32,412 nt of DNA. Source: a virus. Each line of letters opens with the position of its first letter. Positions within the stretch are counted from its first letter, which is position 1. Below are positions 1-32,412 of this stretch, one piece after another. The notes beneath the pieces are model-generated. The model was not told the DNA's origin and did no database searches. It was given only the letters and a program-made list of their open reading frames with translations. The position numbers and the translations under genes were made by a program. Location: positions 1 through 32,412 of IMG/VR virus record IMGVR_UViG_3300025099_000082. One strand, written 5' to 3'.

Positions 1-363
1 TGATTTTCCTAATGCAATAAAATAATCATCATCCCCGCTATTTGTGCCATCCCAATACACCCACATAGAAACCGATAATTTGGTTAGACTATTAACTATA
101 TTGCCCCCAATATTTATGTTACTACTAGTTGCATTAAACCTTGCACCATAGTTTATCTTACCTCCTACTCCGAAGTCAACGTTGGAAGGTGTGCCATCGT
201 AAGAACCACTTGCTTCACTTGCATCATAATCCAAAGAATATAAAGCTACACCTTCATCAGCAGATGTTCCTGTAAATGGATTTACATCTTCGGTTAAACA
301 AGCCGCATCACCAGATGAAGCTACTATACCTCCTGTGGTAAAAAACTTCTTATTAAAACTCAT
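1..363 (-). CDS. LamG-like (concanavalin A-fold) tail/receptor-binding protein, 3' end outside window
   Basis: An open frame runs from an ATG at 363 to the window edge without a stop, giving 121 codons of a longer protein. After about 35 residues it reads like the start of a LamG/concanavalin A-like jelly-roll domain: a VALYSLDYDAS strand, then GGKINYGARFNATSSNINIG and LSVSMWVYWDGT, a spacing typical of LamG_3-type lectin domains. Such domains occur in phage tail tip or fibre proteins that bind host glycans. It is the last gene read in the structural operon and starts one base after the preceding stop, so it is co-translated with tail genes. The lectin fold is inferred from pattern only; ligand and full length cannot be seen. 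Confidence 0.72.
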   Translation of the reverse strand, partial: MSFNKKFFTTGGIVASSGDAACLTEDVNPFTGTSADEGVALYSLDYDASEASGSYDGTPSNVDFGVGGKINYGARFNATSSNINIGGNIVNSLTKLSVSMWVYWDGTNSGDDDYFIALGKS

Positions 364-364
364 A

Positions 365-919
365 TTATTCTATTTCAGATGAAGGAAAAAATTGTACGTT
401 GTATTGCAATGCAGTCTTGTAAGACTTCTTAGCATTTACCTCAGCTTCTAACCTATCGGCTTCTGTAAGTATTCCTGCTCTCTCTGTTGCAACATCCGAA
501 CTAATAGCAATGTCCCTCTCTGCTTTTCTTATAATTTGCCAATCGGTGGGTTGTAACAAACTACCTGCCTTAGATTTTATCTCTGCTATCTTACTTGCTT
601 TGATGTCAGCTATCTTATACCTTTTTTCTTTTTCTCCTGTTGGCTCTCCATCTTCTCCGATAACATCTACCTCCTTATTAAAGTCAATATCGGTTATAGG
701 AAACGTAAATATCTTTTTACTTTCATCCCATTGCAAACCGCCTCTGTTTTGAGTTTGTGGGTCATAGCTTGGTTTTACTACATCATAAAAACCTTCTGCT
801 TCTATAGTTTCTGTAGATGCCTTTCTAAAGTTTAGTATTACACTTCCATCTGACTTAGTGTATGTAGAAGGTAATGTTTTGTATACCTGTACTTGTCCGT
901 TTTTTACTCTTGCTTTCAT
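365..919 (-). CDS. Putative tail-fibre-associated protein (assembly-chaperone-like C-terminus)
   Basis: This 184-aa soluble protein has no signal peptide or membrane segment. The first 70 residues form a beta-rich part containing GFYDVVKP and GGLQWDESKK. Residues about 90-125 are charged and helical. The C-terminal third contains LQPTDWQIIRKAERDIA followed by a helix with RAGILTEADRLEAEV. A Trp-centred motif followed by a helix of this kind is common at the C-terminus of small phage proteins encoded beside tail fibres, some of which are fibre assembly chaperones. It lies between a fibre-like protein (stop at 922) and the LamG-like protein. Role as chaperone or small fibre component is inference. 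Confidence 0.5.
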   Translation of the reverse strand: MKARVKNGQVQVYKTLPSTYTKSDGSVILNFRKASTETIEAEGFYDVVKPSYDPQTQNRGGLQWDESKKIFTFPITDIDFNKEVDVIGEDGEPTGEKEKRYKIADIKASKIAEIKSKAGSLLQPTDWQIIRKAERDIAISSDVATERAGILTEADRLEAEVNAKKSYKTALQYNVQFFPSSEIE

Positions 920-921
920 AA

Positions 922-1665
922 TTATGCTGTTGTTGAAGATGTATAAGTTCCTACTGCAAAGTGATATACTTTAGCTCCTGCTGTATCATCAGTACACATT
1001 ATCTGGATTATATTGTCTGTTGAGCCATCGTAGTTCGCGCTACCTACTTTGTTAAAGGTAGAGCCTGTTTCCGCAAAAGTTACGGTATGATTACCACTTA
1101 CTACCAAATCTATTACCTGTCCCTGTTGAGCATTTGAAATTGTAAATGTTGAATTATTATCCATTGTAGCTGTGAAAGTTGCTGCCAAATCGAAATTTAA
1201 AGCAAAAGCACTTCCTGTCCCTAGAGGTGATAGTTCTGTGTAACTTGGATGTAATTGTTGATGGTCTACTCCGTTGTCAGTAATCTGAACGTCATCAGTG
1301 TTTACTGTTATACCAGTACCTGCTCCTACGTTTAGTGTAGCACTTCCGCCTGATTCATTTACTCCTGTTAGACCACCACCTGCGTTTACATCTTCTATGT
1401 CAGCTGATACGGCAAAATTAAGTTTACCTGATGTGTCATCATAAGTTACTGAGATGTTAGTTTCTGTATTTCCCGAAACCATTGCACCAATTATGTCTTG
1501 AATATTTTCGCTAAAAGTCAAACCACCTATGTCAAGTGCGTCTGTATAACTGTCTGTGCTTCCATATATATCATGGAACATTTGTCTAACTGCTACAAAA
1601 GCGTCCCTGAGCTTATCTCCTTGTCCGCTGTTAGCTGTTGATACATTTAAATTTTGTGAAGCCAT
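922..1665 (-). CDS. Tail fibre-like structural protein
   Basis: This is a 247-aa protein rich in Gly, Thr, Ser and Asn and short beta-type repeats, typical of phage fibres. The N-terminal 40 residues (SQNLNVSTANSGQGDKLRDA, then RQMFHDIYG) resemble the attachment segment of fibre proteins in large marine phages. Residues about 60-110 (NTETNISVTYDDTSGKL, then GGGLTG) look like the repetitive shaft of short tail fibres. The C-terminal part is a beta-sandwich-like region with VIDLVVSGNHTVTF. It follows a small 76-aa gene and precedes the putative fibre chaperone and the LamG-like protein, so a place at the tail tip is likely. The receptor is unknown. Confidence 0.62.
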   Translation of the reverse strand: MASQNLNVSTANSGQGDKLRDAFVAVRQMFHDIYGSTDSYTDALDIGGLTFSENIQDIIGAMVSGNTETNISVTYDDTSGKLNFAVSADIEDVNAGGGLTGVNESGGSATLNVGAGTGITVNTDDVQITDNGVDHQQLHPSYTELSPLGTGSAFALNFDLAATFTATMDNNSTFTISNAQQGQVIDLVVSGNHTVTFAETGSTFNKVGSANYDGSTDNIIQIMCTDDTAGAKVYHFAVGTYTSSTTA

Positions 1666-1676
1666 AATTTATTTTT

Positions 1677-1907
1677 TTATTCGAATAATGTTACTAATGT
1701 TAAGTCAGCACTTAAATCCATAGAATCTACACTGTATAATTGGTTGTCATCTATTGTTAGTGCCAATGTTTCTGTTTGTCCCCCCTGTAAAGAATCTAAA
1801 AAGCAATCAGGAGATGAAAAATGAGGAATCGCCTCTGCTACAGTGAAATCTTCGTTTCCGAATTCCGTAAAGCAGTAAATCTTACCCCAACCTATCGAAT
1901 TTGCCAT
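1677..1907 (-). CDS. Small putative structural protein
   Basis: This is a 76-aa acidic protein starting MANSIGWGKIYCF and containing QTETLALTIDDNQLYSVDSM. It has no membrane segment. The ATG directly follows the stop of the 33-codon gene upstream, with no bases between them, which supports both genes. Predicted strands and its place before the fibre gene suggest a small tail or virion component. I do not recognise the family. Confidence 0.5.
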   Translation of the reverse strand: MANSIGWGKIYCFTEFGNEDFTVAEAIPHFSSPDCFLDSLQGGQTETLALTIDDNQLYSVDSMDLSADLTLVTLFE

Positions 1908-2009
1908 TTAAATCTTTTCCTTTATAATATAACTATTTAACTTTATTTCGTTTTCTTTTTTAGGCTTGTAGGTTGTTTTAACCTTAGTCTTCTTTTTTTT
2001 ATATCCCAT
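1908..2009 (-). CDS. 33-aa Lys-rich small protein
   Basis: An ATG at 2009 opens a 33-codon frame, MGYKKKKTKVKTTYKPKK continuing to EKI and TAA. About a third of the residues are Lys. It fits exactly between neighbours: two bases after the stop of the 167-aa gene, and its TAA abuts the ATG of the 76-aa gene. That packing is the main argument that it is translated. A tiny basic peptide in a head-tail operon could bind DNA or neutralise charge, but no function can be assigned. Confidence 0.5.
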   Translation of the reverse strand: MGYKKKKTKVKTTYKPKKENEIKLNSYIIKEKI

Positions 2010-2011
2010 GA

Positions 2012-2515
2012 TTAAAACACCCAGCCGTTAAAGAGTGCATCCTTATCTGGATATATATCCTCGTTATTGTTAGTGTAGTACTCAGGGAATAAAGATGATG
2101 CGTTAAAACTCATGTAATCTATAAATCTATTGGCATAGTACTCAGCATAATCTCTTTCCTTTGCTATCAATATATCAATCTCCGTTTTCTCCGCTAACTG
2201 ACTATTCTCACTTGTATGTTTGTATACACCTCCATTAGCAACTGTATAGGCAGCAAAAGGAAGATATTCACTCATTGCGAAATGGATTAACATAGGCTGA
2301 ATATAGTCATTGACTAAATTTAAATAGTCTCCTGCCAAAGTATCTGCAATTATATCAGCACTAATCTTATTGTATAAATCCGTTCCAAGGTAATTTCTAA
2401 CATGAATCTCTTGGGCTAGTTTAATAAACTGTATAAACTTATCAGTATCTACATTACCACTAAGAGCTGTATTCTTTACTAAATCTTGACGTTTTATAAA
2501 TAAAGCTGTAGCCAT
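2012..2515 (-). CDS. Putative head-tail connector/adaptor-like protein
   Basis: This 167-aa, mainly alpha-helical protein begins MATALFIKRQDLVKNTALSG. Residues about 25-45 give FIQFIKLAQEIHVRNYLGTD, followed by IQPMLIHFAMSEYLPFA. The pattern of helices ending near a YYTNN tail resembles small structural proteins of Bacteroidota phages (I recall the DUF6712 type) encoded just after the portal, where HK97 gp6-like connectors usually lie. Its ATG overlaps the portal stop by one base (TAATG), implying translational coupling. Structural role is likely; the exact connector position is inferred from gene order. Confidence 0.5.
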   Translation of the reverse strand: MATALFIKRQDLVKNTALSGNVDTDKFIQFIKLAQEIHVRNYLGTDLYNKISADIIADTLAGDYLNLVNDYIQPMLIHFAMSEYLPFAAYTVANGGVYKHTSENSQLAEKTEIDILIAKERDYAEYYANRFIDYMSFNASSLFPEYYTNNNEDIYPDKDALFNGWVF

Positions 2516-3768
2516 TATTCTTCTTCTGTTTGGGGTTCAACTTCTGTTTGTTGAGAGTCCTTCTTAACACCAGTTTCTTTCTCTATTTCAGACTCGGTAA
2601 CTGCGTTAGTTAAGTCGGTGAATTCAAGAGGTTGTAATGTCTTAAAGTACACATCTAAATCTATATTGTTGTATTCAAGTATTCTTTCCAATTCATCAAG
2701 AATAGTAACCTGCATTGGTCTTATAACGGTATTATCCATCAATACTGATGCTGTCTGAAGCTCCTCTGCATTATTACCAAGACCAGAATTATCTTTAATC
2801 CCTACAAGCATTGGAGATACAATTCTATGGGACACCATAACCTTTTTCATGGACTCATCAGAAAGGAACTGGTATTGTTGATGAGCATCCGTAAGTTGCA
2901 CGGGTTCTATAGTAGCCGCTAATTCTTTACTGTCATTAAAAGCTAAGATAAACTTACCTGCGTTTGAACTGCCGCTAAATTTATTGTATATAGCTCTTTC
3001 TATTTCATCTCTCTGCTCCTTATCTGGGACTCCATTATTGAAGTTGATAAGCATCGATGGTGCAAGACCATTCTGAATGTTGTTTATATGGTAGTTTGCT
3101 ATTTCTTCTTCAAGTTCCGCATACTGTAGCCCTCCTTGATAATCTACAGGAGAGTAGTAGTAAAAACCTGCTCTGTAGGGTCTGATGTATAGAATTTCTA
3201 TGCCTTGGTTTGAAGTGCCAAAAGCAGGAATGCGTTTAGGTTTATCACTCGGTTTTATGTTAATCCAATCAGAAGAATAGTAGTACGCTTTTATCTCACC
3301 ATCATTAGAAACCTTCTCAGCTCTCAATGTTTCGATTGGCATGTGTTCTACTTGAACAATTTTACTTCTATCCTTACTATATATTACCTGAACAGCAGCT
3401 TGTCCCATCATCTTGTAATCGTAGCATACTTTCTTCATGCAATCCTTCCTAAGTAGCTTTTTCATCTCAGCATACTCAGTAGGTTTATCTTCACTATCTG
3501 TGGCATCTAATCCCTTACCGTATATCATTTCTGATATTCCATTTACAGAAGCATTGTTGGTTGGAGACCCATTATACCTATCTATTAGATAGTCAAAGTA
3601 ATCGTTCTCATCTCCATACTCAACCCAATCATTCCTGCCATTCTCACTGACCTCTGGTCTACTATAAGATGACAATCCTATAACGTGGATAGATTGCTCC
3701 ACCTTTTTTACTATTGAATTCACGTTGGCTCTATTTCTTGCCATTTTGATTGATTTATTCTTACTCAT
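2515..3768 (-). CDS. Portal protein
   Basis: This 417-aa protein matches the portal pattern of flavobacterial siphoviruses. The N-terminal region contains WVEYGDENDYFDYLIDRYNG followed by NNASVNGISEMIYGKGLDA. The central part has YYSPVDYQGGLQYAELEEE and ENYH-type segments ending NGLAPSMLINFNNG, with a typical stem/crown region after it. Residues about 290-330 (DAHQQYQFLSDESMKKVMVS, then HRIVSPMLVGI) match the SPP1/PBSX-type portal C-terminal core. Portals form the dodecameric DNA channel at one capsid vertex and dock terminase. It is coupled to both neighbours by TAATG overlaps. Oddly, it lies about 18 kb downstream of the large terminase and after the major capsid gene, whereas portal usually precedes protease and capsid. 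Confidence 0.82.
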   Translation of the reverse strand: MSKNKSIKMARNRANVNSIVKKVEQSIHVIGLSSYSRPEVSENGRNDWVEYGDENDYFDYLIDRYNGSPTNNASVNGISEMIYGKGLDATDSEDKPTEYAEMKKLLRKDCMKKVCYDYKMMGQAAVQVIYSKDRSKIVQVEHMPIETLRAEKVSNDGEIKAYYYSSDWINIKPSDKPKRIPAFGTSNQGIEILYIRPYRAGFYYYSPVDYQGGLQYAELEEEIANYHINNIQNGLAPSMLINFNNGVPDKEQRDEIERAIYNKFSGSSNAGKFILAFNDSKELAATIEPVQLTDAHQQYQFLSDESMKKVMVSHRIVSPMLVGIKDNSGLGNNAEELQTASVLMDNTVIRPMQVTILDELERILEYNNIDLDVYFKTLQPLEFTDLTNAVTESEIEKETGVKKDSQQTEVEPQTEEE

Positions 3769-4103
3769 TATATAATAACAAAATCATTATCGTAGCTATT
3801 TTCCTCTACATATTCTCCAGTATTAGCAAAATACTTATCTAAACCAGTTTGGTCAGTGCAGAATATTAAACCTCTATATATCTCCGTAGAGCCATCTTTT
3901 ACCCTGTAGGTATACTGATTACCCTCTTTAAGTGAGAAAGTGCCTGTAAGCACCATGTAATCGCCTTGTGAGGTCTTTGAGACGGTTACTGTAGATGTAG
4001 TTCTTGTGGATTTATCTGTTAGGGATAAAGTTGGCGAACTGGCATCTATTCTCGGCACAATCGTGAGCGATTGATTTGATGTCGAAGTTGTTAGAATCTC
4101 CAT
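3768..4103 (-). CDS. Small beta-rich structural protein
   Basis: I place the start at the ATG at 4103 (MEILTTSTSNQSL), because the longer frame begins with TTG at 4118. The 111-aa product is rich in Ser/Thr and alternating strands, with TGTFSLKEGNQYTYRVKDGS and EIYRGLIFCTDQ, and ends in acidic residues. The arrangement looks like one Ig-like or beta-sandwich domain. It sits between a terminator and the portal gene, whose ATG overlaps its stop. Neck, connector or decoration roles are all possible. Confidence 0.5.
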   Translation of the reverse strand: MEILTTSTSNQSLTIVPRIDASSPTLSLTDKSTRTTSTVTVSKTSQGDYMVLTGTFSLKEGNQYTYRVKDGSTEIYRGLIFCTDQTGLDKYFANTGEYVEENSYDNDFVII

Positions 4104-4140
4104 ACTAAAGTAACGCAAAACTGCATTTTTGTTTTATATA

Positions 4141-4170
4141 ATAAAAAAGAGGGCATAAAGCCCCCTCTTT
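4141..4170 (-). terminator. Intrinsic terminator after the 183-aa structural gene
   Basis: Read on the minus strand, an 8-bp stem AAAGAGGG/CCCTCTTT encloses a 9-base loop and is followed by a T-rich run. It lies 24 bases past the stop at 4194 and directly before the 4103 gene. Confidence 0.8.
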
Positions 4171-4193
4171 AAATCTACACTATACTCCTAATA

Positions 4194-4745
4194 CTACACT
4201 GCCCTTTGTGTAGAAGGGGTGTCAGTAGCAGAAGTCATACCTACGAATGGGTCAGCAGTAGTAGCTCCATCAACAAAATTAGGCATGGTGGTCTCATTTG
4301 CAGTAAGAGTCAGAGTATACCCCTGAAGGTCTCCCATTGCAGTTCCACTAACCATAGTACCTCCAGTTACTTCAGCACCATGTTCTCTCCCTACAAGAAG
4401 AAGGCTTCCGTCAAAAGTTTCTAGGAAAACATGAGGTCTTCCGTATGCCATTAACTTTAATTCCTTATTATCTTCTTTACTTAGTTTGTGTAGCGTTACA
4501 TTTACTACTTGTTCAAAGAATGTTGTTCCATTCTCTAAAGAACTTTGAATATTTGTCTCTAAGGAAGAATTACCTTTAACATCGTAAGTGTGATAAGTAA
4601 AAGTACCACCCATATCTGTAACTTCATCATTAGAACCAACAGTAACAGCTCCTAAATCTCCGAAATCTACAAAATGAATTTTTCTTATACCACCTACAGC
4701 ATCTTTACATGGTTTTAGTCTCCCACCAGTTAAATCACAACTCAT
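4194..4745 (-). CDS. Conserved structural protein, possibly major tail tube protein
   Basis: This 183-aa protein starts MSCDLTGGRLKPCKDAVGG and continues with KIHFVDFGD. A central segment, VKGNSSLETNIQSSLENGTT, leads to FFEQVVNVTLHKL, followed by GRPHVFLETFDG and GTAMGDLQGYTLTLTANE. I recognise this arrangement from structural proteins of Bacteroidota phages. The beta-rich composition with Gly-containing turns fits a tail tube or decoration subunit. It lies between two terminator hairpins, directly after the capsid gene, which suggests its level is set separately. Tail tube is the best guess; a head decoration protein is the alternative given its position. Confidence 0.5.
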   Translation of the reverse strand: MSCDLTGGRLKPCKDAVGGIRKIHFVDFGDLGAVTVGSNDEVTDMGGTFTYHTYDVKGNSSLETNIQSSLENGTTFFEQVVNVTLHKLSKEDNKELKLMAYGRPHVFLETFDGSLLLVGREHGAEVTGGTMVSGTAMGDLQGYTLTLTANETTMPNFVDGATTADPFVGMTSATDTPSTQRAV

Positions 4746-4763
4746 ATCTTTTATGTTTTAAAT

Positions 4764-4800
4764 AAAAAAGGGTAGGTAGGCACTTGGCTTACCCACCCTT
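4764..4800 (-). terminator. Intrinsic terminator after major capsid gene
   Basis: On the minus strand an 11-bp stem (AAGGGTGGGTA with TACCTACCCTT, one G-U pair) is followed by TTTTTTATT. It begins 21 bases after the capsid stop. It probably gives partial termination, so that capsid mRNA exceeds downstream mRNA and has a protected 3' end. Confidence 0.82.
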
Positions 4801-4820
4801 ATTTCTTGGTTAATTATTTA

Positions 4821-5777
4821 TTAGATAGAGTAAAGTACAACATCTCCACCAATTCCATGTTGAATACCTGCGGTATATCTCATAACGATTCTTACGTTTT
4901 GAGACCCATCGATATCAGCCATATCAATAACTTTAACTTGGTTATGGTCAGATAGTAGACCAGTTCCAAAGAACAAGTTAGACTTCTCAGCAGCAACCAT
5001 TTTGTTGCTTGGTAGACCTTGCGCCAACTCTACGTTGATACCATCAAATGTCAATGCTCCTCCGTTGAACCATTGAGTACCTTTGTTGTCAGTACCATTA
5101 GCTCCTGCGTTTGAAGCGATACTTCCGAATCCACCTAAAGCTCTTACATAAGCTCTATATACGTTAGAAGCAACATAGATAGTTAAGTCTTCTTTTCCGT
5201 ATACAGTAGATGGAATTAAATCTGCAGTAGCTCCAAGCTCTTGGATTACGTTAGCAGCAGTTACAGATGTTTCAGTAGTGGTAACATCATTTACGTCTGA
5301 ATCAGCTCCTAAAGTAGTAAGGAACCCATCAAATTCACCTGCAGTTGCGTTAGTGCCATTCCATACAGTTTGCTCTACTTTTTGAGCTACTTTGTCAGCT
5401 ACATGAGCAATCAAGAAATCAGAGAAATTTGGGGGTAGGTCACTGTAAGCAGAATATCCCATCTGAACCGCTTCCCAGTCAGATACAAAATCTTTTTTAC
5501 AAAGCTCCAAATTTACTTGAAATTCTTCAGGTTGTAGGATTCTCTCACTCAAAGCGAGTACTCCTGTTGATTTAGTGAAGTCACAAGTTGCATCAGCTAC
5601 AATATCGCCAGATACAGCTTTCTTTAGTACTTCTTTAAATTTAACATTGGGTTTAATCGTAATTAGATTATTAGCCAATGTTGAACCACTCAATAGGGCA
5701 GCAGAAATATATTTTCCTGCAAACTCCCCTGCATAAGTAGTGGTTATCGGTGTGGTTAAACTTTCGCCTCCTGCCAT
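4821..5777 (-). CDS. Major capsid protein (HK97-fold type)
   Basis: This 318-aa protein follows a scaffold-like gene by 26 bases. It has an N-arm region (GGESLTTPITTTYAGEFAGK, then YISAALLSGSTLA), a long helix region (PPNFSDFLIAHVADKVAQKV then EQTVWNG, typical of the HK97 spine/P-domain), and a C-terminal part with GIQHGIGGDVVLYSI. LSERILQPEEFQVNLELCKK is of a type common in Bacteroidota phage capsid subunits. No protease site can be named. The leader upstream is A-rich without a Shine-Dalgarno, as in highly expressed Bacteroidota genes, and a strong hairpin follows, both consistent with the most abundant virion protein. Confidence 0.85.
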   Translation of the reverse strand: MAGGESLTTPITTTYAGEFAGKYISAALLSGSTLANNLITIKPNVKFKEVLKKAVSGDIVADATCDFTKSTGVLALSERILQPEEFQVNLELCKKDFVSDWEAVQMGYSAYSDLPPNFSDFLIAHVADKVAQKVEQTVWNGTNATAGEFDGFLTTLGADSDVNDVTTTETSVTAANVIQELGATADLIPSTVYGKEDLTIYVASNVYRAYVRALGGFGSIASNAGANGTDNKGTQWFNGGALTFDGINVELAQGLPSNKMVAAEKSNLFFGTGLLSDHNQVKVIDMADIDGSQNVRIVMRYTAGIQHGIGGDVVLYSI

Positions 5778-5803
5778 TTTAATTGATTTTAGTTATTTAT
5801 TAT

Positions 5804-6310
5804 TTATGAATTAATTCTACTTAAAACTCTACCCATAGTACTAGCGGGTCTGTTAGAGTTGTTTAGGTTGATGTCCAACTTACCTTTTGAATCTGCCTCT
5901 GGACTATGTTTAATTGGTTCGGCAGCAGGTTCTTCGGATAACTTCTCTAATTGCTTAGACAAATCTTCTTTTTGACTCTTGTACTCTTGTAGTTCGCCTT
6001 TAACAGCTTCTTTAAGAGCATCAAGTTCAGACTTCATTGCAGAGATGGCAGATTTAAAATCTTCTTCAGTAACATAACCTTCCATCAATTCAACTTCTTC
6101 TTCAGCCTCAACCTCAGATACTTCTTCAGTTGATTCTTCATTTAATTCTTCTGCGACTTCCTCTACAGCTTCCTCTTTACTTTCGGAAGACAACACTTCC
6201 TCTTGGACTTCTTCTTCCATGATATCCTGAGCAAGTTCATCTTCTTTGGTAAGCAAGGACAACTTCTGTAGAATTTCGTCTAAAATTGTTGTTGCTTTTG
6301 TACCCTCCAT
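5804..6310 (-). CDS. Capsid scaffold protein
   Basis: This 168-aa, highly acidic protein has a Glu/Val-rich stretch at about residues 25-75 (EEEVQEEVLSSESKEEAVEE is one segment). A predicted coiled coil at about 85-125 contains DFKSAISAMKSELDALKEAV, and a basic C-terminus has STMGRVLSRINS. This layout (acidic low-complexity part, coiled coil, short basic tail) is typical of phage scaffolds that bind the inner capsid surface with the C-terminus. It lies immediately before the capsid gene and after the maturation protease, which would degrade it. No sequence family can be named. Confidence 0.75.
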   Translation of the reverse strand: MEGTKATTILDEILQKLSLLTKEDELAQDIMEEEVQEEVLSSESKEEAVEEVAEELNEESTEEVSEVEAEEEVELMEGYVTEEDFKSAISAMKSELDALKEAVKGELQEYKSQKEDLSKQLEKLSEEPAAEPIKHSPEADSKGKLDINLNNSNRPASTMGRVLSRINS

Positions 6311-6365
6311 GATGTTTTTATTTATAATAAAATAATATAGTTACTGAATAGTGTTAGATTTTTGT

Positions 6366-7223
6366 TTATGGACAACATTCATTGAATGTAAATTCTCGAT
6401 AGAAATTACTTCCACTTGAACCTCCAAAAGACAAGTCTTGAATATCACAAGGGTTCAATAGATTGTTTCCACTCACTTCATAATTCCTCACTTCTACTGC
6501 TCCAGCATTACCACTTGCATTGTTTTGAGTGTTTTTCATATATATTGTGTTGGTGCCAGAATATAATAATGATGGGTCAAATCTATGGATAACCATCCCC
6601 CCTATAGGACAGGTAAAGTCAGCTTCAGTTATAACCAAATCAGTGTTGGTTGAAGCTATAAAGACAGAGCCTATCAGTTCATTAGAATTCAAATCAACAT
6701 CGCCTATTTTAGTGCCATTTAGATATATATCGAAGTTATCGTCTGTAACGGAGTTTGAATTGCATATTTGGAATACTAACACTCTATCAGGGCAACTTGG
6801 AGCAGGGTCTCCCTCTGGGTCTAATACCTCTGAACTTAAAGCAGTACATTCAGCACAATCATCAAAAGGTATGCCTATTGACGTTATAATCTCAACACCC
6901 TCAAAGTTTCTTTCTTCATTTACAGTATAACACCCTTCTTGACCATTCTGTAAGGTCATGTAATAGGTAGTTCCAACATTTAAAGTTCCATGATAATGTG
7001 CGTTTTTATGGTGTCCATCGTCACAGTTAGTTATACGATAAGCTGAGTGCCCTGCGCTAACAGCAGGAGCGGAATTTGTAACGACACCTATTCCTTGAGC
7101 TTGTAAACTCCCATCGCAACATTCCGTTGAATACGTTTTTCCATCTGGGCATAGACAAGCTCTCCTATCGTTTTTAGGTGATGTTCTACTGTAGGTAAAT
7201 TTTCTTCTTCTTCTTCTAATCAT
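6366..7223 (-). CDS. Cys-rich structural protein (CLCPDG/ECCDGS motif)
   Basis: This 285-aa protein has a basic N-terminus (MIRRRRRKFTYSR). A Cys-rich motif follows at about residues 23-42, RACLCPDGKTYSTECCDGSL then QAQGIG, which I recall near the ends of structural proteins in flavobacterial phages. The C-terminal part, with NFDIYLNGTKIGDVDLNSNE and GMVIHRFDPSLLYSGTNTIY, looks like a beta-sandwich or carbohydrate-binding-type domain, and the protein ends ECCP. At least a dozen Cys residues suggest metal or disulphide stabilisation. ATGA overlap with the protease stop shows coupling. Its place between protease and scaffold suggests a head decoration or fibre, but this is inference. Confidence 0.5.
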   Translation of the reverse strand: MIRRRRRKFTYSRTSPKNDRRACLCPDGKTYSTECCDGSLQAQGIGVVTNSAPAVSAGHSAYRITNCDDGHHKNAHYHGTLNVGTTYYMTLQNGQEGCYTVNEERNFEGVEIITSIGIPFDDCAECTALSSEVLDPEGDPAPSCPDRVLVFQICNSNSVTDDNFDIYLNGTKIGDVDLNSNELIGSVFIASTNTDLVITEADFTCPIGGMVIHRFDPSLLYSGTNTIYMKNTQNNASGNAGAVEVRNYEVSGNNLLNPCDIQDLSFGGSSGSNFYREFTFNECCP

Positions 7224-8728
7224 GCCTTCCTTGATTTTGGGTGTTTCTTAGGTAGCAAATCATAATCCGTTGTGTACTTTGGATTCTGAGGTCTACCGTT
7301 CTTTATTAAGTATAGATAGGCATTAACCCTTGCAAAAGCCCACTGAGAAGCTGACCTAACTTTAGGGCTATGAGATGTGTTAAAAGCTCCAAGACCACGC
7401 TGAAAAACAGAGGCAAGGACACCAGTAGTAACACCATAACCCAATTTACTTTTATATTTCTTATTGAATTCATCAGATTTCTTTTTAAGTGATGCTTTGT
7501 CTTTAGCAGATACTTTAGCTCCCGTCTTTCCAGAAGCGTCTCCTTTAGCAGAACCCTCACCTTTAGGACTCTTATTAGGAGTGCCTGACTTGGGAGCTTT
7601 AGGACTTTTCTTTACATTACCCTTACTATCAACTTCAGCAAGTGTATGTTGCTTACATGGCATATACCAAGTTTTACCATCAAGTTCATGCTCATGATGC
7701 CCTTCGCATCCTAAGTCTTTAGCAGCTTTTTCTGCCATTTCTTTTGTAGAAAATGCTAACCTATCGTTTATAACAGCATAATCATCATCTATAACCATAG
7801 ATGCCATCTCTATTTCACCAAGACCTCTTAATTTACTTCTACTCCAAGAAAGTGCCGATAATCCACCCCAAGCATCATACATTAACTTGCCACATCCATC
7901 AGAATAGCTCTTAGAAGCCTCTAAATCGCTTTTGTGACGAGAGAGGAAGGAGTACATCCTTTTTATAGTAGACACCGTTAAATTGCTTCTAGAGGCTAAT
8001 TGGGAGGCTCTGCGTTTTCCTACAGCAGTTCCACAAGAACCCCAACCATTTTCATCAACGTATTTTAACACCTTCTTAGCGTTGTTTGACACAGACTCAG
8101 GGTAATCGTTAAATGTTTTTAGTTCGTACTTCTTTGAGTCAAGGAAGTCTTGTACCTCAAAAAGAATCTCTGTAGCTTCATTCTCGTTTATGTGGTTTTC
8201 TATCTTGGACATCTCAAGTTTATCAGTGAAATACCCCTCTATAGAGAATCCTTTTACTAATCCTGTTTTAACGTAGTTCTCCCACACTTCATCATTATTT
8301 ACCTTCATAGAAACCATCCAAGTCCCAACTGGCATATCCAGTCCATACTTTCTGCTTTTATCATGAACATCATCTTCTATAATCCAACTCTCTACTACAC
8401 TAAGCCCATTGAGTTCAGCTTCATGTTCCAATGTAGATTTGTTTTGATTACCCCTCATCAAGAATAATTCACTTGCTTTTCTTACAGTATCGTCAGAGAA
8501 ATAAATGTAGTATTCATCCTCTCCATCTGTACGATAAATATTCTTATTAGGAATTAGGGCAGCACCCATTAAAATACGTTTCTCCTTATCTATCTCAGCA
8601 AGATTAACTTTTGTTTGTTCTTTTAGGGCAATGAAGTTTTCTTCTATTGCAGGTTTATCTACAATAGATATAGCTTCTATTCCTGATAGTAAAGCATCTT
8701 CATCAATAAGTAATTCTATAATTCTCAT
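7220..8728 (-). CDS. XkdF-like prohead maturation protease with long C-terminal extension
   Basis: This is a 502-aa protein. Residues about 50-170 match the XkdF/Peptidase_S78_2 prohead protease pattern: RILMGAALIPNKNIYR, STLEHEAEL with the candidate catalytic His at 102, DMPVGTWMVSMKV, and GLVKGFSIEGYF with the candidate Ser at 162. The protein then continues. Residues about 205-300 form a domain with ENGWGSCGTAVGKRRASQLA, SRHKSDLE and SDGCGKLMYDAWGG. Residues 325-362 contain EGHHEHELDGKTWYMPC. A K/S/P/G linker spans 368-420. A terminal module has QRGLGAFNTSHSP and WAFARVNAYLYLIKNGRPQN. Typical prohead proteases are about 200 residues, so the extension is over half the protein. It would cleave scaffold and capsid; the extra domains are unknown. 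Confidence 0.78.
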   Translation of the reverse strand: MRIIELLIDEDALLSGIEAISIVDKPAIEENFIALKEQTKVNLAEIDKEKRILMGAALIPNKNIYRTDGEDEYYIYFSDDTVRKASELFLMRGNQNKSTLEHEAELNGLSVVESWIIEDDVHDKSRKYGLDMPVGTWMVSMKVNNDEVWENYVKTGLVKGFSIEGYFTDKLEMSKIENHINENEATEILFEVQDFLDSKKYELKTFNDYPESVSNNAKKVLKYVDENGWGSCGTAVGKRRASQLASRSNLTVSTIKRMYSFLSRHKSDLEASKSYSDGCGKLMYDAWGGLSALSWSRSKLRGLGEIEMASMVIDDDYAVINDRLAFSTKEMAEKAAKDLGCEGHHEHELDGKTWYMPCKQHTLAEVDSKGNVKKSPKAPKSGTPNKSPKGEGSAKGDASGKTGAKVSAKDKASLKKKSDEFNKKYKSKLGYGVTTGVLASVFQRGLGAFNTSHSPKVRSASQWAFARVNAYLYLIKNGRPQNPKYTTDYDLLPKKHPKSRKA

Positions 8729-8738
8729 AATTTATTAT

Positions 8739-10745
8739 TTAAAATGCAGCGATATTAACTGTTTTATCTGCAATGTTATTATAGGTTTCTAAATCATCCC
8801 ACACTAAATTAACTTTTTGTTCTTCTCTTGTTCTTGCTACAGCCATACTAAGCTGAGATGTTTCTGACGCTCCCACTACATTAAAGTCAGGTGCTTCTAC
8901 CGATGGAGCAGCTCCACCTACACCGCCTCCACTACCACCACCACCAGGTAACTTGGTTGCTAATATTTTTTTCACTTGAAGAAATCCAAAAGCCGCAGTA
9001 GCTGCTGCTTGAGCAATATTCCATGGTCCGTATGGTTTAGCTCCAAGAGCAGCAGTAACAGCCTCATAAGTGTTAATGGTAGCCATAGCTACAGATACAG
9101 CTTTACCTAAAGCACTACCTTCCCCTGCTATTGCAGTTATAGCTTGTGCGACATAGTTAGCGGTGGCTAATTTAGCATCTGCTTCATCTCGGTCAATTTT
9201 TTTATTTGTCTCAGCTAAAGCTTCTTTCGCATTAGTTATTTGTTGTTCTATACCAATAGTTTCTTCTCCCGCTACAATAGCTGCTGTTCTTTGCCTTTCA
9301 AGGTTATCTAAGACTGTTTGGGTTTTTGCCTCTTCTAATTGTCGTTGAATATCTATTCTATCAAAATCATTACGAGCCATGGACATCTCAAACTTTTCTT
9401 GAGCAATAATCCTTGCATTTAATTCCTTTTCGAGTAATTCCGTTGCTTTATCTAAATCCTCTAACTTTCGTTGATTTAATTTTCGACTTGTTTCGGTATC
9501 TATTTGTATTAAATACTCATTAAGTGATGTTCTTGAATCTGCTATGGCTCTGTCAGCAATTTTTTGTGCTTTGGCTCTATCATCAGCATTTTTTATTGCA
9601 TCTACCCTTTGCTGTTGCCTTTCTGCAAAATCTCTTTGCTTTAATTTAGCTATTTCCTTCGTGGCATCTGCCTCCGCTTTAATCTCTATATCTTTATTAC
9701 TCACTAAAGATTTAGATATTCTATTATCTGATTCTATTATTTCTTTCTCGAAATTAAGCTGACCTGCTACAAAATCCCTCCTTGATTCTTTGTTCTTTTT
9801 CTGTTGTTTTTTCCTGTCTAAACCGAGGTTTATTTCGAGTTTCTTTAAATTATCCAGAGCTTCTTCATATCGTATTACAGCTATAGTTTGGTCATCTTGA
9901 AGCTGTGTTAATTTCTCGGCATCTCCTTCTTTTGTGGCTTTGTTTATTTCATCCCTTATAATTTTTAATTCCTCTAATGCTCCTTTTTCTGCAACCCTTG
10001 CATCTACGAGCTCATTATATTTTAGCAGGAAGTTGTTTAGAGAAGCTTCATCTGTTTTATCTATCTTCAAGAATTCAGCCGCTTTCTCTATTTCTGGGAA
10101 TTTATAGATTAACCTATCATATGTTTTTACTAATTGGTCAAATCCAAGATTAGTTCTCGCCCTTATAAGATTCAATTCTTCAAATAAACCTGCTTGGTCT
10201 CTCAGTGACTGAGTTGCATCATCTATTTTCTTTTTGAATTCATCGGCAGCCTTTGAGCTTCCCATGAAAAAATCGTATATATCGTCACCAAAAGCAATTA
10301 GTAATTGAACAGCAATTAATATACCTCCAGTACCAAGTAAACTCTTTCCTAATTCTTTTAAGGAATTTACAACTCCACCTGCTGTTTTACTAAAACTAAA
10401 AAATAAACTAACAAGCTGACCTAAGTTGTTAGCCATGCCTTGAAATCCATAGGCAGCATCAGAAGCCAACCTCGAACCTTCTAAAAGTATAGCATTATTT
10501 AATCCTGCTTGTGCTCTAAGTGGTTTTCCTGCATTAGCTACTTTTAACTGTTCTATTGCTTGTTCTCTAAATGAAGCGGCAACCGAAGCATTTGTTATTT
10601 TTAATTTTTCAGCCTCAATTCTTTGTATTTTTTCAGCTTCGGTAAGCTGACTTAAATCTTTAGTAGTTTCTTTTACCGAATCAGAAACTTTTTTAGACCC
10701 CGTTTCGTCTACTCTAACCGATATTATAACAGATTTAGTTGCCAT
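8739..10745 (-). CDS. Tail tape measure protein
   Basis: This 668-aa protein is dominated by long amphipathic helices and coiled coil at about residues 160-540, rich in Lys, Glu, Ala and Gln. Hydrophobic segments occur near residues 110-160 (SLLGTGGILIAVQLLIAFGD) and 535-595 (Ala-rich, with AMATINTYEAVTAALGAKPY). A Gly-rich linker sits at about 600-612, followed by a short C-terminal region. This is the classic tape-measure layout, and the YEAVTAALGA stretch before a VKKI helix is common in Bacteroidota phage tape measures. At the usual 0.15 nm per residue it predicts a tail of roughly 100 nm, if unprocessed. Its start overlaps the end of a 48-codon gene. Confidence 0.82.
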   Translation of the reverse strand: MATKSVIISVRVDETGSKKVSDSVKETTKDLSQLTEAEKIQRIEAEKLKITNASVAASFREQAIEQLKVANAGKPLRAQAGLNNAILLEGSRLASDAAYGFQGMANNLGQLVSLFFSFSKTAGGVVNSLKELGKSLLGTGGILIAVQLLIAFGDDIYDFFMGSSKAADEFKKKIDDATQSLRDQAGLFEELNLIRARTNLGFDQLVKTYDRLIYKFPEIEKAAEFLKIDKTDEASLNNFLLKYNELVDARVAEKGALEELKIIRDEINKATKEGDAEKLTQLQDDQTIAVIRYEEALDNLKKLEINLGLDRKKQQKKNKESRRDFVAGQLNFEKEIIESDNRISKSLVSNKDIEIKAEADATKEIAKLKQRDFAERQQQRVDAIKNADDRAKAQKIADRAIADSRTSLNEYLIQIDTETSRKLNQRKLEDLDKATELLEKELNARIIAQEKFEMSMARNDFDRIDIQRQLEEAKTQTVLDNLERQRTAAIVAGEETIGIEQQITNAKEALAETNKKIDRDEADAKLATANYVAQAITAIAGEGSALGKAVSVAMATINTYEAVTAALGAKPYGPWNIAQAAATAAFGFLQVKKILATKLPGGGGSGGGVGGAAPSVEAPDFNVVGASETSQLSMAVARTREEQKVNLVWDDLETYNNIADKTVNIAAF

Positions 10746-10881
10746 AGTATTGTCTTTTTAGTTGTTTCTTAGCTTCACTCCAATTTCCCACTGCCTTATA
10801 CTTACCTTTAGCTATATCTATATTTTCAGATTGACCATACCAGTCATCTATACTTAGTAAATCTATGATGTTCTTTATCAT
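10735..10881 (-). CDS. 48-aa small protein preceding the tape measure
   Basis: An ATG at 10881 overlaps the preceding stop as ATGA and opens 48 codons: MIKNIIDLLSIDDWYGQ, an acidic start, then KYKAVGNWSEAKKQLKRQYY. Its stop overlaps the tape-measure start by 11 bases. Without it there would be a 132-base gap in an otherwise packed operon. Mainly helical; the function is unknown, and a small tail assembly helper is a guess from position. Confidence 0.6.
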   Translation of the reverse strand: MIKNIIDLLSIDDWYGQSENIDIAKGKYKAVGNWSEAKKQLKRQYYGN

Positions 10882-13148
10882 ATTATATTATCTAGTGTTG
10901 GTATCAAGTTTAATAGTTCTATTTCTGTTGCCCCTATTTTTAGGTTTGTCTTTATAGAATTTATTCTAAATAGTCTATCATGTATCTTTATCTGGTCATT
11001 CAACTTATATCTCACAAGAATCTTAGCAGGAAGGAAACATTTATACCTAAATATTCTTTTACTTTCGTTGTAAGCTCCTGAGATATAGTTTATATAGTAT
11101 TTTCCAAATAATGAGTTATCTGCAACTATTAAGTCTGAGTCAGACTCCCTATAAACTTTAAGTTGCCATTCGTCAAACTCAGTGTCAAAGTTTAAACTAT
11201 TAGCAGGAGGTGTAGTTGGTGTTCCTTCCTCATTGGAATTAGATGGTCTCCAGTAAGTTGTTATTTCATCTACTGAATCAGAAATCCAATTTATACCATT
11301 ACCATCGGATATAGTTTGATTTATTCCGTAGAAAAGCAAGGGTTCTATCTTCTGAGGACTGTAATTCCCTGTTGGGGTTGACTTCTCTGTAGTCGAGTCT
11401 TCGTGTTTAAAGCTACCCCCCGCTGCATACCCCCATTGTATATCAGTTAGATTCTCATTTTCAGATGCAGGTGTTGCCCCTATATCAAACAGTCTTTCGT
11501 ATTTAAGATGAGAAAATGGTACTTCAACCTTGTAATCTACCCCTGAATCATATTCATCTGGTGCAGAATAAATCGTATTTCCAAAAACTTTATTGTGGGT
11601 AGCTTCATGAGCTGCCATTAAAGCAGTATCGGTTTTCTCATATTCAAAAGATACATTTGCAAATGGTCTAGCTACCTCGATTTCATGGGACTCTACATCT
11701 ACAAAATCCACTATATCTATAGTGCCTTTAGATTGATTATTGACAGCATCGGCATAGTAATCATCAAGTGTTCTAACCTCTATAACTGGAACAGATGCCA
11801 ATGGTTCTTGCACATAGGCAGTCAAGTTAAAAACTCTAAATAATCCTGACAAGAAATCTATTGCCTTTATGTCTGGCAAGTGATTTACAAGGTCTTGTTC
11901 TGGCAATGTTGTAGAACCCAATGCATTAAAAGCATTGTAGGTATCTTCAACTAAAGTCTCAAAAGCCACCTTCTTTCTTAGAGTAAGTCCAGAAGTAAAG
12001 GTTATACTACCGCCAAATGATTCTACCTCCCATCTAATTCTATATGTCCTTGGCTCTGCATTTTTTACATTTGCATTTTGATAATTAACATTAGAGGGTA
12101 GAGTTATCGTTTGATTACCCCCAGAGGCTGATATCTCAGATACAACGCTCCCTGTTATTTCATCAATAGCCTTAAGCACCACATTATCATAACTACCTGC
12201 GCTTATGGTTATGTTAAATTCAGATTCGTATCTTATTACATCGAAACTATCACTTGCCCAAGGGTCTTGTGTAAAAGTCCAAGTATCATCTACTATGGTT
12301 AAATTGCTATCCGTAGGAGCAGAAGAAGCAGTAAGTCCAGTTATAGATTTGCTGTTGGATATTTCCCCTGATGTGCCATAATTTATTATTTCTCCACCCT
12401 CTCTTGATAACCAAAGATATAGATTATCCAGTGGTGTAGTATCGAAGAATCCTGTGAACGATAAGGTATATTTAGATTCTATAGCCTCTATTAGTTTAGT
12501 TACTTTTATTGCAGGTTTTAGGTCTGTGTAAGCAACCCCTCTTGTCGAATCTGGCGATGAGGAATCGTGATATATATTGCCATCATAATTAGGGGATGCA
12601 GAAGAAGAGTCGTGATATAGTCTTTTTTCTGATGTTATGAGAGGGTATATAATATCCCCACCAAACAAACCGTTAGTAAGTCCTTCCTTTACAGTTGCAC
12701 TGTTATAAGTTAATCTCTCTAAGTCTGAATCTAAATTAGAAACCAATGCGGTTAATTTCTCTTCTTTTAGAGCCTCTCTTAGTTTAATCAGACCTCCATA
12801 GAATATAATCGTGTAACTAGCCGCCTTATTATTTTTCATCTCTGTAGACTGGAGATATATGTAACCGTCCCTAAAGGGCATATAATTCAAATTTATTTTA
12901 GCTAATTTCTTAGTAGCACCATTGAATCCTTTGACATCTGGGTTATAGAAATGCTTGAACAGTTTGTTGTTCCTATCGTTAGCAGGAATCTTAAATGTTC
13001 TTGAGTAGTCAGCGAATATCTTAGAGAAGTCTTTTATATCTTGTATAGAAGAAATCAACGTCATAGATTCGTCCTCGAATAAATCAACCCTAGCATATTC
13101 TTGATTATCGTCACTACTCTTATCAATATATAACTGTACGTCTATCAT
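10878..13148 (-). CDS. Large tail/baseplate structural protein
   Basis: This is a 756-aa protein. Its N-terminal 120 residues contain SSIQDIKDFSKIFADYSRTF, then KIPANDRNNKLFKHFYNPDV. This IQDIKDFSK...FKIPA...N.LFKH.YN pattern is one I recall from large structural proteins of Bacteroidota siphoviruses. The remainder is beta-rich, with segments such as YTIIFYGGLIKLREAL, DIVDFVDVESHEIEVARPFA and a C-terminal LNDQIKIHDRLFRINSIKTN. A position directly upstream of the tape measure with two other tail proteins suggests a distal tail or baseplate hub protein. It shares a 4-base overlap with the preceding gene. Exact role unproven. Confidence 0.6.
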   Translation of the reverse strand: MIDVQLYIDKSSDDNQEYARVDLFEDESMTLISSIQDIKDFSKIFADYSRTFKIPANDRNNKLFKHFYNPDVKGFNGATKKLAKINLNYMPFRDGYIYLQSTEMKNNKAASYTIIFYGGLIKLREALKEEKLTALVSNLDSDLERLTYNSATVKEGLTNGLFGGDIIYPLITSEKRLYHDSSSASPNYDGNIYHDSSSPDSTRGVAYTDLKPAIKVTKLIEAIESKYTLSFTGFFDTTPLDNLYLWLSREGGEIINYGTSGEISNSKSITGLTASSAPTDSNLTIVDDTWTFTQDPWASDSFDVIRYESEFNITISAGSYDNVVLKAIDEITGSVVSEISASGGNQTITLPSNVNYQNANVKNAEPRTYRIRWEVESFGGSITFTSGLTLRKKVAFETLVEDTYNAFNALGSTTLPEQDLVNHLPDIKAIDFLSGLFRVFNLTAYVQEPLASVPVIEVRTLDDYYADAVNNQSKGTIDIVDFVDVESHEIEVARPFANVSFEYEKTDTALMAAHEATHNKVFGNTIYSAPDEYDSGVDYKVEVPFSHLKYERLFDIGATPASENENLTDIQWGYAAGGSFKHEDSTTEKSTPTGNYSPQKIEPLLFYGINQTISDGNGINWISDSVDEITTYWRPSNSNEEGTPTTPPANSLNFDTEFDEWQLKVYRESDSDLIVADNSLFGKYYINYISGAYNESKRIFRYKCFLPAKILVRYKLNDQIKIHDRLFRINSIKTNLKIGATEIELLNLIPTLDNII

Positions 13149-14233
13149 CTAATATCTTGGATATAGTTGTTTGCTATAGTAAATTCTACTGTAAAGTCTA
13201 TGAGTTTCTCATTCACTTCTTTTTTCTCTTGGAATGAAGTGGTTTTAGGAACTACAGGTGTGATGTCTCCATCTTGGTGAATCCAACAATGTTCAGTCAC
13301 CATGAGTTGTTTTATAACTTCATTATGGTCTTCTGTAATGAATCCTGTGTTCATTTTAAGCATTTCTGATGCTCTAACATCTGTAGATTGTTTTGAATGG
13401 TCATACTGGCTATAAGAAACCCCTGTAGACCCTATATTTAGTATCGAACGTTTGTAATCATCTCTTTCAGCTTCGAAAGAATCATCTCTACGTTTAAAGA
13501 ACCACAAATCTTGCATCACCCCAAATTTATTCAAGAAGGATACTCTATGAGGAGTGTATTTACATTCTTTTAAACATCTTATATATCTTGTTTCGGTAGT
13601 ACCATTAGGACTGGTTACAATCACCTTATCAGATTCAGGTGGCACTTCCTTCTGCTCTTGAAATAAAGTAGAATCTGCTGTTCTTATAGATACTTGACTA
13701 ATTCTATAATTATCTGTAGTGTTATCTATTTTAACACCCCTTGAATCTATAGATATATCGGTAACTGACCCACCTATCTTATAAGCAATCAATGAAGTGT
13801 TACCCTTAAAGTATTCTACTTTGTATGTACCATCTGTTGATACATAAACTGGTATATAAGCTCTTTTACCACAGTCTATATAAAAATATGTGTTTGATGC
13901 CAAAAAAGATGTGCTTAGAGTTGGATTTATCCCATCCTTAAATTCACCATATCCAAGAAAAGCTATAGCTCTTTTTGTTAGTGTGTCTATAGAATCATCA
14001 TCAAATGTTCTTGTTATATCAAAGTCTACCCATGCAGTTTGTTTTATAGTATCATAGTCACCATCGAAGTAAACATCTATATAATCTTTTACTAATTCAG
14101 CTACCTCGAAAACTATAATTTCCTCATCTGGAATTAGACTTTTTTCTAGAGTATATTGAGGGTCGCTTGGTCTTTCCCCTGCTACGCCAGTGTATATATA
14201 TATTTCTAATTTAGCTTTTGATATTGTTGCCAT
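13145..14233 (-). CDS. Tail/baseplate structural protein
   Basis: This 362-aa beta-rich protein starts MATISKAKLEIYIYTG. The N-terminal half has VFEVAELVKDYIDVYFDGDY and a segment around YIDCGKRAYIPVY. The C-terminal half has ECKYTPHRVSFLNKFGVMQD followed by LWFFKRRDDSFE, then FITEDHNEVIKQLMVTEHCW. The R-x-x-FLNKFG...D.WFFK and NEVIKQLM elements recur in phages of Bacteroidota beside the 756-aa type protein, so the two probably work together at the tail end. It overlaps that gene by four bases. No enzymatic motif is seen. Confidence 0.55.
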   Translation of the reverse strand: MATISKAKLEIYIYTGVAGERPSDPQYTLEKSLIPDEEIIVFEVAELVKDYIDVYFDGDYDTIKQTAWVDFDITRTFDDDSIDTLTKRAIAFLGYGEFKDGINPTLSTSFLASNTYFYIDCGKRAYIPVYVSTDGTYKVEYFKGNTSLIAYKIGGSVTDISIDSRGVKIDNTTDNYRISQVSIRTADSTLFQEQKEVPPESDKVIVTSPNGTTETRYIRCLKECKYTPHRVSFLNKFGVMQDLWFFKRRDDSFEAERDDYKRSILNIGSTGVSYSQYDHSKQSTDVRASEMLKMNTGFITEDHNEVIKQLMVTEHCWIHQDGDITPVVPKTTSFQEKKEVNEKLIDFTVEFTIANNYIQDIR

Positions 14234-14247
14234 TTATTTATATTTTA

Positions 14248-15405
14248 TTAGAAAGACCATGCAGCGTAACTTTGAGTAAAGATGTTCTCTACAGTCTCAC
14301 CTCCAATTACAGATGTTCCATGTTGTCCTTGTTTTACTTGTAGTATGTTTTCTTCGTAAGCAGAAGGATTAAAATATATAACCCTTTGCGTTTGGTCTCT
14401 AAATATTTGTTGGTAGTATGATTCTGCTGTAATTCTTGGTACAGGTATACTCGGAACATTACTAGAACTTCCATACCCATAGAAATTGTAATCTGAGTAA
14501 GCTCTTGGACTTGCCCATTCTAATTGTCCTGAATTTGGATTTTGGAATAAACCTGTTATCTCATAATCAATTTTATTTAGAGTTACTTGGTCATTAGTAC
14601 CTTCAGTAATAAACTTAATTCCTATGCTGTTATACTGGTCTGCTAATAATTCTTCATTTGATACAGTTATTACTGAACCACCCCCTGTATAGTTATATCC
14701 AGTTTGAGTACTAAATACTATTAATTTTGTAGTACTTGCGGAAATATTTAAGATTGCTTGAGTAAGCGTTTCTATAAGCTCACCATTAATATATATCTCC
14801 ATTCTAATCGAACTACTTAAAGTATCAACATATTGAAACGGTAATCTCATTAATAATGTGTAAGTGCCAGTATCTAATGTATTGTTTGCAGGAGTTCCAA
14901 CTGAAGGTGTTTCTACTTGTGTTTCGTCGGGACAAGCCATTATCAACTGATAATCATCAGTAGCCATAGGAGCCTCTACTGTTATTGTAAGTGTAGATGC
15001 TGAATCTGTACTTCTTGTAATTGGAATACCACCTTGAGCTGTTCCGCTACTCAATCCAGTTAATTCGGATGCAGGTACACCTGCTTTCAACAAGTCACCC
15101 TCATGTTCATTATTACCCTTATATCCCACAACTGTGGGAGATGCATCCTCCGTAAGTTGATACGTGATTTTTACAGGGATGTTGATGGTGAAATTTATAG
15201 TAAACGTGCCACTTCGATTAGTTACATCTACTTCGTAGACTCGAATACCTACATCCTCTCCTATGTTAATTTGTTCTCCACACCCCAATGGTTGAGTTAT
15301 TGTTGCAGGGGGGGTATAATCAGGTGGGGCATCAGCTGAATCTACTGTTAGATAATACGGACTCCTAACATTTATTTTCTCTACTTCGCCTGTTGATGTT
15401 GCCAT
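14248..15405 (-). CDS. Putative tail structural protein (beta-rich)
   Basis: This is a 385-aa protein beginning MATSTGEVEKINVRSPYYLT. It is rich in Thr, Ser, Gly and Pro with many predicted strands and few helices. A middle segment (DTGTYTLLMRLPFQYVDTLS) and SIRMEIYINGELIETL suggest beta-sandwich domains, and the C-terminus has LQVKQGQHGTSVIGGETVEN. No catalytic motif or membrane segment. Genes on both sides are tail completion and baseplate types, so it is likely a tail tube, tail tip or baseplate wedge component. The ordinary tail-tube gene position (beside the chaperone) makes it an alternative tail tube candidate, though it is long for that. Confidence 0.5.
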   Translation of the reverse strand: MATSTGEVEKINVRSPYYLTVDSADAPPDYTPPATITQPLGCGEQINIGEDVGIRVYEVDVTNRSGTFTINFTINIPVKITYQLTEDASPTVVGYKGNNEHEGDLLKAGVPASELTGLSSGTAQGGIPITRSTDSASTLTITVEAPMATDDYQLIMACPDETQVETPSVGTPANNTLDTGTYTLLMRLPFQYVDTLSSSIRMEIYINGELIETLTQAILNISASTTKLIVFSTQTGYNYTGGGSVITVSNEELLADQYNSIGIKFITEGTNDQVTLNKIDYEITGLFQNPNSGQLEWASPRAYSDYNFYGYGSSSNVPSIPVPRITAESYYQQIFRDQTQRVIYFNPSAYEENILQVKQGQHGTSVIGGETVENIFTQSYAAWSF

Positions 15406-15407
15406 AA

Positions 15408-15980
15408 TTATTCTATAATATATTCGTCTCCTTTTTTAGTGTAACCTGCCATCTTGAATATTTCGTCTAAATTCAAATTGATATCCTTTGCTATTGGGTC
15501 TGCTATAGAATTTATTTTTTGCATCGCAATCTCAATAGCATCGTCTATGAAATTAGCGGGTCTTATTCCTTCCCTTCTTATTTTATTCTGGATGGCAAAT
15601 GCTAATTGTTTTATTCTGTATTGTCTATCTTTAACTTTGGCGAACTTACCAGCGGCATCTTTCAACTTTACAGGCTTACTTTTTATCCAAGGTATCAACT
15701 TGCCTGTAGAAGGAGGTGTGCCAGATTTTCTGCCTTCATCAACTGCCTTACCATATTCCAATCCTTGAATATCATATGAAAATCCTGAATCCGTTTTTTG
15801 ATACATTGATTTAAGACTTCTTGCCAATTCTCCTGTATCATTAATTTTTCCACTATAGCTGCCTCTTGAACCGCTTCTTGTTCTGTTACGCTCTAATTCA
15901 ATACGCAGAAGCTCAACCAATCTCTTAGAGAATGATTTCATGTAGGCATCTGTATTTTTGAATTTAGTAACTATAGACAT
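15408..15980 (-). CDS. HK97 gp10-like tail/neck completion protein
   Basis: This 190-aa basic protein has a helical N-terminus (SFSKRLVELLRIELERNRT), then a segment typical of the HK97 gp10/tail-completion fold: DTGELARSLKSM, then YDIQGLEYGKAVDEGRKSGT and KLIPWIKSKPV. These proteins sit in the head-tail interface and help join or complete tails. Its start overlaps the preceding gene by ten bases, a place where gp10-like and tail-terminator genes usually pair. The C-terminal 60 residues (RPANFIDDAIE) match the family's end. Confidence 0.68.
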   Translation of the reverse strand: MSIVTKFKNTDAYMKSFSKRLVELLRIELERNRTRSGSRGSYSGKINDTGELARSLKSMYQKTDSGFSYDIQGLEYGKAVDEGRKSGTPPSTGKLIPWIKSKPVKLKDAAGKFAKVKDRQYRIKQLAFAIQNKIRREGIRPANFIDDAIEIAMQKINSIADPIAKDINLNLDEIFKMAGYTKKGDEYIIE

Positions 15981-16462
15981 GAGCTTCCATCAGCGTTAAT
16001 TAGTGCCATATCATTATTGGGGACTTCTATATTGATAACCATTGACCAACCAGTGAGCAGATTCTCGAACCTATCCTCGAACAAACTCGCAGTTGCAGCT
16101 TCATTAAGTTCAAAGTCATTCGTTTCCATGCCACCTCTACGAAGTGAGCTTTGCAATCCATTAACAACAGTAAGCATTGAATTAAGAATATCTTGTTTGT
16201 TATCCAATCCCAAGTGAGGTTTTGCCACCCCTTGTTTATCGTCTTTATCTTCATCTACAATATCCATCACTATAACATTCATCGAAAAGGTCATCTTAAA
16301 TTCATCGAAAGTGACATCGTTTACATTAACATGGGCAAGTGGGAATATTGTCTGTTTAGACAAGTCTACCTCCATGATATCACCGAATGTTACGGTATTG
16401 ATACTATTGTTGCCAATTAAATAATTGTAGATATTGTCAATAAGGTTATAATATGTCTTCAT
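15971..16462 (-). CDS. Putative tail terminator/completion protein
   Basis: This 163-aa protein starts MKTYYNLIDNIYNYLIGNN. It then has FPLAHVNVNDVTFDEFKMTF followed by SMNVIVMDIVDEDKDD, and ends with NLLTGWSMVINIEVPNN. The alternating helix and strand layout with an aspartate-rich loop resembles tail terminator or minor tail completion proteins that cap the tail tube. Its ATG overlaps the stop of the frameshifted tail chaperone product (TAATG), and its 3' end overlaps the gp10-like gene, so all three are translationally coupled. Family assignment is by position and fold pattern. Confidence 0.55.
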   Translation of the reverse strand: MKTYYNLIDNIYNYLIGNNSINTVTFGDIMEVDLSKQTIFPLAHVNVNDVTFDEFKMTFSMNVIVMDIVDEDKDDKQGVAKPHLGLDNKQDILNSMLTVVNGLQSSLRRGGMETNDFELNEAATASLFEDRFENLLTGWSMVINIEVPNNDMALINADGSSCL

Positions 16463-17225
16463 TATTTCTTATAAGCTTTTTTAATCATCTGAGCTTCTAA
16501 CTGATTCTTTTCCTTTTCAAACACTAAATAGTTTAAACACTTAAAAAGCTCTTGTGAGGTAACGTCATCGAACTTGAGGACATCTCCTTTAGCAAGTGCG
16601 TAAATTGACTGATACCAACCCCACTTTGAGCTAAAGTTTCCTTGAGCTGAGAGGTCTGTGGATTCTTCCGCATCTCCATCTCCATATAATTCAGGGTAGC
16701 TAGAGACAACTCCTTCCCTAAAGCGTAAAAAAAAACCATCGCTCCCATTACAACATCCATCGGCATCTCTTTTATGAGATTCTGAATGTCCTCATTTGGA
16801 GAGTAAGGAGCAATGGTATACTTATCCTTAGACTTGAAATTAACTGGTCTGAAAAGCACCGCCATGGCTTTGTGCATTTGTTGCCAATCAGAAATAGTAT
16901 TTTCTAAGTCTATGTATTCTCCAAGTGAGATATCATCAAGTTTAGGGATAAACCCCATTTCAACATCAAGAAGATTAAAGTGCCTAATCAAACTAGGTTT
17001 TTCTTTAAATGCTTCTCCAAGGATATTTATAACCTTCTCTGCCTCTACCATCGGTATCTGTTCTACATCACGCAATGTAATGTTACAGAATATTTCAATG
17101 AGCTTCTTATTTAGAAATTCATCTGCTCCCTCGTTTTCATCTGATACCTTAATGTACTTTTGGTATTGCCCAAGAGTAATATCATTTAGAGTTGTTGGAA
17201 CTTCTAACTCAATCTTTTTTCTCAT
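16462..17225 (-). CDS. Tail assembly chaperone, -1 frameshift (gpGT-like) product
   Basis: If the ribosome slips back one base on the nine-T run (minus strand, 16735-16727), 166 zero-frame residues join 88 residues of the -1 frame, giving about 254 aa. That frame is open from the slip to a TAA at 16464-16462 and has no ATG, GTG or TTG near its start, so independent initiation is unlikely. It reads like protein: SSKWGWYQSIYALAKGD, then LFKCLNYLVFEKEKNQLEAQ and MIKK, which I recall as the usual second half of this family. Its stop overlaps the ATG of the next gene. Lambda G-GT and relatives use the same strategy. Alternative: a one-base error or indel in the T run. Confidence 0.72.
16533..17225 (-). 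CDS. Tail assembly chaperone, zero-frame (gpG-like) product
   Basis: This 230-aa protein starts MRKKIELEVPTTLNDITLGQ. It has helical regions with FLNKKLIEIFCNITLRDVEQ, LDDISLGEYIDLENTISDWQ and MHKAMAVLFRPVNFKSKDKY. Near residue 150 is MPMDVVMGAMVFFYALGKEL, then LNYMEMEMRKNP. This pattern is one I recall from tail assembly chaperones of Bacteroidota phages. The gene is first in the late operon. The codons for VFFY include a run of nine T where a -1 shift would give the longer product listed separately. The protein would bind the tape measure during tail assembly and is absent from virions in the well-studied lambda example. The 64-residue zero-frame tail is the less conserved part. Confidence 0.75.
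   Translation of the reverse strand: MRKKIELEVPTTLNDITLGQYQKYIKVSDENEGADEFLNKKLIEIFCNITLRDVEQIPMVEAEKVINILGEAFKEKPSLIRHFNLLDVEMGFIPKLDDISLGEYIDLENTISDWQQMHKAMAVLFRPVNFKSKDKYTIAPYSPNEDIQNLIKEMPMDVVMGAMVFFYALGKELSLATLNYMEMEMRKNPQTSQLKETLAQSGVGISQFTHLLKEMSSSSMTLPHKSFLSV
16727..16735 (-). other. Slippery T9 run (candidate -1 frameshift site)
   Basis: Nine consecutive T on the minus strand, read in zero frame as GTT TTT TTT TAC. A single-base backward slip re-pairs perfectly with TTT and leads into the 88-codon open frame. Polymerase slippage at the same run could also mix frames. No downstream pseudoknot was worked out. Confidence 0.7.
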
Positions 17226-17248
17226 ATATATAATAATTAAAAATCAAT

Positions 17249-17280
17249 AAAACGTACCTTAATAATCCGCACCTGCCTAA
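17249..17280 (-). promoter_or_regulatory. Putative late promoter (Bacteroidota type)
   Basis: On the minus strand, TTAG at -33 is followed by GCAGG, a 20-base spacer in all, and TACGTTTT as -7 (7 of 8 to TAnnTTTG). The tail chaperone ATG lies 24 bases below. The GCAG after the -33 matches the other promoters here. It is the only promoter I see for the structural operon. Confidence 0.5.
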
Positions 17281-17316
17281 ATGGCATATTAATATATATA
17301 GTTATATATCTATAGT

Positions 17317-17384
17317 GTTACATTATATAACGTAACTCTGTATACACACATAGTTACAATGTAATATACAGTGTTACTGTATAT
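17317..17384. repeat. Cluster of palindromes with GTTAC/GTAAC half-sites
   Basis: Within 68 bases lie a 20-bp near-palindrome at 17317-17336 (GTTAC...GTAAC, 18 of 20 symmetrical), a short dyad TTAC-AAT-GTAA at 17354-17364, and a perfect 9-bp inverted repeat with a 3-base spacer at 17364-17384 (ATATACAGT-GTT-ACTGTATAT). They lie 37 bases upstream of the putative late promoter's -33 box, in a position fitting operators for a dimeric regulator. A replication origin is an alternative. Confidence 0.6.
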
Positions 17385-17433
17385 ATTGCTATATAACATG
17401 ATAAAAAAATAACTATATATATATTAGTGCCAA

Positions 17434-17697
17434 TTAGTCATGTGGAGAATCTTGATTGTATTTGTCATGGAGAAAGCAATATAACTCCCAATATTTCATT
17501 TGTGCATCTTCAAGTGAGTATCTTATATCGCTTTTAGTTATATCGCCAAATAAATTTACTTCGACTTGGTAATCTTCTTGGTTGTATCTTTTCGGCACTA
17601 AAGACACCTTTATATTGTTATCTAAGCACCATGAACAACACTTCCATTGGTCGCTCCTGTAGATTCCGATAAACATCTCTTTGCGCTTTCTTGCCAT
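17434..17697 (-). CDS. Hypothetical protein with paired Cys motif
   Basis: I start it at the ATG at 17697 (MARKRKEMFIGIYRS), giving 87 aa, rather than at an ATG seven codons upstream that lies inside the promoter. Residues about 18-24 give WKCCSWCLDNN, followed by strands and an acidic C-terminus with EDAQMKYWELYCFLH. With the -7 box ending only eight bases before the ATG, the mRNA leader must be very short or absent. It is a single-gene unit between the accessory genes and the late operon. I do not recognise the family; a small regulator is possible from position, but no DNA-binding motif is visible. Confidence 0.55.
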   Translation of the reverse strand: MARKRKEMFIGIYRSDQWKCCSWCLDNNIKVSLVPKRYNQEDYQVEVNLFGDITKSDIRYSLEDAQMKYWELYCFLHDKYNQDSPHD

Positions 17698-17704
17698 AGT
17701 CGTT

Positions 17705-17736
17705 GCAATATAATACAAGTATCTGACTAATCCAAG
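17705..17736 (-). promoter_or_regulatory. Promoter for the 87-aa gene
   Basis: Minus strand: CTTG as -33, a 20-base spacer, and TATATTGC as -7. Expected start of transcription is near the ATG at 17697, so the transcript could be leaderless. Confidence 0.55.
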
Positions 17737-17778
17737 TGGCAGTTGGAGATTGTTGTTTGTGTAGAGTGTAGGCTAATA

Positions 17779-17936
17779 TACTCTAGTAAGTTAAACCTAG
17801 GCAGAGTACCCTGAAATAAGCCCTGAGACGCTTTAAAATCATCTCGATTGTATCTTACCCTTATTGAAGTGTAGAAGTGCGCTTAAATGTGCCTTAAAAT
17901 GCGTCTGAGAGGATAGGAAGCTACCTATTCAACCTC
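17779..17936 (-). other. Gene-free stretch with potential RNA structure
   Basis: The stretch 17698-18038 holds no convincing gene. On the minus strand it can fold into three elements. A 9-bp stem with a 4-base bulge (GAGG...CCTC and ATAGG...CCTAT) lies at 17909-17936. A stem AGACGC/GCGTCT between 17901-17906 and 17826-17831, extended by three A-T pairs past a bulge, closes a loop of about 70 bases. A hairpin TACTCT/AGAGTA lies at 17779-17808. It lies between a terminator and a promoter. A small RNA, an origin-type structure or a leader are all possible; no known family is recognised. Confidence 0.4.
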
Positions 17937-17986
17937 TTTTTAATTATTCTCTATTGATTTACAACCATTTAACAAAATATAGGGTA

Positions 17987-18013
17987 CAAAAAAACCGCCC
18001 ATTTAGAGCGGTT
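17987..18013 (-). terminator. Intrinsic terminator after the 60-aa gene
   Basis: Minus strand stem AACCGC/GCGGTT (arms 18008-18013 and 17993-17998) with a 9-base loop and a run of seven T. It ends the three-gene unit 18817-18039. Confidence 0.8.
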
Positions 18014-18038
18014 ATATTTAATTAATTAGGTTTTATTT

Positions 18039-18221
18039 TTATTTATTGTTAAATAATTCTCTCCCCCTATCAATAATATTTGTTGCTTTTTTTCTGTCAA
18101 TGCCGTAATGTTCAGCAAATTTATCAACCGTTAAAAAGTTATTCCAATAATCTAAATACATTAAAATAATTCTATCATGTACTTTTTTAAATTGTGCGTT
18201 AAATTGTTTTTGATTTGCCAT
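18039..18221 (-). CDS. Small HTH-like protein
   Basis: This 60-aa basic protein contains DRIILMYLDYWNNFLTVDKF then AEHYGIDRKKATNIIDRGR. The second part has the spacing of a helix-turn-helix (AEHYGID turn, KATNII recognition helix). Proteins of this size and pattern occur in other Bacteroidota phages without a known role. It is the last gene before a terminator and is four bases after the 99-aa gene. A DNA-binding role is plausible, but the domain is minimal. Confidence 0.55.
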   Translation of the reverse strand: MANQKQFNAQFKKVHDRIILMYLDYWNNFLTVDKFAEHYGIDRKKATNIIDRGRELFNNK

Positions 18222-18225
18222 GAGT

Positions 18226-18525
18226 TTACTTATTTAAGTTAGTTAATTTTATTTCCTTTGTTTTTATTTTGTTTCTTATTTCATCTGTGGAAATGTTGCC
18301 GATAAAATCAGATAAAAAGGATTTAAGATATTTAACAGTAGTTCTTGAATAATCCCAGTAGTATGAATCAAGATAGATTTTTTGATTGTCTATTTTACAA
18401 ATAATACTTTTATAGGACTGAAAAAAAACTTTTGTTCCTCCTCTGGTATTAATTCTTATTTCAAATTGATTTTTGACTGGTTCTTGTGTGCGTGTACTTA
18501 ACAAGGGATAAACTTTAATTTTCAT
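18226..18525 (-). CDS. Conserved phage protein of unknown function (YKSI...WDYSRTTVKY type)
   Basis: This 99-aa basic protein contains RGGTKVFFQSYKSIICKIDN, then KIYLDSYYWDYSRTTVKYLK followed by SFLSDFIG, and ends with IKTKEIKLTNLNK. The sequence F.SY.SII..I..+.+.L...WDYS.TT.KY...FL matches a small family widespread in phages, which I recall as DUF8033. Predicted beta strands fill the centre. Its A/T-rich codons and those of its two neighbours are even more AT-biased than the structural genes. Function unknown. Confidence 0.6.
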   Translation of the reverse strand: MKIKVYPLLSTRTQEPVKNQFEIRINTRGGTKVFFQSYKSIICKIDNQKIYLDSYYWDYSRTTVKYLKSFLSDFIGNISTDEIRNKIKTKEIKLTNLNK

Positions 18526-18529
18526 AGTT

Positions 18530-18817
18530 TTATAAATTAGTTATTGAGATTTTTTTTGAATAGCCAAAGGAACGAGGTGAGAAATATTTGTCATTTTTCA
18601 AAATTCCTTTTATATCATGTAGAACATTAGCTCTAACTATTTGAAAGCAATTAAATGGTTGATTGGCGATTAAATAAATTATAAAAGCTAATAAATCCTT
18701 TTTTTGTTCAATTGTGCCATATGACATGAATTGAAATCTTTCATTTATATAACCTACTAAAAACTTGGATAATTTTTTATCAAGTTTAATTTCTAATTGT
18801 AAGTTGTCATTTTTCAT
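18530..18817 (-). CDS. Hypothetical protein
   Basis: This 95-aa basic protein begins MKNDNLQLEIKLDKKLSKFL and has a hydrophobic middle segment (KKDLLAFIIYLIANQPFN) too short and polar-flanked to call a membrane span. No recognised motif. It is the first gene of a three-gene unit ending at the 18013 terminator, four bases before the next start. It may be a small helical protein that binds another protein. Confidence 0.5.
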   Translation of the reverse strand: MKNDNLQLEIKLDKKLSKFLVGYINERFQFMSYGTIEQKKDLLAFIIYLIANQPFNCFQIVRANVLHDIKGILKNDKYFSPRSFGYSKKISITNL

Positions 18818-18866
18818 AATAGTAAATTTTAGTTAATATTTAATTTGCTTGTGATGTTTCACATGT

Positions 18867-18898
18867 CAAAGTAAATACAGAAAGCCGAGAAAATCAAC
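18867..18898 (-). promoter_or_regulatory. Weak candidate promoter for the 18817-18039 unit
   Basis: Minus strand: GTTG, 20-base spacer, TTACTTTG (7 of 8 to the -7 consensus). A 20-base element shared with the promoter near 21860 lies upstream at 18912-18931. Confidence 0.4.
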
Positions 18899-18911
18899 GC
18901 CATTTATTATT

Positions 18912-18931
18912 TTAACAAAACTTTAACATTT
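18912..18931. repeat. 20-bp dispersed repeat, copy 1
   Basis: Plus strand TTAACAAAACTTTAACATTT, identical to 21859-21878, with a partial match at 25762-25775 (GAACTTTAACATTT). All copies lie at or just upstream of promoters, so it may be an upstream promoter element. Confidence 0.6.
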
Positions 18932-18971
18932 GGCAAAAAGAAAGGGATTGAACCAATTTTTTTTGGAACAA

Positions 18972-19039
18972 CCCCTATTGAATTCACACCCCTATTGAAT
19001 TCACATTTGAGGGTATTGAATTTACACCTATTGAATTTA
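18972..19039. repeat. Iteron-like array of TATTGAAT repeats beside parB-like gene
   Basis: Four copies in tandem: CCCCTATTGAATTCACA at 18972-18988 and again at 18989-19005, a variant TATTGAATTTACA at 19014-19026, and CCTATTGAATTTA at 19027-19039. Each contains a near-palindromic TGAATTCA-type core. Starts of the TATTGAAT units are 17, 21 and 15 bases apart. The last copy overlaps the ParB-like stop. It could be a parS-like or origin binding site. Confidence 0.7.
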
Positions 19040-19813
19040 TTTTATTCTCTTAACTTCTCTGGTGCGATAATTATAAACTTCAATGATTTCCTCTTTAATT
19101 TCACCCTCATTGTTATATACATTTAGTCTCCTGCTCTCTGCTTTATATCTAAGAGTATCTATATCAAAATTAGTATTACTTACCATAACACTTTTTAATG
19201 CTCTTACGAATTTATTCTGAATTGCTTTAGGCACTATCTCGCTCATGATTATAGCGTTTTCTAAAACCTCAGTTCCAAGATTTTTGTGAATAGTATATGA
19301 TTTATCTCTTATTGCCTTAGATGAATTTACGCCTGTTTTAAAAAAAGCATCATTGATTGTTCCTTCTGAAAATGTATGACCCCATTCCTTGTACATCTTT
19401 AAAAGTTCAATAAAATTTACATTTCCATGTTCAGCTAGATTATTAACTCTTGCCCTGATATCCCAGTTCTTACCTACGTTATTAACCTCCTCCACATCAT
19501 TAGGTATATAATCATGGGCTATAACATAATGAACTTCCATTCCAAGTTCTTCTAAAGCTAATAGTCTATGCTGACCATCGATAACCCTAAATTCATCGGT
19601 TACCAGAATAGGCATTATAAGACCTCTCTTTTGAATCGCTTTCTTTATTGCTTTTAGATTGGCTCCCTTAATAGCCCTGTTGTAATTAAAGAACTTAAAC
19701 AAGCTGTAGTCTTTAGTAGTTCCTACCTCAAACTTTACATTGGTTTTGTTCTGGTTTTTGAATTGTACCATGTTTGCAAGTTTATCTTGCTGTTGTTTTA
19801 ATAATGATTCCAT
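19037..19813 (-). CDS. ParB/sulfiredoxin-fold protein
   Basis: This is a 258-aa protein. Residues about 35-105 match the ParB N-terminal domain: DYSLFKFFNYNRAIKGANLK, AIQKRGLIMPILVTDEF and VIDGQHRLLALEELG, where the DGQHR box (residues 79-83) is the nucleotide-binding core of ParB/Srx proteins. The rest is helical and could hold a DNA-binding part (GVNSSKAIRDKSYTIHKNLG). It lacks a clear classical ParB HTH and no ParA is nearby, so chromosome partition is not implied. Phage ParB-like proteins may be nucleases, CTPases or regulators. Tandem repeats at its 3' end are candidate target sites. Confidence 0.7.
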   Translation of the reverse strand: MESLLKQQQDKLANMVQFKNQNKTNVKFEVGTTKDYSLFKFFNYNRAIKGANLKAIKKAIQKRGLIMPILVTDEFRVIDGQHRLLALEELGMEVHYVIAHDYIPNDVEEVNNVGKNWDIRARVNNLAEHGNVNFIELLKMYKEWGHTFSEGTINDAFFKTGVNSSKAIRDKSYTIHKNLGTEVLENAIIMSEIVPKAIQNKFVRALKSVMVSNTNFDIDTLRYKAESRRLNVYNNEGEIKEEIIEVYNYRTREVKRIK

Positions 19814-19828
19814 TTTTATAATATTAAA

Positions 19829-20371
19829 TTAAACTAAATAACTAAGGGGATTATCCCCTCTTGAAAAGTAAGTTCCATCCTCTAAAAACAAGAAGTCCCC
19901 AGATAAAAACTTATTTTGTAGATAATCTTCACTAAGATATACATTTGCTTCCTCCCTACAGGCACTCAGCCAAGCCCCAAAGCATTCTTTAAGGATTGTG
20001 TTAGGGTTAAGCTCCTTGTCCTCATAAACGCACTCTCTGAGGCATCTAAATAGGTGGACATCTGCAAAGTATCCAGTAAACAATCCATCGGTCTTAGATA
20101 GGTTTTCTATTATCTCATACCAATCTATATTTTTATACTTCCAAACAGTTCTGAACTTACAGTAACTTTCTTTTGTTTCATCGTAGAAATTGATATTGAA
20201 GTCAGTTACTTTGCTCCCTATAATTTCGGCAAATTCAAATAGACTGTTGATAGACTCATCAGCATAATAATAACCTGCTTTCATTGTGGCATTACGCTCA
20301 TTGTAGAGAGCCTCAATCTGAGACCCCCTACTGAGTTCGTTGAATCTACACAACTTATCTATGCCTCTCAT
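19829..20371 (-). CDS. Conserved phage protein of unknown function
   Basis: This 180-aa acidic protein starts MRGIDKLCRFNELSRGSQIE. It contains ADESINSLFEFAEIIGSKVT then DFNINFYDETKESYCKF, a Cys-rich middle (FRCLRECVYEDKEL, CFGAWLSACREEANVYLSED), and ends LSGDFLFLEDGTYFS. The flow of SLF.FAE..G..+TDF.I and a late EDYL..K..F..DG part resembles small-molecule or toxin-antitoxin-adjacent proteins found in many phages, whose function is unknown. Its start overlaps the stop of the upstream gene (TAATG). I do not assign an activity. Confidence 0.5.
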   Translation of the reverse strand: MRGIDKLCRFNELSRGSQIEALYNERNATMKAGYYYADESINSLFEFAEIIGSKVTDFNINFYDETKESYCKFRTVWKYKNIDWYEIIENLSKTDGLFTGYFADVHLFRCLRECVYEDKELNPNTILKECFGAWLSACREEANVYLSEDYLQNKFLSGDFLFLEDGTYFSRGDNPLSYLV

Positions 20372-20574
20372 TAATCTATTTTAATCCTATCCATTATAGC
20401 TTCCTTGATTTCATTTCTATTGTCATAAAACCATTCATGCCATTCTCCCTTTACTGCGGAGGTATTGAGATATTCATCTATAATAAATGACAGGTTGTTC
20501 TCTATCGAATCTAAGGTATCTCCTACTATTTCTTCAAAGATATCTCCTTCTGGGTCGTTTGTTGGGTCTATCAT
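20371..20574 (-). CDS. 67-aa acidic protein
   Basis: A small, very acidic helical protein, MIDPTNDPEGDIFEEIVGDT then LDSIENNLSFIIDEYLN, ending with KEAIMDRIKID. Its start forms an ATGA overlap with the 56-aa gene upstream, and its stop overlaps the next start. No family recognised. Acidic small phage proteins are often inhibitors of host DNA-binding proteins, but there is no direct evidence here. Confidence 0.5.
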   Translation of the reverse strand: MIDPTNDPEGDIFEEIVGDTLDSIENNLSFIIDEYLNTSAVKGEWHEWFYDNRNEIKEAIMDRIKID

Positions 20575-20741
20575 ATCCTAAAGTGTATTCTATCTGCATA
20601 ATCAGTTGCTTCTTTATACAGAATCTTGTTATTCTTATCTACATAATGCACGAAAAGATTTAACCATTCTGCTTTTGAATGTAGCTCATATATTTCCTCA
20701 CACATATCACCTTCTATATCGCTTATTGTATCTACACTCAT
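20571..20741 (-). CDS. 56-aa acidic protein
   Basis: A frame of 57 codons from the ATG at 20741 to TGA at 20571 fits exactly between neighbours: ATGA overlaps at both ends. The product has MSVDTISDIEGDMCEEIYEL, then EWLNLFVHYVDKNNKILYKE. It resembles the following 67-aa protein in charge and in a GDxxEEI element. Function unknown. The two four-base overlaps are strong evidence that it is a real gene. Confidence 0.6.
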   Translation of the reverse strand: MSVDTISDIEGDMCEEIYELHSKAEWLNLFVHYVDKNNKILYKEATDYADRIHFRI

Positions 20742-21022
20742 GATTTCCAGATTTCTTTCATTTCCTCTACAGGGTTCTTTTCTTCTTCGAGTAGGTTTGA
20801 ATGATTCTCAAAATCCTCAGTGTTGATTTGTATGATGGCTCCATTGGGACAGGCAGGAGCCTCTTGAGAAATACGAACACAATCTATATAGCTATTCCCG
20901 TCTTTATCATTCTTGGGAGTGGGTATTGAAATCTTATCTGAAATCAGATTCAGAAAGTAACACCATTGTTCTGGTGTGGTCGAATTGTAAAAGTCTACTA
21001 CTTGTTCAAATTTCTTAGTCAT
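20738..21022 (-). CDS. Hypothetical protein
   Basis: This 94-aa acidic protein starts MTKKFEQVVDFYNSTTPEQW, includes CYFLNLISDKISIPTPK and SYIDCVRISQEAPACPNGAI, and ends in an acidic helix. It begins two bases after the stop of the 91-aa gene. Unrecognised; probably soluble and helical at both ends. Confidence 0.5.
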   Translation of the reverse strand: MTKKFEQVVDFYNSTTPEQWCYFLNLISDKISIPTPKNDKDGNSYIDCVRISQEAPACPNGAIIQINTEDFENHSNLLEEEKNPVEEMKEIWKS

Positions 21023-21024
21023 GA

Positions 21025-21300
21025 TTATTTGTTTTTAAAGTTAGTGTATTTCTTTCCGCCTATCTTAATCCAGTTCAATCTATCAAAGCTGATAAATCTG
21101 TAGCCATTCTTATTCATATCGAATACTGGAATAAGTTTAGCTGAGATAGGATTAAAGGATAAACCTTTACCTGTAGTGTGTTTTACAACACCAGTCCTAC
21201 AGTTCATTGTACGTTCAGTACCATCCTTCTTGATGAAGTTAGCAGAGAACACTCTACCGTTTGATACTTTGTCTAAAATTTGTTGTAATGTAATAGTCAT
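21025..21300 (-). CDS. WYL_2-like SH3-barrel protein
   Basis: This 91-aa protein has the sequence FSANFIKKDGTERTMNCRTG then VVKHTTGKG, and later LIPVFDMNKNGYRFISFDRL. The KKDGT.R.MNCR box followed by a VFD......Y+ hairpin is what I know from WYL_2 (Sm-like SH3-barrel) proteins in phages. Their role is uncertain; nucleic acid or ligand binding is suspected. It is the first gene after the promoter at 21330-21360 and heads a set of accessory genes running down to the ParB-like gene. Confidence 0.65.
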   Translation of the reverse strand: MTITLQQILDKVSNGRVFSANFIKKDGTERTMNCRTGVVKHTTGKGLSFNPISAKLIPVFDMNKNGYRFISFDRLNWIKIGGKKYTNFKNK

Positions 21301-21329
21301 AATAATATAGTTTTAATGTTAATCCGAGT

Positions 21330-21360
21330 GCAAGATAGTAATTATTTTCCAACTGCCAAA
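21330..21360 (-). promoter_or_regulatory. Promoter for the accessory unit starting at 21300
   Basis: Minus strand: TTTG (in TTTGGCAGTTGG), 19-base spacer, TATCTTGC as -7. Same extended -33 sequence and spacing as the 21824-21854 promoter. The first ATG lies 30 bases below. Confidence 0.72.
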
Positions 21361-21368
21361 TAAAATGG

Positions 21369-21403
21369 TAAAAAAAAAGGGTATCATCTCTGACACCCCT
21401 TTA
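21369..21403 (-). terminator. Intrinsic terminator after the 21425 gene
   Basis: Minus strand hairpin AAAGGGGTGTC-AGA-GATGATACCCTTT with a run of T; the mismatch-containing stem still closes with AAAGGG/CCCTTT. Directly precedes the next promoter. Confidence 0.75.
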
Positions 21404-21424
21404 ATAATAGACACACACAAGTAA

Positions 21425-21649
21425 TTAATTTGTATTGATAATGTCATGAAGTCTCTCTACGTTGGTTTTTTTATCCTCAATATTAGAATGAAGCGCTGAG
21501 AACTTACATAAGAATTCATCTGTTAATTTTACTAAACCTTCATGTTTAATTTCAATCAATACATCTCCTAAGATTGTAAACCCACAGAAGCTACTTGCTG
21601 TTTTATTAACTGGTAACTTTGCTCCGATGCCATTCTCATGAAATATCAC
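21425..21649 (-). CDS. Hypothetical protein; start codon uncertain, frame continues upstream
   Basis: The best available start is GTG at 21649 (74 aa: VIFHENGIGAKLPVN then KTASSFCGFTILGDVLIEIK). However, the frame stays open back to a TAA at 21799-21797 and the added 49 codons look protein-coding (FNLVKSNGEIHFKVKANTLE, then KKQQFVGGLIAKRTVKG), with no ATG, GTG or TTG among them. A promoter ends just above, so the gene should begin in that region. Either a start codon was lost, a rare start is used, or there is a base error. Beta-rich, no family recognised. A single-gene unit between promoter and terminator. Confidence 0.5.
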   Translation of the reverse strand: MIFHENGIGAKLPVNKTASSFCGFTILGDVLIEIKHEGLVKLTDEFLCKFSALHSNIEDKKTNVERLHDIINTN

Positions 21650-21823
21650 TACGATATTCTCTGAGCCTTTTACTGTTCTTTTAGCGATTAAACCTCCAAC
21701 AAATTGTTGTTTCTTCTCAAGGGTGTTAGCTTTAACTTTAAAGTGAATTTCCCCATTACTTTTAACTAAATTAAATGTTTCGAATTGTTCTAAGTATTAA
21801 ATGATTTAGCAATATTGCTGACA

Positions 21824-21854
21824 CAAACATACAACTATTTTTCCAACTGCCAAA
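21824..21854 (-). promoter_or_regulatory. Promoter for the 21425 gene
   Basis: Minus strand: TTTG (in TTTGGCAGTTGG), 19-base spacer, TATGTTTG, a full match to the Bacteroidota -7 consensus. It lies between the terminase terminator and the gene with an uncertain start. Confidence 0.8.
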
Positions 21855-21858
21855 TGTC

Positions 21859-21878
21859 TTAACAAAACTTTAACATTT
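21859..21878. repeat. 20-bp dispersed repeat, copy 2
   Basis: Identical to 18912-18931; lies four bases upstream of the -33 box of the 21824-21854 promoter. Confidence 0.6.
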
Positions 21879-21889
21879 CGATAGTATAC

Positions 21890-21922
21890 AAAAAAAAGAA
21901 CCACCCTTTTACAGGTGGCTCT
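21890..21922 (-). terminator. Intrinsic terminator after the terminase operon
   Basis: Minus strand stem AGAGCCACC with GGTGGTTCT (one G-U pair), 8-base loop, run of eight T. About 107 bases lie between the large terminase stop and the hairpin, with no gene in them. Confidence 0.82.
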
Positions 21923-22028
21923 CTAAACAAACATAACTAACTAAAAAAACAAATGAAAAACTAAGTATTAAATTTTATTATCAACTAAATATATTCAAAT
22001 CTATAGATTATTTTTGACTCTACCAAAT

Positions 22029-23240
22029 TTATTTTACAATATACATTCCTTTCGGCACTGAACGAGTCAACATATACTGCACACAATAACGTAATGAGTC
22101 GATAAGGTGATTGTAGGAATCAATAGGTTTTATGCCATTTACAGCCCAAGCATAGTTATTGAACTCTTTGATTAGGTTCTCCCCTTCTATATTTATAGTA
22201 TAGTCTTGCATGAGTGCAATACCAGACAAGATACTACCTTTCTTTTTTATTGTAGGGCTTAGATTTAATCCTCTGGTGGACAATTCAGCAATAAGCCTAG
22301 GCTCAGAGTTGTCGCAGATAATTAGTTCTTTTCCTGCGTGTCTTACACATTCATCATATAGATTAGAGGTAACCAATCCTTTTTTATATAGATATTCCTT
22401 TGCCCAGATTATTTTTCTATCTTTGTCAATAGCAACCTTTACAAGGGCTGAGGCATCTCTGGAGAATCCCCAATCCAATCCCCATGCCTTTAAATCTATA
22501 CCCTCATTGAATTGTCCAATCTGCCAGTCAGTGAAGATTACACCCTCTGCTTTCTGTAGCCAACCTCCCATTATCTGATGCTTGAATTTATCAGGTCTGC
22601 GCACCCTCATCTCCTCCAATTGATTTACGAACGACCCACTTAAATTCTCAATGTTATCTTGGTAGGTGGTATGGATATAGTTTACGTTATTCCTTTCTCC
22701 ATTGAATCCATCTGGTATATCTCTATTCTGATAGAACCTCTGATATATCCAGTGTTCTTTTGTGGTGGGGTTTAGAATTAACAAACACCGATTCCTTACA
22801 CCTTTAGCACGAATAGAGTAATCTATTTTATCAAAGCTTTCTTCATCAGTAAGCTCCTCCGCTTCATCCAACACGAAAGTATTGACCCCACTGATAGATT
22901 TAAGTTTGGCAGTCTGGTCTCCACTTGCGGTTCTAATTCCTGAGAAATATATAGAACTGCCTGTTAGATTGTTTATAATCTCATATTTGGTAACAGTGAA
23001 GTGTTCGATGACTCCCATCAATTCTAACTTCTCAATGAATTCAGGGATAATACTCATACTCGCTGAACTCATAGTATAACGAGTAAACAATATTTTATTG
23101 TTCTTTTCGTAAGTGAGCAACACTAGGAAAACTGTTACTGCGAAAGATTTACCTGAACCCCTACCTCCAGTAATCACATTGTATCTGCTATCTGAATCGA
23201 ACAGAGATTGGTATTTAGGATTTAGATTTACTTTATTCAT
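22029..23240 (-). CDS. terL: Terminase large subunit
   Basis: I start at the ATG at 23240, giving 403 aa; a GTG four codons upstream is also in frame. The ATPase part shows Walker A GGRGSGKS at residues 25-32 and Walker B FVLDEAEE at 122-129, with the following LILNPTT as motif III-like coupling segment. The nuclease part has the three acidic positions of the RNase H-type fold: GLDWGFS (D256), LIICD (D310) and HLIDSLRY (D381). This matches the PBSX-type terminase_3 large subunit (ATPase motor plus headful or cos cutting). It overlaps the 45-aa gene by eight bases and ends its operon. It lies about 5 kb from the first late gene and far from the portal, which is unusual. Confidence 0.92.
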   Translation of the reverse strand: MNKVNLNPKYQSLFDSDSRYNVITGGRGSGKSFAVTVFLVLLTYEKNNKILFTRYTMSSASMSIIPEFIEKLELMGVIEHFTVTKYEIINNLTGSSIYFSGIRTASGDQTAKLKSISGVNTFVLDEAEELTDEESFDKIDYSIRAKGVRNRCLLILNPTTKEHWIYQRFYQNRDIPDGFNGERNNVNYIHTTYQDNIENLSGSFVNQLEEMRVRRPDKFKHQIMGGWLQKAEGVIFTDWQIGQFNEGIDLKAWGLDWGFSRDASALVKVAIDKDRKIIWAKEYLYKKGLVTSNLYDECVRHAGKELIICDNSEPRLIAELSTRGLNLSPTIKKKGSILSGIALMQDYTINIEGENLIKEFNNYAWAVNGIKPIDSYNHLIDSLRYCVQYMLTRSVPKGMYIVK

Positions 23241-23370
23241 CCTTCTTATCACGTTTACCCCAAACGTTCGATGCAGGTTTCACATAGTATCCCAATATTG
23301 GATTCACTAAGTAATTCCAAAAGTCCTGTGGGAAATCCTTTGGGTCTCTAATCTGTTTTGCTCTCGCCAT
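23233..23370 (-). CDS. 45-aa small protein between terminase subunits
   Basis: An ATG at 23370 opens 45 codons: MARAKQIRDPKDFPQDFWNY then LVNPILGYYVKPASNVWGKR, ending KDE. It overlaps the 3' end of the small terminase gene by 23 bases and the large terminase start by eight. Trp-, Pro- and Tyr-rich with no known family. Since it fills the otherwise unexplained stretch between the two terminase genes, a role in packaging or as a small adaptor is a guess. Confidence 0.55.
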   Translation of the reverse strand: MARAKQIRDPKDFPQDFWNYLVNPILGYYVKPASNVWGKRDKKDE

Positions 23371-23695
23371 CTTCTTCTGGTGTTATATCTATTGTTTTGG
23401 GTTGACTAAAGTCTATCACTGGTATATTAACCTTGGTGTCTATATTTATATTCTGTTGTTCTTTCGGTCTCCCATACCTATATTCAAGAAGCCACTTCAT
23501 GTGTTGAACTGAGCCATCCTTTGCTAGTTTGGCAACCTCTATCCAAGCCTTCTCCTCGCTACCAAAAGCTTTCTTCATGGCATTGAGGGTCATACCTGCT
23601 ATGTCCTTATCGGCAGTCTTACGAGGTCTACCCTGACCTCTGGAGACACCTTTGACAGCACCGTTATTACGTCTGCCATCAACCTTTCTTTTCAT
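23348..23695 (-). CDS. terS: Putative terminase small subunit
   Basis: I take the ATG at 23695 (115 aa, MKRKVDGRRNNGAVKG); a GTG at 23722 would add nine residues. It contains an AT-hook-like basic part, SRGQGRPRKTADKD, then a helical region with LNAMKKAFGSEEKAWIEVAK and SVQHMKWLLEYRYGRPKEQQ. The pattern of a NNG...GRPRK start and a YRYGRPKEQ end is common for the gene upstream of TerL in Bacteroidota phages. Small terminases bind the packaging site and regulate the large subunit. Identity depends largely on that position; a general DNA-binding protein is the alternative. Confidence 0.62.
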   Translation of the reverse strand: MKRKVDGRRNNGAVKGVSRGQGRPRKTADKDIAGMTLNAMKKAFGSEEKAWIEVAKLAKDGSVQHMKWLLEYRYGRPKEQQNINIDTKVNIPVIDFSQPKTIDITPEEDGESKTD

Positions 23696-23714
23696 TGGTC
23701 TTTTACCATCCTCA

Positions 23715-24143
23715 CTACTCACAATGTACCTCCAATCCTTTTATTTTAGATAACCTAGAATGCACATCTCTAAAGTTGCTAATAAGAGCCCTATGGTCTA
23801 ATAACAAATCCTTATATTTCTCTCTATAGTACACCTCTGGATTAGTTAGTTTAAGTGGAATATTTATGATACCACCTAGTATCCTTGATATTTTCTTGTG
23901 GGCTTTGATGAATTTAATATCGTATTTTAATATCACCTCAGTACAAGTTTTATATCCATGAATAGCAGTAGCGTGGTCTTTACCTAATTCATCAGCTATC
24001 TCACGAAACGAAAGACTGGTGTAGTCTCTTGCCAACTTAAAGTATAAGTTTCTTGCGTAGACAATATCACGCCTTCTGCTTGGTTGATTCAATTTTGTCT
24101 TTAATTCTAATTCTACTAATTCTCTAATCTGTGATAATTCCAC
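23715..24143 (-). CDS. DnaA domain IV-like DNA-binding protein
   Basis: This 142-aa protein starts at GTG 24143, the only sensible start in frame. Residues about 22-67 give SRRRDIVYARNLYFKLARDY, then TSLSFREIADELGKDHATAI followed by HGYKT. The helix pattern with R.+..VYA+.L...LA+....S..EI...LGKDH.T..H matches the C-terminal domain IV of DnaA, which recognises DnaA boxes. The AAA+ domain is absent. The remaining 75 residues are helical with basic patches. A protein able to bind DnaA-box-like sites may compete with or replace host DnaA, or bind phage origins. It overlaps the preceding gene by 20 bases and lies directly before the terminase genes. Confidence 0.68.
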   Translation of the reverse strand: MELSQIRELVELELKTKLNQPSRRRDIVYARNLYFKLARDYTSLSFREIADELGKDHATAIHGYKTCTEVILKYDIKFIKAHKKISRILGGIINIPLKLTNPEVYYREKYKDLLLDHRALISNFRDVHSRLSKIKGLEVHCE

Positions 24144-24312
24144 TTATTTCTCTTTTAAATTCAACATAAGCATCTACAACACCTTGACAACATTCATAAT
24201 TCTCAGTCTCCTTATAGAAGTCTAAGAGGTATCTTATATCCGCTTCATGAAGAACTCCCAATCTAAGAGAGTGGAGGATATCGTCAAAACATTCTTTCTT
24301 GTCTAAATACAT
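24124..24312 (-). CDS. 62-aa acidic protein
   Basis: The ATG at 24312 follows the stop of a 24-codon gene. The product is helical and acidic (MYLDKKECFDDILHSLRLGV, then LHEADIRYLLDFYKETENYE with two Cys following). No family recognised. It overlaps the DnaA-like gene by 20 bases, indicating coupled translation. Confidence 0.5.
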   Translation of the reverse strand: MYLDKKECFDDILHSLRLGVLHEADIRYLLDFYKETENYECCQGVVDAYVEFKREISGIITD

Positions 24313-24313
24313 T

Positions 24314-24388
24314 TTATTTGTCTAAAAACATAACCACCAATAAAACCGCAATTGCTGTTATGTAAAAAATTGTTATAGTTTCATACAT
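24314..24388 (-). CDS. 24-aa single-span membrane peptide (tentative)
   Basis: An ATG at 24388 overlaps the SET-gene stop by eight bases and opens 24 codons: METIT-like start, then a hydrophobic segment (FYITAIAVLLVVMFL) and a DK end before TAA. One base separates it from the next ATG. The fit into an otherwise empty 68-base gap supports it, but so short a frame could be chance. Confidence 0.42.
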   Translation of the reverse strand: MYETITIFYITAIAVLLVVMFLDK

Positions 24389-24659
24389 CGTACTTTCTAT
24401 AATATACTGTTAATTCTTCTTCTCTACTAATAGGTCTAACAGAGTATAGGAAGCTCTGTGCTTCATTATCATGTATAAAGCAGTTAGGGTTATCACTATG
24501 GTTTAAAAAACCTCCTAATGGTGTTCTGTATTGACCTACCAGTCCAAGATGTGTTATCCCTAGGTTATGCCCTGCTATTATGTCTTGTTTAGCAAATACA
24601 CCTTGCCCATGTATTTCACTATCTTTTATTTCTAAACAATCTGGCAAAGGTCTATACAT
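24381..24659 (-). CDS. SET-domain protein (putative protein-lysine methyltransferase-like)
   Basis: This 92-aa protein consists almost only of a compact SET domain. Residues 16-22 are IHGQGVF, the usual G-x-G start, residues 53-60 NHSDNPNC is the hallmark NHS.NPN motif, and residues 81-87 EELTVYY is the closing EEL..Y motif with the essential Tyr. In known SET enzymes these residues bind S-adenosylmethionine and deprotonate the target Lys. Most SET domains are larger (about 130 residues) with an inserted SET-I region and pre/post-SET parts; here they are minimal. Phage SET proteins are rarely studied. Its start overlaps the exonuclease stop (TAATG). Activity is likely but unproven; target unknown. 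Confidence 0.78.
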   Translation of the reverse strand: MYRPLPDCLEIKDSEIHGQGVFAKQDIIAGHNLGITHLGLVGQYRTPLGGFLNHSDNPNCFIHDNEAQSFLYSVRPISREEELTVYYRKYDV

Positions 24660-25438
24660 TATATATCCCCTTCTAATTCATAGTCGTAAACTTCCTTATT
24701 CTTTTCTATGAAGTATTCCTTGTAAATATCTACAGCTTGTTCCACATCATATCTCCCTGCGTTGAAAGACCTCTCACTAACCCCATAGAATCCTATAGTG
24801 CCAGTAGATTTATCTATAGCTATAAAAGTAAAATCATCTCTATCTATATCGAATAACTTACAATAAATAAAGGCTTGACATCTATAAAGATATTCCCTTG
24901 CAGAGTATTCAAATTTAGCTATGTTTCCTGTGGTTTTTAAATCTACAATATATCCATCTCCAAGAATATCTGCCTTGCCCCTGAATGGCATCCCGAATAG
25001 ATTGCCAATAGCAGGAACTTCCTTTCTAGTGTGTTGCATCATATCAACAGCTCTAGGATTGTTATAGAATGATTCTGCGAGTCTTTCTACATCATGCTTC
25101 TCCTTCCAAGTGAATGGTCTCGGATGCTCACTTAGAGCCTCTCTAAATATGTTTGTGTTCCTACTCTTTACATCTACAAATACCTGCTTCTCATACACAT
25201 GAGGCTCAAGTATAGCAGTATGGAATAGCCATCCAAATTCAAAAGCAGGATTAGTTTTAGACCCTGAGAGTAATGAATCCTCATAGGCTCTAGGCGAATC
25301 TAAAAGCTTTTTAATGGCACTGCTCGAAAGAGCATTTCTTCCAAGATAATGATAATAGAATTCATCATCCATCATCTTATCAAGGAGTTCTTTCTTATCC
25401 CAGACTCTGTTGTCTAAGGTGGTTATACTTTCTTGCAT
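24659..25438 (-). CDS. PD-(D/E)XK exonuclease (RecE/RecB-like, DUF3799-type)
   Basis: I place the start at the ATG at 25438 (MQESITTLDNRVWDKKELLD), giving 259 aa; an upstream ATG at 25501 is overlapped by the small gene before. Residues about 37-60 (LSSSAIKKLLDSPRAYEDSL) and FGWLFHTAILEPHVYE (His 73) open the domain. The nuclease core is FGMPFRGKADILGDGYIVDL then KTTGN, with D157 and the D166-x-K168 pair, and SAREYLYRCQAFIYC with a Q188-like helix. This matches RecE/RecB-family exonucleases. It likely works with the annealing protein at 30955 in phage recombination and replication. Coupled downstream to the SET gene by TAATG. Confidence 0.78.
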   Translation of the reverse strand: MQESITTLDNRVWDKKELLDKMMDDEFYYHYLGRNALSSSAIKKLLDSPRAYEDSLLSGSKTNPAFEFGWLFHTAILEPHVYEKQVFVDVKSRNTNIFREALSEHPRPFTWKEKHDVERLAESFYNNPRAVDMMQHTRKEVPAIGNLFGMPFRGKADILGDGYIVDLKTTGNIAKFEYSAREYLYRCQAFIYCKLFDIDRDDFTFIAIDKSTGTIGFYGVSERSFNAGRYDVEQAVDIYKEYFIEKNKEVYDYELEGDI

Positions 25439-25541
25439 ATTTATGTTTTGATTGTTCGTATTCTTGCTCCATCCAATGAAGTTCTGCTCTTTGTGATTCA
25501 TAGAACCATTCTTGTTCCATAAGTTCTTTTGTCTTTCCCAT
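25395..25541 (-). CDS. 48-aa small charged protein
   Basis: An ATG at 25541 sharing a base with the preceding stop (TAATG) opens 48 codons: MGKTKELMEQEWFYESQRAE, then LHWMEQEYEQSKHKYARKYN. Very helical and rich in Glu, Gln and Lys. It overlaps the exonuclease start by 44 bases in a different frame. Position and start overlap support translation; function unknown. It could be an accessory to the exonuclease. Confidence 0.52.
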   Translation of the reverse strand: MGKTKELMEQEWFYESQRAELHWMEQEYEQSKHKYARKYNHLRQQSLG

Positions 25542-25714
25542 TATCTAACGTAACTTAATAGTTTTCTTATTATTTTTTCTATCCGACTCCCTATAAAATT
25601 AAGTGGGGATTCTATCAGATAGTACACTATATACACGATAACTTCAAGTATATAGAAGAACGCTAAAAGTAGGAATATAATAAATAACTTGGGTAAGTTG
25701 AGTATTACTTTCAT
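25541..25714 (-). CDS. 57-aa single-span membrane protein
   Basis: The first gene after the promoter at 25731-25762. The 57 codons from ATG 25714 encode MKVILNLPKL, a hydrophobic segment of about 24 residues (FIIFLLLAFFYILEVIVYIV), then a basic C-terminus (GSRIEKIIRKLLSYVR). It looks like a small inner membrane protein with a cytoplasmic basic tail. Its stop shares a base with the next start. Superinfection exclusion or other membrane-level roles are possible, but nothing identifies one. Confidence 0.55.
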   Translation of the reverse strand: MKVILNLPKLFIIFLLLAFFYILEVIVYIVYYLIESPLNFIGSRIEKIIRKLLSYVR

Positions 25715-25730
25715 ATCGTATAGTTTTAAG

Positions 25731-25762
25731 CAAATCTATACAAAAATTTAAACAACTACAAG
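25731..25762 (-). promoter_or_regulatory. Promoter for exonuclease-SET-terminase operon
   Basis: Minus strand: CTTG, 20-base spacer, TAGATTTG (full -7 match), 17 bases before the ATG at 25714. The same -7 and spacing occur in the 30980-31011 promoter. The upstream AAATGTTAAAGTTCTTG matches the dispersed repeat seen at 18912 and 21859. Confidence 0.72.
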
Positions 25763-25774
25763 AACTTTAACATT

Positions 25775-25933
25775 TTATTGTTTTGGGTCAAAGTTTCCTT
25801 TCCAATGAGTTTGACATACAGCAAAGCGTTGTTCTCTATCGGGGAATTCTTGAATCATCTTTGCGTTATTCATACATCTTTTATTGAAGTCTGCTTTTTC
25901 CTCGTACTTCTTGGGTTTCATGTTTAAAGGCAT
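25775..25933 (-). CDS. 52-aa protein with RCM...EFPDxxQRxAVC motif
   Basis: An ATG at 25933 opens 52 codons, MPLNMKPKKYEEKADFNKRC then MNNAKMIQEFPDREQRFAVC, ending GNFDPKQ. The Cys-Met, EFPD..QR.AVC pattern is one I know from a small conserved phage protein or from the C-terminal end of some prohead proteases and head proteins. Here it stands alone at the end of the replication gene set. Paired Cys (20 and 40) may bind metal. No promoter or gene lies in the following 40 bases other than the next unit's promoter. Confidence 0.62.
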   Translation of the reverse strand: MPLNMKPKKYEEKADFNKRCMNNAKMIQEFPDREQRFAVCQTHWKGNFDPKQ

Positions 25934-25935
25934 AA

Positions 25936-26031
25936 TTATTCTTTTTTATCGTTATTACTTGGTTCTAATTTGTCTAGTCTTCGGGATAGAGCTACGCAGA
26001 ATATCTGGAGTTCTTTTATTTCCCTTCTCAT
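25936..26031 (-). CDS. 31-aa basic peptide (tentative)
   Basis: From the ATG at 26031 the frame encodes MRREIKELQIFCVALSRRLD then KLEPSNNDKKE. It starts 20 bases after the preceding stop and ends two bases before the next ATG, so it fills the gap exactly. A longer version starting at 26130 would overlap the 88-aa gene by 79 bases and is less likely. Amphipathic helix only; no function assigned. Confidence 0.4.
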   Translation of the reverse strand: MRREIKELQIFCVALSRRLDKLEPSNNDKKE

Positions 26032-26051
26032 ATTTATAAGTGTAGTCTCTT

Positions 26052-26318
26052 TCACTGCTCTAAGTTTTTCTTTAATCGTTCTATATAACAAGCTCCATCT
26101 AATAATTCCTCTTGTAGATGCTGTAACCATTGTGTCGTAGTAAGCTCATTATCATACAAGGTGGTGTTGTATTTTGCTACACCAATCTTACTTCTAAGAG
26201 TGAGCATCGTCTTTACGCTTTCCACTATAGGGTCGCTAACGTCTTTGAGTCTTTTTGTTTTTGTCGGTTTACCGTTTGTGTCATTTCTATTCCAATAGCT
26301 TGAGATACTATCTCCCAT
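26052..26318 (-). CDS. Conserved phage protein of unknown function (KYNTTLYDNELT...HLQEELLDG)
   Basis: This 88-aa protein starts MGDSISSYWNRNDTNGKPTK and ends with TTLYDNELTTTQWLQHLQEE then LLDGACYIERLKKN. The C-terminal Y...L....LT...WLQH..EE..D...Y.. element recurs in phages of many hosts; it superficially resembles all-alpha NTP-PPase (MazG-like) helices with EE..D metal ligands, but only one helix pair is visible. A role in nucleotide metabolism is a hypothesis. It sits in the replication gene set, four bases after the PD-(D/E)XK gene. Confidence 0.52.
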   Translation of the reverse strand: MGDSISSYWNRNDTNGKPTKTKRLKDVSDPIVESVKTMLTLRSKIGVAKYNTTLYDNELTTTQWLQHLQEELLDGACYIERLKKNLEQ

Positions 26319-26322
26319 AAAT

Positions 26323-26730
26323 CTAAAATTTACATTTTTTACAATCCCACTCTTTACCTAAATTATTAACGTAGTTTACAAATCCTTGTGGCTCTGGAAG
26401 TGTAACCCAATGCTTTTTATAGTACACTCTCGTAACTTTACATTGCTCAAGAGGAATATCTATATTATCATCATCACACTCATGCTCTACCTTTAGAACG
26501 ATAGACTTCTCGTTGGTGTGCCAACTATCACTAATTCTCTCTAGTAGTAACCTCTGTCCCGTAGGTATAGGTTTGAATTTACGTTTAACCTCTATTAGAA
26601 TCAAAACCTTATTATCAAATTCAAGTACACCATCAATATCTGATGGGTGGAGCTTTCCATTTTGCACCCCTGTAAAGTCTATAACTTGCTTTACTTTATT
26701 TCTGTTCTTTATCAGACTTGTACTGCTCAT
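26323..26730 (-). CDS. PD-(D/E)XK nuclease-like protein
   Basis: This 135-aa protein has IDFTGVQNGKLHPSDIDGVL then EFDNKVLILIEVKRKFKPIP. The spacing of D31/D33, then E47-x-K49 on a strand, fits the core of PD-(D/E)XK enzymes, as does the preceding strand and the basic stretch after it. The C-terminus (NNLGKEWDCKKCKF) adds a Cys pair. Such compact nucleases in phages cut Holliday junctions, flaps or host DNA. It overlaps the preceding gene by 35 bases. Function as nuclease is likely; specificity unknown. Confidence 0.62.
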   Translation of the reverse strand: MSSTSLIKNRNKVKQVIDFTGVQNGKLHPSDIDGVLEFDNKVLILIEVKRKFKPIPTGQRLLLERISDSWHTNEKSIVLKVEHECDDDNIDIPLEQCKVTRVYYKKHWVTLPEPQGFVNYVNNLGKEWDCKKCKF

Positions 26731-27082
26731 ACACTTTTTTTAATTCGTTATGGATTCTGTTTTTAAAACAAGGACTGCAACTTGTAGGAACTGCTTTTTC
26801 ATTGAATACCCTGTTAAATATATTTATTAAATCCCTCTGAGTGCTTTGTGTTATAGAATTCTTATTGGCTATAAAGTACTTATTTAAAAACTCATACTCT
26901 GGCTCTAAAAGACATTCTACTTTCTTATAAGGAAACATCTTATTCAAAAAATCACGCCTCCTGTCGCATCCACAGTCTTTTCCATCGGAGAGCCATTCTA
27001 CTGCTTTCTTGATGCCAGTAGCTGTGGTTATCTTCTCAATAGTGTCTCCTAACCCCCTACTTGGTTTGTCTATATTCTTCAT
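26696..27082 (-). CDS. Cys-motif protein of unknown function
   Basis: I start at ATG 27082 (MKNIDKPSRGLGDTIEKITT), because the longer frame at 27121 lies inside the sigma-like gene. The 128-aa protein has ATGIKKAVEWLSDGKDCGCD, with Cys 37 and 39 followed by RRRDFLNKMFPYKKVECL, and a later SCSPCFKNRIHN (Cys 102, 105). The GLGDT.EK.T..TGIK.AV+WL...DCGCD..++.LN..FPY order is one I recall from many Bacteroidota phage proteins of unknown role. Cys pairs suggest zinc. It overlaps the sigma-like gene by 26 bases. Confidence 0.58.
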   Translation of the reverse strand: MKNIDKPSRGLGDTIEKITTATGIKKAVEWLSDGKDCGCDRRRDFLNKMFPYKKVECLLEPEYEFLNKYFIANKNSITQSTQRDLINIFNRVFNEKAVPTSCSPCFKNRIHNELKKVYEQYKSDKEQK

Positions 27083-27593
27083 AATATTCTTCGGTTTTTT
27101 CCCTGACTTTTTGTTTAGCATTACTAAGCGTATTAAAAATTGAACTTAAACTTATCTTAGTTTCTCTTGCTATCCCTCTCATGCTCATTTTCTTATAGAA
27201 ATGTATGTCCCATATCTTTTTATCGTACCAATACCAAGATGAAACAACACCGTCTATTTCATCTACAAGTTTATTAAATGTATCTTCATTCTCATAATCT
27301 ACAACACTCGACTCAACATCTACAGCATCGTTCAAAGGTAAGTGATGCTTGTCTATTCCCTTATGAAACCCAGATAAAAACAAATTCCTTAAAGTAACGT
27401 AGACATAATACGTATTGACTTCAGATTCATTATACATAATCTTGTCCTTTTTATCTATGTATTTATTCAGCCTAACATACATCTCCTGAACTAATTCATG
27501 AGATTGCTCCTTTGTGCATCCGAAAGATTTTGCCATGTTGACCCAATCTTTATGACTCTTTGCCAGTAAATCTATTAGTCTTTCTTTCTCCAA
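27057..27593 (-). CDS. Sigma-70-family-like factor
   Basis: This is a 178-aa protein; the start is a TTG at 27593, as no ATG exists until residue 20, and homologous-looking sequence begins before it. Residues about 24-75 resemble region 2 (CTKEQSHELVQEMYVRLNKY, then VNTYYVYVTLRNLFLSGF). Residues about 120-165 resemble region 4 with a helix-turn-helix (YDKKIWDIHFYKKMSMRGIA, then RETKISLSSIFNTLSNAKQK). It lacks long regions 1 and 3, as in ECF-type factors. It may direct host RNA polymerase to late promoters. The start overlaps the 53-aa gene by 19 bases. Confidence in function is moderate, since the promoters seen resemble host ones. Confidence 0.68.
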   Translation of the reverse strand: MEKERLIDLLAKSHKDWVNMAKSFGCTKEQSHELVQEMYVRLNKYIDKKDKIMYNESEVNTYYVYVTLRNLFLSGFHKGIDKHHLPLNDAVDVESSVVDYENEDTFNKLVDEIDGVVSSWYWYDKKIWDIHFYKKMSMRGIARETKISLSSIFNTLSNAKQKVREKTEEYYEEYRQTK

Positions 27594-27736
27594 AAGTGAA
27601 ATGATATACCTATTATAAAAAACATAAATTGTATGAGGTGTTCTATTTCCTCTACATCTTCATCGGTATCAAGTTCTGTATTCCAGTAATTGATTCCTAT
27701 CATTGCCCCATATATAGGGAAAAATTGTACATACAT
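27575..27736 (-). CDS. 53-aa small membrane protein
   Basis: An ATG at 27736, one base after the RusA stop, opens 53 codons: MYVQFFPIYGAMIGINYWNT, then an acidic EL DTDEDVEEIEHLIQ part, a hydrophobic segment (FMFFIIGISFHFW) and RKKD. The order hydrophobic-YWN-acidic-hydrophobic-basic recurs in small phage membrane proteins from Bacteroidota. It overlaps the sigma-like gene. Function unknown; its place between replication and sigma genes hints at an early role. Confidence 0.6.
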   Translation of the reverse strand: MYVQFFPIYGAMIGINYWNTELDTDEDVEEIEHLIQFMFFIIGISFHFWRKKD

Positions 27737-27737
27737 A

Positions 27738-28121
27738 TTAAACTGATTTAATTGTTGCTTCTATTCGTGAATTACCCGTATCTATTCCCATATACTTAGC
27801 TGTTATATTTTTAACGATACTCGTATCATCTGCTAATATACAACCACACATTACCATAGAGTCTTGGAAGAACTTATCTACCACACTAACTACATTCATT
27901 AAATCTCTAACTCTTTTATCAGGAGCATAGTATTTATAATGAATAGATACTTCGCCACTAAATTCAAAGTCTAATTTATCTTGTATTGAATAATAGTAAT
28001 TACGTTTAACATTACTACTAACAGAGTGATGCCAATTCCTATAATGATTAAGATTTAAATACAGTTTCTTTTTCCCACTAAATGAATGAGTGGGTAAAGT
28101 AATTTTAACTTCTTTTGGCAT
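27738..28121 (-). CDS. RusA-like Holliday junction resolvase
   Basis: This 127-aa protein has LNLNHYRNWHHSVSSNVKRN then the RusA core, YAPDKRVRDLMNVVSVVDKF followed by FQDSMVMCGCILADDTSIVK. Acidic residues at D73, D82 and D98/D99 match the metal-binding positions of RusA, which cuts four-way DNA junctions as a dimer. The length matches the family (about 120). Its start overlaps the primase-helicase stop by 17 bases. It likely resolves branched DNA before packaging. Confidence 0.78.
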   Translation of the reverse strand: MPKEVKITLPTHSFSGKKKLYLNLNHYRNWHHSVSSNVKRNYYYSIQDKLDFEFSGEVSIHYKYYAPDKRVRDLMNVVSVVDKFFQDSMVMCGCILADDTSIVKNITAKYMGIDTGNSRIEATIKSV

Positions 28122-29832
28122 CTATATCTGTAAACGGTGTTGAATTGTTAAACATATATCTTTGCGATTTAACGTCAAAGTGAATCCCATGGACTTCTTG
28201 CGGTATCCCTACTAACTTCTGTTTCTTTATCTTTTGACTGCCGAATATTACAGCAGTGTTAGAGAAATCCAATGCTCTCTCTGGTCTCCATATAAACATC
28301 ACATTATCGGCTTTATCGGCAAATGTACCTCCACCTTTAATCTTATTTACATCTGGTTTAAAATACCTACCATCATCACCTTTTGATGGGGTTACTTGGT
28401 GAGCCACCAAATGTATTGAAATGTTGTAATCCAAGGCAAACCTTTTAAGCTCACTCATAAACCTAGAGATATATAAATCCTCTCTTTCACCTCTGTTCAT
28501 CTTATGTTGAACTGTGTTGTATGGGTCTATAATTAAACTTCTAATACCTTTTGTCTTAACTAAATAACTTGCTCGATGAAAAATGTTATCAAGGGTAAAA
28601 TCTTTCTTAGGGTATATTAAGAAGAAATGCTTCTTAACAAAGTCCATAGCATCCTTATATTCACTTAAAGACATCTGATGACTTTTGTAGAATGGGTCTG
28701 CACTTTTCCCCATGTACATCTCTATGATATCATTGAAGAAATCATTCATGGGCATATTCTCAGGTGAGAACACTCCAAACTTCCAACCATCATAATACGC
28801 TTTAATTGTTGCCAGTTGATTCAAGAACATCGACTTTCCTTCGTTTTGATATCCTGTCCAGATATTTACCTCTCCGTTTCTCCAAGTCCAAGCACTATCC
28901 ACAGCAGGTATGTAAGTTGTAGTACCTCTTTCTTGACCATTGTGATAACCATCTAACATACTATCACTAACATCTTCTACTGAAAAGATGCCTTCTAACT
29001 TAGGGCTGTGAGACGTTTTAAGACGTTCTCTTAGACTTTCTACACCCTCTTGGAGTAATACCTCATTAGCGTCTTTAAATGGTCTTAAATCGACTAATTT
29101 ACATTTATCAGCACCAAACCTCCTTACAAGCTCTTTCTCAAGGTTTCTTCCATTATCATCGTTATCGGTAGCTATATAGATTATTTTGGCACTCTGAAAC
29201 ACATTGTAACAGTTAGTGATACACTCCAACTTCTTATCAATGTTTTTGTCGTTAGGATTAGGAGCACCCATGTTTACACTTGTGTGGAATGGTATACCTG
29301 CCACTTCCCAAGACAATGAATCCATTTCACCTTCGCATATTACAATGGTATCTTGCTCCTTACAATTATCATAATTGTATATTACTGGTTCGGCATCTTT
29401 AGATTGCGTAAAGAATTTGCCATCGATACCTCGTGTTTTATAATTTACTATATCGTTATCTACAAAATAAGGAAAAACAATACTCTTGTTATCTACAGAT
29501 GATACTATCTTGTTGTTATTAATAACCTCGTTTGTTATTCCTCTGGCATTAAGGAATGCTCTGCCTTGCTTCGTAAGTTTCTTTAATTTGTTCTTTTGGG
29601 GTTTCTTATAGCTTTTCTTTGTTTCTATCATTGATGAATTGTTTGTTTTCAATACGCCATGCCATCCACATTTATGGCAATTATATAATCCTTCTGTTAA
29701 ATTGATACTTAGACAAGTATCCTTGTAGTTCTCTTTACCTAGTTTTATGCAATTAGGACATTGTACTTTTTGTTGTACACCATTGTTCTTTACCCTTATG
29801 CCTAAACTACTAAAGCTTTGTTCTAAAATCAT
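28105..29832 (-). CDS. Bifunctional primase-helicase (T7 gp4-like)
   Basis: This is a 575-aa protein. A zinc-binding part at residues 25-55 has C25-x2-C28 and C52-x2-C55. A TOPRIM domain at about 160-260 has VICEGEMDS (E168) and the DNDDNG motif (D223, D225), and PFKDANEVL. A RecA-like helicase part at about 315-560 has Walker A GYQNEGKS (327-334), a Walker B-like RSLIIDPYN and an HLVAHQ sensor. This is the T7 gp4/DnaB layout: it unwinds DNA and makes primers. No DNA polymerase is visible in the window, so it probably uses the host enzyme. It may be translated after the winged-helix protein that precedes it. Confidence 0.9.
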   Translation of the reverse strand: MILEQSFSSLGIRVKNNGVQQKVQCPNCIKLGKENYKDTCLSINLTEGLYNCHKCGWHGVLKTNNSSMIETKKSYKKPQKNKLKKLTKQGRAFLNARGITNEVINNNKIVSSVDNKSIVFPYFVDNDIVNYKTRGIDGKFFTQSKDAEPVIYNYDNCKEQDTIVICEGEMDSLSWEVAGIPFHTSVNMGAPNPNDKNIDKKLECITNCYNVFQSAKIIYIATDNDDNGRNLEKELVRRFGADKCKLVDLRPFKDANEVLLQEGVESLRERLKTSHSPKLEGIFSVEDVSDSMLDGYHNGQERGTTTYIPAVDSAWTWRNGEVNIWTGYQNEGKSMFLNQLATIKAYYDGWKFGVFSPENMPMNDFFNDIIEMYMGKSADPFYKSHQMSLSEYKDAMDFVKKHFFLIYPKKDFTLDNIFHRASYLVKTKGIRSLIIDPYNTVQHKMNRGEREDLYISRFMSELKRFALDYNISIHLVAHQVTPSKGDDGRYFKPDVNKIKGGGTFADKADNVMFIWRPERALDFSNTAVIFGSQKIKKQKLVGIPQEVHGIHFDVKSQRYMFNNSTPFTDIDAKRS

Positions 29833-29892
29833 TATATTGTAATATATAAATATAACATGGTATATATATTTTTTTTATTTTTATATATATAA

Positions 29893-30189
29893 CTATATAC
29901 TATAATCTGCCATATTGGCACTTGGAGATAATCTAATCTTACGCTCTTTTCCATAGTGTCCAGTGGATTTAGTATCACGCTCTATAAAGCCCTGTGCTTC
30001 GAGTTTATTAAGCAACCTATACAAGTTCCTATCTGATATGTTTAAAGTGTCGGAAATCGCCTTATTTGAAGCGAAACAGTAACCTTTCTTCTTACTCAAT
30101 CCCTTTATTAAAGAAAGCAATGCGCTTTCGGTGACACTAAGTGATTTATTCATGAAGGAAACATTGATATTTATAAATCTAGTTTTCAT
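29893..30189 (-). CDS. Winged-helix DNA-binding protein
   Basis: This 98-aa basic protein has a winged-helix turn pattern: LSVTESALLSLIKGLSKKKG, CFASNKAISDTLNISDRNLY then RLLNKLEAQGFIERDTKS. The turn NISDRNLY.LLNKLE is the recognition helix and GFIER is the wing strand, as in HTH_36/replication-initiator type domains. It is the first gene after the SSB terminator, only 12 bases below the hairpin, and directly precedes the primase-helicase. It could be a replication protein that loads the helicase or a regulator of the operators near 17.3 kb. Both are hypotheses. Confidence 0.62.
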   Translation of the reverse strand: MKTRFININVSFMNKSLSVTESALLSLIKGLSKKKGYCFASNKAISDTLNISDRNLYRLLNKLEAQGFIERDTKSTGHYGKERKIRLSPSANMADYSI

Positions 30190-30200
30190 ATTGATATAAT

Positions 30201-30234
30201 AAAAATGGGGATAAAACTATCGCCCTACCCCCAT
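30201..30234 (-). terminator. Intrinsic terminator after the SSB-like gene
   Basis: Minus strand stem ATGGGG/CCCCAT, 18-base loop, run of T (TTTTTATT). It lies 13 bases past the SSB stop. The next gene begins 12 bases after it, leaving no room for a standard promoter, so readthrough likely supplies the replication genes. Confidence 0.7.
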
Positions 30235-30246
30235 CTTAGTTATTGA

Positions 30247-30546
30247 TTAGAATGGTAGCCCATCCCCTGAATTAACAGCCTCCTTCTTCGGAGCATTGTT
30301 ATTGTTGTTGGCATCTGGCTTGTATTCGTCAATCCAAATTTTATGGGTTTGACCATACTCATTAGCACCATCCTTGTTAGCACCCATAGTCATTCTTAGG
30401 TATTGCTCTCCTTTGTACTCGTAGACGTGTTCTCTTACTTTGCTCATGGCAATAGAGAAGTTTACTAATCGGTACTTTTCTCCAGTTGATTGATTTACAA
30501 CTTGTTTTCCGTTTCCAACGTACTTTTTTGGTGAATTGTTATTCAT
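30247..30546 (-). CDS. ssb: SSB-like single-stranded DNA-binding protein
   Basis: I start at the ATG at 30546 (MNNNSPKKYVGNGKQ), giving 99 aa; the longer frame at 30606 overlaps the preceding gene. The central part has the OB-fold-like strands NQSTGEKYRLVNFSIAMSKV, then KGEQYLRMTMGANKDG and KIWIDEYKPD. A linker with repeated Asn precedes the end SGDGLPF, close to the canonical SSB tail D-D-L-P-F that recruits replication and repair proteins. It is shorter than bacterial SSB and could be a divergent phage SSB. Shares an operon with the putative annealing protein. Confidence 0.62.
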   Translation of the reverse strand: MNNNSPKKYVGNGKQVVNQSTGEKYRLVNFSIAMSKVREHVYEYKGEQYLRMTMGANKDGANEYGQTHKIWIDEYKPDANNNNNAPKKEAVNSGDGLPF

Positions 30547-30562
30547 AATTATAAAATAAAGG

Positions 30563-30955
30563 TTAAATATTCTTTCTTTTGAAATCCTCAGATTCATCTT
30601 CTCCAAAGACTCCTAACTCATAGAATCCTGTCATCTTTAGTACAGCTCTACTCATAGCTCTTTTCTCAGCCATTTCCATGACGTACCAAGTGTTACAGTT
30701 TCCATCCCTATGGGTTTCTCCCTTTAAGGCAGAACCAAAGGTTTCGATATTCTTTTCCCCTTTATTAGCATTGGCTTTAACCACTGAAAAGTTAGGTAAA
30801 GAATTAATGACATCGTACTCGATGTTGATACCCTCTATAGCCTGTATCTTATCGATACCTGCTCTAGTGATAATCATATAGTGCTGATGCTTGAATATTT
30901 CATCAGAACTAAGCTCATACTTCTTGTAGAGTTTTGCTAGTTTATCTCTATTCAT
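30563..30955 (-). CDS. Putative single-strand annealing (recombination) protein
   Basis: This 130-aa protein starts MNRDKLAKLYKKYELSSDEI. Its conserved part is ETFGSALKGETHRDGNCNTW then YVMEMAEKRAMSRAVLKMTG, with AEKRAMSRAVLK at residues 96-107. The A+.RA+.RA+ helix before a hydrophobic GFY and acidic end resembles the AETRA.GRAL box of ERF/Rad52/Sak-type annealing proteins. It is short for those families. Coming before SSB, with a RecE-like exonuclease elsewhere, it fits a phage recombinase role. Not proven; a different SSB partner is possible. Confidence 0.52.
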   Translation of the reverse strand: MNRDKLAKLYKKYELSSDEIFKHQHYMIITRAGIDKIQAIEGINIEYDVINSLPNFSVVKANANKGEKNIETFGSALKGETHRDGNCNTWYVMEMAEKRAMSRAVLKMTGFYELGVFGEDESEDFKRKNI

Positions 30956-30979
30956 AAACGTATAATTTTAAGTTATCTA

Positions 30980-31011
30980 CAAATCTAACGATTAAATCTC
31001 TAACTGCCAAA
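30980..31011 (-). promoter_or_regulatory. Promoter for annealing protein/SSB unit
   Basis: Minus strand: TTTG (in TTTGGCAGTTAG), 20-base spacer, TAGATTTG (full -7 match); ATG at 30955. The -33 TTTG is also the end of the preceding terminator's T run. Confidence 0.8.
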
Positions 31012-31044
31012 AAAAAGTGGCTCAGTAAAAACCAAACCACTTTT
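31009..31044 (-). terminator. Intrinsic terminator after the lysis cassette
   Basis: Minus strand stem AAAAGTGG/CCACTTTT (arms 31037-31044 and 31013-31020) with a 16-base loop and T run; its T run runs into the -33 box of the next promoter. Confidence 0.78.
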
Positions 31045-31114
31045 AAAAGGATAAACCATTAAAAAACTATACGAGTATATGATATAAACTCATCACAAAT
31101 ATATAACATTAACC

Positions 31115-31252
31115 TTAAACTTTACCTTGTCCTCTATATTTTTTTATATAATTCTTGGAGGACTTGAGCGCACTGCTTTTAGATTTAGCATGAACACCTT
31201 TGCGTTTTATTTTGTTTTTTTTGTAGTGAACGGATATTTGTTGTTTTGCCAT
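31115..31252 (-). CDS. 45-aa Lys-rich basic protein
   Basis: An ATG sharing a base with the holin stop (TAATG) opens 45 codons, MAKQQISVHYKKNKIKRKGV then HAKSKSSALKSSKNYIKKYR, ending GQGKV. I recall this K..K+KGVHAK..SS.LK.SKNY.K.YRGQG pattern as a small protein present in many Bacteroidota phages; its role is unknown. The strong positive charge suggests nucleic-acid or membrane association. Position after the holin, before a terminator, is consistent. Confidence 0.68.
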   Translation of the reverse strand: MAKQQISVHYKKNKIKRKGVHAKSKSSALKSSKNYIKKYRGQGKV

Positions 31253-31662
31253 TATTTATGTTTATTGTTTCCAAATACCTTTTCTACACCTCTTGAACCG
31301 AAGTATCCACCGATAACTATAGTAAGTAGACCTGTTATTGAATCTAAAGGATAACCCATGTACCACCCTGCCACATAAGAGATAGTAAGGAACACTAAGG
31401 TTAGTGGTCTTACATTTTGAGCTAACCACCCACTTCTGCTATCAGCTACCCACCTTCGAGTAACACCATCCATTTCAGAGCGTTCTAAGCGTAGTTTCTC
31501 TAGTGCGATGTCCTTATCCTCGCTACTCATGTCAGAACCTCCTATAATAGCTTCTATTACGTTCCCTACAGGAGTGTCTTGTGCTATTGCACCTACTACT
31601 TTAGGTATCTTTTGAAGTAGGAAAGAACCTACTGCTGTATCTTTAAACTTCTTTTTAGCCAT
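31252..31662 (-). CDS. Holin (3TM-type)
   Basis: This 136-aa protein has an N-terminal amphipathic part (VGSFLLQKIPKVVGAIAQDT), a cytoplasmic helix (DMSSEDKDIALEKLRLERSE) and DSRSGWLAQNVRPLT leading into two membrane spans at about 86-103 and 107-122. The SGW..QNVRPLTL pattern plus two spans and a basic end matches the 3TM/gene-transfer-agent type holin (PF11351-like). Holins permeabilise the inner membrane so the endolysin reaches the cell wall. It starts 18 bases after the M15 peptidase stop and is coupled to the following basic protein. Confidence 0.75.
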   Translation of the reverse strand: MAKKKFKDTAVGSFLLQKIPKVVGAIAQDTPVGNVIEAIIGGSDMSSEDKDIALEKLRLERSEMDGVTRRWVADSRSGWLAQNVRPLTLVFLTISYVAGWYMGYPLDSITGLLTIVIGGYFGSRGVEKVFGNNKHK

Positions 31663-31680
31663 AGCGTACTACCGACTGTA

Positions 31681-32040
31681 TTAGTATGTCCAGATAACGT
31701 CTTCGTCTTTGTAATCGTCTGAATCGACATGGATGAAGGTATTTGCCAAACCGAATCTATTGAATCCAACTTGCATAAGGGCATCAAGTATAATCCATCT
31801 CTCTCTTGAATTGCGTATTGAAATATCAACTGCTTTTCCCACAATGTGGCTTGAGTTCTGTTTTCCTCCAACTTTATCGTTATGTTCGATAGTTCTATAT
31901 CCTGAGTTGATTTTAAAGGGTATCCCTGCCAACTCACGAGCATTGTCGAGCATTGTAAGAAAATCATCATCCATATAGTTACCAGAATGAGGCACATCTG
32001 GAGACGCAAATTCTTCATACTTAAAATATTTAAGACTCAT
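31681..32040 (-). CDS. M15 family peptidase endolysin
   Basis: I start at ATG 32040 ([16 protein letters not shown]), which overlaps the preceding stop by 11 bases; the longer frame from 32085 lies mostly inside that gene. The 119-aa protein shows the M15A zinc motifs: INSGYRT (residues 44-50), [11 protein letters not shown] (His 65, Asp 72) and IHVDSDDY (His 104). These match D-Ala-D-Ala carboxypeptidase-like or endopeptidase endolysins. No signal peptide is seen, so export relies on a holin. The small size (single catalytic domain) is usual for Gram-negative phages. Confidence 0.82.
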
Positions 32041-32412
32041 TTTTACATTGGTTTTTACACTTACATTTACCACTTTTGCAGTCATCGTGTTGAAGCGTCT
32101 TGTTTAATAGTAGTCTATCAATGGTATCGTCTTGTACTTTTATAAGCATATTCTCAAGCATATCCTTAGACTGGACAAGCATCTCTATCTTCATCTCCAA
32201 ATTGCTTATCTTCTTCTTAGCAGCGTCTAAGTCATCAGGGTTTCTACCAGTAATACTTGCAATGACCATGGCAATTGATGCCGCTATCATACCTATAAGG
32301 GTATTTACTATTTGTGCGTTCTCACTTGGTATTTGATACTTTGATAGATATAATAATATCAAAACAACCAAGAAAAATACAAGTAAACTTCCTGCAAAGT
32401 GTCTTATGTCTT
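32030..32412 (-). CDS. Membrane protein with Cys-rich tail, 5' end outside window
   Basis: The frame is open from the window edge to TAA at 32030. The visible part has one hydrophobic segment ([16 protein letters not shown]), a second span ([20 protein letters not shown]), then a coiled coil ([20 protein letters not shown]), and a Cys-rich basic end ([14 protein letters not shown]). A TTG at 32371 is not needed as a start, since the reading continues in frame to the edge. It lies before the M15 peptidase, so a second holin, pinholin or spanin-type lysis helper is plausible. The Cys-rich end resembles a metal-binding tail and is odd for holins. Confidence 0.6.

Follow-up and report, generated by a model that had tools for sequence, protein, structure and literature searches.

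Can a run of nine T residues inside a phage tail-region gene serve as a signal to change reading frame, and if so, at what level does the slip take place and what are the two resulting proteins for? The question is raised by a stretch of 32,412 nucleotides (positions 1 to 32,412 of the IMG/VR virus record IMGVR_UViG_3300025099_000082), referred to here in its entirety as the window. From the letters alone, an initial annotation had proposed that a tail assembly chaperone is encoded with a -1 frameshift on nine T. It chose the right gene without stating its strand: the gene lies on the minus strand of the window, with its ATG at 17225. The T9 run occupies 16735-16727 on that strand, is the sole T9 of the region, and is kept across homologous sites. 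Around it, the zero-frame codons read ATG GTT TTT TTT TAC, with the in-phase slippery heptamer T TTT TTT at 16734-16728. Read without a shift, the gene ends as proposed, at a stop at 16535-16533, to give a G-like product of 230 aa (16533-17225, minus strand) that comprises a common N-terminal part of 166 aa and a zero-frame tail of 64 aa and that matches PHROG 32199 (E=5e-22). If T16728 is read a second time, translation continues through TTA CGC TTT AGG to a TAA at 16464-16462. This -1 extension (16462-16728, minus strand) adds 88 codons past the slip, yields a fusion of 254 aa exactly as first suggested, and forms a GT-like C-terminal domain with the motif F..KWGWY.SIYALA.GD.

The -1 frame had been described as reading like conserved protein, and it is indeed conserved among 36 aligned relatives. 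It was also correctly seen to have no start of its own, as no ATG, GTG or TTG occurs in its conserved part in the window, and to overlap the next gene, since its TAA shares one A with the following ATG (TAATG, 16462). That next gene encodes 163 aa (15971-16462, minus strand) and matches PHROG 30964 (E=3e-13). One detail needs correction. The frame was said to begin exactly at the T9 run; 88 codons do lie past the slip, but the frame is already open from 16791 and spans 109 codons in all.

How widely is this arrangement shared? A search of IMG/VR with the zero-frame part alone retrieved 80 loci, among which every complete site carries the T run except that of locus L048. The set was grown to 451 loci by means of profiles of the common part (A1) and the -1 part (A2), L048 itself and the distant C-terminal part, and Bacteroidota genomes were searched for this set as well; locus L247, as an IMG/VR query, returned no relatives. 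Both parts are held by 448 loci, which represent 357 distinct sites and include relatives as distant as about 20% identity. All 448 have the C-terminal part in the -1 frame, with no same-frame case among them, and searches with the N-terminal part alone found it always in -1 wherever the contig ran on. For the -1 part, 340 of 357 sites lack a start codon; only 17 have an ATG ahead of codon 30. The family includes the cultivated Nonlabens phage P12024L and bacterial contigs of 3.9, 4.3 and 5.2 Mb. The phage of the window is a marine Bacteroidota phage with hundreds of relatives that share a recoded tail-region gene; the Bacteroidota setting named by the initial annotation is strongly supported. 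Judged from comparative sequence, -1 recoding is confirmed as conserved at exactly the T-run site.

Could the two frames be an artifact of the run itself? Homopolymers are error-prone, and the concern that the run had been misread was voiced at the outset: with ten T there would be one continuous frame, and the gene in the window would be either misread, through a fault of sequencing or assembly, or broken. Such an error is ruled out, with a negligible residual chance, because the T9/-1 arrangement recurs across relatives from many metagenomes, in an isolated phage and in Mb-size contigs. Against it also stand a homopolymer-free clade with an identical -1 arrangement and a zero-frame tail that is protected from stops. 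Replication slippage in the run, which would make the gene phase-variable between its forms, is very improbable. While homopolymers are easily mutated, the run lengths are 9 or 10 only, and no T8, T11 or in-frame state was found in 357 distinct sites; the extra T of T10 is a substitution inside the codon pattern, and every locus stays -1. Phase-variable homopolymer genes differ in showing on/off length variation.

Is the run kept for its slipperiness or merely for the residues that it encodes? Comparing homologous loci for the T run and the -1 frame, a check that the initial annotation had proposed, bears out the conservation of both. T9 or T10 with an in-phase TTTTTTT occurs at 354 of the 357 distinct sites (exactly nine at 313, ten at 41), with no T7 or T8 run among these 354, and the remaining three, which form one clade, have A AAT TTT in the same place. 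A canonical in-phase heptamer of the form X XXY YYZ is present at each of the 357 (T TTT TTT at 354, A AAT TTT at 3). Relative to the frame, the run lies in phase 1 at 297 sites, phase 2 at 38 and phase 0 at 19. Elsewhere in the same phages, 706 other genes (446 kb) hold no other run of T9 or longer. Synonymous shuffling predicts about 7.4 such runs in 446 kb, the only two hits being the frameshift gene itself, and shorter runs in other genes are depleted as well (T7, 30 against 57 expected; T8, 4 against 15.6). Since runs of T9 or longer are absent from 706 other genes yet present at 354 of 357 sites here, chance is excluded. Every run-bearing representative uses TTT, never TTC, for both Phe codons of the site, whose third positions are silent in frame 0; TTC accounts for 28% of Phe codons upstream in the same genes. 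The codon before the Phe pair always ends in T. The TTT-only Phe codons, together with the absence of T9 elsewhere, therefore argue for selection for a slippery site. By these counts, the T run is a selected slippery site that goes beyond coding needs.

At what level the slip takes place is addressed by the one clade that has replaced the run. In L048, L249 and L250 (61% identity to L048), the site reads GTA AAT TTT AT(T/A) TA(T/C) CGT TTA, and the longest T run is T4. Here the codons after A AAT TTT vary synonymously (ATT/ATA, TAT/TAC), but the heptamer itself does not change. A AAT TTT is a textbook -1 ribosomal heptamer that RNA polymerase cannot read by homopolymer slippage. By parsimony from this clade, slippage elsewhere in the family is probably ribosomal too, through U UUU UUU. 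The T9 sites thus likely slip mainly on the ribosome, where tandem tRNA-Phe would slip by -1 on U UUU UUU. No conserved RNA hairpin was found 3' of the site (z = -0.45 in the window, averaging about 0 across 80 loci), and as a Shine-Dalgarno-like stimulator upstream, GGAG occurs in 14 of 138 cases against 3 in control stretches and is not general.

Alternatively, the host RNA polymerase may slip on T9 and add one U in part of the transcripts (U10), leaving the ribosome to act only in the A AAT TTT clade. Bacterial transcriptional slippage occurs on nine A or T (PMC5009743), many genomes show selection against homopolymer runs at nine (PMC1088944), and dnaX offers a precedent, being recoded on the ribosome in some bacteria and by RNA polymerase in others (PMC1088944). 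Transcriptional slippage reads through 9A or 9T in Thermus dnaX, Shigella mxiE and IS elements (PMC1088944), and those genes, like 354 of the 357 sites here, have two overlapping frames linked by a run of nine or more. Seven Ts would also be enough for the ribosome, yet lengths of 7 or 8 never occur: the run measures 9 or 10 even where it has slid against the frame (phases 1, 2 and 0). This length has another explanation, in that each T outside the heptamer is demanded by hydrophobic residues in either frame (V/L/I, Y/W, Leu); T7 and T8 being depleted in other genes too, there is no sharp threshold at nine. The constant nine was considered as proof of polymerase slippage and rejected, since the outer Ts are needed for hydrophobic or aromatic residues in either frame. 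Unlike the 9A/9T slippage genes, the L048/L249/L250 clade has a canonical ribosomal heptamer and no run, and with no T run above T4 polymerase slippage is unusable there. Polymerase slippage, which the initial annotation had mentioned, therefore remains live for the T9 majority, where we consider it possible if on the whole doubtful, and cannot serve the A AAT TTT clade. A fuller version, in which RNA polymerase slippage is the main way of reading the T9 sites, one clade has switched to ribosomal A AAU UUU and both C-termini are functional, seems unlikely; if true, it would make the two recoding levels interchangeable within one phage gene family. The choice between ribosomal and polymerase slippage becomes testable in a single gene.

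What, then, becomes of the ribosomes that do not shift? The frame reading of the initial annotation was right about -1 recoding and missed the selection on the zero-frame tail. In 137 diverse loci, synonymous codons of the -1 frame were randomized and zero-frame stops were counted over the first 45 codons. Past the slip, 4 zero-frame stops were observed against 259 ± 10 expected, whereas stops in the third frame showed little depletion (626 against 660); in the distant clade, none was observed against 44 expected. Synonymous conservation over the overlap is 0.81, 0.67 and 0.65, compared with 0.46 upstream. The tail past the shift measures 64 codons in the window, has a median of 62 over the 137 loci and ranges from 25 to 90 in the family. 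On the strength of this stop avoidance and synonymous conservation, the DNA past the slip (16533-16728 in the window, minus strand) is dual-coding, with two alternative C-termini that are both under selection, and zero-frame ribosomes are meant to read on for some 60 codons. Beyond about codon 12, the zero-frame residues are no more conserved than those of the third frame, and therefore it is openness, not sequence, for which selection is evident. A loose need, such as a helical or soluble tail or the avoidance of early termination, and a specific domain are equally possible. This suggests that the short chaperone in these phages has its own tail and not a mere stop.

Frameshifting of the G/GT type is general in long-tailed phages, with a ratio of about 30:1 in λ (PMC5009743). 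The frameshift gene resembles λ gpG/gpGT, HK97 and P2 E/E+E' in that one tail-module gene would give a short protein and a longer -1 protein, the heptamer has the form X XXY YYZ, and the -1 part lacks its own start (PMC5009743). It differs in its shift site, a nine-T run or A AAT TTT, and in the length of its overlap: the G/T overlap of λ is 19 nt (10115-10133) and P2 E stops 20 nt past the shift (19685/19705), compared with a selected zero-frame tail of 64 codons in the window. A short zero-frame tail is a common, not a strictly defining, feature of G/GT, and it is one that the frameshift gene lacks. With its -1 recoding confirmed, the system is unusual among known G/GT pairs in its nine-T site, the natural replacement of the heptamer and the unusually long dual-coding overlap. 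It provides a large and deep Bacteroidota tail gene family in which selection for recoding can be seen, at a near-invariant nine-T site, in one clean swap to a different canonical heptamer and in a long stretch open in two frames. Among the papers searched, none treats this frameshift in Bacteroidota phages, which does not prove that no such paper exists.

Taken as a whole, the best explanation of the locus, to which we assign a probability of about 0.72, is that it makes two proteins by a mainly ribosomal -1 shift and that they form a tail assembly chaperone pair of the G/GT type. Most translation would stay in frame 0 and produce the 230-aa G-like protein, while a minority would shift by -1 at T9 and produce the 254-aa GT-like protein, its last 88 residues drawn from the -1 frame. 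The common part would coat the tape measure protein, as in λ G/GT, and the -1 domain would recruit the tube subunit at low ratio, as λ GT does. By analogy, a tail assembly chaperone is most likely the function, because of the G/GT logic, the position among the structural genes, the adjacency to a tape-measure-like ORF at the distant locus L372 and a fold relative in Flavobacterium phage 6H. The chaperone proposed by the initial annotation is hence plausible by its G/GT strategy, but no significant homology to a known chaperone supports it. Neither part has a significant sequence match among Pfam, NCBIfam and PDB chaperones, a PDB fold search gave no match, and profile comparison with λ G and P2 E gave no hit; there is no detectable sequence or fold relation to the λ, HK97 and P2 chaperones. 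Weak matches were seen to Phage_TAC_7 (E=0.038, in 3 of 81 members) and to the BFVD "tail assembly chaperone" A0A8S5V8Z8 (E=0.072). Known tail assembly chaperones differ greatly from one another. AlphaFold2 predicts the common part (residues 1-178) as a mixed, mainly helical fold (pLDDT 95.5, pTM 0.88) and the -1 part as helical (pLDDT 74).

The fold relative, AGN89393 (191 aa) of phage 6H, lies upstream of a tape measure gene and matches the N-terminal part with a Foldseek E=8e-5, at a TM-score of only 0.38, and an hhalign probability of 82%. Other members of its PHROG, whose profile covers 293 positions, are probably one continuous frame. In 6H itself (L461, 10352-10927) the 191-aa ORF stops while the profile runs on to 293, the continuation seemingly lying in another frame, and the gene seems to be split, frameshifted or mis-sequenced.

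Genome context bears on function as well. The large terminase, portal, tape measure, XkdF-like protease and probable capsid genes of the window are all on the strand of the frameshift gene. The large terminase (22029-23252, minus strand; PHROG 2, E=2e-47, TIGR01547) lies upstream, and the 668-aa tape measure protein (8739-10745, minus strand; PHROG 1538, E=1e-8) is encoded downstream with five genes in between, so that, unlike in λ, HK97 and P2, the frameshift gene does not adjoin it. A G/GT gene would be expected between the tube protein and tape measure genes. The portal gene is at 2515-3768 on the minus strand (PHROG 33693, E=3e-91). In P12024L, L374 and L375 the frameshift gene comes directly after the large terminase, and in L372 it comes directly before a tape-measure-like ORF on the same strand. 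The product could instead have a structural or connector role and include a minor form extended at its C-terminus, comparable to the low-copy extended capsid and tail proteins of Listeria phages cited in PMC4493119. The adjacency to terminase and the lack of significant homology to known chaperones would fit such a role, which we nonetheless hold to be rather improbable: candidate capsid (4821-5777; a weak PHROG virion-structural match) and tube (4194-4745; no named family) genes lie elsewhere, and G/GT logic better accounts for a small, mostly helical protein with two dual-coded tails that exclude each other.

Between 2515 and 16462 (minus strand) the structural genes of the window follow an unusual order, from the gene after terminase through neck-like genes, tape measure, protease, capsid-like and tube-like genes to portal, and L374 keeps this order in part. 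The 502-aa protein at 7220-8728 (minus strand) combines an XkdF-like protease domain (PF14550) with DUF3721 and DUF5824. The other A9 of the window (21370-21378) is intergenic, situated directly ahead of a terminator-like GGGTATCATCTCTGACACCCC stem.

The consequences for annotation are illustrated by the Nonlabens phages P12024L and P12024S (P12024L_40/_41, PHROG 32199), which carry a homologue with 31% identity, T9 at the same site and the C-terminal part in -1; in P12024L the zero-frame tail is only about 25 codons, compared with 64 in the window. Gene callers can split or truncate the frameshift gene, leaving the -1 domain absent from annotation. In P12024L (L082, 9001-9695) it is divided into two unrelated hypothetical proteins, _40 and _41, and the -1 domain is missed.

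Do relatives exist in which both parts share one frame? In BFVD, seven proteins with lengths of 226-267 aa (A0A6J5N0W0, A0A516L5A8, A0A6J5SVK3, A0A6J5MY57, A0A6J7WDG4, A0A6J5N3F3 and A0A6J7XA66) match both the N-terminal and C-terminal models, some of them weakly. From these model matches, one-frame versions of both parts probably exist outside the frameshift family, an indication that, over long times, frameshifted forms give way to fused ones and the reverse. Homologues with both parts in one frame, which the initial annotation had named as counterevidence, thus seem confined to remote structural relatives, and they do not refute recoding within the family because 448 of 448 loci there are -1.

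In one Bacteroidia family, 27 of 101 species also carry distant homologues, which align to the main family with a probability of 98.9% at 24% identity. Without exception their run is exactly T9, offset by one base relative to the frame (GCT TTT TTT TTR). These loci may be a mosaic, a remnant or a domesticated tail module. The distant homologues L372 (6402-9971), L373, L376 and L344-L371 sit among host-type genes, and the neighbors in Bacteroidia genomes, named by eye, are lipoprotein, SusC/SusD-like and lumazine-synthase-like genes. Scattered beside the homologues are tail-like ORFs, one tape-measure-like (726 aa) and others of 117, 181, 156 and 540 aa, and one Bacteroidia genome carries two homologue copies 27 kb apart.
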